Source: Synechococcus sp. UW140
GTDB lineage: Bacteria; Cyanobacteriota; Cyanobacteriia; PCC-6307; Cyanobiaceae
Reading direction: 5' to 3'
DNA length: 64,000 nt
NCBI RefSeq assembly: GCF_900474295.1
Contig: NZ_UCOB01000023.1
Span: forward strand, 1-64,000
The translations under genes were made by a program, and so were the position numbers. The notes beneath the pieces were generated by a model. It saw only the letters and a program-made list of their open reading frames with translations. It did not search any database and was not told the DNA's origin. Positions 1-64,000 of the stretch are shown here, piece after piece (position 1 is the first letter of the stretch; the number at the start of each line of letters is the position of its first letter).

Positions 1-80
1 ACTACGCCCCTGCGCCTCAGGCTCCGGTGTATCACCAGCCTGCTTATGGCTATCAACAGCAGCCGCGCTACGGCTATTGA
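1..80 (+). CDS. C-terminal end of a Tyr/Pro/Gln-rich protein (partial)
   Basis: Only the last 25 codons lie in the window, read in frame from base 3 to the TGA at 78-80. The tail is very rich in Tyr, Pro, Gln and Ala and ends in QQQPRYGY. Such low-complexity tails occur on cyanobacterial surface or membrane proteins, but no domain is visible and I do not recognise the gene. A GC-rich hairpin follows about 30 bases after the stop, supporting a real gene end. Confidence 0.6.
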   Translation, partial: YAPAPQAPVYHQPAYGYQQQPRYGY

Positions 81-110
81 TCGATACCCAGGCAAAACGA
101 TGACTGCCCC

Positions 111-131
111 AGCCCCGCCAGGAGCGGGGCT
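111..131 (+). terminator. GC hairpin terminator after the left-edge gene
   Basis: AGCCCCGC (111-118) pairs perfectly with GCGGGGCT (124-131) around a 5-base loop and is followed by TCTGTTGTCC. The T tract is weak, but the stem belongs to a family of near-identical hairpins in this region, each followed by a GTTGT-like sequence. Confidence 0.6.
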
Positions 132-177
132 TCTGTTGTCCGTTCGCCAGGCGAAGCGAAGCATGGGATTTGACTGC

Positions 178-241
178 TTCGCAACAGCTTGACTAGAACC
201 TGCCTGTACTTCCACCAAGGCTGTGAATTGGGCTCATCAGA
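178..241 (+). promoter_or_regulatory. Decayed TCACCAGA-type array upstream of peptide ORF 311-412
   Basis: TCATCAGA at 234 and TCCACCAA at 211 are 23 bases apart, the same spacing as the last two strong boxes of the array at 10992-11055. The box positions expected further upstream (189 and 178) hold only weak matches. The following sequence, TGTGATCTGGAAGAAGTTG (247-265), matches the block that follows the other two arrays. The distance from the last box to the ATG at 311 is 77 bases, the same as in the copy at 11048/11125. I read this as a homologous but degenerate control region. Confidence 0.5.
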
Positions 242-310
242 AGGGATGTGATCTGGAAGAAGTTGAGGGGTCACATTACACATGTCGCAGGCTTCTCTTG
301 CTGCAAGTTC

Positions 311-412
311 ATGATGACTTCGTCTCGCTCGCAGGCTGACCTCATTCCGTTGGATCAAAATTTTGAACTGGCCGACAAGGAATGCTTTGGCATTCATGGT
401 GGAGCCAATTAA
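311..412 (+). CDS. Degenerate double-glycine leader peptide
   Basis: A 33-residue ORF beginning with two consecutive ATG codons. Its end, LADKECFGIHGG followed by Ala-Asn and stop, fits the double-glycine leader pattern: Leu at -12, Ile at -4 and Gly-Gly at -2/-1. The Leu usual at -7 is Cys here, and only two residues follow the Gly-Gly, so no useful mature peptide would be released. The upstream region is homologous to that of the two better-preserved peptide genes at 1292-1450 and 11125-11271. It is most likely a decaying member of that set; a leader-only regulatory peptide is the alternative. Confidence 0.45.
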   Translation: MMTSSRSQADLIPLDQNFELADKECFGIHGGAN

Positions 413-666
413 GCATGTTGCCGGATTGAGAGTCTCAAGTCAGTGGTATTTCGCTTGGCTTGCAATCAATCCGGAATGGGTTGATCAAATACGTTTCTGC
501 AGAACGGCTTGATTTTTAATAGTTTCCCGCTATTGATGAAGGCTTTTGCTTGACTTGCTTATGGTGTTAGTCTGCGATCAGCTTCTCGTTTTGGGTGTGA
601 CGGTGAAGTACAAATGTGATCGGGTTCTGCAAAAGTAGTTTCCGGTTTTGACTTGTGGCTGCATTA
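413..666. other. Intergenic stretch, nothing recognised
   Basis: There is no convincing gene here. The longest reading in the middle is a 25-codon ATG frame at about 558-635 with no recognisable features. The sequence is more AT-rich than the core part of the window. Confidence 0.4.
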
Positions 667-897
667 TCAGTTGAATGTTAGAGGTGGCAGCGATACATCT
701 GCATGAATCCCTTTGGCTGAGCTTTCACCTTTCAAGACTCTAAGGGCTTTTAGCATGCATCTTCTCTTCGCCTCGATCTCTGCTGGATCCTTCACTAGTA
801 CAGAGATGCAGATGTCTTGATCGTCATATGTGACTCGGTAGCCACCATCCACAGGAGCAGCCATCCATCCAGAGCCTTTTTTCAACTCTTCCGGCAT
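667..897 (-). CDS. Small hypothetical protein, 76 aa
   Basis: An intact ORF starting MPEELKKGSGW with a central GYRVTYDDQDICISVLVKD segment that alternates like beta-strands, followed by a charged helix-like segment (about residues 38-60). There are no transmembrane segments or signal peptide. The composition looks like a soluble folded protein rather than a shadow frame. I do not recognise the family. It stands alone between accessory fragments with no obvious ribosome binding site. Confidence 0.5.
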   Translation of the reverse strand: MPEELKKGSGWMAAPVDGGYRVTYDDQDICISVLVKDPAEIEAKRRCMLKALRVLKGESSAKGIHADVSLPPLTFN

Positions 898-1227
898 GGG
901 CTCGCATCGTCGCCTCAGAATGTTAGACGTCCTTGCTTGCTGCCGAACGGCAGCTCATCATTTCAGGTAATGCACTTTGAGCACTGCCCGTGAGTGGCCA
1001 GTGGCCACTGAGGGGGCCCTGTCTTCGTTCGGTTTGTTGGTTGTAGCAGTTGTTGCGAACGTCTTTAGGACTTCTGTTTTAGGTGGTGAATGAGGTGATG
1101 ACTTGTCGATTAGTGGAGTGCTGTTGTCTCTCGATTGGCAGACCATCTCTTGATTCACCGTTGTGCTCGATACTTGGCTTCAACTGTCGCTCAGGTGTTG
1201 ATCGCATCGTGGTAGAGCCGGTTCAAA
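898..1227. other. Intergenic stretch, no supported gene
   Basis: Open frames exist on both strands (958-1158 minus, 1083-1280 plus), but they lack ribosome binding sites and domain signal, and the plus-strand frame runs through a GC hairpin. I see no gene I can support. Confidence 0.4.
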
Positions 1228-1246
1228 GCCCCGCGAATGGCGGGGC
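1228..1246. terminator. GC hairpin, terminator-like
   Basis: GCCCCGC (1228-1234) and GCGGGGC (1240-1246) form a perfect 7-bp stem with a 5-base loop, followed by GTTGTGCTG. It has the same architecture as the hairpins at 111-131 and 13785-13803. It lies just beyond the stop of the minus-strand peptide gene 1292-1450, so it may end that transcript. Confidence 0.5.
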
Positions 1247-1291
1247 GTTGTGCTGTGCTTCAACCTTCGGACTCGTGTGAAGTTTCGATGG

Positions 1292-1450
1292 CTAGAGATA
1301 CATGTCTTTCAACAGAGCTGGCTTACTAAAGGCACGCCCTCCGTGAATCAATTCAAGTACAGAATCATCTAGTTCGTGCTGTACCTCCTGAGCTTTGATC
1401 TTGGTTTCCTCAGCAGCGATGCAAGGATTTTTCAGTTGGAAAGTCATCAT
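1292..1450 (-). CDS. Double-glycine leader peptide (bacteriocin/microcin-like precursor)
   Basis: A 52-residue precursor starting with two ATG codons. The sequence LDDSVLELIHGG gives Leu at -12, Leu at -7, Ile at -4 and Gly-Gly at -2/-1, the classic leader recognised by C39-peptidase ABC exporters. Cleavage would release a 14-residue peptide, RAFSKPALLKDMYL. The frame stays open upstream (to 1627), but I chose this start because the leader matches the paralogue at 11125 and the upstream control array ends 72 bases before it. No C39 transporter or modification enzyme is in the window. Very short cores also occur in regulatory or modified peptides, so antimicrobial function is inference. Confidence 0.6.
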   Translation of the reverse strand: MMTFQLKNPCIAAEETKIKAQEVQHELDDSVLELIHGGRAFSKPALLKDMYL

Positions 1451-1514
1451 GGTTTGGGTCGTTGGTTGCGTGAGTGTGGGGTGTTGCCCCTCGACTCCTT
1501 CAAGATCACAGCAT

Positions 1515-1578
1515 TGCTGGTGAACCCCCGTGTGAGGCTCTGGTGAGGAGCTTTGCACTATCGGGTGAAGTTCTGGTG
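1515..1578 (-). promoter_or_regulatory. 11-bp-phased TCACCAGA box array
   Basis: Read on the minus strand, boxes begin at 1578 (TCACCAGA), 1567 (TCACCCGA), 1545 (TCACCAGA), 1534 (TCACACGG) and 1522 (TCACCAGC), giving offsets 0, 11, 33, 44 and 56. The array at 10992-11055 has its boxes at offsets 0, 11, 33 and 56. Direct repeats spaced by one helical turn are typical of sites bound side by side by winged-helix response regulators. The array is followed by TGTGATCTTGAAGGAGTCG and then the peptide start. The regulator is unknown. Confidence 0.6.
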
Positions 1579-1933
1579 AAATGCTCTCCCCTCTCCCCCT
1601 GCGCTGACGGGGCATCGCAATACACAACCGCCTGATGCAGCTTGAGCTTGGCTGAGAAGGCTTGCGTTACACCCTCGTGATGGATTCGAAGCATCCATCG
1701 ATTGACTGCTGAAAAGGCACATTTCAGCCCAGTCGTCGTAAGGGTTTTTAAGGGCATGACTGGGTTCTTAAGGCCTGCGCTCGATTGGGGTGCGACTCTG
1801 AAATGGACGTTTCTGGATACAGAAAACCAGTTGTACTCAGCTTGCTGCAGATCCACCGACTGCCTTGAGCGCAGTTGGTCTTGCACTTGCTTGGCGGCAT
1901 CTGTCTGGTCAGTGTCCCCTTGGGTGGGCACTG
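1579..1933. other. Accessory stretch without supported gene
   Basis: Overlapping frames are open on both strands. One minus-strand frame (to 1991) has a polar Gln/Asp-rich segment that could be the broken C-terminal part of the degenerate ORF at 1934-2491, but there is no motif or start signal to support it. Confidence 0.3.
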
Positions 1934-2491
1934 TTATGGCTTCAGCGAACTGGTGGGTAGGTTGCACTTGCTGGGGTTTCGCACGACCCACCGAACGGGA
2001 TTAGAAACGAGAACCTTTTCGCAGCCGTTCCCGTATCTGCAGGGGTACAGGACCAACGCGATAAAGGTGTTTTTGACAAATGACTTGTCCCAGTTTGGGG
2101 CGTCGATGCTGGGCTTATCTGGAATGAATTTCTGAACTCGCATCGTCGCGCCATCGCTGACCGCGCAGATTTCACCCCAGTCCAGCCCGTCATCGAGGAC
2201 ATAGTTCGTGTCGCAAGGGGTCGAAAGCACGTCGCGAAGGGCGTCTTTGCCAGAGTGATATCTACCGGATCCATCATTTTCGAGGGCTTCACGGTCTGCA
2301 GTTAAATTGAACTGAGCGTTTGCTTTGCAGGTAGCGATTGCCCCGCTCAGCGAGCTGGCGAACGCAAGCCGCTTGCGCCCATCACATCCCACCAACAGCC
2401 CTGAGCCAACTGCAATGGCGGTGATGGCACTAAATCCTTTGATTAGATCAGCGATAGCGAAAGGCGCAGTGAACGCTGCATTGAACAGGTT
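1934..2491 (-). pseudogene. Degenerate exported-protein-like ORF
   Basis: The frame is open from a TAG at 2492-2494 to the stop at 1934, but the first in-frame ATG or GTG codon appears only after a hydrophobic stretch (FSAITAIAVGSGLLVGC) that resembles a signal or lipoprotein segment. Downstream comes a plausible soluble region with several Cys residues (PCDTNYVLDDGLDWGEIC; YPCRYGNGC). The lack of a good start, and alternative frames open nearby, suggest a decayed gene. The family is not recognised. Confidence 0.25.
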
Positions 2492-2869
2492 CTATTGAGC
2501 GCAGAATGACTTGCTTGAGATGCTGCTGCCCGCTGCAGTAGGCAGTTTAGGCTTTGCTGCTATTCAGTAGGCAATAGCCAACATCGCTCAGGGCCGGGCT
2601 ACTGAATGGCACTTGGGGCATGGCTGCTCAAAGCGCTATGTCTGGTTCTGCCAGAACTACCGGCACACAATCAAATGCGGCTCCAGGTCTCCCTCGGGCT
2701 CAAGGATGCTGAAACGATTGGTAGGTCAGTGCAGGGGCAGGCAAAATATGAAATCTCTGGTTCCATTGTGAAATGGATAAATGCCGTTTTTCTTTCGTCT
2801 TGGACTCATGCAATTTAAGAAGAGTGGTTTCAAGATGCGGTGTAATTAGCGAGAGTGAATGGTATCCCA
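2492..2869. other. Accessory stretch without supported gene
   Basis: The frames here (for example 2606-2818 plus) have no ribosome binding site and no recognisable domain, and coding-like stretches switch frame. I see nothing I can name. Confidence 0.35.
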
Positions 2870-3090
2870 GATGGCGATTGATGGGTGCCAATGTAGTGCC
2901 TTGATGGAAGGAATTGGCCTATTGGCATTGTCGCTGAGAATCGTCCTTGCTACCGGCTGACGATCCGCGACAAAGATCTCTTTCCCAGTTCGACCCACTT
3001 CGCTTGCGCTGTTGGCATGTCGTTGATGAACCGGCAGATCTTCTGCACCTGATCGCTCAGCATCCAAGCTTTACCGTTCTTTCATTGGTG
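2870..3090 (-). pseudogene. Broken DUF1651 gene
   Basis: In one minus-strand frame the segment WMLSDQVQKICRFINDMPTA, followed by QAKWVELGKRSLS, aligns closely with WLLSIEQQKVCRFRNDMPTA, then HAKWVEVETRSLS, of the intact DUF1651 protein at 11879-12145. That frame then hits a TAG. The C-terminal half continues in another frame (RTILSDNANRPIPSIKALHW, aligning with RRMLRHNAIDAWEAMLKAGW). It is therefore a frameshifted, nonfunctional paralogue. Confidence 0.6.
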
Positions 3091-3382
3091 CCTCTTGCCT
3101 GCTCCTTGTTCAGTCTTGTTTGCATTGGAGATGCGTCATGGTCATTGTTTGAAAATGCGGGGTTCCACTGCAGACCATGCTGTCGTTAGCTTTTTTCCGA
3201 TCACAGCCAGATCAATGATCAGCGTCGTGCGGCCGTTGAGGGTCTGGGCCAAGCGGATCATTCCATCCAGCGAGGGCTAAAGCTGGTTTTGTGACGCTAG
3301 GGGTCTGCGCCAGCTTCCGATACGGCTTGGCTCGCCTGGCGTTGCTAGAGGTTTATTGGTTGTTTGCCCCTGGAGAGCTCCA

Positions 3383-3607
3383 ATGGAATTTCATGGGTCC
3401 TTCCTTGAGCTCCAGGCTGCTGTTGAGAAATTGGGTGTGCCCTGCCATTGGGAACACCGGCACGATTTCGAATCGGCGTTTTTTGATGATGGGGTCAGCA
3501 ATCTCAAGCTGAACTGGTGGCCTTCAACTGGGGTTATCCAGATGGTTGGTGACCCTGAAGTTAGAGATGAGAGGTGGCGGCTACTTCAGGAGCTCCTCAA
3601 GCAGTAG
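3383..3607 (+). CDS. Small hypothetical protein, 74 aa
   Basis: The ORF begins MEFHGSFLELQAAVEKLGVP with a GGAGA ribosome binding site about 7 bases upstream, which decides this ATG over the in-frame start 27 bases earlier. It reads as a small alpha/beta protein: a helix, a His/Asp/Glu-rich segment (HWEHRHDFESAFFDDG), a Trp-containing strand (LNWWPSTGVIQMVG) and a C-terminal charged helix. There is no signal peptide or membrane segment. I do not recognise the family. No operon partner is visible. Confidence 0.6.
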   Translation: MEFHGSFLELQAAVEKLGVPCHWEHRHDFESAFFDDGVSNLKLNWWPSTGVIQMVGDPEVRDERWRLLQELLKQ

Positions 3608-3815
3608 CCAGCCGGCCTCTGGAGCCCACTCAATCTGCTTCTTTCAGGTCGGTGCCCATTGTTTGTGCCGCTTGCTCAGATGCTCACCACGCTGCAGTCG
3701 CTTTTGCCTCAGACTGCAGCCGAGAGAGTTGTGACACTGTTGATCAGTGGTGTCAGAAGTCAGTGCCCTGGCTAGGTTGATGATGCTGATCTTTTTCTGA
3801 TTCCACCTGGAGTAG

Positions 3816-5297
3816 TTAGCCTGAATTGGCGTCCTTATTCATTTGTCTATCGTCTTTATGGTGCAGCTTGTCACCCATTTTTGATAAAGTTTCTCTCCAC
3901 ATGAGAATATCATAAAGATTGACGAAAAAATCGTTATTCCTTACCAGGCCCAAGTGGTTAGAGAGGAAAAATATTGCATTTTCCCATTCAATAATTGATC
4001 CTTTTTCTGGCATTTTGGTGTCTTCAATTGCATATGCACTAGCTCTTAGGACTGCCCCGTCTCCGGACTTTGTGCTCTTAAATGAAGATGACTTGGTGTC
4101 TGTATTGATATGGACTTTTGATTCTGTCGGCTCGCCAACGCCGGCAAATAAATAAAATTTAAGCCCCTTTGGGGGCTTGCTTTTTATGTCTAATCTTGAA
4201 TGGAATAATTCTGCTTTTTGCAGTAGCTGTGCTTGCAGATTTTTTGCTAAAGAGTAACGTTTCTGGCTTGTGCTAGCTGCGGGGGCAATTTGAGCAAGAA
4301 TTTTTTCTTGGTTTGGGTTGAGTATCCCCCAGCTCATTGCCTGCCATAGTTTTGGGTCAAGCAAGTTAATTTTCCCCCCTTCTTGATCTGTTACCTGAAC
4401 TATGTCTTTGCGTGGTAAGAGCTCGTACATTGATGGCATGGTTCCGAGTACGGCGGAAGGGTATTTCAGCCATTTGATTTTATCTAAATTGAAACCATTA
4501 AGGAGATTTTTTAATGCTTCGCCTGAGCCTTTATTTGGTGGGGCAACCATGATTATATTTTCGATTTTATCGCCACCTCTCCAGTCGAGTTTGGGGGCGG
4601 TTTCATTAGTCCCTAGTCCTTGGTCTCCGTATCGTAAATAGTACCTTGCTGTAAGACACCCCATCGAGTGGCAAATGATGTTAAACTTTTGCCCCTTTTT
4701 ATATAATTTCTTGCTTTCTAGTTCTTTTGATTTTGCCTTTATGAAGTTGCTTAGCTTGATGGCGCTATCAGCATTTGACTCCCGCCAGTCATAGGCGAAT
4801 TCAAACATGGGAGTGTTTGTATGTGGTTTTACTGGTCTTGTTGATTGATTGTCTTTGTGGAGTATGTATCCAGCTTTTTCGAGAGAGCTTACTACTGTTG
4901 CGTAGATTGCTAGGTCGAAAGTTGAGAATGGAAATAGGTTTATTTTTATTTGTTCAATAACAGACATGGGCTTTACTTTGTTTTTGGCCTGTCCCGAAGT
5001 AGTCGAGTTGCCTGCCAAAGGTAAGGCAAGTAATTTGTTGTCTTTTTCCGTGGAAGGCCAAAAGCTGTTGTAGCCATATGATCCCCATGCTGTTTTTCCA
5101 TTGCTCGCATCGACTAGCCTTGTTCCGCCAATTCCTGGAATAAGAATTATTGGATTTGCCTCTTTGGTGCTAGCCATGATCTCATCCATGAATGGTCCAT
5201 GGCTCGGCGAATATATGAAATTACCTCTCGAGCATGAAGAGGTGAGGCTCGCTATAAGAATGAATAAAGCAGTCTTTTTTGGAAGTTGTGCGGCCAA
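3816..5297 (-). CDS. LCAT-like alpha/beta-hydrolase lipoprotein
   Basis: A 493-residue predicted lipoprotein. A basic N terminus and hydrophobic run end in the lipobox LTSSC (Cys 22). LIPGIGGTRL (about 52-61) resembles the oxyanion-hole region of lecithin:cholesterol acyltransferase family enzymes, and AYDWR (168-172) matches their conserved YDWR. CHSMG holds the likely nucleophile Ser 211, with candidate Asp 413 (SGDGAV) and His 448 (SNHLG). The full catalytic triad is therefore present and the protein should act on lipid or ester substrates at the outer face of a membrane. The substrate is unknown. The gene is visibly more AT-rich than the core genes and stands alone in accessory DNA, suggesting horizontal transfer. 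Confidence 0.8.
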   Translation of the reverse strand: MAAQLPKKTALFILIASLTSSCSRGNFIYSPSHGPFMDEIMASTKEANPIILIPGIGGTRLVDASNGKTAWGSYGYNSFWPSTEKDNKLLALPLAGNSTTSGQAKNKVKPMSVIEQIKINLFPFSTFDLAIYATVVSSLEKAGYILHKDNQSTRPVKPHTNTPMFEFAYDWRESNADSAIKLSNFIKAKSKELESKKLYKKGQKFNIICHSMGCLTARYYLRYGDQGLGTNETAPKLDWRGGDKIENIIMVAPPNKGSGEALKNLLNGFNLDKIKWLKYPSAVLGTMPSMYELLPRKDIVQVTDQEGGKINLLDPKLWQAMSWGILNPNQEKILAQIAPAASTSQKRYSLAKNLQAQLLQKAELFHSRLDIKSKPPKGLKFYLFAGVGEPTESKVHINTDTKSSSFKSTKSGDGAVLRASAYAIEDTKMPEKGSIIEWENAIFFLSNHLGLVRNNDFFVNLYDILMWRETLSKMGDKLHHKDDRQMNKDANSG

Positions 5298-5458
5298 TTG
5301 GCTTTCAATCCGAGCTCAATTCACAACTTGATCATAGCGAAGACGCAGCAAGAGGTCCTGGCCGCTGATGCTTTCGCTTTGCTGGCAGCATTGCAGTCGG
5401 CTCAGAATGTGCGATATCAGTACTGATGTATCCCTAGGGGTGATCGCAATCGGAGTGT

Positions 5459-5888
5459 TCAGCGCGGCGGCCCCCATCCCGCCCCTGCGAGGGTGAGCTC
5501 AAGCTCATACTGGATCCTGGTGATGTGTTCCCAGTATTTTTCTGCTCTGGCTTTGTGAGTGTCCTGAAACTCCTGCAGGAATTCGCGTAGACCAGTTGGT
5601 ATTTGCAGCACCTCGGCCTGCGGAGATGCGCTGCAACTACACAGTGATTGGCTTCTGCACTCCCAACGGGGTGGGGCTGTCCGAGTTCAAAGCGAGCTTG
5701 GCGAGCTTTGTCGCGGCAGCGATGGGCTTGTTTCCCAGGATCAACAGCTGGTCGCGCTGGACCTGGATGTCACCTTCTTGCAGCCCCAGTCTTGCTGGCG
5801 CCAGTGGATTCAGCGTCATCCGTCCATCAGGACGGCAATCCGCCACAGGCTGCGTCAACGGCACCCCGATCGGCCGCAACGCCTTCAA
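5459..5888 (-). pseudogene. Frameshifted hypothetical gene
   Basis: Two adjacent minus-strand frames both look coding. The first (TTG at 5888 to a TAG at 5637) reads MKALRPIGVPLTQPVADCR and onward to GVQKPITV. The second continues from about 5680 to a TGA at 5459-5461 with a helical segment, IPTGLREFLQEFQDTHKARA, and then EKYWEHITRIQYELEL. Joining them needs a frame change near 5640-5680. The first frame also follows a stop directly and lacks a ribosome binding site. I take it as a decayed gene of unknown family. Confidence 0.4.
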
Positions 5889-6168
5889 GTTTTAACTCAA
5901 TAATCTATGGGTTCGTGTAGGTATTGGATCAGGTTTTTACGTGGCTTCCAAAAGCATTCAACTTAGAGCCTGGGGAACCTTCGAGATTGATGACTTTGGA
6001 AAAAGGGATGGGCTCAATTGAGGCAGTTATGCCCTGCGTTGTTTTCAGGACCCAAGCCGCTTGTTAAGTGTGAATAGGCAGAAGGAGTTGGAACCGATTT
6101 CCGCTTGGCTGGGTCTCGTTCAATACGCTAGATAGCCGCTATTGGCCCTTCTGCAATTCCTGATGGCT
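5889..6168. other. Intergenic region upstream of the plsC-like gene end
   Basis: A short plus-strand open frame lies at about 5921-6021, reading GSGFYVASKSIQLRAWGTFE, but its only start options are GTG codons and it has no ribosome binding site. It may be a gene fragment. Nothing else is recognised. Confidence 0.3.
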
Positions 6169-6846
6169 TTATTCCTGGGTAGCAGCATTGAGTTCCGTGG
6201 CCAGTTGCTTGAAGGTCTTCATCAGTTGGCTCAAGCACTGTTGTTTGTCTCCTGACCAGCGTATCGGTTCACCCACGAGCGCATCACAGAAAAATGGGAC
6301 CAGCAATGCCTCACCTTTTGGTAGTGCTTTGCCAAGGCCATGCAGGAAAACCGGAGTGGCCTCTAACTCCGGGTGTCGTTGCAGCAGGTGGGCAATGCCG
6401 GAGCGCAGGGGAGTCATTACTTCAGGATCACCGCGACTTCCTTCAGGAAAGAGGATCACGATTTCATTCCTTGCGAGTGCAGCCTCAACCGGAGCAAGAG
6501 GATCGGTGCGACCACGTTTTGGGTGTCGATCGATCGCCAGGATGCCCACCAAGTTGAGACTGAACCAGGCGAGCAGAGGGTTGCTGAGGAAATAATCCGC
6601 TGCAGCCACAGCTCGTAGCTTGCTCAGCATCCTTAGGGGAAACAAACTCATCAGAACAAACACATCGAGATGGCTGTTGTGGTTGGCAACCACCAGCGCG
6701 GGGCCTCGTTTCGGCAGGCGTTGTTGATCCCGGATATGCAGGCCGATGATCAGGCTGAGAATCGGTTTCACCAGCAGCAGGAAGAACAATGCTTTCTGGA
6801 GTTGCTTCAACCGGACCACCACACGGCTCCTGAATAGGTATGCCAT
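6169..6846 (-). CDS. PlsC-like lysophospholipid acyltransferase
   Basis: A 225-residue membrane-associated acyltransferase. Motif I is NHNSHLD (the HX4D catalytic pair, about residues 55-61) and motif III is FPEGSRG (about 133-139), both diagnostic of the 1-acylglycerol-3-phosphate acyltransferase family. Hydrophobic helices at about 17-37 and 90-102 would anchor it. It should transfer an acyl group to a lysophospholipid or related acceptor at the cytoplasmic membrane. The start overlaps the upstream CdsA-like gene by 40 bases, pointing to one transcript with coupled translation. Confidence 0.85.
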   Translation of the reverse strand: MAYLFRSRVVVRLKQLQKALFFLLLVKPILSLIIGLHIRDQQRLPKRGPALVVANHNSHLDVFVLMSLFPLRMLSKLRAVAAADYFLSNPLLAWFSLNLVGILAIDRHPKRGRTDPLAPVEAALARNEIVILFPEGSRGDPEVMTPLRSGIAHLLQRHPELEATPVFLHGLGKALPKGEALLVPFFCDALVGEPIRWSGDKQQCLSQLMKTFKQLATELNAATQE

Positions 6847-7778
6847 GGCAACAAGGCGTAAATGAAGTGAAAGAACAACGGAGCTGTGTAGGTGAGGCTG
6901 TCCACCCTGTCAAGGATGCCGCCATGGCCAGGCAGCAGTGTGCCGCTGTCTTTGATGCCTAGGTCTCGTTTCAGCGCTGAAATGTTGAGATCACCGGCGA
7001 AGCCTCCCAGGCCGATGATCAAGGCTGCCAAAGCAGCGCTCCATGTTTCCAGAGGCGTGAGCCAGGGCCCAATCAACGTTCCCACGAGCAGTGTGGTGGT
7101 GACGCCTCCGATAAAGCCAGCGCGGGTTTTGTTAGGACTCACCAACGGTGCAATCTGATTGCGCCCAATGCTGCGCCCCCAGATGTACTGGGCGATGTCG
7201 TTGAGTTCGGTCAGCACCACCAGAAACATCACCAGGCCAGGTCCCACAATCTGTTCAGGACTGTCTGGCAGTCGAAGGATCAACAGGAAGGCTGCATGAC
7301 TCAGACAGAACACCGTGGTCATTAACCCCCACTGGATGGTCCCTGCTGCCTTGAGGTAGCCATCGGTCTTGCCAATGCTGAGCATTCTCAGCGGAAGAAG
7401 TAGGAAGCAGAACACCGGAATAAAGGCAAGAAACATGCCGTACCAATGCCATTGCACCCAGAGAAATTGCAGCGGAATTGCCATGTATGCCCAGAAGAGC
7501 ACCCGACGATCCGCACGACGCGTTGGGATCAAGGAGAAGAATTCCTTGAGGGCCAGAAAGCTTAAAAATGCGAAGAACAGCAGCGACCAGACGCCTCCCA
7601 GAAGAATCCCCATTGCGAACACCCCCACCATCTGCCACCAGGTACGTAACCGCAGCCAGAGATTTTCGTGAGCATCGCTTGGGTCTGATCGACGCAGTCG
7701 CTTGGCTATAACCGTGGCGATCGACAGGATCACGATGATCACGACGAAGGTCACTATCACTGGCTGGAGCATGGTCAT
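6807..7778 (-). CDS. CdsA-like phosphatidate cytidylyltransferase
   Basis: A 323-residue polytopic membrane protein. The C-terminal block has the CDP-diglyceride synthetase signature: SALKRDLGIKDSG, then LLPGHGGILDRVDS, containing the conserved K-D and H-G-G-x-x-D-R residues. About eight hydrophobic segments precede or surround it. The reaction would be CTP plus phosphatidate giving CDP-diacylglycerol. I start at the ATG at 7778 because it overlaps the TGA of the upstream gene (ATGA), and the longer open frame upstream is the other gene's shadow. The arrangement with a YnbA-type transferase and PlsC resembles the E. coli ynbAB pair, so this may be a specialised paralogue rather than the housekeeping enzyme. 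Confidence 0.82.
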   Translation of the reverse strand: MTMLQPVIVTFVVIIVILSIATVIAKRLRRSDPSDAHENLWLRLRTWWQMVGVFAMGILLGGVWSLLFFAFLSFLALKEFFSLIPTRRADRRVLFWAYMAIPLQFLWVQWHWYGMFLAFIPVFCFLLLPLRMLSIGKTDGYLKAAGTIQWGLMTTVFCLSHAAFLLILRLPDSPEQIVGPGLVMFLVVLTELNDIAQYIWGRSIGRNQIAPLVSPNKTRAGFIGGVTTTLLVGTLIGPWLTPLETWSAALAALIIGLGGFAGDLNISALKRDLGIKDSGTLLPGHGGILDRVDSLTYTAPLFFHFIYALLPWHTYSGAVWWSG

Positions 7779-8377
7779 CGGGTGATAAGAGCAGCTCGGG
7801 AGCGTGTCACCACAGTCATGGTGGCAAGCAGGCACAGCCCCGCCAGCACGATCGAGAACCATTCGCCGGCAGGAATACCAAGTCCCAGCAGCAGTGCCAG
7901 TAGACCAAAGGCGAAGGCACGATCGCTCTTGCCGAGCGGGCCGTCATAGCGGCGGTCTGCACCGATTTGCACCGCCACGACACCTGCCATTTCGCTGATC
8001 ACTCCAAGCAGCACCGTGAGGGCGAGAAGCAGGGGCTGAACACCTGGCAGCAGACCGAAGGGCAGATACATCGCCGTGTCGGAGATCACATCTCCCAATT
8101 CATTCATCAGCGCACCGCTTCGGCTGCTCTGCTTGAACTCCCTCGCGATCATTCCGTCGAGTGCATTGAGCGCCATCCGAAGCAATAGGGTCGGTGGAAT
8201 CACCAGTAGGAGAGCTGGGTGATCCGAAGCAGCGATCACCACCGCGCCGCTGATTAGGCTGAGAGCGATGGCAGCAATGGTGATGCCATTCGCGGTTACG
8301 CCGCTGCGTACAAGCCTCGAAGAGAGTGGTCTCAATAATGCCTGAAAACGCGGTTTGAGCTGATAGATCGTTGCCAT
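7775..8377 (-). CDS. CDP-alcohol phosphatidyltransferase, Asn-variant (YnbA-like)
   Basis: A 200-residue membrane protein starting MATIYQLKPRFQ. The catalytic region reads NALDGMIAREFKQSSRS and then GALMNELGDVISD. Against the family pattern DxxDGxxARx8GxxxDxxxD, the first and third Asp are Asn, while the second and fourth Asp, DG, AR and G are kept. From memory, the same Asn pattern occurs in YnbA-like proteins, so it is probably a real subfamily and not an inactive enzyme. It would join a CDP-activated lipid to an unknown alcohol. It is the first gene of the module and is coupled to the CdsA-like gene by ATGA. Confidence 0.75.
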   Translation of the reverse strand: MATIYQLKPRFQALLRPLSSRLVRSGVTANGITIAAIALSLISGAVVIAASDHPALLLVIPPTLLLRMALNALDGMIAREFKQSSRSGALMNELGDVISDTAMYLPFGLLPGVQPLLLALTVLLGVISEMAGVVAVQIGADRRYDGPLGKSDRAFAFGLLALLLGLGIPAGEWFSIVLAGLCLLATMTVVTRSRAALITR

Positions 8378-8640
8378 CGAACCTGTGCTGATAAGGCGAG
8401 TCGGGCCATGCTCGCTTGCCAGGAACTTACCCACTCTTATTGACTGCGACTTTGATGGCGCCGCCATTGCTGTGGATAAATTATGGTTTTCATAACCAGC
8501 CGCAAGATGCCATAGCGATGTTTTCTTTCTTCATTAAAGAGTTTTATGCCCTGCCGTGCGTTCAGAATTCAGTCTGTGAAAGCCGCTTGCATAACCAGCT
8601 TTGGGGCTAGCCTAGGCGAGGGTGATTTGATCACAGTTTT
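8378..8640. other. Upstream region of the phospholipid module
   Basis: This AT-rich intergenic stretch precedes the minus-strand ynbA-like gene and should hold its promoter. No clear -10 or operator element stands out by eye. Confidence 0.3.
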
Positions 8641-8743
8641 GTGCACAAAAAAATAAAAGTGGCTCTCAGCTTTTCCGAGAACCCTTGCTGTAACTAACGC
8701 CCCTTGATGGATTCGAGCCGTCGACCCACTGATTAGAATGCAG
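8641..8743. repeat. Degenerate duplicate of the tRNA-Arg 3' half plus its terminator
   Basis: 8698-8743 matches the 3' 46 bases of the tRNA-Arg at 14131-14204 with six mismatches, keeping the anticodon-loop TTCTAA. To its left, CCCTTGCTGTAACTAA, the terminator hairpin and an A-rich run also match the sequence beyond the tRNA at about 14064-14130. The 5' half of the tRNA is missing here. A same-orientation partial tRNA copy 5.4 kb from the intact gene is the usual footprint of integration at a tRNA 3' end, and marks the left edge of an island. Confidence 0.75.
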
Positions 8744-8940
8744 ATGCATTTGGTCTTGAAAGTCCCTTGAATTACTACAGTCTGCTGATTATTGGCTGTA
8801 CACATTTGCATTCTTGTTTGTAATCTCGGGGCTACGGCAGCTATTTGCAGACGCTCAGGGCAACTGCTTCGGTGGTATTGGCTCTTTCCGGGGCCAGGAA
8901 TCGGCGATCAGACCACGCTGCATGTGATGGAAAAGCATGA

Positions 8941-9021
8941 CAAAGTCACTGCGCCATCCAGGCCGGGGACGCGATGCTTAAGGCAGGCTGGAAGCGATGT
9001 GCACCACGGTGGAAATGGTGA
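8941..9021 (+). pseudogene. C-terminal remnant of a DUF1651 gene
   Basis: After an in-frame TGA (8938-8940), the frame reads QSHCAIQAGDAMLKAGWKRC, then APRWKW and stop. AMLKAGWKRCAPRW closely matches AMLKAGWQPCPPRW at the end of the intact DUF1651 protein (11879-12145). The N-terminal half is absent, so this is a truncated paralogue. Confidence 0.6.
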
Positions 9022-9579
9022 TCAATCGGCCTCAGAGCTTGCCGACCCACTGGCAGAACTTTAGGTAGGCCGGAGTTCCGATGACAACGACTGCGACTAC
9101 TGCGAGCAAGGTCATTTGACTTGTATCTGGGACCTTTCACCATCACTGTGATTGCCACCCAACTCATTGATCTGGCTCAACGGTTGCTTTGATCTTGGTC
9201 ACACCCCAACGCGTGCTGCCCAGGCATTTCATGGGATCTAACAGGATTAAGTTGTCTTCTCCCGCCGCATGAGCAGTCCAAGGGCAAGGCCGCCCGCAAT
9301 CGAATGCAGCGTGCTGCGAGCTTTGTCTACTTGGATTCGTGTGTAGGCCCTTGGTTCGCTCAAGCCAGTAGTTGTATGGCTTTTTGCTCCGGCCATTGTC
9401 GGTGAGTGAGAGCTGTCAGACAGCAATGGAGCAGAGCAGAAGGGCAGTGAGCTTTGTTTTTGGCTTCCTGTGTTCAGCCTGCGTCTAGAGGCGGGCTGAA
9501 CACATCCCCTCAATGGGGGGGGCGAGTCACCCCTCAATGCAATTTTTCGTGAGATGATTGCTTGAGATGAATTCATCAA
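9022..9579. other. Non-coding accessory stretch
   Basis: There is no supported gene. It contains the hairpin at 9472-9501 and a direct repeat of CCCCTCAATG at 9507-9516 and 9531-9540 just upstream of the gene at 9580. Confidence 0.4.
9472..9501. terminator. Inverted repeat, possible terminator
   Basis: GTTCAGCC (9472-9479) pairs with GGCTGAAC (9494-9501), and the stem can extend inward with one mismatch. There is no T tract on either side, so the role could be termination or a transcript structure upstream of 9580. Confidence 0.35.
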
Positions 9580-9879
9580 GTGGCTGCCACCTACCTCAAT
9601 AACGTTCGAGTGCGCTGTAAGGAGGGTTGCGAGGAAAAGTTCATCGCAGAGACAGAGCAGTGGGTTAACCCTGAGGGGATGTTGGATGCCTACTGGGCAA
9701 AGACAGGAGAGCGCAGCTACTGCTTTGTAGGCCTATGGGAAAGCGAGGAAAAGCTGGTCGCAGCCCGTCCGCTCATGATCGAACACCTGAACCGGGTTCG
9801 TGATTTCTTTGAGGAGCTATCTTCTGATCTTGGTGTCACCGATCCAGTTTCGGGATCAGTGGTGACTCATAAAAGCTGA
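9580..9879 (+). CDS. ABM-like (dimeric ferredoxin-fold) small protein
   Basis: A 99-residue protein starting at GTG (9580): AATYLNNVRVRCKEGCEEKF. The beta-strand, helix (EEKFIAETEQWVN), strand, strand (RSYCFVGLWESEEKLVAARP), helix (LNRVRDFFEELS) order and the Phe-x-Gly-x-Trp-Glu-Ser segment resemble antibiotic-biosynthesis-monooxygenase-like dimeric alpha/beta-barrel proteins. Substrate and true enzymatic role are unknown. It lies inside the tRNA-Arg-flanked stretch. An ATG at 9567 is in a different frame, so GTG is the likely start. Confidence 0.6.
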   Translation: MAATYLNNVRVRCKEGCEEKFIAETEQWVNPEGMLDAYWAKTGERSYCFVGLWESEEKLVAARPLMIEHLNRVRDFFEELSSDLGVTDPVSGSVVTHKS

Positions 9880-10064
9880 TCACAGACTGTCAGCGCACCC
9901 AGCCGCAATTGAGCTCCGCTCCCATGCCTCGATGGCGTTGTGGAGGTGCATTCTCGTTGGGTGCTCCGGCATTGTTGATTTGTTCGAAATAAGCTGATGC
10001 AGGCCATTTCCAGTTGAGGGACTTGGCTTGTTTGACCTACTATTCTGGGATCTCGCTTCTGTCG

Positions 10065-10529
10065 ATGAAATCTTTTCTAGCCCTAGTCTCTCTTTTGCTC
10101 TCAGCGTCTCCTGTCTTTGCTGATGACTTTGTTTATTTAAAATGTGAAAATAAGATGACGCTTATTTCCACAGAGGTGGGAACTGAGAAGCTTCTCAATA
10201 GAGAGACTAAATCAGAGACGGTCTACTTTAAAATTGATCCTGCTGGCAAAAGATTTACATCCTATAATCCTTCTTCAAGTCAACAGGTGCTCAAGTGGAA
10301 TGAGGCTGCCGTTGTGGGCGGCGCTTTAAGGGCAAGCCTTTCTGAAAACAATGAGGCTTTGCAAGTTGATGGAGAGATTGTTGTTGAGTTTCAGCCGGCG
10401 GGTAAATTGAATTCCCAGGTTTTGGCTGTTGCTTTTGGAATGATTTCGTCTGATATTGATATAGTCGGTGATTGCGTGGCTGTGGCCGAATCAGTGTTTG
10501 CAGAGGTTTTGAAGGAATCCCAAAACTGA
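10065..10529 (+). CDS. Small secreted hypothetical protein, 154 aa
   Basis: The start MKSFLALVSLLLSASPVFADD is a clear signal peptide with an Ala-x-Ala-type cleavage site (VFA). I prefer it over the in-frame start 51 bases upstream, which would bury the signal. The mature part begins FVYLKCENK and has an alternating beta pattern up to a second Cys near the end (VGDC). Only these two Cys remain after the signal, so a disulfide across the domain is likely. It shares this layout with the gene at 12802. The family is not recognised. It is more AT-rich than core genes. Confidence 0.6.
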   Translation: MKSFLALVSLLLSASPVFADDFVYLKCENKMTLISTEVGTEKLLNRETKSETVYFKIDPAGKRFTSYNPSSSQQVLKWNEAAVVGGALRASLSENNEALQVDGEIVVEFQPAGKLNSQVLAVAFGMISSDIDIVGDCVAVAESVFAEVLKESQN

Positions 10530-10576
10530 TACGCAAGGTGCTCGCCTGTGATCAGGCCACTGCGCTGAGCAGTGGA

Positions 10577-10840
10577 TTAATGAGCCTCACCCCACGTCTC
10601 AGCAACATTGCAATCTGCCTCCAAGGGAATGCCGCCGAGGTATTGATCCTTGACCTTCTGGGAGGTCATGGGCTCCAGAGCAATTCCCTTGACTTGATCC
10701 ACCAAATGCCTGGGCACTTCAAGCAGGATCTCGTCGTGGATCAATCCGACGATGTGAACACCAGGGAATGGATCTAGAGCTGGCCAGAGGTAAGCAAGTG
10801 CAGCAGCGTGAAGCGGGGCTGGCTGCACAGCTGAAGGCAT
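10577..10840 (-). pseudogene. C-terminal remnant of a family A DNA polymerase
   Basis: The sequence HIVGLIHDEILLEVP contains the motif C His-Asp-Glu of PolA-type polymerases, and the tail (YLGGIPLEADCNVAETWGEA) matches the usual end of these enzymes. Motifs A and B and the rest of the palm and fingers are absent upstream, so only about the last 85 residues survive. It cannot be a working polymerase. Such fragments are typical leftovers of phage or mobile DNA, but it could also come from a duplicated chromosomal polA. Confidence 0.75.
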
Positions 10841-10916
10841 TAGAAGACGGCGCTGGTGACCTCCAGCGCAGGGGCAGCTACCTTGTCTGAAGCCTCAAAG
10901 CGGACAGTCAGTGACA

Positions 10917-10940
10917 AAGCCCCTTCTACGAGCGGGGTTT
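10917..10940 (+). terminator. Hairpin with T tract
   Basis: AAGCCCC (10917-10923) pairs with GGGGTTT (10934-10940), with one G-T pair, and is followed by TCGTTGTC. It resembles the other GC hairpins of the accessory region. It lies between the polA remnant and the TCACCAGA array. Confidence 0.5.
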
Positions 10941-10991
10941 TCGTTGTCTTCGTGCGTTGACAGCCTAGGTGGTGAGATGGGTCTGGATCAA

Positions 10992-11055
10992 TCACCAGAG
11001 CTTCACCAGAAGCTACTGATGCAATCACCAGAACCATGCAGTGGGACTCACCAGA
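10992..11055 (+). promoter_or_regulatory. 11-bp-phased TCACCAGA box array
   Basis: Perfect TCACCAGA boxes start at 10992, 11003, 11025 and 11048, which are offsets 0, 11, 33 and 56. The minus-strand array at 1515-1578 has boxes at the same offsets. The next block, TGTGATCTTGTGAATGTCGG (11061-11080), is also shared, and the peptide ATG lies 77 bases after the last box. This fits a multi-site operator bound on one helix face. The bound protein is unknown. Confidence 0.65.
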
Positions 11056-11124
11056 AGGGGTGTGATCTTGTGAATGTCGGAGGAAACACCACCGACCCCA
11101 CACACCCAACTGACTTTTAAAACC

Positions 11125-11271
11125 ATGACTGAACTCAACATCCAAGCCCAAATCATCGAGCTGTCTGATGACCAATTAGAACTCGTCGAAGGTGGAAGTG
11201 TCGTTCGGGTCGGCTATGAAGTGGAACGATCGCACAAATTCCTAGCCAACCTGTGGCGGCAATGGAGTTGA
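11125..11271 (+). CDS. Double-glycine leader peptide (bacteriocin/microcin-like precursor)
   Basis: A 48-residue precursor, MTELNIQAQIIELSDDQLEL followed by VEGG. LSDDQLELVEGG is a textbook double-glycine leader: Leu -12, Ser -11, Leu -7, Val -4, Gly-Gly. The predicted mature peptide has 24 residues, SVVRVGYEVERSHKFLANLW and then RQWS, with net positive charge and two Trp. I start at ATG 11125 and not at the upstream in-frame ATG (11074), because that would put the leader far inside and run through the conserved untranslated block. Processing would need a C39-peptidase ABC exporter, which is not in the window. It has no Cys, so lanthipeptide-type rings are excluded. Confidence 0.7.
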   Translation: MTELNIQAQIIELSDDQLELVEGGSVVRVGYEVERSHKFLANLWRQWS

Positions 11272-11346
11272 ACGATCTATCTCTCCTGCAATTCGAATGG
11301 GCGAATAGTTGTCGGCGGACGCTACCCCTGGCAATGATCCCTCACC

Positions 11347-11371
11347 AGCCCCGCCAAAAGTGGGGTTTTTT
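11347..11371 (+). terminator. Rho-independent terminator after the peptide gene
   Basis: CCCC (11349-11352) pairs with GGGG (11362-11365), with adjacent weak pairs, around GCCAAAAGT. It is followed by six T (11366-11371) and GTTGCC. It is the best terminator of the accessory hairpin family and probably ends the 11125-11271 transcript. Confidence 0.65.
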
Positions 11372-11465
11372 GTTGCCTGCTCGGTAGTAACCCCAGCCCC
11401 CTCAATCCTGCGGATCGACTTGGCTGAAGGGATAGGAGCGCACTTCTTATTGGCTTTGCTGAGAT

Positions 11466-11699
11466 TCAGGCAAAGGAAAGCGCGACATTGAGCGAGAGAG
11501 CTCCAACAAGGAAAAATGCGGCCAAGAGAGATGCCTTTGGAACCATTCTCACAATCGCTAAGCCAACGATTGAGAAGGCAGCTGCGATGAGTAAGGCCGC
11601 GAAGTCAGGTTGCACCTCTCTAAATGCTTGGTGGTTTGATAGCTGCAGCACCGATGTGACCGAGAGCGGGAGTAGGTGCCGCAATGGATCCCCACTCAT
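11466..11699 (-). CDS. Small membrane protein, 77 aa
   Basis: Two hydrophobic helices (about residues 34-50 and 56-76: LLIAAAFSIVGLAIV and LLAAFFLVGALSLNVALSF) follow a short soluble N terminus. A GGGGGAG sequence, part of the palindrome at 11709-11724, lies about 10 bases before the ATG and could serve as ribosome binding site. The family is not recognised. Confidence 0.45.
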   Translation of the reverse strand: MSGDPLRHLLPLSVTSVLQLSNHQAFREVQPDFAALLIAAAFSIVGLAIVRMVPKASLLAAFFLVGALSLNVALSFA

Positions 11700-11708
11700 C
11701 TCAATATC

Positions 11709-11724
11709 TCCCCCATTTGGGGGA
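11709..11724. repeat. 16-bp palindrome, copy 1
   Basis: TCCCCCATTTGGGGGA is identical to the copy at 12187-12202. The pair brackets the DUF1651 gene. This copy has no T tract and sits where the minus-strand gene ending at 11466 would begin. Confidence 0.6.
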
Positions 11725-11777
11725 TGGAAAGGGTGGGGTGCCGCGGAGAGGGTGAAAGGAGTTCAGGAGATGTGGAA

Positions 11778-11861
11778 ATGCCCCTTCTCACACTCGCCGC
11801 AGTCGTTGCCATCGGAACCCCTGCCTACTTGAAGTTCTGCCAATGGGTCGGTCAGCTCTGA
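11778..11861 (+). CDS. Possible 27-residue hydrophobic peptide
   Basis: MPLLTLAAVVAIGTPAYLKF followed by CQWVGQL is a single membrane-span-sized peptide. A purine-rich TTCAGGAGATG lies just upstream, and an in-frame GTG at 11772 is an alternative start. Tiny single-helix proteins are common in cyanobacteria, but nothing else supports expression. Confidence 0.3.
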   Translation: MPLLTLAAVVAIGTPAYLKFCQWVGQL

Positions 11862-11878
11862 TTCCGATTGATCTCTAA

Positions 11879-12145
11879 TCACCACCGTGGCGGGCACGGT
11901 TGCCAGCCTGCCTTCAGCATCGCTTCCCAGGCATCGATCGCGTTGTGGCGCAACATACGCCTAATGATCGGGCGGCCTTTCGCAGACAGTGATCTGGTCT
12001 CGACTTCCACCCACTTCGCATGGGCTGTAGGCATGTCATTCCTGAACCGGCAGACCTTCTGTTGCTCAATACTCAGCAGCCAGCCTTCCCCGTTCTTCGG
12101 TGCGTGGCGATCAACGAGCGGGCGGTCCTTGCTTGGCATCCCCAC
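11879..12145 (-). CDS. DUF1651 family protein
   Basis: An 88-residue protein with the DUF1651 layout: GEGWLLSIEQQKVCRF near residue 20, a central MPTAHAKWVEVETRSLSAKG, then RRMLRHNAIDAWEAMLKAGW and the terminal QPCPPRW. From memory, this family is common and multicopy in marine Synechococcus and Prochlorococcus; its function is unknown. Two broken relatives lie in the same window (2870-3090, 8941-9021), so this is the surviving copy. No partner gene is evident. It has no membrane segments. Confidence 0.7.
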   Translation of the reverse strand: MGMPSKDRPLVDRHAPKNGEGWLLSIEQQKVCRFRNDMPTAHAKWVEVETRSLSAKGRPIIRRMLRHNAIDAWEAMLKAGWQPCPPRW

Positions 12146-12186
12146 AGGATGGCGAAACAGCCTTGGCTGCTGGGAGCACTGAAAAA

Positions 12187-12202
12187 TCCCCCATTTGGGG
12201 GA
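12187..12202 (-). terminator. 16-bp palindrome, copy 2, terminator on the minus strand
   Basis: TCCCCCATTTGGGGGA is the second copy of the palindrome at 11709. Read on the minus strand it is followed by TTTTTC, so it can act as a rho-independent terminator for transcripts entering from the right. Confidence 0.5.
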
Positions 12203-12424
12203 TGTGGGATGTGAGGAGTGAGGTCTGCCCTCAAATCAACTCTCCTGCCAGGCTTCGTCTACATGGCTCCCAAGTTCATGCCTAGAAGGCCCAGAAGGAC
12301 TCCTGGAATTGTTACGGGGATCTTGAACCTGGAGGGAAGGGAGAATTGCTCTCTATGAGCGGCAATACAGGCCTAGTAGCGAATTTCCTCTCCATTGCTA
12401 GAAATGTTGGTACCACTGGTTTCT

Positions 12425-12637
12425 ATGACCATGAGTGACTACTGGGCAAACCGCATGACCGTTCCCGTTGTCCGTGCCAAAGAGTTTGCAGAGCTATCCG
12501 CTTGCTATCAAGAAGCACTCAAGGACCGTGGTGCACTGGATTGCAAATACAAGCTCTGGTCTGAAATGACTGCTGCAGAGAAAGCCAAAATAGCCAAAAG
12601 ACTGCCAAGCATAGCCAATAACTGGTATGTGAATTGA
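12425..12637 (+). CDS. Small hypothetical protein, 70 aa
   Basis: MTMSDYWANRMTVPVVRAKE continues into a mostly helical, charged protein (FAELSACYQEALKDRG; LWSEMTAAEKAKIAKRLPSI). Several start codons lie close together; I chose the ATG at 12425, but 12431 is equally possible. It has no signal peptide and no recognised domain. Confidence 0.45.
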   Translation: MTMSDYWANRMTVPVVRAKEFAELSACYQEALKDRGALDCKYKLWSEMTAAEKAKIAKRLPSIANNWYVN

Positions 12638-12801
12638 AACGAGTTGGGATATCCATTGTGGTCGCACTTTTGCGCGGAGATATGGCCTGGCCCTTACAGC
12701 ACTGAGGTCTACATTGCTGAATTGAGGCAGCGGATTGAGGTTTCACAAAGGAGCCTCATGTTTGCCAGATAAATCGAAGCGGTCAAAACCGGTAAGACCT
12801 T

Positions 12802-13263
12802 ATGAAAAACCTTCTAAGTGCTGCTTTAGCCAGCGTTCTCATGATGCCTCTCATGGCACGCTCCGGCCCTCCTCCCGACAAACTCCTCTGCAAGTTCGAG
12901 CAAGCCGAAAAGGAATGGCAATATTCGTGGGACGAGACAAAATCATCATCCAAAACACTGCCTGCTTGGGATCTGATAGTTGAAGTGCTTAGCAGAAAAG
13001 TCAAGCTGACATACAAGATATTTGGAATGGATACGAATAGCACTGAGGAGTTCGATGCGACTATTAACAATGCCTACATCAAGTTCTTAAGTGAATTCAA
13101 GGGTGAGTACGGCACAAAAGAACCGTATATTCAGGAAACAGAGATGATAAAAATCGTCATCGACAGGAGAGCAAATAGCTTCACCTGGGACAAGCGCTGG
13201 GACAGCGATGACACCTCGTATAAATACTGGAAAGCAAGCGGTACCTGTAAGCCGCTCCGGTAA
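12802..13263 (+). CDS. Small secreted hypothetical protein, 153 aa
   Basis: The N terminus, MKNLLSAALASVLMMPLMARSG, is a plausible signal peptide. The mature part starts near PPPDKLLCKFEQ and ends with SGTCKPLR, leaving one Cys at each end for a likely disulfide. In between are alternating polar and hydrophobic strands and several Trp. The layout (signal, early Cys, late Cys, about 130 mature residues) matches the gene at 10065, though the sequences are not obviously homologous by eye. The family is not recognised. Confidence 0.6.
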   Translation: MKNLLSAALASVLMMPLMARSGPPPDKLLCKFEQAEKEWQYSWDETKSSSKTLPAWDLIVEVLSRKVKLTYKIFGMDTNSTEEFDATINNAYIKFLSEFKGEYGTKEPYIQETEMIKIVIDRRANSFTWDKRWDSDDTSYKYWKASGTCKPLR

Positions 13264-13391
13264 AACCAGTTCGATAGTTCAGGCATTCGGCGACAAGGAT
13301 CAGGGGCAAAATATCAGTAAAAGCATCTTACTCAACTTGACAGCTCGGGCTTGGGCACACCCATCTGCTTCTTAAAACCAGGCAATAAAAA

Positions 13392-13408
13392 CCCCGATCT
13401 TGGCGGGG
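13392..13408 (-). terminator. Terminator for the minus-strand gene 13466-13648
   Basis: Read on the minus strand, CCCCG-CCAAGAT-CGGGG is followed directly by TTTTTATTG. It lies about 58 bases beyond the stop of the small membrane protein gene, in the right orientation. Confidence 0.6.
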
Positions 13409-13465
13409 CATGGTGTTGTTCATTGCTTGTCATTGGCTCAGATGTCGTCACCGCCTGAACCTGCA

Positions 13466-13648
13466 CTACCGCCTGTATGAAGTTGTAGGTATATACCCAT
13501 GTCGGCTTAATTCAATCATAAAAGCGAAAGCGAAAATCAATAGTGCATATTGTTTCCATTCCTCTAGCTCGGTAATTTTGTCCTCAAGTTGTTTCAACAA
13601 TAAAAACAGTAGGTAAGCGAGAGCAATTAAGAGTAGAAGGCTCATCAT
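13466..13648 (-). CDS. Small membrane protein, 60 aa
   Basis: A Leu-rich helix (MMSLLLLIALAYLLFLLLKQ), a charged helical linker (LEDKITELEEWK) and a second hydrophobic segment (YALLIFAFAFMIEL) give a hairpin-like membrane protein. A good terminator follows at 13392-13408, supporting a real transcript. The family is unknown. Confidence 0.5.
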   Translation of the reverse strand: MMSLLLLIALAYLLFLLLKQLEDKITELEEWKQYALLIFAFAFMIELSRHGYIPTTSYRR

Positions 13649-13784
13649 TGACTTGAATATGCGAAGAGCAGAGCCGAAGGAGTTCAGCTAATGCACTCAA
13701 GATCTCTTTGATCCATAAATTAGTTGATGAGGCGTGTCTCAGGCCTTAGTGATATTGGTCAAAGATGATGCCAGGTCATCAAAA

Positions 13785-13803
13785 GCCCCGCACTTGGCGG
13801 GGC
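13785..13803. terminator. GC hairpin, terminator-like
   Basis: GCCCCGC (13785-13791) and GCGGGGC (13797-13803) form a perfect stem with a 5-base loop, preceded by AAAA, so the minus strand reads into TTTTGATG. It is nearly identical to the hairpin at 1228-1246. Confidence 0.5.
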
Positions 13804-14083
13804 GTGATTGGTGTGAGGTGTTTTGTCGGGAGATCGATAGCGACTACTCAACGCCCCCTGCTTTTCTCTCTGATGCCCGGTCCCAGGGTATTGACGCGGC
13901 CAATTCAGAAGGCTGGCTGCAAAACTATAAGGAGCGCCTTGTGGTGCGGTTCTGGCCAAGGCGCACAACAACCCTGGAGCAGTCGTGGCCTTCATCCTTT
14001 CTGGCTGAAGGTCTTCAGGACTGTGCCCGCGAAATTTCAGCGTCATCCCAGGGATTGTTTGTACGCACAAAAAAAGATCAAAC
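13804..14083. other. Accessory stretch left of tRNA-Arg, no supported gene
   Basis: The plus-strand frame ending at 14087 has a plausible-looking stretch (SEGWLQNYKERLVVRFWPRR), but it runs through the 13785-13803 hairpin and lacks a start signal. It might be a gene fragment; I cannot name it. No integrase-like motif is visible. Confidence 0.3.
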
Positions 14084-14117
14084 ATAAAAATGGGCTCCCA
14101 GCTTTCGCTAAGAACCC
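14084..14117 (-). terminator. tRNA-Arg terminator
   Basis: On the minus strand, GGGTTCTTAGC (14117-14107) and GCTGGGAGCCC (14102-14092) form an 11-bp stem around a GAAA tetraloop, followed by ATTTTTATG. It lies 13 bases after the tRNA 3' end. A degenerate copy is part of the repeat at 8641-8743. Confidence 0.75.
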
Positions 14118-14130
14118 TTGCTGTAACTAA

Positions 14131-14204
14131 CGCCCCCTGATGGATTCGAACCATCGACCGACTGCTTAGAAGGCAGTTGCTCTATCCAGCTGAGCTAAGG
14201 GAGC
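14131..14204 (-). tRNA. tRNA-Arg (anticodon UCU)
   Basis: The 74-nt cloverleaf reads GCTCCCT, D arm TAGCTCAGCTGGATAGAGC, anticodon arm ACTGC-CTTCTAA-GCAGT, T arm with GGTTCGAATCC, and the acceptor 3' strand AGGGGGC plus discriminator G. The anticodon TCT decodes AGA and AGG. CCA is not encoded. A strong terminator follows. The 3' half is duplicated at 8698-8743, so this gene was probably used as an integration site. Confidence 0.93.
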
Positions 14205-14272
14205 ATGGCGCCATATTGACAGTAGGGAGAGGGGTGGCGCCGCCTAGGATTGGTCTCTGCGTAGACCATGGA

Positions 14273-15067
14273 ATGGCCCCGAGCCGGCTTAACGACAGCC
14301 AGAAGCAAGAGCTTGTCGAGCGTTATTGCGCCGGGGAAGCCAGTTCTGCATTGGCTACGGCTTTCGCTTGCAGCGTCAACACCGTCAGTCGCACGGTTCG
14401 TAATTTGCTGCCTCCAGACCAATACGACGCCCTCAAGACGGCCCGAGCCAAAGGGATGGTGGCTGCCCCTGCAGCGGCTGCTGAGCCATCCCCCAAAGCC
14501 GTGGTGGCGGCTACGGAGAAGGATGCGTCCGCTGAGTCCCCTGCGGTGTCCAGTCTTAGTGAGCCTGAAGAGGGTTCTCGACCTGATCAGACTGATGCTG
14601 CTGAGGACGCAGTTCAATCCCTCGCGCTCGATGATGCTGATGATTTCAGCGTGGATGACGAGGAGGACAGCCTTGGCGAGGAAGACGATCCCGCTAATCA
14701 GTTCCATGAAGTGGCCATCCTCACTGGTGTGACGCACCATGACAGCCACGCACCCGTTGCCTGTCAGCCGATCGGCCCAGGGGTTCTGCCTGACAGTGTT
14801 TATATGCTCGTGGACAAAGTGGTGGAGTTGGATCCTCGCCCCCTCGCTGACTTCCCTGAATTGGGGACTCTCGGCTCGGCTGAGCAGGATCGTCAGGCCC
14901 TCTGCCTTTACTCCAGCCCACGCATGGCCAAGCGTCAGTGCGGACGCAATCAACGCGTGATCCGTGTGCCGGACACCAGTGTGTTCACGCGCACCAGCCG
15001 CTATCTGTTGGCTCGTGGAATCACCCGTCTCGTCATGGAAGGATCATTGATCGCTCTCGACAGCTGA
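14273..15067 (+). CDS. Helix-turn-helix conserved cyanobacterial protein
   Basis: A 264-residue protein. The N-terminal segment MAPSRLNDSQKQELVERYCA, then GEASSALATAFACSVNTVSR, is a resolvase/transposase-like helix-turn-helix (about residues 5-45). An acidic, Ala/Pro-rich low-complexity linker follows (about 65-140), then a conserved-looking C-terminal domain (ILTGVTHHDSHAPVACQPIG to the end). It is probably a DNA-binding regulator. I use the ATG at 14273 because the frame upstream runs through the tRNA gene. It is the first core gene after the island. Confidence 0.65.
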   Translation: MAPSRLNDSQKQELVERYCAGEASSALATAFACSVNTVSRTVRNLLPPDQYDALKTARAKGMVAAPAAAAEPSPKAVVAATEKDASAESPAVSSLSEPEEGSRPDQTDAAEDAVQSLALDDADDFSVDDEEDSLGEEDDPANQFHEVAILTGVTHHDSHAPVACQPIGPGVLPDSVYMLVDKVVELDPRPLADFPELGTLGSAEQDRQALCLYSSPRMAKRQCGRNQRVIRVPDTSVFTRTSRYLLARGITRLVMEGSLIALDS

Positions 15068-15112
15068 ATCTGTCCCTGCTTGGCATCGCCTTCGCAAGGC
15101 GATCAGATGCGA

Positions 15113-15340
15113 TCACTGTTGCTGCTCAGGAAGCAGGATTGCAGCCAGACTCCCGCCACTTAGTACACCCAGTACGGCGCTGACGCCCACAATGAATCCT
15201 GTGGGCAAGGGTGCCGTGCGACCGATTCCTAGCGCAATCGCGCGGCGCTCGTTCAGGTTCTGAGCTCCGAGGCAAAGCACCAGCAGCAATAAGCCGGCCC
15301 CGCCGCAGCTGAGCAGAAACAGGCGCAGGCGCTGCAGCAT
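15113..15340 (-). CDS. Small two-helix membrane protein, 75 aa
   Basis: MLQRLRLFLLSCGGAGLLLL begins the first membrane helix. A basic loop follows (NLNERRAIALGIGRT), then a second helix (GFIVGVSAVLGVLSGGSLAA). The architecture resembles LapA-type small membrane proteins, but the match is only structural. It lies 19 bases downstream of rsmI on the same strand and may share its transcript. Confidence 0.65.
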   Translation of the reverse strand: MLQRLRLFLLSCGGAGLLLLVLCLGAQNLNERRAIALGIGRTAPLPTGFIVGVSAVLGVLSGGSLAAILLPEQQQ

Positions 15341-15359
15341 GGAACCACTAGGACTGCAT

Positions 15360-16241
15360 TCAGTCTGAGCCCTGCCCGTCTGTCTTGCTTCCCTCGGTGT
15401 GAAGGAGGGCGTAAAGCTCCCGCTTCGCTCGACCACTGCTTTGGGCTAGTTGTTTTGCTGCTGCATTGGCACTGAGCCCCTGGTGGATCAACTTGTTCAG
15501 CTCCTCCAGCCAATGCTGATCATCGTGCTCAATGGCTGCTGGCTCCTGAGACCCACCCAGAACGAGGGTGAATTCTCCCTGGGGTTTGTGGCTGCTGAAG
15601 TGAGTGAGGGCAGCCGCAATCGTTGGTCCCACCTGCTCTTCGTGCCGTTTCGTCAGTTCGCGAGCCACCTGGAGGGGACGCTCGCCGCCGCAGTGATCGC
15701 TCAGTTCTTCGATCAGCTTGAGCAAACGGTGAGGTGCTTCGTAGAGCACGGTGGTGCGTGGATCAGCCGCAATCGCCTTCAGGCGTTCACGACGCTCTTT
15801 CGCCTTGGTTGGCAGGAACCCTTCGAAACAGAAACGACCACTCGGTAGTCCACTGCTCACCAATGCGGTGGTCGCGGCGCAGGGGCCGGGGATGCAGATC
15901 ACCTGCCGTTCTGCTTCGCGGGCTGCGGCCACCAGCTCTTCTCCAGGATCGCTGATGCCAGGGAGGCCGGCGTCACTAATCACGGCCACGCTCTGGTGCT
16001 GGGCGAGCAGTGCGAGCAGCTGGGGGATCCGACCACGGGTGTTGTGCTGGTGAAAGCTCAGCCGCTTGCCAACGGCTCCGAGACTGCTAAGCAATTGGCC
16101 GCTGTGGCGGGTGTCTTCGCAGGCGATCACATCGGCTTTGGCCAGCACAGACCGGGCGCGCTCGGACAGGTCTGCTAGATGGCCGATTGGTGTGCCCACC
16201 AGATAGAGCACCCCTGGTGCGGGCTCCGCTCCTTGCTTCAC
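15360..16241 (-). CDS. rsmI: 16S rRNA (cytidine-1402-2'-O)-methyltransferase RsmI
   Basis: A 293-residue tetrapyrrole-methylase-fold SAM enzyme that 2'-O-methylates C1402 of 16S rRNA near the P site. Diagnostic segments are LYLVGTPIGHLADLSERA near the N terminus, ACEDTRHSGQLL, FHQHNTRGRIPQLL, VAVISDAGLPGISDPG and FEGFLPTKAKERRERL. The C-terminal domain (about residues 245-285) ends with the usual AAKQLAQSSGRAKRELYALL. Length and motifs are normal. It is divergent from cysQ, with 23 bases between the starts. Confidence 0.95.
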   Translation of the reverse strand: MKQGAEPAPGVLYLVGTPIGHLADLSERARSVLAKADVIACEDTRHSGQLLSSLGAVGKRLSFHQHNTRGRIPQLLALLAQHQSVAVISDAGLPGISDPGEELVAAAREAERQVICIPGPCAATTALVSSGLPSGRFCFEGFLPTKAKERRERLKAIAADPRTTVLYEAPHRLLKLIEELSDHCGGERPLQVARELTKRHEEQVGPTIAAALTHFSSHKPQGEFTLVLGGSQEPAAIEHDDQHWLEELNKLIHQGLSANAAAKQLAQSSGRAKRELYALLHTEGSKTDGQGSD

Positions 16242-16264
16242 AATGACTCAGCCCAGACTTATCC

Positions 16265-17182
16265 ATGATGCCGAGCGCGCCCACCCTCCCTGCCGGCGTC
16301 AGTCAGGAATCCCTCTTGCAGGCACTCCGCCCCCTGTGCTGGGGTGCAGCTGACATTCTTCGTGCCTACGCCCGAGGTGAGCAACCTCCCCATGGATTTG
16401 CCAAGGCCCTGAGTGTGGATCACGGCGGCGAAGGACCGGTCTCTGCCGCTGATCTGGCCGTGAACCAGTGGCTCTTGGATGGACTTCAAAATGCGTTCCC
16501 GTCCGCCGGTTGGACCCTCCTCAGCGAGGAGACGGCGAAGGAGCAGCTCACCGAAGGAGTGCCGTTGGCTGCGGAATGGCTATGGATTCTCGACCCTTTG
16601 GATGGCACTAAGGATTTTCTTCAGGGCACGGGTGAGTACGCCGTTCATCTCGCTTTGGTGCATCAACAGCGACCTGTGGTGGGCGTGGTGTTGCTTCCAG
16701 AAGCCGAGGAGCTCTGGTTTGGTGTGGTGGGTGACGGCACCTGGTGCGAAAACCGGGAGGCGGTGCGCTCCGAGGTGCGATTTAGTGATCGCCTCGCTCT
16801 TTCTGATCTCACCCTGGTGGCTAGCCGGAGCCACAGGGATCAGCGCCTGGAACAGCTGATTGAGGCACTGCAGCTCGGTGGCTCGAAGGCGGTGGGAAGC
16901 GTTGGCTGCAAGGTGGCCACGATCCTGCGCGGTGAAACCGACTTATATGTGTCTCTGTCTGGAAAAAGTGCCCCCAAGGACTGGGATATGGCGGCTCCAG
17001 AAGCCGTGTTGCTCGCCGCCGGAGGTGCTTTCACCCACGCCGATGGTCGTGCATTGCTCTACAACACCGGCGATGTGAGGCAGGCAGGCTGTCTGATCGC
17101 CAGCCATGGCAAAGCTCACACCAGCTTGTGCGAGCAATCGGCCGAAGCGATGGCCCTGATTGATCCAGGCTTTCCGGTTTGA
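16265..17182 (+). CDS. cysQ: 3'(2'),5'-bisphosphate nucleotidase CysQ-type
   Basis: A 305-residue inositol-monophosphatase-fold phosphatase. WILDPLDGTKDF holds the metal-binding Asp pair, preceded by the Glu-Glu of LLSEETAKEQL. The C-terminal metal site is WDMAAPEAVLLAAGG. CysQ enzymes hydrolyse 3'-phosphoadenosine 5'-phosphate (and PAPS) formed in sulfate assimilation. Other IMPase-family substrates cannot be excluded, but GTKDF and the spacing favour CysQ. A shared hairpin separates its end from pnp. Confidence 0.88.
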   Translation: MMPSAPTLPAGVSQESLLQALRPLCWGAADILRAYARGEQPPHGFAKALSVDHGGEGPVSAADLAVNQWLLDGLQNAFPSAGWTLLSEETAKEQLTEGVPLAAEWLWILDPLDGTKDFLQGTGEYAVHLALVHQQRPVVGVVLLPEAEELWFGVVGDGTWCENREAVRSEVRFSDRLALSDLTLVASRSHRDQRLEQLIEALQLGGSKAVGSVGCKVATILRGETDLYVSLSGKSAPKDWDMAAPEAVLLAAGGAFTHADGRALLYNTGDVRQAGCLIASHGKAHTSLCEQSAEAMALIDPGFPV

Positions 17183-17211
17183 GCGGTGTGATCTCGCCAT
17201 CAGCCCATCAA

Positions 17212-17251
17212 AAATCCCGGACCTCACAACCAAGAGTTGGAGGCCCGGGAT
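17212..17251 (-). terminator. Terminator between cysQ and pnp
   Basis: On the minus strand, ATCCCGGGCCTC-CAAC and GTTG-TGAGGTCCGGGAT form a long stem with a short loop and one mismatch, followed by TTTT. It lies 18 bases after the pnp stop, and because it is symmetric it may also slow transcripts leaving cysQ. Confidence 0.75.
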
Positions 17252-17269
17252 GAAAGAGATCCCAGTGGA

Positions 17270-19435
17270 TCAGGTGAGTGGTGCTACCGGGGTAGGGGCA
17301 GGCTCAGGTGCTGCCTCTTCTCCGTTCTGAGGCACACCACGCAGGGTGAGGTTGATGCGGCCGCGGTTGTCGATTTCGCGTACGCGCACTGTGACTTCGT
17401 CGCCAACTTTGACGACGTCTTCCACCTTCTCCACGCGGGCTTCGGAGAGTTGGGAGATGTGGATCATCCCTTCCTTACCTGGGAGGATCTCCACGAAGGC
17501 ACCGATCGGGATGATGCGGGTGATCGAGCCTGTGAACATCTCGCCTTCGTTCACCTTGCGGGTGAGCCCTTCAATGATCTTCTGAGCTTCCTCGGCGGCT
17601 GCACCATCGTGGGAGGCGATGGTGACGATCCCGCTGTCTTCGATGTCGATCTTGGTGTTGGTGCGCTCAGTGATGCCTTTGATCGTGCGGCCGCCGGGTC
17701 CGATCACCGTTCCGATCAGTTCAGGGTCAATCCGGAAGCTGAGCAGGCGCGGGGCATGAGGGGATAGGCCCTGACGGGGTGTGTCGATCGCCTCCATCAT
17801 CTTTTCAAGGATGTGCAGGCGGGCAGGGCGGGCCTGGTTGACGGCATCGGCCACCGTGTTCACTGCCAGACCGGTCATTTTCATGTCCATCTGGAGGGCC
17901 GTGATGCCCTTGTCGGTGCCGGCCACCTTGAAGTCCATATCGCCCAGGAAGTCTTCAATGCCCTGGATGTCGGTGAGAATCCGCACCTCATCACCTTCCT
18001 TGATCAGTCCCATGGCAGCACCGCTGACGGGTGACTTAAGAGGGACACCGGCATCCATCAGTGCCAGGGTGCTGCCGCAAACGGAGCCCATTGAGGTGGA
18101 TCCATTGGAGCTCAGCACTTCGCTTACCACTCTCACCACATAGGGGAAGGTGTCTTTGGCAGGGAGCACGGGCATGATGGCTCGCTCCGCCAGGGCTCCG
18201 TGACCAATCTCGCGGCGACCGGGTGAGCGCATTGGCCGGGTCTCGCCGACTGAGTAGGGGGGGAAGTTGTAGTGGTGGAGGTAGGTCTTCTCTGTATTGG
18301 GGTTGAGGTCATCCATCTCCTGGGCATCGCTTGGTGTGCCAAGCGTTGCTGTCGAGAGCACCTGGGTGAGACCCCGTTGGAACAGGCCGGAGCCATGCAC
18401 ACGTTTGGGCAGGACCCCAGCGGCTGCACTGATCGGACGCACCTCATCGAGGGCACGGCCGTCAACGCGCTTGCCATCCTTCACGATCTGCTGACGCATC
18501 AGCTTCTTGGTGAGGGCCTTGAAATGATTGGCCAAGGCTTTGCCGTTGGCATTCACTGCGGCGCGCACCGGATCATTTTCTTTGAGCCCCTGGATGGTCT
18601 CAGCGGTGGATGTGCGGATGGCGTCGAGTTTGTCGTCGCGCTCGCCCTTGGTCTGCTCGAACTGCTTGAGTACCTCGCCGATGGCCTTGGTGCAGTTCTT
18701 TTCCAGGTAGGTGGGCAGAGTGGAATCTTGCTCCGGGGTGGATGGAAGGACCTGCTCGATTCCCGCATCCTTGAGGATCGATTGCTGGGCTTTGATCAAT
18801 TCGCAGACGGCTTCATAGCCGAAGTCGATCGCTTCGATCACGTCCTGTTCAGGAAGCTGGTTGGCGCCGGCTTCCACCATCACGACGCCGTCCGGTGTGC
18901 CGGCAACGATCAGATCGAGATCACCGCGCTCGATCTCGCGGTAACTGGGATTGAGTACAAAGTCGTCGCCTAGTAACCCCACGCGCACAGCCGCCATCGG
19001 GCCGTTGAAGGGAATGCCAGCCATCAGGGTGGCCAGAGAGGCCCCGGTTACAGCAAGGACATCGGCAGGAACCCGTTCGTCCAAAGACATGCAGGTGGCG
19101 ACGACCTGGAGGTCATCACGCAGCCAACTGGGGAACAGTGGCCGCATCGGGCGGTCGATCAGGCGGGAGATCAGCGTGGCTCGCTCAGGAGGCCTGCCCT
19201 CCCTCCGCATGAAACTGCCGGGAATGCGTCCGGCGGCGTAGAGGCGCTCTTCGTAGTCACAGATGAGGGGAAGGAAATCGATTCCTTCGCGGCCTGAAGA
19301 ACGGGTGGCGGTGACCAGAACGGAAGTATCACCGCATTCAATCATGACCGAACCACCGGCCTGAGGGGCATATCGCCCAGTGGTCAGCCGGATCTCCCGA
19401 CCATCGAAGGAGATCGACTGTGTCTGACCTTTCAC
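17270..19435 (-). CDS. pnp: Polyribonucleotide nucleotidyltransferase (PNPase)
   Basis: A 721-residue phosphorolytic 3'-5' exoribonuclease, which in cyanobacteria also makes heteropolymeric RNA tails. Two RNase PH domains (about 10-215 and 320-540) flank a helical domain. The second holds [26 protein letters not shown] and [10 protein letters not shown], with the metal-binding Asp. A KH domain ([20 protein letters not shown], about 560-620) and an S1 domain ([20 protein letters not shown], about 625-700) complete the standard layout. The short tail is Pro/Glu-rich. The gene stands alone between terminators. Confidence 0.97.
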
Positions 19436-19502
19436 GTGTGTTTATGTCTTTCTGTCAACCAACAGTCTCGCACTTGATAGGAACGATTGGCGATGGTTTG
19501 GC

Positions 19503-19530
19503 AAAAAAAAGGAGGTTGAACAGCACCTCC
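19503..19530 (-). terminator. rpsN terminator
   Basis: On the minus strand, GGAGGT-GCTGTTCA-ACCTCC is followed by eight T, 67 bases after the rpsN stop. It is a standard rho-independent terminator. Confidence 0.85.
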
Positions 19531-19596
19531 TCGATCATTTGTTAGAGCACAGACCATGCCAATCCGTCATTCCATGACAGGTCGAAGCTGGAAAAC

Positions 19597-19899
19597 TCAC
19601 CAGCTGGACTTGACCACGCCTGGAAGTTCTCCCTTGTGAGCACGTTCGCGTAGCTGGTTGCGGCAGAGGCCGAAGTCGCGATACACACCGCGAGGCTTAC
19701 CCGTGGCCCAGCAGCGGTTCCGCATGCGGGTAGGCGCACTGTTGCGGGGGAGGGCTTGAATCTTGCGGTGGATTTCCAGGCGCTCCATCGGGTCCTTGGA
19801 TGCGTTGAATGCATCCATCAGGGCTCCGCGCTTGGCCGCATAGCGCTCAACCATTTTTTTCCGCTTGGCATCGCGGGCAATCATCGACTTCTTGGCCAT
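19597..19899 (-). CDS. rpsN: 30S ribosomal protein S14
   Basis: A 100-residue basic protein starting [20 protein letters not shown] and ending with the conserved [20 protein letters not shown], then [15 protein letters not shown] and SSW. It is the Cys-poor long (zinc-free) S14 type of cyanobacteria. It binds the 3' domain of 16S rRNA in the 30S head. An upstream in-frame start exists, but the family start is the ATG at 19899. It is followed by its own terminator. Confidence 0.96.
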
Positions 19900-19960
19900 A
19901 CCGGCTGGCGTTCTATGCGGACGGATCAACCACGATACCTGTTCACTCGCCCTCAACCTC

Positions 19961-21052
19961 TTACTGGCCCATCAGTCGCTGAATCAACGGAAGCTGACTG
20001 GTGTCCCGCACGATCAACACCACGCTCAGGCCTAGCAGGAGCAGCAGTCCAGACTGCATCACGGCCATCTGAAAACGATCCGGCAGCGGCCGGCCGCGCA
20101 CACCCTCGAGCAGCAACAGAACGAGCTGACCGCCATCGAGCAGAGGCAGGGGCAAGGCGTTGAGCACGGCCAGATTGATCGAGATCAGAGCCGTGAAGAG
20201 CACCAGGCCACCTCCGCCTTGGCTGCTGAGCTGGGCACCCATTTCCACGATCTTCACCGGGCCGCTGACTTGCTGCGCGGTCTGGCCAAAGTTGGTGATC
20301 AGGCCGCTGTAGCCCACAACGGTGTTCTTGATTAATCCTGCGAACTGGGTGGTGCCATATGCCACCGCTTCGAAGGGGTTAGACGCTGGATGAAGTGCCC
20401 CAGTGAGGTTGGCCTGCAATTGTGCGCCAATCCGGCCCTGGCCATCCCGATCGGCGGGAGTGAGTGTGAGTTGGCGTTCGCTGCTGCCAGCACGATTGCT
20501 GCTGCTCACGAGCTCGAGGCTTTGGCCGGGTTGCGCCTGGATGTGCTCCACCAAGCTCCGCACTGCCTTTTGGCCGACGCCGAGCGGGGCTCCATTGAGG
20601 CTGAGAATTCGATCGCCTGCCTGAAGGCCTGCTTGGGCTGCGGCTTCTCCTGGCTGTACAGCCACCACCATCACCCCCGGCTCCGGAGCAGAGGGAATCC
20701 CCGCGAAGGTTGATTGGCCCACCAGGATCACCCAGGCCAGCAGCAGATTGGCCAGCACGCCGGCGCTGATCACCAGCACCTGCTGGCGAATCGGTCGGTT
20801 GCGCAGCAGATCAGGATCATCGTCCGGAATCGTGCTGTTTTCATCATCGTCGGGGAATGACACGAATCCACCGAGGGGCAAAAGGCGCAGTGCATAGGTG
20901 ACTCCCTTGCGTTCGTGCTTAATCAAGGCTGGTCCGAACCCCACGGAGAACCCGTTGACGCGGATGCCCTGCCCGACGGCGGCCAGGAAATGGCCCGCTT
21001 CGTGGATCACCACCAGCAGCCCCAGGGCTAGTAGTGCAGCAAGAACGTTCAC
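19961..21052 (-). CDS. rseP: RseP-type site-2 protease (RIP metalloprotease)
   Basis: A 363-residue intramembrane zinc metalloprotease. HEAGH (residues 17-21) in the first helix supplies two zinc ligands and the catalytic Glu. A PDZ domain spans about 120-205 ([20 protein letters not shown], then [13 protein letters not shown]). The second active-site motif, [13 protein letters not shown], brings the Asp ligand near residue 310. Such enzymes cleave anti-sigma factors or other membrane proteins. The local substrate is unknown. It lies 19 bases downstream of serS. Confidence 0.92.
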
Positions 21053-21071
21053 GCGGTCGTTATCAGGATCG

Positions 21072-22349
21072 TCATTCTGGCTGGAGACGGTCGGCGCCGA
21101 AGTAGGGCGCTAATGCTTCTGGCAGAAGCACGCTGCCATCGTCTTGTTGGCCGTTCTCCAGTAAGGCCGCCATCGTGCGGCCGATGGCCAGGCCGCTGCC
21201 ATTGAGAGTGTGCACCAAGCGCGTGGCCTTGCCTTCTTTGGTGCGGATCGAGGAGCGGCGAGCCTGGAAGTCGCCGCAGACACTGCAGCTTGAGATCTCG
21301 CGGTAGGCCCCTGCCCCGGCCAGCCAGACTTCCAGGTCGTAGGTGCGGGCAGCGGAGAAGCCGATGTCGCCGGTGCAGAGGTCCAGCACTCGATAGGGCA
21401 ACTTAAGGGCCTGGAGCACCGCTTCGGCATCGGCGGTGATCTGCGCGTGGGCCTGGTCTGATTGATCGGGATGGCTGAACCAATACAACTCCACTTTGTT
21501 GAACTGGTGCAGGCGGATCAGCCCACGCGTGTCCCGGCCGTAGCTACCGGCCTCTCGGCGGAAACAGGGGCTGTAAGCCACGTAGCGGACCGGGAGTTGA
21601 TCCGCCGGAATGATTTCGTCGCGATGGAGCGAGGTCACCGGAACTTCGGCGGTGGGTGTCAGCCAGAGGTCGTCGTCGGCGCAGCGGAAACTTTCTTCGG
21701 CGAATTTGGGTAGCTGACCCGATCCCTGCAGGCTGGCGCTATTCACGAGCACCGGCGGCAGCACTTCCTTGTACCCCTTGCTGCAGTGCAGGTCGAGCAT
21801 GAAATTGATCAGTGCCCGCTCGAGCCTTGCGCCCTGGCCCATCAGGGTGACGAAGCGACTCTGAGCGATCCGCACAGAGCGCTCTGTTTCGAGCAGGCCA
21901 AGTCGATCGGCGATCTGCCAATGCTCCTCCAGGCCCTCGGCTTTACGGGGCTCACCCCAGCGGCGCACTTCTTTGTTGTCTGCTTCACTGCGTCCCTCGG
22001 GGCAGTCAAGAGACGGCAGGTTTGGGAAGCTCAGGAGTTGCTCGCGCAGCTTTGAGGACAGCTGTTTCTCCTCCTCCTCGAGCACGGCCACCTGCTGCTT
22101 GATGGTGTTGCCCCTCTGGCGTAACTCGGCGACTTCACTGCCCTTCGGGTCGGCACCAGCTTTGATCTTCAAGCCGACCTGTTTGCCGACATTGTTGCCT
22201 TCTGCTTGAAGGGAGCTGCGTCGTTCCTCGAGATCGCGTTGTTGGTTGGCGATCAACTGCAGGCCGGTGAGGTCGACATCCAACCCTCTGCGCCCAAGCT
22301 GTTGGGCAATGAAATCGGGGTTGTCACGCACCAGGCGCTGATCAAGCAC
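21072..22349 (-). CDS. serS: Seryl-tRNA synthetase
   Basis: A 425-residue class II synthetase that charges tRNA-Ser. The N-terminal coiled-coil arm (about residues 30-105) contacts the tRNA long arm. The catalytic core shows motif 2 (YSPCFRREAGSYGRDTRGLI), RLHQFNKVELYWF and motif 3 (NGSGLAIGRTMAALLEN). Length is normal. The start MLDQRLVRDNPDFIAQQL matches the family. Confidence 0.97.
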   Translation of the reverse strand: MLDQRLVRDNPDFIAQQLGRRGLDVDLTGLQLIANQQRDLEERRSSLQAEGNNVGKQVGLKIKAGADPKGSEVAELRQRGNTIKQQVAVLEEEEKQLSSKLREQLLSFPNLPSLDCPEGRSEADNKEVRRWGEPRKAEGLEEHWQIADRLGLLETERSVRIAQSRFVTLMGQGARLERALINFMLDLHCSKGYKEVLPPVLVNSASLQGSGQLPKFAEESFRCADDDLWLTPTAEVPVTSLHRDEIIPADQLPVRYVAYSPCFRREAGSYGRDTRGLIRLHQFNKVELYWFSHPDQSDQAHAQITADAEAVLQALKLPYRVLDLCTGDIGFSAARTYDLEVWLAGAGAYREISSCSVCGDFQARRSSIRTKEGKATRLVHTLNGSGLAIGRTMAALLENGQQDDGSVLLPEALAPYFGADRLQPE

Positions 22350-22390
22350 GGCGGTTTGGATCGCGGCGCCGGCAGCCTAGGCGCTGGTGC

Positions 22391-22552
22391 TTAGAGCACC
22401 TGGCCAATCATCACGGCTGCGACGGCAGAGAACAGCGTGATTCCGAGGGCGGTGAGTGGGTTCTGGCCCTGAGCGACTGCGACGGTGGTAATCACACCGG
22501 CACCGAGACATGCGACAGCCAATTGGGTGGTGAGATCGCTGAATCGGTTCAC
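22391..22552 (-). CDS. Small conserved-looking membrane protein, 53 aa
   Basis: The GTG start reads (M)NRFSDLTTQLAVACLGAGVI, then TTVAVAQGQNPLTALGITLF and SAVAAVMIGQVL, giving two hydrophobic segments with a Gln/Asn turn. It is intact, with a stop right before serS (42 bases away), so it is probably co-transcribed with serS. The function is unknown. Confidence 0.65.
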   Translation of the reverse strand: MNRFSDLTTQLAVACLGAGVITTVAVAQGQNPLTALGITLFSAVAAVMIGQVL

Positions 22553-22600
22553 GCCCGCTTCCTTTGTACTGAAGCGACGCTAAGGAGGGGGAATCGGCTT

Positions 22601-22620
22601 GCCCCGGCTGGGACCGGGGC
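22601..22620. terminator. GC hairpin downstream of the AAA+ gene
   Basis: GCCCCGG (22601-22607) and CCGGGGC (22614-22620) form a perfect 7-bp stem with a 6-base loop. A weak TCTTT follows on the plus strand. It lies 14 bases beyond the minus-strand AAA+ stop and may act as a terminator or stabilising 3' structure. Confidence 0.5.
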
Positions 22621-22633
22621 TCTTTACGCCGCG

Positions 22634-24148
22634 TCAGAGTTCTTCATTTGGCGTAATACGCGTGGAGGGCGAGTGGCTGCTGCTGGCGGCTCTGGCCCTG
22701 CCGCTGCTCGCCCAGCGCTTGAGAGCCTCCAGCTGTTCTCGGGCCGTGCGGGAGAGGGGAACCAACTGTGTGGCTGCCTTGATTAGATCGCTTTCGTTCA
22801 GTTCTCGGCGTTCGGCGAAGGCCAGGTGCATCGCTTCGATCACCGTTTGTTCCAATTCAGCCCCTGAATAGCCCTCGGTTCGCCCGACGACGGTTCCGAG
22901 CGGAAGGGAAATGCCTGGTCGCCGCCTTGTCACGTGCAGCGACAAGATGCTCTCCCGTTCCGCTGGGGCAGGCAGGTCGAGCAGGAAAATCTCATCGAAC
23001 CGCCCCTTGCGCAGTAGTTCTGCCGGTAGGCGATCGACGGCATTGGCCGTCGCCACCACAAACACTGCGGAGCGTTTTTCTGCCATCCAGGTGAGCACGG
23101 TGGCCAGCACCCGCTGACTGGTGCCGCCGTCGCTGCGGGCATCCCCTCCAAAGCCTTTGTCGATCTCATCAATCCAAAGCACGCACGGGGCCATCGCTTC
23201 GGCTCGTTGGATCGTTTCCCGGGTACGCGCCTCACTGGCTCCCACCAGGCCTGCGAACAGACGCCCCACGTCCAGGCGAAGCAGTGGCATCGACCAGCTA
23301 TGGGCGACAGCCCTGGCGGTCAGCGATTTACCAGTGCCCTGGGGGCCCACCAACAGCACGCCACGGGGTAGGGGTAGGCCGAAGCTGCGTGCTTCATCGG
23401 AGAACGCCTGATGGCGTTGGTTGAGCCAATGTTTAAGCGCATCGAGCCCTCCGATGTCGGCGGGGTCCGCGTTGGTATGGCAATACTCGAGCACTTCACT
23501 GCGGGCGAGGGCACGCCGTTTCTCCTCGAGCACATCGGCCAGGTCATGGCGGCTGAGGGCGCCGCGTTGGGCCAGGGCTCTTGCCGCGACGTGGCGCACC
23601 CTCGCCTCGCTGAGGCCGCTGCAGGCGTGGGTGAGTTCCTCAAGAACCTCCCCATCCAGCGGGGTGCCACTCGCCTGGGCAATCGATTGGAGCAGTGGGC
23701 GGATCTCTTGCTCACGCGGTAGTGGAAGGTCCAGCAGGGTGATGGATTCCTCCAGTTCTTCTGGTGGAGACCAAGCACCGGAGCAGAGCACCAGGGTGTG
23801 GGGTTGTTCGCGGAGACGGGTGGTGAGGTTGCGCAGCATGCGCGCGACCCCAGGGTCCTCACAGAAGCGATGGAAGTCTTTGAGCAGGAGCAGCGTCGGG
23901 TTGCTGCTTTCCAACTCCTGCAACCACTGGAGGATGGCCATCGGCTGACGAGCCCCCAGCCCATCATTGTTGAGCACTCCTCCGAGACCATCGATGAAGT
24001 TCCAGGTGGCGAGTCGACGATTGCCAAGGCGGGTCACGGCCTTGTTGAGCAGGGTCTCGACGCGCTCTTCTTCGGGGCTTCGGATCCAGATCAGTGGGGT
24101 GCCAGCACGGATCAGCAGGTCGAGCTGATCACTCCAAAGCTCAAGCAT
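22634..24148 (-). CDS. Ycf46-type AAA+ ATPase
   Basis: A 504-residue protein. The N-terminal half (about 1-220) resembles the inactive AAA-like domain of Ycf46. The C-terminal AAA+ domain has Walker A GPQGTGKS, Walker B VLWIDEID followed by KGFGG, a sensor region (VVATANAVDRLPAELLRKGR) and the arginine-finger segment RFDEIF. Ycf46 proteins have been linked to inorganic-carbon use in cyanobacteria; whether that applies here is inference. I start at [10 protein letters not shown] (24148), 8 bases inside the end of the DUF177 gene, because the upstream open frame is that gene's shadow. Confidence 0.85.
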   Translation of the reverse strand: MLELWSDQLDLLIRAGTPLIWIRSPEEERVETLLNKAVTRLGNRRLATWNFIDGLGGVLNNDGLGARQPMAILQWLQELESSNPTLLLLKDFHRFCEDPGVARMLRNLTTRLREQPHTLVLCSGAWSPPEELEESITLLDLPLPREQEIRPLLQSIAQASGTPLDGEVLEELTHACSGLSEARVRHVAARALAQRGALSRHDLADVLEEKRRALARSEVLEYCHTNADPADIGGLDALKHWLNQRHQAFSDEARSFGLPLPRGVLLVGPQGTGKSLTARAVAHSWSMPLLRLDVGRLFAGLVGASEARTRETIQRAEAMAPCVLWIDEIDKGFGGDARSDGGTSQRVLATVLTWMAEKRSAVFVVATANAVDRLPAELLRKGRFDEIFLLDLPAPAERESILSLHVTRRRPGISLPLGTVVGRTEGYSGAELEQTVIEAMHLAFAERRELNESDLIKAATQLVPLSRTAREQLEALKRWASSGRARAASSSHSPSTRITPNEEL

Positions 24149-24674
24149 TGCCGTTGGTCTCCCGAAGCTGTTGCAAGGACTTCCAGCGAGGATCAACTGG
24201 GTCTGAGGCTGTGGCCGTTGCAGTGGACTTCGCCGGTTTTGGAGGGCCTGGACAAGCGTCGCCGCAGCGGTTGACGACAGAAAGCTGAAGGCTGAGCTGT
24301 TCAAACACCCAGCGTTCGGGTTCGAAGCTGCCACGGGGGTCGAGACTCTCAATCAGGCCGTCTGGGCTCTTGCAATCCAGTCCTGCTCCGCTGAGGGCTT
24401 CGACCGACTGCCCATCTCCGAGCCAGATCAGTTCTTCCGTTTGGACATTGAGTTGTTGGTTGAACTGGCCTAGGCAGCGATCGCAGCACAGGCTAATGAT
24501 CGTGCTCAGAGACCCGCTGACCTCAAGCATGTTGCCTCGATGCTCGGCCTGCACCTCGCCACGCACTGGGGTGAGAGTGGGGAGATCGTCGAGCTGACCC
24601 TCCACAGCCCAGACTCTGGCTATCGCCAGGGTCTGGAGGTCTCGAAGCGGAACGGGCTCAAGCCCTGGAATCAT
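24141..24674 (-). CDS. YceD/DUF177 family protein
   Basis: A 177-residue protein with the DUF177 features: an N-terminal beta region, a CCDRC segment ([20 protein letters not shown]), an acidic middle and a C-terminal Cys pair (NRCGDACPG), giving a possible zinc site. In other bacteria and plastids this family is tied to 23S rRNA accumulation and often sits near rpmF; here it sits between yidC and the AAA+ gene. Its start overlaps the yidC stop by 4 bases (ATGA), indicating coupled translation. Confidence 0.85.
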
Positions 24675-25819
24675 TTGCTTCCACCACGAGGTTCGAAGGG
24701 AAGCCTTGATCCCCCTTGGCCACCCGCACCGGCCGTTGCGCCAGCTGTTTTCTTCTGCTTCATCTGGTCATCAAGGATCGTCTGAAGGTTGTCAGGAAGA
24801 GCCTCTCGGGTGAGCAGGAAGGTCTGACCTGCTTGGAAAATATTGGCGATCACCATGTAGAGCAGCACCCCCGCTGGCAGCGGGAAGAACAGGAACATGC
24901 CGGTGATCATCACAGGGGTGATTTTGTTCGCAGTGCTCTGTTGTGGATTGGCAGGCATCCCCATGCCAGACAGCAGCTGGGAGGCAAACAGGCTCAAACC
25001 AAAGCCACCGACAAGAATGGCGATATCCCAGTTGACGGCTCCATCGGTGTAGAAGCCAACCTGGCCAAGAGCCCTAATAAACAGGAAGCCGCTGCGAGCG
25101 GCGATGCCTGGGATCTTGCCCTCCACAGTGGCATCACCAGGTGTGATGGCTTTGATCGTGCCGTCAGCGGCGACAGACACCACCCCATCCCCTTTGGTGA
25201 CGGACCAATCAGGTTGGAATTTCTGGCCCTCATTCACTCCGCTCAAGACCTGGCTGAAGCTTTCGCCCGTCTTGGTCTGAAGCTGAATCTTGGCGCTGTC
25301 GCCCGCTCCGAGCTTGTTCCCGCCAGGAAGGCTCCCGATCACGGGTACATGGTCGGTTTCGGTAATGAAGATCGAGTGGCTTGCTGTGTTGAACGGTTTG
25401 GGTTCAACCGCGGCAATTTGATCTGCGGGCAGCACCTTCAGATTGAAGGTGTACGGCACATCCGCAAACGGTGACCCCCGCAGGGTGGCGAACAGTGCGA
25501 ACAGGATCGGCATCTGCACGAGCAGGGGGAGGCATCCGGCCAGGGGACTGCCGAACTCCTTCATCAGCTTCTGGAGCTCTTCCTGCTGTTTCTGGGGATT
25601 GTTGGCGAAGCGGGATTTGATATCCGCCTGCCGTTTCTGCATCACTGGCTGGGCGATGCGCATGCGTCGAGCACTGCGGATGGAGCCTGCACTGAGGGGA
25701 AACAGCGCCAGGCGGATCACAACAGTGAGCGCCACGATCGCCAGGCCGTAGCTGGGCACCAATCCGTAGAAGAAATCAAGGATTGGAATCAGCAGGTTGT
25801 CGGAGATGTATCCGATCAC
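24671..25819 (-). CDS. yidC: Membrane protein insertase YidC/Oxa1/Alb3
   Basis: A 382-residue polytopic protein. The N-terminal insertase block ([20 protein letters not shown], then [20 protein letters not shown] and [16 protein letters not shown]) contains the conserved Arg in the hydrophilic groove. A variable insert with a small Ig-like segment (about 130-235) follows, then the last helices. It inserts membrane proteins, including photosynthetic ones, into plasma and thylakoid membranes. It sits in the classic rpmH-rnpA-yidC order, with the PH-domain gene inserted. Confidence 0.95.
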
Positions 25820-25887
25820 GATGAAGGTCCTGAAGAGGGGTCAGAGAAGCCCTGCCAGTGTGCAACAGGCAGGAGGAGGGTGGGGGA

Positions 25888-26298
25888 TCAGGCCGCGAAG
25901 CCTTTGAACTCACTCTCGTCTTTGCCGGCTGAACGCTGGTCGATCCGCTCGAGGATGTAGGCCTCAGTGGCGCGGAAGTTGGGCACCGAGCGCATTTCCA
26001 GGCGGGAACCGTCAGAGAGCACCAGAACCATGTCGCCCCATGCTCCGAAGCCGCGGGGAACACAACGCAATTCACTGATCTGGCTGTAGACCACTTGACT
26101 GCGGTCTTTTCCCCTCCAGCCACCGCTGACGGAAACACGACGGCTGGTGATCTGGAAGCGCAACCACAGTGCGCGGACAATGGCTCCGACTGCGAAGGGA
26201 ATGCCGATCAGGGTTAGCCCTAAAAGCAGGTTGAAGACCAGATCGCCCTTGGCAGGCCCACCTTCATAGAAGGTGTCTTCCTGAATGGTGGTTGTCAT
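25888..26298 (-). CDS. PH-domain (bPH) membrane protein
   Basis: A 136-residue protein starting MTTTIQEDTFYEGGPAKGDL. The Glu-Gly-Gly/Pro entry, a hydrophobic segment (LVFNLLLGLTLIGIPFAVGA) and the strand-rich ITSRRVSVSGGWRGKDRSQV, then VYSQISELRCVPRGFGAWGD, are typical of bacterial pleckstrin-homology proteins. The gene lies between rnpA (4-base overlap) and yidC, as in many cyanobacteria, suggesting a membrane-biogenesis role, which is inference. Confidence 0.85.
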   Translation of the reverse strand: MTTTIQEDTFYEGGPAKGDLVFNLLLGLTLIGIPFAVGAIVRALWLRFQITSRRVSVSGGWRGKDRSQVVYSQISELRCVPRGFGAWGDMVLVLSDGSRLEMRSVPNFRATEAYILERIDQRSAGKDESEFKGFAA

Positions 26299-26693
26299 GG
26301 AAGCAGTCCCGCGTCTGTGAGCAATCTGTCGCATTCTTCCAGCAACGGAGCCCCCGATTCGACCGCTCCGGGCTTGATGCTGAGGAGAAGCCAGTGGCGT
26401 CCTAGCTCTGGTTTGGTCTCCAGCCGCTTGCGTAGGTGGCTGTGAAGTTGGCGGCGTAGACGGTTTCGCACAACGGAGCGTTTACTCACCTTGCTGCTGA
26501 TCACAACGCCGCATCGGCATCGACGGGACTGAGGGGAGGCGTTCTCGGCAGAGGCCATGAAGGGCCTCAGCAGGGTCGGCTTGGCATCGACAATCCGCAA
26601 AAGCATGTGGGTGCTGTTGAGACGTCGACCGTCGCGATGCAAGCGATCAAAACAGCGATGGCCCCGCAGACGCATCGGTGTCGGCAGGACCAT
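26295..26693 (-). CDS. rnpA: Ribonuclease P protein component
   Basis: A 132-residue basic protein. RGHRCFDRLHRDGRRLNS near the N terminus and the RNR-type motif SKRSVVRNRLRRQLHSHLRK identify RnpA, which assists RNase P RNA in processing tRNA 5' ends. It lies 31 bases downstream of rpmH, the conserved arrangement. Confidence 0.95.
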   Translation of the reverse strand: MVLPTPMRLRGHRCFDRLHRDGRRLNSTHMLLRIVDAKPTLLRPFMASAENASPQSRRCRCGVVISSKVSKRSVVRNRLRRQLHSHLRKRLETKPELGRHWLLLSIKPGAVESGAPLLEECDRLLTDAGLLP

Positions 26694-26724
26694 CGGTAAA
26701 TGCTGAACGAGGTGAGACTTTGAA

Positions 26725-26862
26725 TCAGACAGCCAGACGAGAGCGCCCGCGTTTGCGGCGGGTGCGGATCACACGACGACCAGTGTGGGTGCGCATGCGC
26801 ACGCGGAAGCCCGAAACGCGCTTGCGTTTGCGGCTGGTGCCGCCGAGAGTTCGTTTCGTCAT
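26725..26862 (-). CDS. rpmH: 50S ribosomal protein L34
   Basis: A 45-residue, strongly basic protein: [45 protein letters not shown]. The TSRKRKR and GFRxRMRTxxGRxVIxxRRxKGR pattern is diagnostic of L34. It is too short for many ORF filters but has the standard position before rnpA. Confidence 0.96.
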
Positions 26863-26922
26863 GATGGAATTCCGGCGCCCGGCCTGTCGTCAATTCGATA
26901 ATTTATCAGTTGGGATGACCGC

Positions 26923-27555
26923 TCAGAAGCCGTTGGCTCCGCTGTCGATGTCGATGCTCCAGCTTCCGAGGTAACCAGACACCGGCACATCGCCAGGCGC
27001 TTGTGCCAGGGCATTGAATTGGAACATGCCGCTGCTGCTTGGGTTGAAGATTTGCATAACGACGGCATAGGTGCCTCCGGTAGGGATCGGCACGTCAGGG
27101 AAGACCTCAATGGCCGTTTGCTTCTCGTTCACTTCAAACACCGCCGGCAGAGTCTCCTCGCATTGGCTCCTGCCAAGCATTCCCCCCAGCTTCATCTTGC
27201 AGAGCTTGAGCCTTGAGGGTTTGATCTTGGCGTCGAAATAATCCGGCACCGTGATGGTGAGTTTCAGGATTGCATTTTTGCGGTCCTTGGGCCGGAGCAT
27301 CAGGTAATACCTGGCCCTCTCGAGTTGGCGGGTGGAGCTTTGCCAGTAATAGAGCTTCTTGTAGTCCTTGTTGTCTTCCCAGCGAAACTCAAGCAGTGCA
27401 GGTGTGGCCTGGGCCTGCACTTCACTAGGCGGCAGGGTTGGGATCAGGGATGCTGCTCCCAGTAATCCGGTGAGAGTGACCCGTCCGACCATGCCGGCGG
27501 CGAGGCCGAAGCGACGCAGTCTCTGGGCACTGGAGTTAGGGCTGGGATTAGACAT
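26923..27555 (-). CDS. DUF2808 secreted protein
   Basis: A 210-residue exported protein. The start MSNPSPNSSAQRLRRFGLAA is followed by a hydrophobic signal with VQAQA as likely cleavage site. The mature domain (LLEFRWEDNKDYKKLYYWQS, then RARYYLMLRPKDRKNAILKL and VPDYFDAKIKP) matches the cyanobacterial DUF2808 family, whose role is unknown. The C-terminal part is a beta-rich segment ending DIDSGANGF. The long open frame upstream of the ATG at 27555 is rejected because the signal peptide would become internal. Confidence 0.85.
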   Translation of the reverse strand: MSNPSPNSSAQRLRRFGLAAGMVGRVTLTGLLGAASLIPTLPPSEVQAQATPALLEFRWEDNKDYKKLYYWQSSTRQLERARYYLMLRPKDRKNAILKLTITVPDYFDAKIKPSRLKLCKMKLGGMLGRSQCEETLPAVFEVNEKQTAIEVFPDVPIPTGGTYAVVMQIFNPSSSGMFQFNALAQAPGDVPVSGYLGSWSIDIDSGANGF

Positions 27556-27653
27556 CTCGTGAAGACAATGGCATCGGCCATCGGCATGACTTGTGTCCTG
27601 ATTGTCTTGGAGAGTGAGGAAGATCGGAAGAGGCTGGGCCGGCGTTCGATCTG

Positions 27654-28049
27654 TCAGTTGTAACCAGATCTGTCTGGCCGCAGCCGAGAGGCTTCGCCAA
27701 GGTAGGCATGGCAAGGGCTTTGCTCGGCTGGCAGCCATACGTGGGCCAGGAGCCGGATGCAGCGCTTGAGGTCGCCCTGAACAGCCATCTGTTGACAATC
27801 GAGCAGTGCCACCCCATCCCATCCCTGCTGGCGTCTGGCAATCGCTGCTGGAAAGCAGGCATCGAGATCGGTGGTGACCGAAAACGTCACCGACACAATT
27901 CGGTCCGCTTCCAGGGCGTTCCGCTCGACGAGGCAGGTGACCAACTCATGCACAGCCACTTCGATGGCCTCGACACTGTTCTCACAGCAGGTTGTGGCAC
28001 CCCGCAATCCCCGTAGGGCCAGTCCGTTGGCGATGGAAGGACGGGTCAT
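27654..28049 (-). CDS. aroH: Chorismate mutase (AroH class)
   Basis: A 131-residue AroH-type mutase that converts chorismate to prephenate for Phe/Tyr synthesis. ALRGLRGATTCCENSVEAIE contains the N-terminal Arg-Gly-Ala substrate-binding segment, and the middle has SVTFSVTTDLDACFPAAIAR. The end, CIRLLAHVWLP, carries the Arg of the active site. It overlaps the sppA stop by ATGA, so the two genes are coupled. Confidence 0.92.
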   Translation of the reverse strand: MTRPSIANGLALRGLRGATTCCENSVEAIEVAVHELVTCLVERNALEADRIVSVTFSVTTDLDACFPAAIARRQQGWDGVALLDCQQMAVQGDLKRCIRLLAHVWLPAEQSPCHAYLGEASRLRPDRSGYN

Positions 28050-28855
28050 GGGCGATAGAGCCAGAGGGCCTGGCCGCAATGGGACAGCTCTGTCTCAAGC
28101 ATGTCGCTCAGCCTGTTGACCAGGCTGCTCCCTGGGAGTCGGGACAGCAGCTGTTTTTTGGGTTTGCCAAGGGTGACAGGTTTGCAGTCCTCATCAAGAT
28201 CGGCCAATTCCACGGCCAGAGCACGAGCGCGTTCCTCATCGCCCAGTTCATCCACGAGACCAAGCTCTTTGGCCTGGGCTCCACTGAAGACTCTGCCATC
28301 AGCGAATTGACGGACTGCTTCGGTACTAAGCCCCCGGCCTGTCGCAACCGCCTCCACGAACTGGTCATAGCTGCTGTCGATTAATGCCTGCAGCAACTCC
28401 CTTTCCTCCGCCGTCAACGCTCGGTCAGGGGAGAGGATGTCCTTGTAAGTACCACTCTTGACCGTTTCAAACCGGACTCCGATCCGCTCGAGCAGTTTGG
28501 AGAGGTTGTTGCCGCGCAAGATCACGCCAATGGATCCGGTGATCGTGCCCGGGTTTGAAACGATTTTTTCGGCTGCGACGCCGACATACACCCCGCCCGA
28601 AGCCGAGATGTTGCCAAAACTTGCCACCACGTGGCAGCCCTTGTCGCGCAGTCGCAATAAGGCCGCATGGATCTCCTGACTGTCACCGACGGTGCCGCCG
28701 GGACTGTCGATGCGCAGTAGCAGAGCCGGGAATTCCCGTTGCTGCACCTCCCGTAGTGCCTTGAGAACCCGTTTGCGGGTGGTTGACGCAATCGCCCCTT
28801 CGATGGTGATGCGTGCCATCCGTCGCCGGGATTTGCGGCGCCAGGGCCAGACCAT
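28046..28855 (-). CDS. sppA: Signal peptide peptidase SppA (short type)
   Basis: A 269-residue serine peptidase of the crotonase/ClpP-like fold. LLRIDSPGGTVGDSQEIHAA, the nucleophile region SFGNISASGGVYVGVAAEKI (Ser of SASGG) and VKSGTYKDILSPDRALTAEE, with the catalytic Lys of SGTYKD, are the family marks. It degrades leftover signal peptides or membrane fragments. An N-terminal transmembrane anchor is not obvious, so it may be peripheral. It is divergent from the EamA gene, 53 bases apart. Confidence 0.92.
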   Translation of the reverse strand: MVWPWRRKSRRRMARITIEGAIASTTRKRVLKALREVQQREFPALLLRIDSPGGTVGDSQEIHAALLRLRDKGCHVVASFGNISASGGVYVGVAAEKIVSNPGTITGSIGVILRGNNLSKLLERIGVRFETVKSGTYKDILSPDRALTAEERELLQALIDSSYDQFVEAVATGRGLSTEAVRQFADGRVFSGAQAKELGLVDELGDEERARALAVELADLDEDCKPVTLGKPKKQLLSRLPGSSLVNRLSDMLETELSHCGQALWLYRP

Positions 28856-28908
28856 ATTCGTCAGTCGTTATGGATCAGATCTTAAAAAGGAGCCTGTGAT
28901 CTGCCGCC

Positions 28909-29871
28909 ATGGTGTCGATTCGCCTCGGGCTGCTGATGGTGTTGCCCTTCGCGCTCTGGGGAACAGCCATGGCGGCGATGGCTCCATTGCTCGAGTCTGG
29001 GGGCCCAGAATTGGTGGCGGCTTTACGCCTTGTGCCGGCTGGGATCGCTCTGCTTCTGGCCCTGCCAGCCCTGGGTGCGTCATGGAGGATTGCACCTCAG
29101 GACCGGATCTGGTTCGTTGTGTTCACGCTGATTGATGCCACCTTGTTCCAGTTTTGTCTGGCGCGAGGGTTGCGGGAAACAGGCGCCGGCCTTGGATCTG
29201 TTCTGATTGATTCCCAGCCACTCATGGTGGCGCTTCTGGCCCGTAGCCTCTTCGCCGAAGCGATCAATCCTGTGGGTTGGTTCGGTTTGATGCTGGGCCT
29301 GGCGGGGATTGTCTGCCTCGGGGTTCCAACCGATCTGCTTCGTCACTGGTGGCTACTGGGGGACGCCGTTCCCTTCTCTGGTCTTTGGGAGGGCGGTACG
29401 GCCTGGATGTTGGCCGCTGCAGTGGCCATGGCCTTGGGTACGGTTATCAGTCGCTATGCCTGCAGCGCTAGTCATCCCGTCAGTGTGACCGGGTGGCACA
29501 TGGTGCTGGGAGGACTGCCCTTGTTGGTTTGGCATCTTGCGGATCCGGCCTATCCCCTCGTCCCTGACTGGGGCTCAGGCCAGTGGTTCTTGATGGCCTA
29601 CGCCAGCCTGCTGGGTAGTGCTGTGGCCTACGGGTTGTTCTTCTGGTTTGCCACCCATCGTGAACTCACCGCTTTCTCCAGCCTCGGATTCCTCACCCCG
29701 CTGTTTGCGCTTGCCTCCGGGGGTGTGTGGCTGGCTGAAAGGCTGGAGCCGCTGCAATGGGTCGGTGTTGTTTTGGTCTTGCTCTCTGTGGTGCTCGTGA
29801 GCATGCGCCGGCGCTGGTGGGAGCAAGGGCCCTCAGAGGTGTTTGGAGCAGCCGGAGGGTCTGGAGGATGA
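28909..29871 (+). CDS. EamA/DMT-family transporter
   Basis: A 320-residue protein with about ten hydrophobic helices arranged as two EamA repeats (about 5-140 and 160-300). Conserved elements include the N-terminal PFALWGTAMAAMA and the paired AVAYGLFFWFATHRELTAFS, LGFLTPLFAL. These exporters move metabolites or amino acids; the substrate is not predictable. It is followed without a gap (ATGA) by the GT4 gene. Confidence 0.85.
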   Translation: MVSIRLGLLMVLPFALWGTAMAAMAPLLESGGPELVAALRLVPAGIALLLALPALGASWRIAPQDRIWFVVFTLIDATLFQFCLARGLRETGAGLGSVLIDSQPLMVALLARSLFAEAINPVGWFGLMLGLAGIVCLGVPTDLLRHWWLLGDAVPFSGLWEGGTAWMLAAAVAMALGTVISRYACSASHPVSVTGWHMVLGGLPLLVWHLADPAYPLVPDWGSGQWFLMAYASLLGSAVAYGLFFWFATHRELTAFSSLGFLTPLFALASGGVWLAERLEPLQWVGVVLVLLSVVLVSMRRRWWEQGPSEVFGAAGGSGG

Positions 29872-30986
29872 CCAGCAAGGAGAGATCGGGCCGCCCGATG
29901 GATCTTGTTTTAGTGAGTACACCGATCGGGTACCTCGGCAGTGGTCGAGGTGGTGGCGTGGAGCTCACGTTGGCGTCTTTGGTGCGTGGCCTTCTGGAGC
30001 GTGGGCACCGCTTGACGTTGGTGGCAGGGCAGGGTTCCGTCCCCCCCGCGGTCGATCCGGATCTTCGTCTTGAGTCCGTGGTTGGCGTAGATCAGCCGAG
30101 CTGGCAGCACCTTGAGCGCCAAGCAGCTGTGGTGATTCCCCCTGATGGTCTGCTGCCGCGACTGTGGCAAAGGGCCTTAGCCCTGGGGCATGAGGCGGAT
30201 GCAGTGCTGAATTTCGGCTACGACTGGCTGCCGCTCTGGCTGACGCCCCAGGTGCCTCAGGCTCTCTTTCACTTGGTGAGCATGGGATCAGTGTCCACAG
30301 TGATGGACGAGCAGATTGCTGCTCTCGCCTGCTGGGATCAGCGTCGTCTCGCCTTTCATACCCAGGCCCAGGCATCAGATTTTGCGTTGCCCGCCTCCCC
30401 CAGAGTGGTCGGCAATGGTTTCGATCTCAGCGCTTATCAATTCCAATCCGGTGCCGATGGCCCACTCGGTTGGGCTGGCCGGGTTGCTCCCGAAAAAGGT
30501 CTTGAGGATGCTGCTGCCGTAGCCGCAGCGTTGGGTGAGCCGCTGTGGGTCTGGGGGATGCGTGAAGACGAGGCCTACGCCAAGCGTGTTGAGGCCGGGG
30601 TCCCACCAGGCACCATGCATTGGCGGGGCTTCCTTCCTACCGATGCCTTGCAGAAAGAGCTTGGGTGCTGCAGGGCGTTGATCAATACGCCGAAATGGAA
30701 TGAGGCCTACGGCAATGTGGTGGTGGAGGCCTTGGCCTGCGGTGTGCCTGTGGTGGCCTACAACCGCGGTGGACCTGGTGAACTCGTTCAGCATGGTCTG
30801 ACCGGCCTACTGGTTCCGCCCGATGACGTGGATGCGCTTCGGCAGGCAACCGTGCGTGCCGCCAGCCTGGAGCGTCTTGCCTGCCGACGCTGGGTCGAGA
30901 GCCATGCCAGTCAGGACGTGTTCGCTGAGCGTGTGGAGGCCTGGATCAGGGCCGGTCTAGAGACCGAGGATGGCAGCATCTCCTGA
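29868..30986 (+). CDS. Glycosyltransferase family 4
   Basis: A 372-residue GT-B enzyme. The N terminus holds LVSTPIGYLGSGRGGGVELT (nucleotide-sugar glycosyltransferase glycine loop). The C-terminal domain has GWAGRVAPEKGLEDA, NTPKWNEAYGNVVVEALACG (the E-x7-E type motif) and PVVAYNRGGPGELVQHGLTG. The start could be the ATG at 29868, coupled to the EamA stop and preceded by GGAGGG, or the ATG at 29898, which removes 10 residues. It probably builds a surface or storage glycan, because the next gene is a GT39-type transferase. Confidence 0.88.
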   Translation: MTSKERSGRPMDLVLVSTPIGYLGSGRGGGVELTLASLVRGLLERGHRLTLVAGQGSVPPAVDPDLRLESVVGVDQPSWQHLERQAAVVIPPDGLLPRLWQRALALGHEADAVLNFGYDWLPLWLTPQVPQALFHLVSMGSVSTVMDEQIAALACWDQRRLAFHTQAQASDFALPASPRVVGNGFDLSAYQFQSGADGPLGWAGRVAPEKGLEDAAAVAAALGEPLWVWGMREDEAYAKRVEAGVPPGTMHWRGFLPTDALQKELGCCRALINTPKWNEAYGNVVVEALACGVPVVAYNRGGPGELVQHGLTGLLVPPDDVDALRQATVRAASLERLACRRWVESHASQDVFAERVEAWIRAGLETEDGSIS

Positions 30987-32836
30987 TGACCAGCTCCCCT
31001 GAGGCCGTGGCCACCGTCGCTTCCCCCCATCTGACGCCGCGTCAGCGACGTCGCGGGCTGCTGTTGGTGCTTGTTGTTGGTCTGTTGATCTGCTTCTGGC
31101 AGCTCGGAGGCAATGGCTTGGTGGATGAAACTCCACCGTTATTTGCGGCTGCTGGACGGGCGATGGCTCGCACCGGTGATTGGCTCACTCCCCGGGTCAA
31201 TGGACTGCCTCGCTATGACAAGCCTCCCCTCGTGTATTGGCTGATGGGATTGGGGTACTCCCTCCCAGGCCAGTCTGAGTGGGATCCCTTAGGGACCTGG
31301 GCCGGTCGTTTGCCGTCCGCTCTCGGCACGCTGGGCACGTTGCTGATGCTGGCTGACACGTTGCTGCGCTTTCCGCAGGGCAACGATTTCACCCCCCGTC
31401 GCACAGCCCTTGCGGCTGCCCTGGCCTTCGTTCTTTCACCTCTGGTGTTGCTTTGGAGCCGCACCGCCGTCAGTGATGGGTTGCTATCGGGCACTCTTGC
31501 AATCAGCCTTCTCTGTCAATGGCGCTGCCATGCCTCGGGGGGGCGTCGGTGGTGGTTGGCCTGGATTGTGCTCGGCCTGGCCGTGCTGACGAAGGGCCCT
31601 GTGGCCGTTGTGCTCAGCGGCATCTCCCTGGTGTTGTTTGGGCTGGCTCGCCGCAATCTCGGAGCACTTTGGTGTGAGCTCCGTCCATTGCCGGGTCTCG
31701 CAATTACCGCCCTGATCAGCCTCCCTTGGTATGCCCTGGAGTTGCTTGTCGAGGGCCAGCCGTTCTGGGACAGCTTTTTTGGCTACCACAATTTTCAGCG
31801 GTTCACCTCTGTGGTGAACAGTCATCTGCAGCCCTGGTGGTTTTTTGTTCCGGTGCTGTTGATCGCCGCATTGCCGTTCACTCCCCTCTTGCTGCTGGGC
31901 CTCACGCAGGTGGTGCAGGGGCTGGTGCGTCGACGCCCACCTTCGACATCTGATCAGAGCCTCCAGACGTTCGCGGCCTGCTGGTTGCTGGCGGTGTTCC
32001 TGTTGTTCACCACTGCGGCCACCAAACTGCCGAGTTATTGGCTGCCGGCCACTCCTGCTGCAGGCTTGTTGATCGCCCTGGCCCTGCTCCCGGATCCCAG
32101 TCGATCGCGTCGCGCCCAAAGCTGGTGCTGGCTGGGATCGGTGCTCCTGGCCTTGGTGTTGGCGGCGGGGCTTTGGGGTGCAGGTCTCTGGGTGCCCCTT
32201 ATCGATGATCCGGAGATGCCTACCCTCCCCGCCGAGCTGCTTGCCAGCGGCTTCGTGCTACGGGCTGCAGTGTGCGTCAGTGTCGCTGTGGTGCTTGGTG
32301 CCTGGCTGTGGTGGCGCCCCCAGCCTGGAAGGCTGTTGGCCATGCAGGGGCCCCTGGTGGTGTTTCAGCTTGTGGCTTTGGTCCCAATGATGCTGTTGGG
32401 AGACAGGGTGCGACAGGTCCCCGTTCGCCAAGTGGCCGAAGCGATTGTGCGCGAACGTCAATCCGTCGGTGTGGAACCACTGGCGATGGTTGGAGCCATG
32501 AAGCCATCGCTGCACTTTTATACCGATCAGGTGGTGATTTATGAGGGGATTTCTGAGGCGGCATTGGTCAATGTGGTCGATCGATTCCGCACCGAGATGT
32601 CCCGTCGCGGTTTTCGCGGCTCCAGTGTGGAAGAGCAGCCCACAGCCCTTGTGGTGATTGATGGTCGGACGAGTGAGTCGGACCATTGGCAGGCACTGCA
32701 ACCTCAGAAGCTGGCGAGCCATGGCATCTATCGGCTCTGGCGAGTGGATCGCCGCCGTCTGGAGGCCCGAGCCAGGCAGCTGCGTCAGCAAGGTGTGACC
32801 CCTGACTGGCGGAAGCCCAGACCTGAGCGCTACTGA
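30986..32836 (+). CDS. GT39/ArnT-like membrane glycosyltransferase
   Basis: A 616-residue polytopic protein with about twelve hydrophobic helices. The first periplasmic loop has the PMT/ArnT signature: DETPPLFAAAGRAMARTGDW, then LPRYDKPPLVYWLMG, with the Asp-Glu catalytic pair. The C-terminal soluble domain (about 470-616) resembles that of ArnT. It should transfer a sugar from a polyprenyl-phosphate donor to lipid or protein at the outer face of the membrane. Its ATG overlaps the preceding stop by one base. The acceptor is unknown. Confidence 0.87.
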   Translation: MTSSPEAVATVASPHLTPRQRRRGLLLVLVVGLLICFWQLGGNGLVDETPPLFAAAGRAMARTGDWLTPRVNGLPRYDKPPLVYWLMGLGYSLPGQSEWDPLGTWAGRLPSALGTLGTLLMLADTLLRFPQGNDFTPRRTALAAALAFVLSPLVLLWSRTAVSDGLLSGTLAISLLCQWRCHASGGRRWWLAWIVLGLAVLTKGPVAVVLSGISLVLFGLARRNLGALWCELRPLPGLAITALISLPWYALELLVEGQPFWDSFFGYHNFQRFTSVVNSHLQPWWFFVPVLLIAALPFTPLLLLGLTQVVQGLVRRRPPSTSDQSLQTFAACWLLAVFLLFTTAATKLPSYWLPATPAAGLLIALALLPDPSRSRRAQSWCWLGSVLLALVLAAGLWGAGLWVPLIDDPEMPTLPAELLASGFVLRAAVCVSVAVVLGAWLWWRPQPGRLLAMQGPLVVFQLVALVPMMLLGDRVRQVPVRQVAEAIVRERQSVGVEPLAMVGAMKPSLHFYTDQVVIYEGISEAALVNVVDRFRTEMSRRGFRGSSVEEQPTALVVIDGRTSESDHWQALQPQKLASHGIYRLWRVDRRRLEARARQLRQQGVTPDWRKPRPERY

Positions 32837-33369
32837 GAGTCCGTCGGGTTGATGGCCGCCAGTTCGCTTCGTCTGCAGAAGCCGCAATGGCCCCAGAGGG
32901 CCATCTCACCTGCCGGTGAGGGGCGCCCGCAGCGTGGACAGGTCTCCATGCCGTGGACATCAATGCGGCTGGGATGACGTGCCCAGACTGCTGCTTCGCT
33001 TTCCAGGTCTGGTTTTGGCTGGCTGTGGTGCTGTTGAATGCGGAGATCTTTAATGGCATGGCCTGCAGCCCGCAGGGAGGCCAGCAGCTGGGGTCGGCTA
33101 TAGAGCAGGGCTTGGCGCCATTGCGGGTGGCTGGCTCCCACGGTGAGCACGTCGCCCTGAAGATGGAGCGGCCGGCAATGGGGCGCCAGTTGTGCGCCAG
33201 CCAATTTGGGCCAGTCTTGCCAGATGGCCGCCAGTGAGCCGTCACGTCGCCACTGGCTTCGCAATCTTTCCAGGCAGGCGCTGAGGGACTGGGCCGGGGC
33301 GGGAGGCGGTGGTTGCAGCAGTTCCCCTTTGCCGAAAGGGCGACGCTGGGATTTTGGGGCCCGTGCCAT
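32830..33369 (-). CDS. DUF721 (DciA-like) protein with C-terminal zinc ribbon
   Basis: A 179-residue protein. The DUF721 core is at about residues 25-110 (LERLRSQWRRDGSLAAIWQD, then LAPHCRPLHLQGDVLTVGAS, HPQWRQALLY). DciA proteins of this family load or regulate the replicative helicase DnaB in many bacteria. The C terminus adds a four-Cys ribbon (CPRCGRPSPAG, then WGHCGFCRR; about 143-168). That zinc ribbon is not part of the E. coli-type DciA I know. It is convergent with the GT39 gene, with a 7-base overlap of the stops. Confidence 0.8.
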   Translation of the reverse strand: MARAPKSQRRPFGKGELLQPPPPAPAQSLSACLERLRSQWRRDGSLAAIWQDWPKLAGAQLAPHCRPLHLQGDVLTVGASHPQWRQALLYSRPQLLASLRAAGHAIKDLRIQQHHSQPKPDLESEAAVWARHPSRIDVHGMETCPRCGRPSPAGEMALWGHCGFCRRSELAAINPTDSQ

Positions 33370-33474
33370 CGCCGTTACCGTCCTGGTCCGTGCTGTGGTT
33401 TGTGGATCGTAGGTGGGATGACGTGGTTGTCTCGCTAGCCTCCAGCTGCTGCCCTTCTGTGCTGACCTCCACCC

Positions 33475-34245
33475 ATGGGTTTCTTCGATCGGCTGAGCCG
33501 CCTGGTCCGTTCCAATGCCAATGCTGCGGTGAGCAGCATGGAGGACCCGGTCAAGATCCTCGACCAGTCCGTCGTTGACATGCAGGCGGATCTGGTCAAG
33601 TTGCGCCAGGCCGTGGCAATGGCTATCGCCAGCCAGAAGCGACTCCGCAATCAGGCTGAACAGTCCGAGGCCCAGGCCCGCACCTGGTACGAGCGTGCTG
33701 AATTGGCTTTGAAGAAAGGTGAGGACGACCTGGCACGGGAAGCACTCACCCGTCGCAAGACGTTCCAGGAGACAGCGACCTCTCTGTCGTCTCAGGTGCA
33801 GGGCCAGGACGCTCAGGTGGAGACCCTCAAGAAGAGTCTGGTCGCACTGGAGGGAAAGATCGCCGAGGCACGAACCAAGAAAGACATGCTCAAGGCCCGT
33901 GCCCAGGCGGCGCAGGCCCAGCAGCAGCTACAGAACGCCGTCGGCACTCTGGGCACCAACTCCGCCATGGCGGCTTTCGAGCGCATGGAAGACAAGGTGG
34001 AGGCGATGGAGGCCAGCAGCCAGGCGGCGGCAGAACTGGCTGGTGCTGACCTCGAAAGTCAGTTCATGGCCCTGGAAGGCGGTAGCGATGTGGACGACGA
34101 ATTGGCGAGCCTTCGCCAGCAGCTTGCCGGCGGTCCTGAGGCCGTGGCTTTGCCCGCCGGAGAGGCGCCAGCGGTCAAGCCAGTGCAAGTGTCTGAGGTG
34201 GATGCCGACCTTGAGGAACTGAAGAAATCGATCGATAAACTCTGA
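33475..34245 (+). CDS. PspA/Vipp1 (IM30) family protein
   Basis: A 256-residue, almost wholly helical protein. It begins MGFFDRLSRLVRSNANAAVS (the amphipathic helix that binds membranes) and DPVKILDQSVVDMQADLVKL, followed by long coiled coils. After about residue 200 there is a Pro/Ala-rich linker and a final amphipathic helix (VDADLEELKKSIDKL), like the C-terminal extension of Vipp1. Such proteins form ESCRT-III-like rods and rings that maintain or remodel thylakoid and plasma membranes. Vipp1 rather than PspA is favoured by the extension and the host. Confidence 0.88.
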   Translation: MGFFDRLSRLVRSNANAAVSSMEDPVKILDQSVVDMQADLVKLRQAVAMAIASQKRLRNQAEQSEAQARTWYERAELALKKGEDDLAREALTRRKTFQETATSLSSQVQGQDAQVETLKKSLVALEGKIAEARTKKDMLKARAQAAQAQQQLQNAVGTLGTNSAMAAFERMEDKVEAMEASSQAAAELAGADLESQFMALEGGSDVDDELASLRQQLAGGPEAVALPAGEAPAVKPVQVSEVDADLEELKKSIDKL

Positions 34246-34272
34246 ACCTCAGCTTTGATCCCTGTCCACCAC

Positions 34273-34299
34273 CCCCCCTTGATTCATAGGATCGGGGGG
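34273..34299. terminator. Hairpin after the vipp1-like gene
   Basis: A C-rich run at 34272-34278 pairs with GGGGGG (34293-34298), with GAT/ATC pairs nearer the loop. There is no clean T tract (GCGTTCT follows), so termination is probable but not certain. Confidence 0.5.
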
Positions 34300-34315
34300 C
34301 GTTCTACAAGCTGCA

Positions 34316-34642
34316 GTGGGCCAAGCCGTGTCTGACTACACCGATGCAACGTTCGCTTCAGAGGTGTTGCAGGCAACATCCACCGTGTTGGTGGATTTTT
34401 GGGCTCCCTGGTGCGGCCCATGCCGCCTGATGGCTCCACTGATGGACTGGGCTGCTGAGACCTATGCCGACAGGTTGCTAGTCGGCAAAATGGAGGTGGA
34501 TAGCAATCCCGTCACCCGAGACGCTTATCAGGTGCAGGGCATTCCCAGCCTGATCCTTTTCCGTGATGGCAAGGAAGTCGCCCGTCAGGAGGGGGCGATT
34601 GCAAAGCCCCAACTGCAGGCCTTCCTGGATGCTCACCTCTAA
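34316..34642 (+). CDS. Thioredoxin
   Basis: A 108-residue thioredoxin fold with the canonical active site FWAPWCGPCRLMAPL and the cis-Pro segment GIPSLILFRDG. It is a thiol-disulfide reductant in the cytoplasm; which target set is unknown. The start is GTG 34316 or GTG 34328 (MSDYTDATF), the latter closer to other thioredoxins. Its stop overlaps the start of the aminotransferase by 14 bases. Confidence 0.93.
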   Translation: MGQAVSDYTDATFASEVLQATSTVLVDFWAPWCGPCRLMAPLMDWAAETYADRLLVGKMEVDSNPVTRDAYQVQGIPSLILFRDGKEVARQEGAIAKPQLQAFLDAHL

Positions 34643-35822
34643 ACGACTGAAACGCCTTGGAAGCGGCGTTTTCGATCGCAACGATCAGCGCAAGCAGCGT
34701 TATCGAACCAGTGGAGCCGAAGGTCATCAACCTCTCGTGGATCTCTCACTGGGGTCCACTGATTTGGATCCGCCAGCGGTGGCCATCAACTCCATGGCTT
34801 CGGCCCTTGAACGCCCTGGCAGTGCCACGTATTGCCTGCATGCGGGCACGCGTCCCCTGAGGGAAGCGGTGGTCGATTGGTGTGCCCACCGTTTTGATGT
34901 GACGGTGGATCCCGACCGGGAAGTGCTTCTCTTGGTTGGCTCCCAGGAGGGAACAGCCCACCTCCCTTTGGCTGTTCTCAATCCTGGTGATGCCGGACTG
35001 ATCCTTGATCCCTGTTACCCCTCCCATCGCGGTGGCCTGTTGCTCGCCGATGCGCTGATCCGCTCTCTCCCTCTGCGCGTTGAACAGCAGTGGCGCCCCT
35101 GTTTCGACAGTCTTAACGCCAGCAGCTGGGACCAGCTGCGGCTGATGGTGATGGGCTTTCCCCACAATCCCACCGCTCAAGTGGGTGAGCAGGCCTGGTT
35201 AGACGAGGGGATGGACCGCGCCAAACGTCATGATTTGGTCTTCGCCCATGACAATCCCTACGTGGATCTGGCTCTGGACGGTGAGGCTCCGGCTCTGCTG
35301 CGCACGCATGGATGGCGTGAGCGGGGTATTGAGTTTTTCTCCCTTTCGAAGGGTTGGTGCATGGGAGGTTTCCGGCTGGCCTTCGCCGTTGGTGCTGAGC
35401 CGCTGATCACGGCATTGCGCCAGCTCAAGGGTGTGGTCGATTTCAATCAGTCGCTCGCCTTGCAGCACGGCGCGATCGCAGCCCTATCGCAAGCCCCTGA
35501 CTGGCCTCGGCAGATTCTGCCTGTGTACCGCGAACGCCGGGATCGAACGCTGGCTGCCCTCAGTCGCCTTGGCTGGCAGGCCCCTTGCCCGTCGATGGCT
35601 CTCTACTTATGGCTGCCGCTACCCGGTTGGGCCTCTGCCTCCGATTGGGATGACGAGCAGTTGGCCGCGGCCTTGCTGGAGCACACCGGCCTGGCACTCA
35701 CGCCTGGATCGGGGTTTGGCGATGCCGGTTTGAATTGGCTGAGGCTTGCGTTGGTTAGGCCGGTGGAAGAGTTGGAAGCCGCGGTTGCTCGCTTGGAACC
35801 TTGGTGGCGCCAGCAGTGCTGA
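34629..35822 (+). CDS. Class I/II PLP-dependent aminotransferase
   Basis: A 397-residue fold-type I enzyme. DLSLGSTDLDPP resembles the N-terminal substrate-loop region. GFPHNPTAQVG is the Asn-Pro-x-Ala motif, HDNPYVDLAL holds the Asp/Tyr that bind pyridoxal phosphate, and FSLSKGWCMGGFRLAFAVG carries the Schiff-base Lys (about residue 241). The layout resembles LL-diaminopimelate aminotransferase and related enzymes, but the substrate cannot be fixed. Translation is coupled to the thioredoxin gene (overlapping start). Confidence 0.85.
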   Translation: MLTSKRLKRLGSGVFDRNDQRKQRYRTSGAEGHQPLVDLSLGSTDLDPPAVAINSMASALERPGSATYCLHAGTRPLREAVVDWCAHRFDVTVDPDREVLLLVGSQEGTAHLPLAVLNPGDAGLILDPCYPSHRGGLLLADALIRSLPLRVEQQWRPCFDSLNASSWDQLRLMVMGFPHNPTAQVGEQAWLDEGMDRAKRHDLVFAHDNPYVDLALDGEAPALLRTHGWRERGIEFFSLSKGWCMGGFRLAFAVGAEPLITALRQLKGVVDFNQSLALQHGAIAALSQAPDWPRQILPVYRERRDRTLAALSRLGWQAPCPSMALYLWLPLPGWASASDWDDEQLAAALLEHTGLALTPGSGFGDAGLNWLRLALVRPVEELEAAVARLEPWWRQQC

Positions 35823-36583
35823 GGCCAACTGGGGGCGCTGCCCTGGCTCGGCTGCGCAGACAAAGCGGGGCTCCGCCTTGGCAGTTGCGTTGTTTGCCGG
35901 TGTGTGCGAGCACAGAGCAGGTTTTAAGCGACTGGTTGCGCTTGCATCCTTGGGATGGACTGCTCCCCCGTGCCGTCATTGCCCGTCGTCAAACCTTGGG
36001 CCAGGGTCAGTGGGGTCGTCGCTGGCAGTCGCCTCCGGGAGGTGTCTGGCTCAGCGCCGCATTGCCCTGGTCAGCGCCTTCCTCAGCGCCAGGGATCTTG
36101 GGGCTTGCGGTGGCGGTGGCGCTGGCGGAGCGCTTGGAGGCCTCCGGTGTGGCTGTGCTGATCAAATGGCCGAATGATCTCTTGGTGCAGGGCCGCAAAC
36201 TCGCAGGTGTCTTGCCACGCATGGTCGTCCGCGGCAACAAGGTCCGTTTGGCTCGAGTCGGTGTGGGCCTCAATCTCGTCAATGCGGTGCCCCCAGGAGG
36301 CATCGCATTGACGGAGGTTCTTGCTATTCAAAGAGGTCAGCAGCTCCACTGGACGGCGGAGGTGCTGGCGGCTCTTGACCATGCCATCTCCCTAGTGGCA
36401 GACCCTGAGCGGGTCTGCCATGCGACCGAGATGCGGTTGTGGACACGTCAGGTGCAGGACCCCCGCAGCGGTGAACAGTGGAGCGTTGAGGGGGTCGCGG
36501 AAGATGGTGCTCTGCGGTTGCGTCAGGGGACCCGGACGAACACCTGGACGCGTTGGGAAGACGCCTCTTTTGCTGGTCTCTAA
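35801..36583 (+). CDS. birA: Biotin-[acetyl-CoA carboxylase] ligase
   Basis: A 260-residue ligase without the N-terminal helix-turn-helix of E. coli BirA, so it is an enzyme only. ARRQTLGQGQWGRRWQSPPG corresponds to the GRGRxGRxW biotinyl-AMP loop, here with Gln replacing the first Arg. KWPNDLLVQGRKLAGVLPRM is the K-W-P-N-D catalytic motif, and VGVGLNLVN follows. It biotinylates the carboxyl-carrier protein of fatty acid synthesis. The GTG start overlaps the upstream stop by 22 bases. Confidence 0.9.
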   Translation: MVAPAVLRPTGGAALARLRRQSGAPPWQLRCLPVCASTEQVLSDWLRLHPWDGLLPRAVIARRQTLGQGQWGRRWQSPPGGVWLSAALPWSAPSSAPGILGLAVAVALAERLEASGVAVLIKWPNDLLVQGRKLAGVLPRMVVRGNKVRLARVGVGLNLVNAVPPGGIALTEVLAIQRGQQLHWTAEVLAALDHAISLVADPERVCHATEMRLWTRQVQDPRSGEQWSVEGVAEDGALRLRQGTRTNTWTRWEDASFAGL

Positions 36584-36615
36584 AGTCATTCGCATTACAC
36601 AATCGGAGTCCGGCT

Positions 36616-37611
36616 GTGCGTTGGCTCGCTGCTGCCTGGCTGCTGACTGTTCCGTCTGGGGTGCCCCTTCAGCCTCCTGGTCCAGTGCGGCCTCCTGCCA
36701 ATCTGCCTGCGCCGCAGTCCCCTCTGCGCTTCGATCATTCGCTCGAAAATCTCGAGCGCAATCAGGTGATTACACCTGCTGAAAGGCGTGCGCTTGAGGG
36801 TGATGCACCCGGGCTGCCGATTGATGTTCCTCGTCTTCAGCAAGCCTGTCGCAGTGGGGCCCTGTCCCGTCAGGAGTGTGCTTCAGGTGTCGCAATCCGG
36901 GGCGGGGCCGGCCGCCGCCTGGCAGAGCGGATTGCTTGGCGCGAGCGGGGTGGAGCTGGCTTGCCCACCACGTTGCGGCGGGGCAGGGATGGCCGTCTCC
37001 TGCCTCCGATCACGGTGCCGGTGTCTGCCCTGCTCGGGGGCAGCGGTTTTCGACTCGAATCGGTGTTTGCTGTCACCCCAAGACCCTTGCCGCTTGTGGG
37101 GAACGGTGATCGGAGCTTGCTCTTCCCGATCATCGGGTCCGCGATCACCACCAGCGAGTTCGGCTTCCGCCTGCATCCAGTATTCGGTGAGTGGCTGATG
37201 CATGCCGGCCGGGATCTCGCAGCCCCTGAGGGCACGCCTGTGGTAGCAGCCCTGTCTGGCAGGGTCGCCAGTAGCGGCCTGGCTGGTGGCTATGGCATCG
37301 CTGTGGAGCTGGAGCATGCCAATCCGAAACGGCGTACCCTCTACGGCCATCTGTCTGAGCTCTATGTCAAGAGCGGGGACCGAGTGCGACAGGGTGAGGT
37401 GATCGGCCGGGTGGGAAGCACGGGCATCAGCACCGGGCCGCATTTGCATTTCGAGTTGCGCAAGCCCCATGGCTCTGGATGGGTGGCCACCGATCCTGGC
37501 GATATGGACCTCAATCCCCTCACCGGTGAGGGTGGGGATGCCGTAGCGATGCTTGTCGGCCAGCTGCTGGACAGCCTCAGGTCTCCTGGCTCGAGGCGTC
37601 ACGAAGGATGA
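36616..37611 (+). CDS. M23-family peptidase (LytM/NlpD-like), secreted
   Basis: A 331-residue protein. GTG 36616 starts a signal peptide (RWLAAAWLLTVPSGVPLQPP) and has GGAG about 7 bases upstream. The C-terminal M23 domain has HPVFGEWLMHAGRDLAAPEG (first His and Asp zinc ligands), YGHLSELYVKSGDRVRQGEV and GSTGISTGPHLHFEL (H-x-H). It should cleave peptidoglycan cross-links or activate amidases in the periplasm. A Pro/Arg-rich linker separates signal and catalytic domain. Its 3' end overlaps the convergent response regulator gene by 35 bases. Confidence 0.88.
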   Translation: MRWLAAAWLLTVPSGVPLQPPGPVRPPANLPAPQSPLRFDHSLENLERNQVITPAERRALEGDAPGLPIDVPRLQQACRSGALSRQECASGVAIRGGAGRRLAERIAWRERGGAGLPTTLRRGRDGRLLPPITVPVSALLGGSGFRLESVFAVTPRPLPLVGNGDRSLLFPIIGSAITTSEFGFRLHPVFGEWLMHAGRDLAAPEGTPVVAALSGRVASSGLAGGYGIAVELEHANPKRRTLYGHLSELYVKSGDRVRQGEVIGRVGSTGISTGPHLHFELRKPHGSGWVATDPGDMDLNPLTGEGGDAVAMLVGQLLDSLRSPGSRRHEG

Positions 37612-38311
37612 ATCCCACACCTCGCACGGTGTGGATCAGGACGGGTAATTCAGGTGCTTCGATCTTTTGGCGTAGATAGCGGATGTAGACGTCGAGCAAA
37701 TTGTCGTCGCCATAGAAGTTGTCGCCCCAGACGCCGCGCATGATCTCTGCACGTTCCAGAACCTTGCCGTCGGCCCGCATCAGGAACAGCAGCAGATCGT
37801 ATTCCTTGACGGACAATTGAATCGGCCGGTCGCCACGGGTCACATCGCGCGTGCTGGTGTCGATCCGTAGATCACTCATCGTGAGGACCACCGTTTCTCT
37901 CCCCTGGCTGCCTCCAGAGAACGTCTGGGCTCGCCGTTGCATCGCCCGCAGGCGAGCCATCAGTTCCTCGATCGAGAAGGGTTTGATCAGGTAGTCATCC
38001 ACCCCGGCATCCAGAGCCATCACGCGGTCGGCGATGTCGTCGTGGCCCGTCAGCATCAGGATCGGGATGGTCACGCCACTTCTTCGGATGCGCTGACAGA
38101 TATCTACACCGGAGAAGTCGGGCAGGTTCCAGTCGAGAACGATCAAATCAGGGGACGGTTCGGACCGTGCCTTCACCAGGCCGGACGAACCATCACAGGC
38201 GATGTCGACGTCATAGCCCTCAACATCCAGTTCCAGCTGAAGCAGTTCGGTGAGCTTGGCTTCGTCGTCCACCACGAGGACGCGCAGGCGTGGTGTTGAC
38301 GGGTCTGGCAT
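37577..38311 (-). CDS. OmpR/PhoB-family response regulator
   Basis: A 244-residue two-domain regulator. The receiver has the acidic pair DD (15-16), phospho-acceptor Asp 60 (LDWNLP), Thr in LMLTGHDD and Lys in LIKPFS. The C-terminal winged helix has IQLSVKEYDLLLFLMRADGK, VLERAEIMRGVWG, VDVYIRYLRQKIE-like residues and IHTVRGVGFILRD. It is distinct from RpaA and RpaB by the sequence I remember. It may be an NblR- or other-type regulator, so I give no symbol. There is no histidine kinase next to it. It is convergent with and overlaps the M23 gene. Confidence 0.9.
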   Translation of the reverse strand: MPDPSTPRLRVLVVDDEAKLTELLQLELDVEGYDVDIACDGSSGLVKARSEPSPDLIVLDWNLPDFSGVDICQRIRRSGVTIPILMLTGHDDIADRVMALDAGVDDYLIKPFSIEELMARLRAMQRRAQTFSGGSQGRETVVLTMSDLRIDTSTRDVTRGDRPIQLSVKEYDLLLFLMRADGKVLERAEIMRGVWGDNFYGDDNLLDVYIRYLRQKIEAPELPVLIHTVRGVGFILRDASSQET

Positions 38312-38372
38312 GCAGGCTGCGGGCGCCTCTTCCTAGGTTAATCAGGCTGAGAAGCCCTGACCCAATTCTCAG

Positions 38373-39089
38373 TCATGGCTTATTCCTAGAGATGTGGTCC
38401 ACACGGCCATCACGGAAGAGGGCCACGGTTTCGGCGCGGGCAGCAACCTCATCTTCATGCGTGACAAGCACAAGGGTGATGCCCTGGCTGTGCAGGTCAT
38501 CGAAGAGATCAAGCACGTCCTCGGTGGTGCGGGAGTCGAGAGCTCCAGTGGGTTCATCCGCAAGGAGCAAGGCCGGTTGATTAATGATCGACCTGGCGAT
38601 GGCAACCCTCTGCTGCTGGCCTCCAGAAAGCTGGTTGGGACGGTTCTCCAGTCGTTCCGCTAGCCCCACACGCTCCAGGGCGTCGGCGGCTCGACGGCGC
38701 CGTTCTGCTGCTGGCACACCGGCATACACCATTGGCAGCATGACGTTCTCCATGGCGGTGGCGTGCGGCAGCAAATGGAACTGCTGAAACACGAACCCCA
38801 GTTGCTGATTGCGCAGATCGGCCAGATGATCATCGTCGAGCTGTTCCACGGCCACGCCGTTGAGCAAATATTCACCTCTGCTGGGGCGATCGAGACAGCC
38901 AAGAATGTTCATCGCGGTGCTCTTGCCAGAGCCGCTAGCGCCCATCACAGCCAGGTAATCGCCTTGTTGAACGGTGAGATCAAGGCCATCAAGGGCCCTC
39001 ACTTCAGTCGCACCCTGGCCGTAGATCTTCTTCACGCCCGTCAGTCGGGCGACTGCATGGCCGGAGCTAGAGGTGGAGGCGTCAGCCAA
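38373..39089 (-). CDS. ABC transporter ATP-binding protein (MacB/LolD/DevA type)
   Basis: About 238 residues with Walker [22 protein letters not shown]-loop [20 protein letters not shown], signature [20 protein letters not shown], Walker [18 protein letters not shown] and the H-loop VTHEDEVA. The EPTGALD and Q-loop pattern belongs to the MacB/LolD group of exporters. No permease gene is adjacent. The likely start is TTG 39089, overlapping the ndhB stop by 8 bases; the open frame further upstream is the shadow of ndhB. A GTG further in cannot be excluded. Confidence 0.88.
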
Positions 39090-40653
39090 GGGCTTTCTGA
39101 CTAGCGATGGCGATTGCCTGCTGCAGAAGCGGTGTGCCGTCAACGGCACTATTGGCCCAGCGGAAGATCGGGTCGGAAAGAATGCCTCCAACCGCTGTCA
39201 CAATCACGCAGGTCACGAGGGCAAAGCGGAGTGGGGGTAGGCCGATGGTGTTCCAGGTCACCTCGGGATAAGCCTTGACCACCTCTGAGGCCTCTTGGGG
39301 CTCTTTGACCACCATCATCTTGATCACCCCGATGTAGTAGTAAATCGAGATCACGGAGGTGATCAGGCCAACCACCACCAGGAGATACTGGTGATCGGCC
39401 CAACCGGCGAAGAAGAGATAAATCTTGCCGAAGAAGCCAAGCATCGGTGGGATGCCTCCGAGTGAGAGCAGGCAGAGGCTGAGTCCAAGGGTGATCAGGG
39501 GATCCTTTTGGTAAAGACCGGCGTAGTCGGAGATTCGATCACTACCGGTGCGGATTGAGAACAGGATGATGCAGGCAAAGGCGCCCAGATTCATAAACAG
39601 GTAGGCAGCCATGTAAAGGACCATGGCGGCGAAGCCTTCTTCGGTGCCACACACCAGGCCGATCATCACGAAGCCCGCTTGGCCGATCGAGCTGTAGGCC
39701 AGCATGCGCTTCATCGATGTCTGGGCCAGAGCCACCACATTGCCAAGGGTCATGCTCAGCAGGGCCAAGACTGTGAACAGCAGCTTCCACTGGGTATCGA
39801 AGGAGCCGAAACAGCCCACAAGGATTCGCAGAGCAAGGGCAAAACCTGCTGCCTTAGACCCCACCGATAGGAACGCCACGACCGGAGTTGGTGAGCCTTC
39901 GTACACATCAGGCGTCCACTGGTGGAAGGGCACAGCAGCAATTTTGAAAGCCACTGTTGCCAGCACGAACACCAGTGCAAGGGCTGCCAAAGGCGATGGA
40001 CTATCGATCAGGGCAAGACCGATGGTTTCAAGGCTGGTGGAGCCACTCAGGCCATACAGCAGGGACGCGCCGTAAAGAAAGACGGCTGCAGCGGCTGAAC
40101 CGACCAGCAAATATTTCAACGCTGCTTCCGAGCTGCGGGCGTCCCGCTTCATGTAGCCCGAGAGCAAATAACTGGCGACTGAAAGGGTTTCCAGCGAGAC
40201 AAACACGCTCACTAGATCGGTGGCGCCGCACAGCAGCATGCCTCCCAAGGTTGCTGCGAGGAGGATGGCGGCGTATTCACCGACGGGTGTGCCGCTTTTT
40301 TCTGCGTATCTCCAGCTGATCAGCAACGACAGCAAGGTCGACATCGCCACAACCGCCCTGAAGGCGATGGCCAGTCGGTCGGAGAGAAAGGCGCCGAGGA
40401 ACGAGGGCTCCAGGGGTGCATTCCACTGCAGGGCCAGCAGCACTAGGGCAGCCCCGAGGCCCAGATAGCAAATGGGAGGGACCCAACGGATGGCGACACG
40501 TTCACCCGCTAGATCCACCAAAAGGGTGGCCAGCATGGCCAGCAGCACTGCCCCCTCCGGGGCAATGGCTCCGGCATTCAGCGCCAGATTCAGCAATTCG
40601 CCCGGCGCGGGCATGGCCTGGGTGGAGAGAAGCAGTGCACCCAACTCGGGCAT
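39082..40653 (-). CDS. ndhB: NAD(P)H-quinone oxidoreductase subunit 2
   Basis: A 523-residue polytopic subunit of the NDH-1 complex, in the antiporter-like proton-channel family. It has about 14 hydrophobic helices; the conserved core includes [40 protein letters not shown] (the Proton_antipo_M region with Lys/His/Glu) and [12 protein letters not shown]. It takes part in respiration and photosystem I cyclic flow. I start at [15 protein letters not shown] (40653). It is divergent from topA, 137 bases apart. Confidence 0.95.
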
Positions 40654-40790
40654 GGCGCTCGCGGGATCAGACCTGTTCGGATGACTGTAGCCGCGCTGCC
40701 GGATCGACCTGCTTGAGGCCATGAAAACCTGTCCATTCGCTGCACTGGGATCGACGGTGCGATAAAGAAGGGGACGGTTACCTCCCGCCT

Positions 40791-43481
40791 GTGGCGAACA
40801 CCCTGGTCATCGTCGAGAGCCCCACCAAGGCTCGAACCATCCGTGGTTTCCTTCCCAAGGGCTTCCGGGTTGAGGCCTCGATGGGGCATGTGCGCGACCT
40901 CCCCAACAACGCCAGCGAGATCCCAGCGGCCCAGAAAGGGCAGAAATGGGCCAACCTCGGTGTGAACACTGAATCAGACTTCGAACCTCTGTATGTGGTT
41001 CCGAAGGACAAGAAGAAGGTGGTGCGCGAGTTGAAGGACGCTCTGAAGGGTGCTGATCAGCTCCTCCTGGCGACGGATGAAGACCGGGAAGGAGAAAGCA
41101 TCAGCTGGCACCTGCTCGAGCTTCTTTCCCCCAAGGTGCCTGTGAAGCGCATGGTCTTCCACGAGATCACCAAGGAGGCCATCTCCCGAGCTCTCGATGA
41201 CACACGAGAGCTCGATATGGAGCTTGTGCATGCTCAGGAGACTCGCCGGATACTCGATCGTCTGGTCGGCTACACCCTTTCTCCCCTTCTTTGGAAGAAA
41301 GTGGCTTGGGGGCTCTCCGCTGGCAGGGTGCAGTCGGTGGCTGTTCGGCTTCTCGTGCAGCGTGAACGGGCTAGGAGAGCGTTCCGCAGTGGCAGTTATT
41401 GGGACCTCAAAGCAAGGCTCAGCCATTCCGGCAGCAGTTTCGATGCCAAGCTCAGCCATCTTGGTGGCCAGAAGATTGCCACCGGTAACGATTTCGATGA
41501 GAGCACAGGCGCCCTGAAAAAGGGCAGTGCCGTTCGTTTGCTCAGTGAAGACGATGCCCGTCTCCTGGCCGACCAAGTGCGCAGTGCTGATTGGTGTGTC
41601 GAGGCGGTGGAGGAGAAGCCGACGGTGCGGCGCCCTGTTCCGCCCTTCACCACCAGCACCCTGCAGCAGGAGGCGAACCGAAAACTGCGGCTTTCCGCAA
41701 GGGAGACCATGCGCTGCGCGCAGGGGCTCTATGAACGCGGGTTCATCACCTATATGCGCACCGACTCAGTGCACCTATCCGAACAGGCGATTACGGCTGC
41801 TCGCAGCTGTGTTGAATCCCGATACGGCACTGAGTACCTCAGCAAGGCAGCACGACAGTTCAGTACTAAGGCTCGAAATGCCCAGGAGGCTCACGAAGCG
41901 ATCCGCCCGGCCGGCGAAAGCTTTCGCTCCCCATCCGAAACGGGGCTTGAGGGGCGGGATCTTTCGCTCTACGAACTGATCTGGAAGCGCACCGTTGCCA
42001 GTCAGATGGCTGAAGCGCGGCTCACGATGATGGCTGTTGAGCTTGCGGTTGGCGAAGCCCGCTTCCGGGCGAACGGCAAACGGATTGATTTCCCAGGCTT
42101 CTTCCGCGCTTATGTCGAGGGCAGCGATGACCCGGATGCGGCTCTTGAGGGGCAGGAAGTGCTGCTGCCTGCTCTGAAAAGTGGTGATGCCCCAAGTCCT
42201 CAGGAGGTGGAGGCACTCGGTCACCAGACCCAGCCGCCGGCTCGTTTCAGCGAGGCATCCCTCGTCAAGATGCTGGAGAAGGAAGGGATCGGGCGTCCTT
42301 CCACCTACGCCAGCATCATCGGCACGATCGTTGACCGCGGTTACGCCAGCCTGCAGAGCAATGCCCTCACCCCCAGCTTCACGGCTTTTGCTGTGACGGC
42401 TCTTCTTGAGGAGCATTTCCCCGATTTGGTGGACCCTGGCTTCACGGCCCGGATGGAAAACACTCTCGATGAGATCTCCCACGGCAAGGTGCAGTGGTTG
42501 CCTTATCTCGATGGGTTCTACAAGGGCGAAAAGGGCCTTGAGCACCTCGTCCAGCAACGGGAAGGAGACATCGATGCCGGCACCTCACGCACGGTGGATC
42601 TCGAGGGTCTCCCCTGTGTGGTGCGCATCGGACGTTTTGGTGCCTACCTCGAGGCCAAGCGTGTTGGGGAGGATGGCGAGGAGGAGTTGCTCAAAGCAAC
42701 GCTGCCGCGGGAAATCACCCCTGCTGATCTCGATGCCGAGAAGGCTGAGCTCATCCTCAAGCAGAAGGCTGATGGACCTGAAGCGCTGGGTGAGGATCCT
42801 GAAACCGGAGATTTGGTTTACCTGCTGTTTGGTCAGTACGGCCCGTACGTGCAGCGCGGTCAGGTGAGCGATGAGAATCCCAAACCCAAGAGGGCTTCGC
42901 TTCCCAAGGGTGTGAAGCCCGAGGACCTCTCCTTGGACGATGCCCTTGGGTTGCTGCGCCTACCCCGCCTGCTTGGCGAGCATGCCGATGGTGGCAAGGT
43001 GCAAGCCGGCCTGGGTCGTTTCGGACCCTATGTGGTGTGGGACAAGGGCAAGGGCGAGAAGGATTACCGCTCGCTCAAGGGCGACGACGATGTGCTGAGC
43101 GTGGGGCTGAGTCGGGCTCTCGAGCTGCTGGCCATGCCGAAGCGTGGTCGTGGAGGTCGCACCGCTCTCAAAGACCTCGGCAAGCCCAAGGGCAGTGATG
43201 AAACCATCCAGGTGTACGACGGTCCCTACGGCCTTTATGTGAAACAGGGCAAAGTGAATGCCTCCTTGCCGGAGGGTAAGGGGGCTGACGACATCACCTT
43301 GGAGGATGCCGTTGAACTGCTGGAGGCCAAGGCCGCGGCCAAAAAGACCTCCCGACGCAAAACGACCACAGCCAAAAAGGCGGCTGCAAAGAAACCGGCG
43401 GCTAAGAAGCCACCGGCGACCACCAAAACGGGTCGGCTCCGGGCCAGTGCCGTGCGCGTGATCAAGCCTGGAGATGCCTGA
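40791..43481 (+). CDS. topA: DNA topoisomerase I
   Basis: An 896-residue type IA topoisomerase that relaxes negative supercoils. The Toprim domain starts [12 protein letters not shown] and has [16 protein letters not shown] (Asp 96, Asp 98, Glu 100 metal site). The catalytic Tyr is residue 321 in [13 protein letters not shown]. In place of Cys zinc fingers, the C terminus has four repeated domains of the GxxGxY type ([36 protein letters not shown]) and a Lys/Ala-rich tail (about 845-880). The start is GTG 40791. The next gene begins on its stop codon. Confidence 0.96.
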
Positions 43482-43960
43482 TGGGCCAGGCCCGTTCTGG
43501 CCTCTTGTTGGTGGCGATCATGCTCTTGCAGGCCTGCGGGAGCACCCCTGTTGGCCAAAAGCTCGCAGACAGTTTCGATGCACCGTCCACACCAGCTGCC
43601 GGCACCGCGTCGCTGCCTTCAACCTCTGCATCTAGCGGCGAGCCATCACCGCAGAAGCCCCGTCCCCAGCCGTTGAAGCCAACGCCAGCGGACGGGGCTT
43701 CTGCGGATAGCAAGAATGACAAGCCAGCCACTGTGGTGCCGTCCCGAGCGGTGGTGAGCCCGGCGCCCCCCAAGCCAGCGACTCCTCAGCCTTACAGGAT
43801 CACGATTCGGCTGTCGGCGGCGGATCCTTCAGCTCCGGCTGAAGTGGTGACCAGGTCCCTGCGGGAGGCCGGCATTGAGTTTGAAGTGGAGAGGATCGAG
43901 CGCATTCAGCCCCCTGCCAGCCTTCAGGTGACCCCGGACAGTCGAGGAGCGAAACCTTGA
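43481..43960 (+). CDS. Predicted lipoprotein, 159 aa
   Basis: [20 protein letters not shown] ends in the lipobox LQAC. A Ser/Pro/Ala-rich linker (about 20-95) leads to a small C-terminal domain (PYRITIRLSAADPSAPAEVV, then TRSLREAGIEFEVERIER) with a strand-helix-strand pattern. The function is unknown. The ATG shares a base with the topA stop, and the next gene overlaps it by 4 bases, so topA, this gene, DUF2232 and perhaps cobT form one unit. Confidence 0.7.
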   Translation: MGQARSGLLLVAIMLLQACGSTPVGQKLADSFDAPSTPAAGTASLPSTSASSGEPSPQKPRPQPLKPTPADGASADSKNDKPATVVPSRAVVSPAPPKPATPQPYRITIRLSAADPSAPAEVVTRSLREAGIEFEVERIERIQPPASLQVTPDSRGAKP

Positions 43961-44646
43961 GCCGGCCTGTCGGCCATGGCATGAGCCGTCGCCAGGCCTT
44001 GCGGGTGATGGAGACCTCCTATCTGGCCGCTACCGCAGGCCTGATTTGGCTGGCGCTCTATTACTTGCCTGTTGGTGGGGCGCTGTTCCGGCTGGCGCTG
44101 CCCCTGCCGCTGGCGCTTCTGCTGCTGCGACGAGGCTGGAAGGCTGGCCTGGAGGGCGTGGTCTTGGTGGTGCTGCTGCTAGTGGCTCTGATGGGTCCAG
44201 TGCGCGGGCCTTTGATCCTCTTCCCCTACGGATTGCTCTCGCTTTGGCTGGGTTGGTGCTGGCTTCGGGGCCTGAGCTGGTGGCTGAGTTGGGGCCTGGG
44301 AACCCTGCTCGGTGCAGCCGGCTTTTTGGTGCGGGTCGTGGTGTTATCGCTGCTGGTGGGAGAGAACCTCTGGGTGGTGATCACCCGGGCTGGTGACAAC
44401 ATGCTCAATGGCCTGATCAGCACCCTCAACAATGTTCTGGTGCTGCTGCATCTACCTTTGCGCGTCACCCTTTCCCCCGATCTCGAGCAGGTGCAGTTGA
44501 TGGCGCTGGGATTGGTGATGCTCCAGCAGTTGATCTATGTGCTTGCCCTGCACGCTCTGTCCTATTGGATCTTTCCGCGTTTGAAGGCTCCTGTTCCACC
44601 GCCTCCCAAGGCGCTAGAGGGCCTGGTGGCCCTTGATCCTCTCTGA
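43957..44646 (+). CDS. DUF2232 membrane protein
   Basis: A 229-residue polytopic protein with about six hydrophobic helices (for example AGLIWLALYYLPVGGALFRL, then LPLPLALLLLRRGWKAGLEG). The layout and the short C-terminal Pro-rich tail fit the DUF2232 family, which includes YybS-like and ECF-substrate-like proteins of unknown role. The frame starts at TTG 43957, overlapping the upstream stop; the ATG at 43981 is an alternative start that looks more natural. Confidence 0.75.
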   Translation: MSRPVGHGMSRRQALRVMETSYLAATAGLIWLALYYLPVGGALFRLALPLPLALLLLRRGWKAGLEGVVLVVLLLVALMGPVRGPLILFPYGLLSLWLGWCWLRGLSWWLSWGLGTLLGAAGFLVRVVVLSLLVGENLWVVITRAGDNMLNGLISTLNNVLVLLHLPLRVTLSPDLEQVQLMALGLVMLQQLIYVLALHALSYWIFPRLKAPVPPPPKALEGLVALDPL

Positions 44647-44667
44647 AGCAGATCTCCTTCTTCTGCG

Positions 44668-45897
44668 ATGCCTCCCACCATGGCCTCAGTTCTTCCGCCT
44701 GGATGTGAGTTGATCGGTGCAGGTTGGTCGCATGCCGATCTCAACGCGCGCGTGCGCCCTTGGTGTGATCCGGCTTTGCAACCGTCGTTGCTGGTGGTGC
44801 TGGCGGCCACCCGCACCGCCGAGGTCCTTGGGATCTCGGCGGCAGGGGCCACAACGGCATCCCGTCGCTACACCGCTATCGCCGATGCCGAGCTGCTGCT
44901 GCATGGGCCTGCTCATCAGCCGCACTGGCCCCTCCCCCCACTGCCGGCAGGGGTCTCACCGGCACTGATTAGCTGGGCTGCAACGCAACGACTCGCCCTG
45001 GCTCCTGAGGTGGCTGCCATCGGTCTGCACCAACCGCCCCCGTTCCCGCATCTGCGCTTTGAAGCACCCTCCCTTGGGGCTGCAGATTGCCTGAGCAGTG
45101 GTCAGGCGATGTCGCTTGACAGGGTCGAGCAGCTTTGGGAGCGCGGGCGGAGACTGGGGTCTGTTCTGCGGGGACCGCTCGTGCTGGCGGAATGCGTCCC
45201 GGGTGGCACGACCACAGCACAGGCTGTGCTGTGTGGCCTTGGGGTGCCCGTGGATGACCTGGTGAGCGGCAGTGCTCGGCAGCCACCTCTTGCCCTGAAA
45301 CAAAGTCTGGTCGCTGCCGGATTGCAAGCAGCTGCTCTGCATTCGCCTGTCCAGCCGAAGCCGTTGGTTGCTGCTGTGGGAGACCCGTTTCAGGCTCTGG
45401 CCGCTGGGCTGATCGAGGGGGCCATGGAGTCTGGCCAGCCGTTAATGCTGGCGGGAGGCAGCCAGATGCTGGCTGTGCTGGCTCTTGCTCTGACCAGCTG
45501 TGCCCCTCACGAGCGCCCAGTGCTGGCAAGCCAGTTACTTCTGGGCACCACCGCCTGGCTTGCGGATGAGCAGCTTGCTGAAACATTGATGGTGGATCAG
45601 AGGCCTACCCCTCCCGCCTTCCCGGAGCTGTTGCAGCGCGTTTCCCGTTTTTTGGAGCTACCCGTTTTGGCGATCGCCAGTGGTCTGCGTTTGCAGTTGA
45701 GTCGTCATCAGCAGCTGCGCGATTACGAACTCGGTCACGTGAAGGAGGGAGTCGGTGCAGGGGGGCTGGCTCTGCTCGCCCAGCTGCGCGGTATTGGTAC
45801 GGATCAGTTGCTGGCGGATTGCGATCGGGCGATGGATGCTCTGTTGCAACAGCCCGCTGGGTGCACTGGTGGCGGGTCTTTAGGGTCGAAGCCATGA
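44668..45897 (+). CDS. cobT: CobT-like nicotinate-nucleotide phosphoribosyltransferase
   Basis: A 409-residue protein of the cyanobacterial/archaeal CobT-like branch. LVLAECVPGGTTTAQAVLCG (nucleotide-binding Gly/Thr region), PLMLAGGSQMLAVLALAL and the C-terminal YELGHVKEGVGAGGLALLAQ are the family marks. It would make the alpha-ribazole phosphate (or adenine analogue) for the lower ligand of a corrinoid; marine Synechococcus make pseudocobalamin. It is followed directly (ATGA) by the Tat lipoprotein. Confidence 0.82.
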   Translation: MPPTMASVLPPGCELIGAGWSHADLNARVRPWCDPALQPSLLVVLAATRTAEVLGISAAGATTASRRYTAIADAELLLHGPAHQPHWPLPPLPAGVSPALISWAATQRLALAPEVAAIGLHQPPPFPHLRFEAPSLGAADCLSSGQAMSLDRVEQLWERGRRLGSVLRGPLVLAECVPGGTTTAQAVLCGLGVPVDDLVSGSARQPPLALKQSLVAAGLQAAALHSPVQPKPLVAAVGDPFQALAAGLIEGAMESGQPLMLAGGSQMLAVLALALTSCAPHERPVLASQLLLGTTAWLADEQLAETLMVDQRPTPPAFPELLQRVSRFLELPVLAIASGLRLQLSRHQQLRDYELGHVKEGVGAGGLALLAQLRGIGTDQLLADCDRAMDALLQQPAGCTGGGSLGSKP

Positions 45898-46928
45898 CCG
45901 CCGACTCCAACGTTCAAGCCCTTCGTTTACCTGCTCTGCCCTCGGCGGGGATCCGGCGGCGACAGGTGCTGCAGATGGGTTTGCTGCTTGGTATGAGTGG
46001 CCTTTCGGGATGTGCCAGGGCCACTGCCCCCACGTTGATGGCGGCCCCTGAGACTCTGCCGATGCTCTGGCGCCGTCGGATCGCGAAGCCTTGGCAGTTC
46101 AAACCTTTGGACTCGATCCGGCAGCTGGAGGGCCAGCTCCCGCTGCCGGCGGACCTCCTAGCCCTTCCAGATGGCTGGGTTTCCCAGCTCCCACCTGAGG
46201 CCTTGCAGTCCCTAGGAGCGCCCTCGCTGCGTGAGCGCCTCAGCGAGCAGGCCGTCAGCTTGCTGGAGAGCTTCCCTCCCGATTTGGCTGCCGCTCTGTT
46301 GCCGGTCTCGGTCAGTCCCTGGGTGATGGTGTTCCGGGGCGATGACGACGGGCCGACTGTTGCCAAGGAGGGGTGGAGAACGTTGCTCGAGCCTGGCCTG
46401 GCTGGGCAGGTGGTTCTCCCCGCTAGCCCCAGGCTTGTGCTCAGTCTTGCCGATCACATGGATGCGCCTGATGCGGTGCGTCGTCTGCGGGGAGCGGCTC
46501 GAGTGTTCGACGATCGCCATGCTCTTAACTGGCTGCTGCAGGGCAAGGCTCGGGTGGTGGTTCTGCCTCTAGTGCGATGCATGAAGATGCTCAGGAGTGA
46601 TCCGAGGGTGAAGGCGGTGTTGCCTGAGCAGGGAGCGCCTCTGAATTGGACACTGTTGATGCGGCCTGGCGGAACCAAGGAACCACTGCCCCAGGCCTGG
46701 GTTGAGGAGGCCTGGACCGAGCCGCTTCTGGCTCGGCTGCTGGCTGAGGGCTGGGTGCCACCTTTGCCCCAGCAGGCTTTGAGGGGGCTGCGTGCGTCTG
46801 TGCCGTCGCGTCTGCGTCCTGTGGTGCTTCCTCCTCAGCCAATCTGGGACCGTTGCTGGAGTTTCGGCCCTCTGTCGCCTTCTGAGGCGCAACAGCTGGA
46901 GGAGCGCTGGGCTGATTCAACCCCATAG
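45894..46928 (+). CDS. Tat-exported lipoprotein, solute-binding-like
   Basis: 344 residues. The N-terminal AGIRRRQVLQMGLLLGMSGL plus SGCARA combines a twin-arginine motif with the lipobox LSGC. The mature part (LWRRRIAKPWQFKPLDSIRQ and onward) has segments reminiscent of polyamine/iron-type periplasmic binding proteins, for example WRTLLEPGLAGQVVLPASPR. No ABC permease is adjacent, so the role is open. It is coupled to cobT by ATGA and converges with the aldo/keto reductase (12-base overlap). Confidence 0.7.
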   Translation: MTADSNVQALRLPALPSAGIRRRQVLQMGLLLGMSGLSGCARATAPTLMAAPETLPMLWRRRIAKPWQFKPLDSIRQLEGQLPLPADLLALPDGWVSQLPPEALQSLGAPSLRERLSEQAVSLLESFPPDLAAALLPVSVSPWVMVFRGDDDGPTVAKEGWRTLLEPGLAGQVVLPASPRLVLSLADHMDAPDAVRRLRGAARVFDDRHALNWLLQGKARVVVLPLVRCMKMLRSDPRVKAVLPEQGAPLNWTLLMRPGGTKEPLPQAWVEEAWTEPLLARLLAEGWVPPLPQQALRGLRASVPSRLRPVVLPPQPIWDRCWSFGPLSPSEAQQLEERWADSTP

Positions 46929-48074
46929 GCGCCGCCGTGGTGCTGCAGCCAGCAGCGCATGGGTCTCTGCTAGGAGATCGGGAATTGGCAGGTCGTGTGG
47001 ACATCTGGGCAAGCAGTCTCCGCAGCGTTCACAGGCACTGGCGTTGTGAGATTCCCACCAGTGGCCGGCGCGGCCGATGAGGTTGTAGCGCTCTTCGCAG
47101 TAACCGCGCAGATCGTGGCCAAGACGCATGTTGCGCAGGCGCAGCAATTCCGGAATCGGCACTTGGTTTGGGCAGGGCAGGCAGGCTCTGCACTGTCCGC
47201 ATTGATGTCGTCCCAGACGCTCGCGGCGGCGTGCCTGGAGTTGATCGAGCGCCTGTTGTTCGCTGTCGCTTAAGGGGTGCTCCGCTTCGGCGAGTTGGTG
47301 AGCCAGATGCAGGTCCTCGGCGCGGCTGGCACCGAGGGTGAGGGTGCTGATGCCGTGGCTGAGCAGATAGCGGTAGGCCAGTTCGAGAGGGTGATGGGGA
47401 CTGCAATCGGCCTCCAGGGTCGGGCTGGGGTCCTGCAGGTGCCCTCCCTTGTCGGCTGGGGAGATCGCCATTACCCCCATGTCTGCCTGTAGGGCTGAGG
47501 TGGCGAGGGGCAGACGAACAGGATCCAGCAGGTGGAGGTGGAGGCTGCAGAACTTGAACCTGCCACTGGCGATGGCGTCAGCGATCACTGCGGTCGTGCC
47601 ATGACTGCTGAAGCCCACCTGACCGACCAGGCCTTCTTCGCGGGCCCAGCGCATCAGCTCCAGTCCATCTCCTTTCAGGGCCCAGTGGAGATGGTCATTC
47701 AGGTTCAGTCCGTGGATGGCCCAGTTGTCGAGTCTTGGCACTCCAAGACGCTGGAGGCAGTTCTGGAGCTGGGCCTGTCCCTCCTGCAACGTCACTCCGG
47801 GAAGCACCTTGCTGGTGATTACCCAGCCGCCGGTGGGTGCGATTCCCCGATCGCTGAGCTCCCGCAGCGCCTGTCCCAGAAACGCTTCTGCAGGCCCGTA
47901 GGCCGGAGCTGTTTCGAGATGGTTGATCCCTGCTGTGACCGCCGCTTCCATCACCTCCTGCATCTGAGCAGGCGAGGTGAGTGCCCGCATCGTGCCGAGG
48001 GTGAAGAGACTCACAGCCGGTCCATCGCCGAAGCGGCGACGGGCTGGGGTGCGGACGACTGGAGCTGGGGTCAT
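46917..48074 (-). CDS. Aldo/keto reductase with C-terminal [4Fe-4S] ferredoxin domain
   Basis: A 385-residue fusion. The barrel (about 1-290) has TLGTMRALTSPAQMQEVMEA, the active-site region NHLETAPAYGPAEAFLGQAL (the usual Asp of the D-Y-K-H tetrad is replaced in HLETAPAYG) and SKVLPG. The C-terminal part has HQCGQCRACLPCPNQVPIPE and ACERCGDCLPRCPHDLPIPD, two Cys clusters of the ferredoxin type. This YhdN/Fer4_17-like fusion is found across cyanobacteria. The substrate is unknown; electrons may come from the clusters rather than NADPH. Confidence 0.85.
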   Translation of the reverse strand: MTPAPVVRTPARRRFGDGPAVSLFTLGTMRALTSPAQMQEVMEAAVTAGINHLETAPAYGPAEAFLGQALRELSDRGIAPTGGWVITSKVLPGVTLQEGQAQLQNCLQRLGVPRLDNWAIHGLNLNDHLHWALKGDGLELMRWAREEGLVGQVGFSSHGTTAVIADAIASGRFKFCSLHLHLLDPVRLPLATSALQADMGVMAISPADKGGHLQDPSPTLEADCSPHHPLELAYRYLLSHGISTLTLGASRAEDLHLAHQLAEAEHPLSDSEQQALDQLQARRRERLGRHQCGQCRACLPCPNQVPIPELLRLRNMRLGHDLRGYCEERYNLIGRAGHWWESHNASACERCGDCLPRCPHDLPIPDLLAETHALLAAAPRRRLWG

Positions 48075-48092
48075 GCCGTGGTCATGTTGCGC

Positions 48093-48740
48093 TCATGGCG
48101 CGTTCTCGCCGCCCGCTTCGTTGGGATCATCAGGCTGTCGGGACTGGAGGTGACGGACGAGGGCGGCAGGACTGACCTGTTCAAGAAAGCGTCGGAATTC
48201 GTCCTGTTCTTCGGAGTCGGCCTCGGCATCGACGGGGATTGAGGCTTCGGCCACGACTTCCTCGAGCATCCAGATGCCTGTGCCAGTCCGAACCGCTAGG
48301 GCAATGGCATCACTGGGGCGTGCATCGATCTCGATCTCTTCACTTGTGTCGGTGACGGCCTCAGACGCTGCTATCCGCGGCTCTGGAGGTTGCTCCTGCC
48401 CCTCCTGATCGCTCTGGTCGTCATCATTCAGTTGATCGGCCTCCACGCCGCTATGGCCACAGCGCTGGAGCTTGAGCAGTGCTCGAAAGGTGCTGTCTTC
48501 AATGGCGTGGATGATGACACGCTCCAGCTGCAATCCTCCCGCCTCCAGCAGGGCCACCATCAGATCGTGGGTGAGGGGTCGAGGTGGTTCTTCTCCCTGA
48601 ATGCCGGCCATGATGTTGTGGGCCTGGGGCTGATCGATCCAGATCGGCACCTGACGGCGCCCGGAAGGGTCGCGCAGGAGCACGATCGGACTTCGACTGC
48701 CGGCATCGAGAGCAATCCCGGCAACGTGCATTTCAACCAC
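48093..48740 (-). CDS. Bifunctional nuclease (DUF151) family protein
   Basis: 215 residues. The GTG start 48740, with AGAGAGG just upstream, gives (M)VEMHVAGIALDAGSRSPIVL, the family's usual beginning. RQVPIWIDQPQAHNIMAGIQ, then GEEPPRPLTHDLMVALLEAG and IDARPSDAIALAVRTG are conserved DUF151 segments. A Gln/Asp/Glu-rich insert (about 105-145) splits the domain. Plant and algal members have DNase/RNase activity. The long frame upstream runs into the divergent ribE gene and is rejected. Confidence 0.85.
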   Translation of the reverse strand: MVEMHVAGIALDAGSRSPIVLLRDPSGRRQVPIWIDQPQAHNIMAGIQGEEPPRPLTHDLMVALLEAGGLQLERVIIHAIEDSTFRALLKLQRCGHSGVEADQLNDDDQSDQEGQEQPPEPRIAASEAVTDTSEEIEIDARPSDAIALAVRTGTGIWMLEEVVAEASIPVDAEADSEEQDEFRRFLEQVSPAALVRHLQSRQPDDPNEAGGENAP

Positions 48741-48797
48741 GGCCTCTCTGCCCTTTATCCGATTATGGCCAGAGGAAAGGCCATGGGCGGAGAAGCG

Positions 48798-49463
48798 ATG
48801 TTCACTGGGCTGGTGCAGGCTGTTGGATCCGTGCAGCGACGTGGTCAGCGACTGCTTGTGGCTGGATGTGGCCCTTTTCTGCCGCTTCAACTTGGCGATA
48901 GCGTTGCTGTCGATGGGGTCTGTCTAACCGTTGCTGAATGCGTCGGTGATGGCTTCCTTGCTGATGTGAGCGAGGAAACACTGCATCGCACCACACTCGG
49001 AAGCAAGGCTCTGAAACGTGGTGCGGTGAATCTCGAGCCCGCTTTGCGGCTGGAGGATCGGCTTGGTGGCCATCTGGTGAGCGGTCATGTCGACGGGGCT
49101 GGAGAGGTTGTGGCGGTGCAGGCGTTGCCGCAGTCCTGGCGCTTGGAGCTGCAGTGGCGAGACCCCTCCTATGGCCGTTATGTCTGTGAGAAAGGGAGCA
49201 TCGCCGTGGATGGGGTCAGCCTGACGGTGGCGGGCTGCTCCGAGGCAGGACGTCGCTTTTGGGTCGCGGTGATTCCGCACACTTGGGCATCCACCGCTCT
49301 GAAGCATCTTTCGGTTGGTGCTGTGGTGAATCTGGAGGCGGATCTGATCGCTCGCTATGCCGAACGGCTGCTGGCCCAGACCGGCTCAGGTGGCGACATG
49401 GAGCAAAATCCGAATGACGCCGCGATCACCAATGCATGGCTGACGGACCACGGCTGGAGCTGA
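48798..49463 (+). CDS. ribE: Riboflavin synthase, alpha subunit
   Basis: A 221-residue trimeric enzyme that dismutates two 6,7-dimethyl-8-ribityllumazines to riboflavin. Two lumazine-binding repeats start MFTGLVQAVGSV and SGHVDGAGEVVAV. The conserved VAVDGVCLTVAE and IAVDGVSLTVAG copies, plus NLEPALRLEDRLGGHLVSGH, are diagnostic. The start at 48798 is set by MFTGLV, the universal N terminus; longer frames overlap the DUF151 gene. Confidence 0.96.
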   Translation: MFTGLVQAVGSVQRRGQRLLVAGCGPFLPLQLGDSVAVDGVCLTVAECVGDGFLADVSEETLHRTTLGSKALKRGAVNLEPALRLEDRLGGHLVSGHVDGAGEVVAVQALPQSWRLELQWRDPSYGRYVCEKGSIAVDGVSLTVAGCSEAGRRFWVAVIPHTWASTALKHLSVGAVVNLEADLIARYAERLLAQTGSGGDMEQNPNDAAITNAWLTDHGWS

Positions 49464-49550
49464 GCGGTGCCGCCGGTGAAACGGTCATGAAACGTGGCCG
49501 TCCCGCGAGGTCGTCAATACCTTGCGGGAGTTGTTCGCTGTGAACCAACA

Positions 49551-50135
49551 ATGACTGTTGATGAGCGCCCTGACTCTCTGGGCAGCTTCAAGGCCTTTGC
49601 CATCGCCGAAGGTGTCTTGCTGATTGTGCTTGGCATTCTTGCCCTTGTGTTTCCCGTCTTGGCCTCTGTCTGGACAGTGGCTGTTGTCGGTGTTTTGTTC
49701 TTGATCGGCGGCTTGGTGGGCTGGATCAGCAACTTGGCCCGTGCAGGACGGATGGGGCGCTGGGTGTGCTTCTGGCGTCTTGTTGTATCGACCCTGTTCA
49801 TCGTGGCCGGAGGTTCGATTCTCAAGGATCTGCGTCAAGACAGCCTCGAGCAGGTCGCTGTCTTCGCTTTGGCGATCGGTATCGTCTTTCTGGTTGAGGG
49901 GGTGGTGGCTTTCTTCAGCGGCCTCATCAACAGCAGTCGACCCGGTGCTGGCTGGGCGATTGCGAATGGCGTGATCACGTTCATCCTTGGCCTGCTGATC
50001 GTCACCCTTAAGTTCTGGGGTCTTCTCTGGGTGCTGGGGACCCTTGTGGGCATCAGCTTCCTGTTCAGCGGGATCGACTTGATCGCCTTCAGTTCCAGTC
50101 TTCACGATGGTCAGGATCCGCCAGCAACGGCTTGA
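49551..50135 (+). CDS. HdeD/DUF308 membrane protein
   Basis: A 194-residue protein with six hydrophobic helices in three pairs (for example AIAEGVLLIVLGILALVFPV, FALAIGIVFLVEGVVAFFSG, ANGVITFILGLLIV). Each pair has the Gly-rich repeat typical of HdeD, an acid-stress membrane protein in E. coli. The function in cyanobacteria is unknown. The start is ATG 49551. A strong inverted repeat follows its stop. Confidence 0.8.
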   Translation: MTVDERPDSLGSFKAFAIAEGVLLIVLGILALVFPVLASVWTVAVVGVLFLIGGLVGWISNLARAGRMGRWVCFWRLVVSTLFIVAGGSILKDLRQDSLEQVAVFALAIGIVFLVEGVVAFFSGLINSSRPGAGWAIANGVITFILGLLIVTLKFWGLLWVLGTLVGISFLFSGIDLIAFSSSLHDGQDPPATA

Positions 50136-50149
50136 CGCTGTCCAACACC

Positions 50150-50191
50150 TTCAATCGGCTTCAACACCTTCAAGCGTTGAAGCCGATTGAA
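50150..50191. terminator. 16-bp perfect inverted repeat between convergent genes
   Basis: TTCAATCGGCTTCAAC (50150-50165) is the exact reverse complement of 50176-50191, with a 10-base loop. It sits between the convergent DUF308 and cyAbrB genes and probably terminates both, although no T tract is present. The left part is also a near direct repeat of CCAACACCTTCAA (50142-50154). Confidence 0.6.
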
Positions 50192-50214
50192 CCCTGCCGA
50201 TCGCGGGGGTTGAT

Positions 50215-50625
50215 TCAGGTGGCTTGGTCTGATCCGGTCTGATCAGATAGGGCCGCATCACCGCTCATGGCTGCGTCTTCCTCAAGTGGAAGCAACCAGA
50301 TTGAGCCGGAGTCTTTGTGAAGTTCGATTCGGAATTCCTGCCCGGGCTCAAGACCTAGCCGTCTTGTGTAGGCATGGCCGATTAAGAGATTGCCATTCCC
50401 ATGCACCCTGGTGCGGAATTCTGCCTGCCGGCCTCTGGTGCCACCACCAGCATTGCCACTGGCGGATGGAAGCGTGTATCCCTTCGCTTCTACCAGTGCC
50501 TTGTAGAAGCTTTTCTTGAGTACCCGTCCGCTAGGGCCCACATAGCCGCATCCACGTGCGATTTCATCTTCACGCCGATTGCTGAGGGCGCGCGCTTTGT
50601 CGAGGAGTTCCTGGCCGACCAGCAT
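50215..50625 (-). CDS. cyAbrB-type transcriptional regulator
   Basis: 136 residues. It begins MLVGQELLDKARALSNRRED, the N-terminal helical domain of cyanobacterial AbrB-like proteins (KSFYKALVEAKGY). The C-terminal AbrB DNA-binding part is RTRVHGNGNLLIGHAYTRRL, then GLEPGQEFRIELHKDSGSIW. Such regulators control nitrogen, carbon and redox genes in cyanobacteria. I use the ATG at 50625; the longer frame lacks support. Downstream it ends near the inverted repeat. Confidence 0.85.
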   Translation of the reverse strand: MLVGQELLDKARALSNRREDEIARGCGYVGPSGRVLKKSFYKALVEAKGYTLPSASGNAGGGTRGRQAEFRTRVHGNGNLLIGHAYTRRLGLEPGQEFRIELHKDSGSIWLLPLEEDAAMSGDAALSDQTGSDQAT

Positions 50626-50755
50626 CTGATCAGGAAGAGTTAATTGAATTCTGGCGATTCTGAGCAATTGCCGCAAGGATCATGCTCGCTTTTTGGCCTC
50701 TTCTTTCTGCCTGCAGGCTTCATGCTTGTTGTAGGGGCCTTGCTCAGGGCTGTGC

Positions 50756-51355
50756 TCAGATCAGATAGAGAATCAGAAAGAGCACAACCCAGATCCCATC
50801 AACGAAGTGCCAGTAGAGCTCAACGGCTTCGAGCGGGAACTGATTTTCAGAGGTCACCCGGCCGGCTGGAGTGCGGCATTGCCACCAAACGATCAGGATC
50901 ATCAAGGCCCCAAGCGTGACGTGGAGGCCGTGGAAGCCAGTTAGGGCATAGAAGGTGCTGGCGAAGAGGTTGTCGGTGAGCCCGAAGGGCAGGGTGAAGT
51001 ACTCGACCATTTGGCTGACCAGAAAGGCCAGGCCGAGGACTGCGGTCAGCATCAGCCACTGGCGGCACACCTGGTTGGCACCCTTGCGCAGGTTTTGCCC
51101 GGCTTTGTGGAAGGTGGCGCTGCTCACCAGCAGTAACACCGTGTTCAGGATCGGTAGGGGCAGCTCAAGCTCATAGATGGCATCGGGCTGAAGCGGATTG
51201 ACGGCATGAAAGGTGAGGTAAGCGGCAAAGAAACCGGCAAAGGTCATCGCGTCAGCGACCAAGAAGGTCGCGACACCAAACATGCGGTGGTCCTGATGGG
51301 CGTGGTCAGTCGCGGTGCTGGCGACGTCGGTGCTTGATGGCTTGAGGGTGGTCAT
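50756..51355 (-). CDS. ctaE: Cytochrome c oxidase subunit III
   Basis: A 199-residue polytopic protein, the five-helix CtaE type. HRMFGVATFLVADAMTFAGF, then LPFGLTDNLFASTFYALTGF and HGLHVTLGALMIL, and VELYWHFVDGIWVVLFLILY near the end, are conserved. It stabilises the oxidase core. Its start overlaps the ctaD stop (ATGA). Confidence 0.95.
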   Translation of the reverse strand: MTTLKPSSTDVASTATDHAHQDHRMFGVATFLVADAMTFAGFFAAYLTFHAVNPLQPDAIYELELPLPILNTVLLLVSSATFHKAGQNLRKGANQVCRQWLMLTAVLGLAFLVSQMVEYFTLPFGLTDNLFASTFYALTGFHGLHVTLGALMILIVWWQCRTPAGRVTSENQFPLEAVELYWHFVDGIWVVLFLILYLI

Positions 51356-53022
51356 TTTCCGCTGCTCCAGAGGTCACTGCCGCTGGCAGCCGCTAGGTCG
51401 ATTTGGTCGATGGGCACGCCGTAGCCGTAAGGCTCATGAACGAGAGGTGCTTCCCCTTCCCAGTTCTCGACCGGTGGCGGTGAACTGGTGAGCCATTCAG
51501 GTGTGAGAGCGTTCCAGGGGTTGTCGCCGGCGATTTCACCTCGGAAAGCGCTGGCGACCACGTTCCAGAGGAAAGGAAGGGTGCTGATGGCCATCAGCAG
51601 TGCCCCAGCGCTGCTGAGCTGATTAATGAAAGCGAACTGTGGGTCGTATTCCGCCACCCGCCTTGGCATGCCGTTGAGGCCCAGCCAGTGCTGGGGGGCA
51701 AAACAGAGGTTGAAGCCGATGAAGGTGAGCAGGAAGTGAAGGCGACCCAGCGTTTCGTTGAGCATGCGACCGGTGACCTTCGGATACCAGTGATAGATCG
51801 ACGCGAAGATCACAAACACCGTGCCTCCATAGACGATGTAGTGGAAGTGGGCGACGACAAAGTAGGTGTCATGCACATGAACATCGAATGGCACCTGGGC
51901 TAAGGCCACGCCTGTGATGCCTCCGAGCACAAAATTGATAATGAACCCGCATGAAAAGAGAACAGCGCTGTTTAAGGCAATTCGTCCTCCCCAGAGGGTG
52001 GCTAGCCAGTTGAAGAACTTGATGCCTGTGGGAACGGCGATGAAGGCGGTGGCGATGGTGAAGAACAGGCGCATCCATGGAGGCGTACCGCTGGTGAACA
52101 TGTGATGGGCCCACACCACCAGGCCCAACACAACGATTGCCATGATTGAGTAAACCATCGTTGCGTAGCCGAACAGCGGTTTACGGCAATGCACCGGCAG
52201 AATCTCACTCACCAGTCCGAAGGCTGGTAGCACCATGATGTAAACGGCTGGATGTGAATAGAACCAGAACAGGTGTTGATACACCACCACATTCCCGCCA
52301 AGACCTGGATTGAAGAATCCGGTATGGGCAACAATATCGAAGCTAAGAAGAATGAGTGTGCCTGCGAGGACTGGGGTCGAGAGTACGACGAGAATGCTTG
52401 TGCCCAGCATGGCCCAGCAATACATCGGTAATTGCATCAGCTTTAATCCAGGTCGTCGCAGCTTGAGCACCGTTGCGATGAAATTGATGCCACCGAAGAT
52501 TGAACTTCCGCCTAGAAGAAGCACGCTCAAGATCCAGATCACTTGTCCGCTGGCTGCGGTCGTGGTGCTGAGCGGTGGATAGGCGGTCCATCCAGACTGG
52601 GCTGCACCGGTGATGAAGTAGCTGCTGATCAATAACAGCCCCGCTGGGGGAATTAACCAGAATGCAACTGCATTCAACCGCGGGAAGGCCATGTCGCGGG
52701 CCCCTACGTAGAACGGGATCAGGTAATTGCCGAAGGCCCCGTTCACAACTGGGACGATCCAGAGAAAGATCATCACCGTTCCGTGCAGGGTGAGCACTTG
52801 GTTATAAACATCTCTCGGCATGAAGTCCGACATCGGACTGACCAGTTCGGTGCGGATGGCCCCTGCTAGAGCACCTCCGATCAGATAGAAGAGAAATCCA
52901 CAAACCAGATACTGGAGACCGATCACCTTGTGGTCGACGCTGAAGCTGAAGTAGCGCAGCCACCCAGTCGGTTGCAGTGAAGGTCTGTGTTGTTCACCCT
53001 CAGGTGTAAGAGAGACAGTCAT
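51352..53022 (-). CDS. ctaD: Cytochrome c oxidase subunit I
   Basis: A 556-residue, 12-helix catalytic subunit of the aa3-type oxidase. The heme a ligand region is VLTLHGTVMIFLWIVPVVNG. WFYSHPAVYIMVLPAFGLVS carries the His-Tyr of the CuB site (HPAVYI with the E of FGLVSEI), and VWAHHMFTSGTPPW has the CuB His pair. HFHYIVYGG has the heme a3 and heme a His. It reduces O2 to water while pumping protons. Coupled to ctaC and ctaE by ATGA overlaps. Confidence 0.97.
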   Translation of the reverse strand: MTVSLTPEGEQHRPSLQPTGWLRYFSFSVDHKVIGLQYLVCGFLFYLIGGALAGAIRTELVSPMSDFMPRDVYNQVLTLHGTVMIFLWIVPVVNGAFGNYLIPFYVGARDMAFPRLNAVAFWLIPPAGLLLISSYFITGAAQSGWTAYPPLSTTTAASGQVIWILSVLLLGGSSIFGGINFIATVLKLRRPGLKLMQLPMYCWAMLGTSILVVLSTPVLAGTLILLSFDIVAHTGFFNPGLGGNVVVYQHLFWFYSHPAVYIMVLPAFGLVSEILPVHCRKPLFGYATMVYSIMAIVVLGLVVWAHHMFTSGTPPWMRLFFTIATAFIAVPTGIKFFNWLATLWGGRIALNSAVLFSCGFIINFVLGGITGVALAQVPFDVHVHDTYFVVAHFHYIVYGGTVFVIFASIYHWYPKVTGRMLNETLGRLHFLLTFIGFNLCFAPQHWLGLNGMPRRVAEYDPQFAFINQLSSAGALLMAISTLPFLWNVVASAFRGEIAGDNPWNALTPEWLTSSPPPVENWEGEAPLVHEPYGYGVPIDQIDLAAASGSDLWSSGK

Positions 53023-53909
53023 GCGTCAGCGACCTCCAAAGTGTTGTTGGCGTTGAACCAGGCCTCGTAGCTTTCGGGGTCATCAACGACGACAGATGTG
53101 CGCATCCCACCGTGATAAGGACCACAGAGTTCTGCGCAGACGATCGGATAGGTGCCCGGCCTTGTGGGGGTGAAGTTCAGTACGGTCGGCTGTCCAGGAA
53201 TTACGTCTTGTTTGAGTCGGAATTCAGGCACCCAGAAGGCATGGATCACGTCTTTCGCTTCCATGCGCAGGCTGACGGGCTTTCCTGCTGGCACATGCAG
53301 CTCGCCGGAGATGAAATCGCCCTGTGGATAGCGGAAGAGAAAGGCAAATTGCATTGCGGTGACCTCAATGGGCACGGCTGCAATGGCACCACCATCCTTC
53401 GCCTGGATGGAGCTGGTGCCAATCCCTCCCCAAACCCGTTCTCCATGCTCGTCAGGAGGTGGCGCATCCTGCATCGGAGCTGAGTGATCCATGCCGCTGT
53501 GAAGCATGCCGCTGTGAAGCATGCCGCTGTGATCCATGCCGTGGTTGAGCGGGGTCATGCCGCCCATGCGGTCATAGATGTCGTAGCTGTACAGACCGAC
53601 GAACAGCACCACGATCGCGGGAACTGCTGTCCAGAAGATTTCCAGAGGGAGGTTGCCTTCGATCGCAAGGCCATCGCCGCGTTGGCCCGGCCTGCGGCGG
53701 AAGCGAATCAGGCTGAAGATCACCAACCCGACAATGCCAATGAACAGGATGGTCCCGATGCTGAAGAGAACTCGGAAGAGTTCGTCGTAGACGGGTGCAT
53801 TGGCACTGGCATCGGCGGGTAGGAGGTTGACGTTCTGGCCGATCCAGAGTCCACCGAGTACCAGGATCATCCCCAGAACAAGGGTGAGAATCGAAGAGGG
53901 GATTGGCAC
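53019..53909 (-). CDS. ctaC: Cytochrome c oxidase subunit II with Met/His-rich insert
   Basis: 296 residues. Two helices (about 8-28 and 46-70, plus 90-112) precede the CuA domain. The CuA ligands are seen in DVIHAFWVPEF and CAELCGPYHGGMRTSV (two Cys, His, Met). Between the last helix and CuA, at about residues 115-146, lies a 5-residue repeat (NHGMDHSGMLHSGMLHSGMD, then HSAPM) absent from typical subunit II sequences I know. It could bind copper. The gene is first in ctaC-ctaD-ctaE and divergent from ctaA. Confidence 0.95.
   Translation of the reverse strand: MPIPSSILTLVLGMILVLGGLWIGQNVNLLPADASANAPVYDELFRVLFSIGTILFIGIVGLVIFSLIRFRRRPGQRGDGLAIEGNLPLEIFWTAVPAIVVLFVGLYSYDIYDRMGGMTPLNHGMDHSGMLHSGMLHSGMDHSAPMQDAPPPDEHGERVWGGIGTSSIQAKDGGAIAAVPIEVTAMQFAFLFRYPQGDFISGELHVPAGKPVSLRMEAKDVIHAFWVPEFRLKQDVIPGQPTVLNFTPTRPGTYPIVCAELCGPYHGGMRTSVVVDDPESYEAWFNANNTLEVADA
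53484..53543. repeat. 15-bp tandem repeat inside ctaC
   Basis: Four tandem copies of a unit like TGTGAAGCATGCCGC (53484-53543), with two identical central copies, code for the His-Ser-Gly-Met repeat in CtaC. Such in-frame repeats change length by slippage, so the copy number may vary between strains. Confidence 0.7.
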
Positions 53910-54191
53910 GGCACGATCCGTGATTCATTTCAGGCTATGGGCATCGTCAGATGGCAACCACACGTTGATTGTTAAGCCGTTTGGAAATTCCTGGAATATT
54001 GATGATGCTGCGCGTCGAAATCCTTATGGGCGACTGCGTTTGTGACCATCTTGCCGTGAATCTGTCAGCGGAAGGAGACGTTTGTGCCGTGAATGTGGGC
54101 GAATGATGTTGCGAACGGCCATAGACCGTGCCGTTGTCGATTAGATCGCTACGTTCCGACTATTCACGTTGCTGCCTAGGGGGGCGTTCCG
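53910..54191. promoter_or_regulatory. Divergent promoter region between ctaC and ctaA
   Basis: This 282-base gap separates the two divergent respiratory operons and should hold both promoters. It is more AT-rich than its surroundings at about 53,940-54,010. No palindrome or classic -10/-35 pair is clear by eye. A shared regulator would couple oxidase and heme A synthesis. Confidence 0.5.
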
Positions 54192-55130
54192 TTGGTTAGC
54201 TCCTCTTCGTTGCCGATTCGGCATCGTCTCGCTCTCCTGGCCAGTCATCTTGTGGTGGCCCTTGTCGCCCTTGTTGTGATCGGTGGCGCCACCAGAGTGA
54301 TGGAAGCGGGTCTCGCCTGTCCTGACTGGCCTCTCTGCTACGGCTCCTTGTTGCCGGGCAGGCAGATGAACGTCCAGGTTTTTCTGGAATGGTTTCATCG
54401 GCTTGATGCCTTCGTGATCGGCATTGCCCTCTTGGTTCAGCTGGGGGCGGCCTGGTGGTGGCGGCGTCAGCTGCCCACGTGGCTTCTGCCCTGCAGTGCC
54501 GTTCTTGTGCTGTTGGTGCTTGTCCAGGGTGGCCTCGGTGCACTCACGGTGCTGAATCTCCTCCCTTCTGGAGTGGTGACAGCGCATTTAGCGCTGGGCC
54601 TTCTGCTTGTGGCGCTGATGAGCGGATTGAGTCAGCTCTTGCTGGCTCCGCAAGCGTCGTCTCTGGCGCCTTCCTCTCCACTTTGGTGGCGACTGCTGGG
54701 AGGGCTGAGCGTGCTGGCGGTGAGTGCCCAGTGCCTGCTGGGAGGACGGATGGCGACATCCTGGGCGGCCAAGCGATGTCTTGATGCTGGCCAGGCTTGT
54801 CAGTGGTTGCACTGGCATCGCACTGCGGCGACACCAGCAGCGCTCACCGTCTGTCTATTCGTTGCCGTTGCGATGGTGGCCGGGGGCTGGGCTCGGCGGC
54901 AATGGCCCCTGCTGCTGACCGTGGCATCCCTTGTGTTGCTGCAAATCGCGCTCGGTGTGTTCACGCTGCGGCTCGGACTGGCTCAGCCCTCGCTCACCGT
55001 GGCCCATCAACTGGTGGCCTGCCTCCTGGTTGCGCTCTTGGCAGCCCTCACCTGCAGGCGGCCTCAGCTGTCGGCGCAGCCCGATGCCGCACCTCTCGAT
55101 TCCTCCTCTCTGGAGCCTTGTCATGGCTAG
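54192..55130 (+). CDS. ctaA: Heme A synthase
   Basis: A 312-residue, eight-helix protein that oxidises heme O to heme [21 protein letters not shown] near the N terminus and the conserved [12 protein letters not shown] (His ligand in FHR), [22 protein letters not shown] and [10 protein letters not shown] are the CtaA/Cox15 marks. The start TTG 54192 is followed closely by the transmembrane part. It overlaps ctaB by 8 bases. Confidence 0.93.
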
Positions 55131-56127
55131 CTCCACTGCAACAAGTTCTCAGGTCATCACCCGTGATCAGGTGGTGCCTTCTCGAAAACGGGTCAAGCTG
55201 CCGGCTTGGCTTGAGGTGGCTAAGCCGCGTCTGATTCCCCTTCTCCTGGCCACGACCCTGGGTGGGATGGCCCTGAGCGAGGGGTGGCCTTTGTCGTCCC
55301 CGCGATTGGCCTGCACTCTTGGCGGAGGGGCTTTGGCTGCTGCTGCCGCCGGAGTTCTCAATTGCCTCTGGGAGCAGGAGCTGGACGGTCGCATGCATCG
55401 CACCAGTGGCCGTGCACTTCCCTCCGGCCGCCTCTCCCCTAGCACTGCATTCGCTGGTGCCGTCTCCTGCACTCTGGCGGCTGCTCTCCTGTTGGTGAGC
55501 GGTGTGAACTGCTTGGCGGCGGGGCTGTCGTTGCTTGGTCTGTGCAGCTATGTGCTGCTCTATACGGCCTTGCTCAAGCCGCGAACACCCCAGAACATCG
55601 TGATTGGCGGAGTCGCTGGAGCGATCCCCCCTCTGGTGGGCGCTGCTGCGGCCACGGGGCACGTGGGCCTCAGCGGTTGGTGGCTGTTTGCTCTGGTGAT
55701 GGTGTGGACTCCGGCCCATTTCTGGGCCCTAGCCCTCTTGCTCCGCGATGACTACCGAGCTGTCGGCATCCCGATGCTTCCAGTGGTGAAGGGTCCGGTT
55801 GTCACCGCTCGCGCGATCCGTCGCTACGGCTGGGCCACGGTTGTGCTGAGTGGCTTTGGTGTGTTGGCCTTGCCGGAAGGCGGTCTTCTTTATGGCCTGT
55901 TACTACTCCCCTTCAACGCCCGTCTCTTGCAGATGGTGCACAATCTGGCCGAAGCCCCTGAGAGCACAGAACGGGCGAAGGGCTTGTTTCGCTGGTCCAT
56001 CCTTTATCTGTTTGGCATCTGCCTGCTACTGATCCTCAGTCGCCTGCCTGTCTCTGTCGTGTTTGATGATCAGGTTCATGCTGTGTTCGACATGCTGATC
56101 CGTGGGCTTCCACAGATCGCTGCCTAG
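55123..56127 (+). CDS. ctaB: Heme O synthase (protoheme IX farnesyltransferase)
   Basis: A 334-residue UbiA-type prenyltransferase that attaches a farnesyl group to heme B. It has about nine helices. [20 protein letters not shown] (the N-x-x-x-D-x-x-x-D type region), [40 protein letters not shown] and VGIPMLPVV are conserved. The start [10 protein letters not shown] is chosen from the ATG at 55123; the much longer frame is the shadow of ctaA. It works directly before CtaA in heme A synthesis. Confidence 0.95.
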
Positions 56128-56158
56128 ATTCACATCCCGATCCTCCCGCTACAGCTCA

Positions 56159-57172
56159 ATGCCCTTGTTGGAGCTGGCACATCTCCAGAAGTCCTACGGG
56201 CCAGTGAAGGCGCTCGAAGACCTCAGCCTGGAGGTGCCTGAGGGGTGTCTTTATGGCCTGCTGGGCCCCAATGGTGCCGGCAAGACCACGACGTTGCGGA
56301 TCCTCGCCACTCTCTTGGCTCCTGATCAGGGCACGGTTGAGGTAGCAGGCATCGATGCTTTGCAAGATCCCCGCTCTGTGCGTTGTCTGATGGGGTATGT
56401 GGCCCAGGAGGTGGCCATCGACAAAATTCTGACCGGTCGAGAGCTGCTGCAGCTTCAGGGTGATCTCTATCACCTTCAGCCTGCGAATCGCGACAAGCGC
56501 ATGGAAGAGCTAATCGCACTGCTGGGAATGCAGGATTGGATCGATCGCCGTTGTGGGACCTACTCCGGTGGGATGCGTCGCCGGTTGGATCTTGCGTCAG
56601 GGCTGCTGCATCGACCCCAACTGCTCGTCTTAGATGAACCCACTGTCGGTCTGGACATCGAAAGCCGTGGCGCGATTTGGCAGGTGCTACGGGAGTTGGT
56701 CCAGCAGGGCACCTCGGTCTTGCTCAGTAGTCATTACCTCGAAGAGGTGGAGGCTCTTGCTGACCGGATGGCGATCATCGATGCAGGGCGTGTGATCGCC
56801 GAAGGCACACCAGATGAGCTCAAGCAGAGGCTCGGTGGTGATCGGGTGACCCTGCGGGTGCGTGAATTCAGCGATCAGCTCGAGGCAGAGCGACTCCAAC
56901 GCCTGCTCCAGCCTGTGGAGGGCGTGCTTCAGATCGTGGTCAACCGGGCTCAGGGGTACTCCCTCAATCTGGTTGTGGAAGGAGATCAGGTGCTGCAACG
57001 TCTGCGTCAGCAGCTTGATCAAGCAGGTTTGCCGGTGTTTGCCCTGGCCCAGAGCCGGCCGAGCCTTGATGATGTCTACCTTCAGGCCACCGGTCGCACT
57101 CTGATGGATGCGGAACTGGCTGTTGCCGGTCAGCGGGACACCAAGCAGGAGCGGAAGCAGTCCATGCGTTGA
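56159..57172 (+). CDS. ABC exporter ATP-binding protein (DrrA/ABC-2 type)
   Basis: 337 residues. Walker A is GLLGPNGAGKTTTLRILATL, followed by the Q-loop GYVAQEVAIDKILTGRELLQ, signature YSGGMRRRLDLASGLLHRPQ, Walker B LLVLDEPTVGLDIESRGAIW and the H-loop SSHYLEEVEALADRMAIID. A C-terminal extension (about 230-337) resembles the DrrA/NodI group. It pairs with the ABC-2 permease 75 bases downstream. Its position directly after ctaB suggests a link to respiratory assembly or heme handling, but this is inference. Confidence 0.92.
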   Translation: MPLLELAHLQKSYGPVKALEDLSLEVPEGCLYGLLGPNGAGKTTTLRILATLLAPDQGTVEVAGIDALQDPRSVRCLMGYVAQEVAIDKILTGRELLQLQGDLYHLQPANRDKRMEELIALLGMQDWIDRRCGTYSGGMRRRLDLASGLLHRPQLLVLDEPTVGLDIESRGAIWQVLRELVQQGTSVLLSSHYLEEVEALADRMAIIDAGRVIAEGTPDELKQRLGGDRVTLRVREFSDQLEAERLQRLLQPVEGVLQIVVNRAQGYSLNLVVEGDQVLQRLRQQLDQAGLPVFALAQSRPSLDDVYLQATGRTLMDAELAVAGQRDTKQERKQSMR

Positions 57173-57247
57173 GGTTCCGGATTGTTGCTTTCGCCGATTT
57201 TGTTTCGTCTTTGCTTCTCAGCTTCTTTCGTCTGATCCAATCTCCTG

Positions 57248-58087
57248 ATGACCAGTCCTGTTGCTACACCCACCAGCGCTCCGATGGCTGAACTGGTGCA
57301 GGAAACGATGGCTCTAACGCGTCGTCTGTTTCTGCAGCTGCAACGCCGTCCTTCCACATTGGTGGCCGGGGTCCTACAACCCCTGATCTGGCTGGTGCTG
57401 TTTGGGGCCTTGTTCTCGAGGGCTCCTGAGGGCCTGTTGCCAGGCGGGATCAGTTATGGCCGCTTTCTCGGGGCCGGAGTGATTGTCTTCACCGCCTTCA
57501 GTGCTGCTCTCAATGCCGGGTTGCCGGTGATGTTTGATCGGGAATTCGGCTTTCTAAATCGTCTGTTGGTGGCGCCTCTGCGCAGTCGCAGTTCGATCGT
57601 GCTGGCATCGGTGATCTATATCACCACCTTGAGCTTGATTCAGAGTTTGGCCATCATGGCCACTGCTGCCCTGCTCGGTTATGGCTGGCCTGGGATGGCA
57701 GGCCTCGGGCTGGTGTTGATCACGCTGTTGCTCTTGGTGTTTGCAGTGACGGCCCTCAGCCTCGGTCTGGCCTTCGCTCTGCCAGGGCACATTGAGCTGA
57801 TCGCGGTGATCTTCGTTTTCAATCTGCCTTTGCTCTTTGCCAGCACGGCTTTAGCACCTTTGTCGTTCATGCCGCCTTGGTTGGGCTGGCTTGCAGCACT
57901 GAATCCACTTACCTTCGCCATAGAACCAATCCGTGCTGCCTATGCCGGCCCTCTGGATCTATCGGTCGTCCTTCTGGATGCACCCTATGGTCCGGTGAGC
58001 GGTTATGTCTGCCTCCTGGTCTTGATGCTGCTCACTGTGGGACTGTTCCTGCTGATCCGCCCATTACTCAACCGCAAGCTTTCCTAA
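57248..58087 (+). CDS. ABC-2 type permease
   Basis: 279 residues with six hydrophobic helices: ETMALTRRLFLQLQRRPSTL, VAGVLQPLIWLVLFGALFSR, then the Gly/Val-rich middle and the conserved FGFLNRLLVAPLRSRSSIVL. The layout is that of DrrB/NodJ-like exporters. It should form a dimer with the ATPase of 56159-57172 and export a lipid, drug or glycan; the substrate is unknown. Confidence 0.9.
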   Translation: MTSPVATPTSAPMAELVQETMALTRRLFLQLQRRPSTLVAGVLQPLIWLVLFGALFSRAPEGLLPGGISYGRFLGAGVIVFTAFSAALNAGLPVMFDREFGFLNRLLVAPLRSRSSIVLASVIYITTLSLIQSLAIMATAALLGYGWPGMAGLGLVLITLLLLVFAVTALSLGLAFALPGHIELIAVIFVFNLPLLFASTALAPLSFMPPWLGWLAALNPLTFAIEPIRAAYAGPLDLSVVLLDAPYGPVSGYVCLLVLMLLTVGLFLLIRPLLNRKLS

Positions 58088-58091
58088 TCCT

Positions 58092-58604
58092 GTGACTGCC
58101 TCTCGTGCCCCTTCCCCTCAGCGTCGACGGGACGCTCAGTTGCAGCAGCTCAACGATGCCCGTGCTCAGGGTGATCAGTTGGCGATCAATCGTGCTGAAC
58201 TCCAGTGGGTGCATCGCTACGGAGTGGGGACGTTGCCTCAGCCGGTCGAGAGCCCTGAATCCCCACCTCTCTTGACTGTTGTGGAGCCCACTGCTGATCC
58301 CGCTGCTGATGCTGAGCCGGCCACGCCTTCACCGTTGGCAGCTGTCGCACCCATCGGAACACCTGCACAGCCTTCTCCACTGGCTCGGTTCAAAAGCGAA
58401 CACGCCGATTGCCTCGATACAGCCCCCGTCGATGAGGTGGCTAGTACGGATGAGGGCGCCAACGAGGCTGAAGGCATCGACAAGCCTTTGCTGGATCGAC
58501 TGTCTCCCGCAGGGGCGGTTCCTCCACCTCCGTCTCCTCGTTTGCATCGGTTGCGTCGATGGCTGCCGACTGCATCCCCTGACGAGCTGCCACGAGCTTC
58601 CTGA
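58092..58604 (+). CDS. Hypothetical protein with Pro/Ala-rich middle, 170 aa
   Basis: The N terminus, MTASRAPSPQRRRDAQLQQL, is a charged helix, followed by LAINRAELQWVHRYGVGTLP and an acidic, Pro/Ala-rich low-complexity stretch (about 55-140). The end is basic (RLHRLRRWLPTASPDELPRA). It starts at GTG 58092, 4 bases after the permease stop, and ends right before nanE. The function is unknown. Confidence 0.6.
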   Translation: MTASRAPSPQRRRDAQLQQLNDARAQGDQLAINRAELQWVHRYGVGTLPQPVESPESPPLLTVVEPTADPAADAEPATPSPLAAVAPIGTPAQPSPLARFKSEHADCLDTAPVDEVASTDEGANEAEGIDKPLLDRLSPAGAVPPPPSPRLHRLRRWLPTASPDELPRAS

Positions 58605-58607
58605 TTG

Positions 58608-59300
58608 ATGAGCTGTCTGGATCTGGCAGCCCTCAGGGGGGGGCTAATCGTGTCTGTTCAAGCGCCTGAGGGCTCGCCGATGCGAGATTCCGAAGTGATC
58701 GCCGCCATGGCAGAGGCGAGTCTTAACAACGGTGCAGTCGGAGTACGTCTCGAGAGTCCTGAGCACATTGGAGCTGTGCGTCGCCGCTGTCCAGAGGCCC
58801 TCATTATTGGGCTGTGGAAACGTACATTTCCTGATAGTGAGGTCTACATCACACCGCGTTGGCAGGAGATCCAGGCTGTTTGGGGTGCTGGGGCCGATGT
58901 GGTGGCGATCGATGCCACATCACGGCCAAGACCGGATGGAGAGTCTTTGGAAGCTCTGGTTGAACGCGCTGATCGGGAACTGAAACTCCCCTTGATGGCT
59001 GATGTCGATAGCGTTGCGAATGGATTGCGTGCAGCCCAGCTTGGCTGTCGTTGGGTGGGCACAACCCTGTTTGGCTATACCGCTGAGACGGCTGAATCAA
59101 CGCCGCCTGGGCTGGAGCTGTTGCCGCCGTTGCGTGCTCAGTTGCCGCAAGAGGTGCCCTTGATCTGTGAAGGAGGGATTGCCTCAGCCGTGATGGCCAC
59201 ACAAGTGCTTGAGCAGGGTGCCGACTGTGTGGTGGTGGGCACAGCGATCACTGGCGTGGATCTGCAAGTGGCAGCGTATTGCCGCCAGATGGCGGGTTGA
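58608..59300 (+). CDS. nanE: N-acetylmannosamine-6-phosphate 2-epimerase (NanE-like)
   Basis: A 230-residue TIM-barrel epimerase. RGGLIVSVQAPEGSPMRDSE is the family N terminus. RLESPEHIGAVRRRCPEALI, then IGLWKRTFPDSEVYITPRWQ, GADVVAIDATSRPRPDG and ICEGGIASAVMATQVLEQGA, then DCVVVGTAIT, match NanE. It interconverts ManNAc-6-P and GlcNAc-6-P. A complete sialic acid pathway is not visible here, so the physiological role is open. A TTG at 58605 precedes the ATG at 58608. Confidence 0.88.
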   Translation: MSCLDLAALRGGLIVSVQAPEGSPMRDSEVIAAMAEASLNNGAVGVRLESPEHIGAVRRRCPEALIIGLWKRTFPDSEVYITPRWQEIQAVWGAGADVVAIDATSRPRPDGESLEALVERADRELKLPLMADVDSVANGLRAAQLGCRWVGTTLFGYTAETAESTPPGLELLPPLRAQLPQEVPLICEGGIASAVMATQVLEQGADCVVVGTAITGVDLQVAAYCRQMAG

Positions 59301-59394
59301 TCAAGCCATCCGCTTTAGGGCTTTGAAGCGAATCTGAGGGATTGACACCACGGGGCCGCCTGGACGCACAATGTGACTGAGACGCGTGAGACCG

Positions 59395-59586
59395 ATGAAA
59401 AGACTCCGGTTTTGTCTGCCGTTGCCTCTTGCCCTCGGCGGTCTCGTGTTTGCCATGCCTCTTGCAGGGCTGCCAATGGGGGAGCTGCAGGCTCTGAATC
59501 ATGAGCTGGGGCGGCTCTGCAGTCGCCCGCCTCGGGAGGCACTCGCGGTCTGCAGGATCCATGCTCGGCTGGTGCGCTCCCTCTGA
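59395..59586 (+). CDS. Small secreted hypothetical protein, 63 aa
   Basis: MKRLRFCLPLPLALGGLVFA, then MPLAGLPMGELQALNHELGR, LCSRPPREALAVCRIHARLV, RSL. A basic start and hydrophobic run form a likely signal peptide; the short mature part has two Cys (LCSRPP and AVCRIH) that could pair. A GTG at 59386 would add three residues. Convergent with groEL. The family is unknown. Confidence 0.5.
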   Translation: MKRLRFCLPLPLALGGLVFAMPLAGLPMGELQALNHELGRLCSRPPREALAVCRIHARLVRSL

Positions 59587-59616
59587 GAGTGGATCGCGCC
59601 AGCCTTGAGCGGTGGA

Positions 59617-61296
<1,680 letters not shown>

Positions 61297-61425
61297 GTTC
61301 TACAGGTACCCGCTGGTCAATGTCCCACAGGAAGCTGACCCTTCGGACCGCCCGTTTGGTGGGGAAAGCCGAATCGAAGCGATCCTGATGCTGTCCGGCC
61401 CAACTCGGCTCGTTATGGTCCGGCC

Positions 61426-61602
61426 ATGGATGAACCCGGCTTTCAGTCCTTCACCCTGTTTGCGGCCCTGGCGGGTGGCATGGCCTTGATCTATGCACCC
61501 TTGAGGCTGTTCCTCACCGCCACGGAGCGCAGCCGCCGGCTGCGCCTGCTGCAGCGCATCCGCCGGCTGCGGGATGAACTGAATCAACCCCTAGAACGCT
61601 GA
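61426..61602 (+). CDS. Small membrane protein, 58 aa
   Basis: [20 protein letters not shown], then [38 protein letters not shown]. One hydrophobic helix is followed by a strongly basic amphipathic helix. It is intact and too short for many ORF filters. It lies between the divergent groEL start and the convergent end of fabG. The function is unknown. Confidence 0.6.
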
Positions 61603-61605
61603 TGC

Positions 61606-62358
61606 TCAGCTCATCACCATGCCGCCGTCCACCTGCAGGACCTGGCCGGTGATGTAGGCGGCTGCAGGGTCGGCCGCCAGGAAACGAACGGTGCCTGCGA
61701 TGTGCTCAGGTGTCCCGAAGCTGCCCAGGGGGATGGCCGCCAGGATCCCTTCGGCATTGAGATCCTTGGTCATGTCCGTCGCGATGAATCCGGGAGCGAC
61801 GGCATTGACGGTGATGCCGCGGCTGGCCATTTCCTTGGCAGCACTTCGGGTCAGTCCTACGACTCCGGCTTTGGCGGCGGCGTAATTGGCCTGGCCGGCA
61901 TTGCCCATCAGGCCAACCACGGAGGTGATATTGATGATCCGCCCGCTCCTTTGTTTGAGCATCGTGCGGGTGACGGCACGGGTGCAAAGGAAGACACCGG
62001 TGAGGTTGAGGTTGATGACCGATTGCCAGTCGGCTGTCTTCATCCGCATCAGCAGTCCGTCGCGGGTGATGCCGGCATTGTTCACCAGCACGTCAATGCG
62101 TCCACTGCGCTCGAGCACGGTTTTGATCAGGTCTTCGACTGCTTCCTCTTCAGCCACGTTGGCCTGGAGGGCATAGGCCTTGCCTCCGCCTGAGGTGATC
62201 TCTGCTACCACTGCGTTTGCTGCATCCGGAGAGCTGGAGTAATTCACCACCACTTCAGCGCCCGCCGCAGCAAGAGCCAGAGCAACGGCGCGGCCGATGC
62301 CGCGGCTGGCACCGGTCACCAGAGCGGTCTGGCCGTTGAGGGAGTCGTTGGACGTCAT
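61606..62358 (-). CDS. fabG: 3-oxoacyl-[ACP] reductase
   Basis: A 250-residue short-chain dehydrogenase that reduces 3-oxoacyl-ACP in fatty acid synthesis. [20 protein letters not shown] is the NADPH-binding Gly motif, [15 protein letters not shown] and [20 protein letters not shown], then AAKAGV hold the Ser-Tyr-Lys catalytic residues, and DGGMVMS ends the protein as usual. The start [16 protein letters not shown] (62358) is chosen over a longer frame. Length is typical. Confidence 0.94.
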
Positions 62359-62430
62359 GAAGGGCTCCACAGTGGATGGATCGTAGGGATCCGCCCCGTA
62401 TGGGCTCAACCGGGAAGGGTTAGGGAGCGC

Positions 62431-63540
62431 TTATCCAGAGGCGGAACCGCCCATGGTCTCCACCATGTCCACGGCAGGGCCAAGCAGCTCGCGGAAGCGC
62501 ATCAGTTGCTCTTTGCTGCCCAGCACCACCAGAAGCTGCCCTGCTTCCAGGCGCATATCGCCACCGGGATTGGCCACCAGTCGGCCCCGGTCCCGAATGG
62601 CAAGCACAAAGGCTCCGCTTCTTCGCCCCAGCTGAAGATCTGCCAGGGTCTGCCCCGGGAGGTTGTGCAGAAGCAGCGGGTTGTTGCTCAGTTGGAACTC
62701 CTCGATTTCGCAGTCGGAGCCCACCAGCAACTCCATGAAGTCGACGGCGAGGGGGCGCAGAGCAGACGCTGCCATCACCCGTCCCCCGGCGACATAGGGG
62801 CTCACCACCACACTGGCGCCGGCAAGTTTCAGCTTCGCTGCTGCCTCTTCGCTGTCGGAGCGTGCAATCAGTCGACAGTTCGGCTGCAGGCCACGGGCAC
62901 TGAGCACTACATAGAGGTTGGCGGCATCGCTGGGTAGCGCTGCCACCAGGCTGCGACAGCGATTCAGCCCGGCCTCGAGGAGGGTTTCATCTCCTGTGGC
63001 ATCCGCTTCCAGCACCCGCAAGCCGCGTTCCTGGGCGGCCTGGCTTCGCTGGGGGTCCAGCTCCACCACCAAGACAGCGATGTTCTCCTGAAGGAGTTGT
63101 TCGCCGATCTCCCTGCCGATACGGCCATAGCCGCAGATGATCACGTGATCGTGCATGCGCCGGAGTTTGCGTCGAAAGCGCAGTGCTCGCAACTGGCGGA
63201 AGTAGCCGGCCTCGGTCAGGCCAAGGATGCGCTGGATGGTCAGTTGGACCACCACAATGCCCCCGGCGATGATCAAGACCGTTACCAACCGCCCGGCGTG
63301 CGAGAGGGGCTCCACTTCGCCGTAACCAATCGTGCTGATTGTGATCAGCACCATCCAGAAGCAATCCCCCCAGTCCCAACCCTCGGTGACCCGGTACCCG
63401 ACGGCCCCTGTGAGGACCACCACCACCAGCGCCAGCAGGGGGCCGATCCAGGGTTGAGCGAGCAGCCTCAGATTGGGCACCAGCCGCCATGGTGAGAAGG
63501 ATGGTCTGCGGCTGGACTGGCCCAGTCGCTTCTTTGGCAT
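62431..63540 (-). CDS. Potassium channel with TrkA-N (RCK) domains
   Basis: 369 residues. Two membrane helices flank a pore loop with the K+ filter TIGYGE (residues 70-75, where many channels have TVGYGD). Then comes an RCK domain beginning HVIICGYGRIGREIGEQLLQ (Rossmann Gly motif, about 132-151) and a TrkA-C-like segment near the C terminus (about 285-355: QTLADLQLGRRSGAFVLAIR). It is a ligand-gated K+ channel like MthK or Kch. It overlaps the preceding GT9 stop by one base. Confidence 0.9.
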   Translation of the reverse strand: MPKKRLGQSSRRPSFSPWRLVPNLRLLAQPWIGPLLALVVVVLTGAVGYRVTEGWDWGDCFWMVLITISTIGYGEVEPLSHAGRLVTVLIIAGGIVVVQLTIQRILGLTEAGYFRQLRALRFRRKLRRMHDHVIICGYGRIGREIGEQLLQENIAVLVVELDPQRSQAAQERGLRVLEADATGDETLLEAGLNRCRSLVAALPSDAANLYVVLSARGLQPNCRLIARSDSEEAAAKLKLAGASVVVSPYVAGGRVMAASALRPLAVDFMELLVGSDCEIEEFQLSNNPLLLHNLPGQTLADLQLGRRSGAFVLAIRDRGRLVANPGGDMRLEAGQLLVVLGSKEQLMRFRELLGPAVDMVETMGGSASG

Positions 63541-64000
63541 CAGAACCCGAGAGCGGAAAGCACGTCCTCTTCGCTGAGGTCGCGGAGATCAGAGCCCGCA
63601 CCCCCCAGGCAGCGCACCCCTTGACGTGTTGGTAGATCGGCCTCATCCGCTCCAAGGGCCACCAGTGGCACACCGGCATACACCGCCAGAAGCTGAGTGA
63701 CGGGGCAGCTGCTGAGCACCACATCCGAGCAGGCCACCTGGGCGGCGCGGATGTTGAGCTTCCCTCCAGCCGGTAAGTGCTGGCTGCGCAAAGAGTCCAA
63801 GCGCTGGCGGATGGTGTCTGGCAGCCGCTGCCAGCGATCGGCGGGCCAGTCGTTGTTGTCCTGACCAGGAGCAAGCAGCAGCAAGGGACCGTCACCGGCG
63901 GGCTGGTCGGCACGCACTAATTCCAGCGCTGCAGCAGGCAGGGACAGGCGGAAGGCGTCGGCATCGAGCTTTAGGCCGATCGGCTGAAGAAAACTGCTGG
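63540..64000 (-). CDS. Glycosyltransferase family 9 (partial, C-terminal)
   Basis: The frame is open to the window edge and ends at the TGA 63540-63542. Visible are PLLLLAPGQDNNDWPADRWQ (the nucleotide-binding P-G-x-D/W-P-x-x-x-W segment), AAQVACSDVVLSSCPVTQLL and AVYAGVPLVALGAD, as in heptosyltransferase (GT9) proteins. About 153 residues are present, so the N-terminal domain lies beyond base 64000. A role in LPS or other surface glycan synthesis is likely. The stop overlaps the start of the channel gene. Confidence 0.75.
   Translation of the reverse strand, partial: SSFLQPIGLKLDADAFRLSLPAAALELVRADQPAGDGPLLLLAPGQDNNDWPADRWQRLPDTIRQRLDSLRSQHLPAGGKLNIRAAQVACSDVVLSSCPVTQLLAVYAGVPLVALGADEADLPTRQGVRCLGGAGSDLRDLSEEDVLSALGF

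What the first reader, a model, noticed from the sequence alone, without database searches (positions are those of the whole stretch)
10992..11271. Double-glycine peptide gene behind an 11-bp-phased TCACCAGA array
Perfect TCACCAGA boxes start at 10992, 11003, 11025 and 11048 (offsets 0, 11, 33, 56), all close to one helical turn apart, then a shared TGTGATCTTG block, then a 48-residue precursor with the leader LSDDQLELVEGG and a 24-residue Cys-free cationic core. A C39-type exporter peptide under a multi-site operator in a marine picocyanobacterium would be a distinct, inducible peptide system. The box sequence does not match the Pho, NtcA or Fur sites I know.
Basis: partly seen in the sequence, partly recalled or inferred. 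Interest (0 to 1): 0.8.

Follow-up and report, generated by a model that had tools for sequence, protein, structure and literature searches.

The report
Shared switch for secreted cyanobacterial peptides
The repeated DNA boxes in front of this small peptide gene are part of a control element, copied about thirty times in some marine cyanobacterial genomes, that sits in front of many different secreted peptides and appears to belong to one sensor system, so it may explain how these ocean microbes switch on their poorly understood exported peptides.

Summary
The array is real and beyond chance. It belongs to a ~150-bp promoter/5'UTR module. The window holds three copies: the finding, a second at 1579-1501 (-) with the same spacing, and an eroded third at 172-276. 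Downstream genes are mostly double-glycine peptides (85 of 137 unique modules), including Nif11/prochlorosin-type ones, plus Sec-like small proteins and some larger repeat proteins.

An OmpR/PhoB-type response regulator with its sensor kinase (12 of 13 times also a PhnD-like lipoprotein) occurs in 13 of 99 genomes; 12 of these carry the module. Among 76 good genomes 10 have both, 65 neither, one (G009) the module alone. In 8 of 13 loci an array lies in or beside the sensor genes; in G054 the genome's only exact double box lies between lipoprotein and kinase genes.

Best reading: the regulator binds TCACCAGA direct repeats, 11 bp apart as in PhoP boxes, and controls a scattered regulon of exported peptides. 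Binding, direction of control and signal are inferred. The window's own core is rearranged and may be decaying. Eight literature searches found no description.

The parts
10992..10999 (+). operator box 1 (offset 0)
   Evidence: column conservation over 82 sites
11003..11010 (+). operator box 2 (offset 11)
11025..11032 (+). operator box 3 (offset 33; NCACCAGA in the family)
11048..11055 (+). operator box 4 (offset 56)
11061..11070 (+). TGTGATCTTG block at +69, read here as an extended -10 element (inference)
   Evidence: conserved at +69 in 82 sites; no sigma-70 consensus found nearby (weak evidence)
11076..11096 (+). 5'UTR hairpin at the predicted RNA start (inference)
   Evidence: fold, z -1.83; mean z -1.53 over 137 modules
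11125..11271 (+). 48-aa double-glycine precursor; leader 11125-11196, core 11197-11268
   Evidence: leader DNA 93% identical over 76 nt to G018 copies
11211..11277 (+). 46-bp-spaced imperfect duplication that remodels the core
11347..11372 (+). intrinsic terminator-like hairpin with T run
1516..1579 (-). second array, offsets 0, 11, 33, 56 (degenerate box also at 44)
1501..1510 (-). TGTGATCTTG block of the second module
1292..1450 (-). 52-aa GG-leader peptide MMTFQLK...ELIHGG
172..276 (+). third, eroded module (48.4 bits)
311..412 (+). 33-aa GG leader with a core of two residues behind the eroded module
   Evidence: read by eye

Best explanation
The TCACCAGA array is the operator of an OmpR/PhoB-family response regulator belonging to a three-part signalling system: a PhnD-like periplasmic lipoprotein, a membrane histidine kinase and the response regulator. 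On signal, regulator dimers bind the 11-bp-spaced direct repeats (up to six half-sites) upstream of a weak extended -10 element and switch on one-gene units scattered through the genome. Their products are secreted: double-glycine peptides (probably through C39 exporters), Nif11/prochlorosin-type precursors, Sec-like small proteins and a few large repeat proteins. The window's peptide is one member, possibly decaying. Shown: the array, the shared module, the target classes, the co-occurrence, and the array inside or beside the sensor locus. Inferred: binding, activation rather than repression, the -10 and start site, export, and the signal (the ligand of a phosphonate-binding-type protein).
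For: Module conserved in 15 of 99 genomes in front of unrelated genes; GG label 89 of 137 (85 after checking by eye) against 69 of 2000 random starts. Regulator and kinase in the same 13 of 99 genomes, 12 of them with the module; 10 both, 1 module only, 65 neither among 76 good genomes (tallies). A genome outside the first sample, G360 of another genus, also has both. Arrays in or beside the system in 8 of 13 loci; in G054 the only exact double box of the genome lies between lipoprotein and kinase genes; in G020 two of three lie within 3 kb of the regulator. The regulator has a Trans_reg_C domain; a solved relative, PhoP, reads TCACAGC repeats with the same 11-bp period, and its TCAC-side contact residues N, V, Y, Y are kept here.
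Against: No binding or expression data. G009 (99% complete) has 3 modules and no such system; G227 has two weak matches and none; G003, G022 and G185 (74-80% complete) have modules without it. G014 and G163 (63 and 82% complete) have the kinase and no module. The window's own genome, G011, G014, G018 and G025 have no array at the sensor locus as fetched. A second regulator of the genome also has N, V, Y, Y in its helix. G020 lacks the PhnD-like gene and any C39 match. Tree-aware contrasts all point the same way or are neutral but are too few for significance.
Confidence: 0.78

Rival explanations
1. The array is the operator of a different, more widely held OmpR/PhoB-type regulator; the PhnD-kinase-regulator system is only one of its targets or travels in the same genomes.
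For: Ten Trans_reg_C proteins in the genome, one other with the same N, V, Y, Y helix residues; G009 keeps modules without the system.
Against: Regulator and kinase track the module in 12 of 13 genomes; arrays cluster at this locus in 8 of 13.
Confidence: 0.12
2. The modules look alike mainly because a promoter-plus-leader cassette is copied around the genome; the boxes have no common regulator any more.
For: Spacer sequence between boxes is also conserved; leaders are near identical while cores differ; some copies are eroded.
Against: The same module precedes unrelated coding sequences, and box-only arrays without the rest of the module sit at the kinase genes.
Confidence: 0.06
3. The repeats act in the RNA, as a leader element with repeated UCACCAGA sites.
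For: The 5'UTR part forms a favoured hairpin with modest covariation.
Against: The RNAalifold consensus is -1.3 kcal/mol with no compensatory pair; no Rfam match over the array at gathering level or at E 0.5; the 11-bp phase fits the DNA helix.
Confidence: 0.03
4. The array is a chance cluster.
For: Single boxes occur elsewhere in the window.
Against: 5 paired matches against 0.04 expected and conservation in 15 of 99 genomes.
Confidence: 0.01

Closest known systems
M. tuberculosis PhoP and its direct-repeat box (OmpR/PhoB family)
   Same: TCAC core and 11-bp repeat period; three or four repeats bind better than two (PMC4832192, passages); related regulator
   Different: Box is TCACCAGA, not TCACAGC; other organism and targets; binding untested here
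AioX-AioS-AioR three-gene sensing systems (PhnD-like periplasmic protein, kinase, regulator)
   Same: A PhnD-fold periplasmic protein feeds a sensor kinase and a regulator (PMC5908839, passages)
   Different: AioR acts upstream of an RpoN promoter on arsenite oxidase genes (same passages); here the regulator is Trans_reg_C type and the targets are peptides
Plantaricin PlnC/PlnD bacteriocin regulon of Lactobacillus plantarum
   Same: Response regulators bind repeats in front of bacteriocin genes (PMC2714321, abstract start in search listing)
   Different: Quorum-sensing pathway in a Gram-positive; the regulator family there is LytTR-type (recalled)
Prochlorosins and other RiPP precursors of marine picocyanobacteria
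   Same: Nif11-type GG precursors are among the module's targets
   Different: The window's peptide is short-leader and Cys-free; the regulon is not described in the passages seen (PMC10783134)
EbfG small secreted proteins of Synechococcus elongatus
   Same: Small GG-motif secreted proteins in a cyanobacterium, with a role in biofilms (PMC4997328, abstract start in search listing)
   Different: No sequence comparison was made; control appears different but was not tested

Membership tests
OmpR/PhoB-type operator | Direct repeats of 10-11 bp period | tested here: met
   Boxes at 0, 11, 33, 56; six at 0-55 in G020
OmpR/PhoB-type operator | Bound by a cognate regulator | not testable with these tools
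   Only co-occurrence and linkage
OmpR/PhoB response regulator | Receiver plus Trans_reg_C domain | tested here: met
   107.1 and 100.1 bits, cut-offs 30.2 and 26.2
PhnD-like periplasmic binding protein | Phosphonate-bd domain | tested here: met
   106.6 bits, cut-off 27; lipobox-position Cys invariant in 10 of 10 aligned
PhnD-like periplasmic binding protein | Binds a phosphonate or related oxyanion | not testable with these tools
   Ligand unknown
Double-glycine (C39-exported) peptide | Leader ending in GG after a conserved acidic/hydrophobic stretch | tested here: met
   MTELNIQAQIIELSDDQLELVEGG
Double-glycine (C39-exported) peptide | C39 exporter in the genome | tested here: met
   Three loci in G000, none next to this gene
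Pfam Bacteriocin_IIc | Score above the curated cut-off | tested here: not met
   12.9 bits against 27.1
Prochlorosin/Nif11 lanthipeptide precursor (the window's peptide) | Nif11 leader and Cys in the core | tested here: not met
   No Nif11 match; no Cys in the core
Cyanobacterial Pho regulon | Pho-box sequence | not tested
   Box recalled as CTTAACCT-type repeats, unlike TCACCAGA; no Pho-box model was run

The most novel reading that the evidence does not exclude
One dedicated sensor system, reading a small molecule through a PhnD-like lipoprotein, commands a large share of the fast-diversifying secreted small peptides (short GG peptides, prochlorosin-type precursors and Sec-exported micro-proteins) in a subset of marine Synechococcus and Prochlorococcus, through a copied promoter-plus-leader cassette whose cores are free to change.
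Probability: 0.6. Interest if true: 0.85.

Novelty: new variant of a known kind. Interest (0 to 1): 0.75.

Why it matters
The role and control of picocyanobacterial RiPP-type peptides is open: PMC10783134 says the function of prochlorosins remains a mystery and only notes sensor kinases and regulators in some clusters (passages). A shared operator and a candidate regulator turn this into a direct test: delete or activate one system and follow dozens of peptides at once. The module is also a DNA signature for finding unannotated short secreted peptides, and the ligand of the sensor protein would tell when cells deploy them.

Tried and rejected
RNA riboregulator: RNAalifold on the 48-row alignment gave -1.3 kcal/mol and no compensatory pair. 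A hand-placed 5-pair UTR hairpin has modest covariation and folds below shuffles (mean z -1.53 over 137; three control stretches of 46 modules each gave 0.64, -0.28 and 0.08). It is kept as a minor part only.

Chance: rejected. Viral spread: the strict module pattern has 0 matches in viral contigs, and the peptide has no match in phage records at E 0.01. Pfam bacteriocin family: below cut-off. Named genomes: the strict pattern gave 18 stretches in genome contigs, from Prochlorococcus MIT 0701, Synechococcus UW105, three single-cell genomes and one MAG; these loci (L124-L141) were left out of the 137-module catalogue.

Literature: eight searches showed no description of the box or regulon in their listings. 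The six papers holding TCACCAGA and Synechococcus look unrelated from titles and abstract starts. Five papers were opened, for passages only; the last, on CC9311 stress transcripts, could not be tied to these genes. Preprints and most subscription papers are not held.

Rows dropped or changed: G029 has two topoisomerase copies and was left out of the tree; G005, G014, G022 and G026 had no marker match. Four of 89 script-labelled GG targets were relabelled Sec-like by eye (L018, L050, L054, L199). L022, a kinase promoter, was dropped from the module alignment (49 to 48 rows). The 137 are unique modules in fetched loci, not all 187 model matches; the scan asked for CACC in at least one of three boxes, and its matrix was trained on 82 of the sites. 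Five class-level genomes among the 19 (G069, G085, G090, G091, G098) look like chance and are not in the module count. NCBIfam was tried once (failed) and not run again.

Full report
What is there. The four boxes, the block and the peptide are at the stated places. Paired boxes are far beyond chance in the window (5 against 0.04). The same architecture recurs on the minus strand at 1579-1501, with offsets 0, 11, 33, 56 and TGTGATCTTG at +69, followed by another GG-leader peptide. A third, eroded copy at 172-276 precedes a GG leader with almost no core. In the window's own genome the module model lists 16 matches at E<=1. The five strongest precede four GG peptides (C6:170220, C29:248138, C6:1444, C6:10982) and a protein of about 1147 residues with an RTX repeat (C20:36574); a weak one (C14:14065) precedes a small protein with a signal-like start.

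The module. An exact 11-bp double box occurs in 19 of 99 genomes (the window's own included), 14 of them in its family; the reversed-pattern control rings once in the genus (G030) and once more in the family (G034). Over 82 sites the boxes stand at 0, 11, 33 and 56, the block at +69, then AAGGAGTCGAGGGGGCAACACC. In the 137-module catalogue CACC is present at the four box places in 129-132 modules, but at offset 23 in 1 and at 45 in 0. G020 has all six half-sites at 0/11/22/33/44/55 in its three copies, and the kinase promoters of G010, G015 and G054 have three in a row. I read the array as up to three direct-repeat pairs. The sequence-only model finds it in 15 of 99 genomes at E<=1e-4, 187 matches summed from the rows: G000 8, G002 5, G003 1, G009 3, G010 25, G011 14, G015 12, G016 31, G018 21, G020 3, G022 3, G024 30, G025 4, G054 6, G059 21. 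At most 31 candidates per genome were scored, so G016 is a lower bound.

The targets. Sites were picked by DNA alone. Of 137 unique modules the script labels 89 GG, 22 Sec-like, 20 other and 6 none; by eye four of the GG labels are Sec-like, leaving 85. Random starts in the same loci give GG in 69 of 2000. The GG group holds short leaders like the window's and Nif11-type ones (one tested, Nif11 49.7 bits against 23.8). Small proteins with signal-like starts form at least two further families by eye, and G020's targets include RTX-like and multi-GG proteins. Leaders are kept while cores change: the window's leader DNA is 93% identical over 76 nt to G018 copies. One module thus precedes unrelated coding sequences, as in a regulon.

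The candidate regulator. Two array hits led to one locus: a response regulator divergent from a PhnD-like lipoprotein gene and a sensor kinase gene, with the array between the last two (L037, L038). The kinase is found at E<=1e-80 in 13 of 99 genomes. The regulator at 68-100% identity is in the same 13; six other genomes of the class match at 47-49%. The PhnD-like gene matches strongly (E<=4.5e-44) in 12 of the 13, not in G020; weak matches to its family are common (65 of 99 at 1e-5). Twelve of the 13 carry the module; G014 (63% complete) does not. Among the 76 good genomes of that sample 10 have both, 1 the module only (G009), 65 neither (tallies); by my count 40 of the 76 are of the same family. 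In 400 family genomes the kinase is in 15 and the module in 18, 13 with both; kinase only: G014, G163; module only: G003, G009, G022, G185, G227. G360, of another genus and outside the first sample, has both. Fisher p values of 1.3e-8 (40 genomes) and 2.9e-16 (251 genomes) ignore kinship. On a topoisomerase tree of 26 genus members each trait changes 5-6 times; 4-5 independent contrasts on well-supported branches go the same way or are neutral, none the other way, too few for significance. G001 lacks both inside a supported clade of carriers.

Linkage. Arrays lie in or beside the system in 8 of 13 fetched loci (G002, G010, G015, G016, G020, G024, G054, G059) and not in G000, G011, G014, G018, G025; the G011 stretch did not reach its regulator. 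G054's only exact double box is inside the locus, though the model lists 6 matches in G054 at E<=1e-4. In G020 two of three lie within 3 kb of the regulator. G009, the clear exception, keeps modules almost identical to G025's; of the two compared, one target has a 2-base deletion relative to G025, while the other's coding part did not align to the G025 copy chosen. This is compatible with recent loss of the system.

How it may bind. The regulator has receiver and winged-helix domains; its nearest solved relatives include PrrA, MtrA and PhoP. PhoP reads TCACAGC repeats with a strict 4-bp spacer, an 11-bp period, and three or four repeats bind better than two. The residues that touch the TCAC side (Asn212, Val213, Tyr217, Tyr220) are N, V, Y, Y here. 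In 11 of 12 regulators read the helix is the same apart from D/E and K/R swaps; G020 has F for the first Y. Among ten Trans_reg_C proteins of the genome this one is closest to PhoP's helix (11 of 17), but a second also has N, V, Y, Y. No sigma-70 consensus lies nearby (0 found, 0.2 expected, so weak evidence). I read TGTGATCTT as an extended -10, which would start the RNA near +84, at the favoured hairpin. These last steps are inference.

The window's copy. The unit closes with a terminator-like hairpin at 11347-11372. The core has a 46-bp imperfect duplication and indels relative to a G018 peptide, whose end is still readable after the window's stop codon. It is either remodelled or decaying. 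Export is plausible: three C39 loci exist in the genome, but none was tied to this leader. C39 matches occur in 43 of 61 genomes searched, with and without the module, and G020, a module carrier, has none, so C39 cannot be the route for every target.

Verdict. The parts are of known kinds (OmpR-type operators, PhnD-like three-part sensing, GG peptides); their combination did not appear in the eight searches made.

Noticed in passing
window 11879-12145 (-); related DNA at 8952-9117 and 2989-3081: A DUF1651 gene (40.6 bits, cut-off 22) whose DNA recurs in the window and in 20 of the fetched loci, often near modules: a dispersed small gene family of these genomic regions.
   Followed up: partly
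window 10577-10840 (-): An 87-aa frame resembling the C-terminal end of DNA polymerase family A (26.9 bits, below the cut-off 34.3), a possible gene remnant next to the array.
   Followed up: partly
window 13783-13851 and 12185-12232 (-): Two weak Yfr1 sRNA-like matches (26.2 and 23.5 bits, below the gathering score 38).
   Followed up: no
window 3819-5297 (-): A possible lipoprotein with an LCAT/lipase-type domain (51.8 bits, cut-off 21).
   Followed up: no
L110:8613-9410 and 9985-11343 (G020): Both arrays near the G020 regulator precede larger frames, one with RTX-like repeats and one with repeated GG segments (read by eye), rather than small GG peptides.
   Followed up: no
L182 (G009) against L181 (G025): In the genome that has modules but no sensor system, one target carries a 2-base deletion under an intact promoter module: a possible natural loss experiment.
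   Followed up: partly
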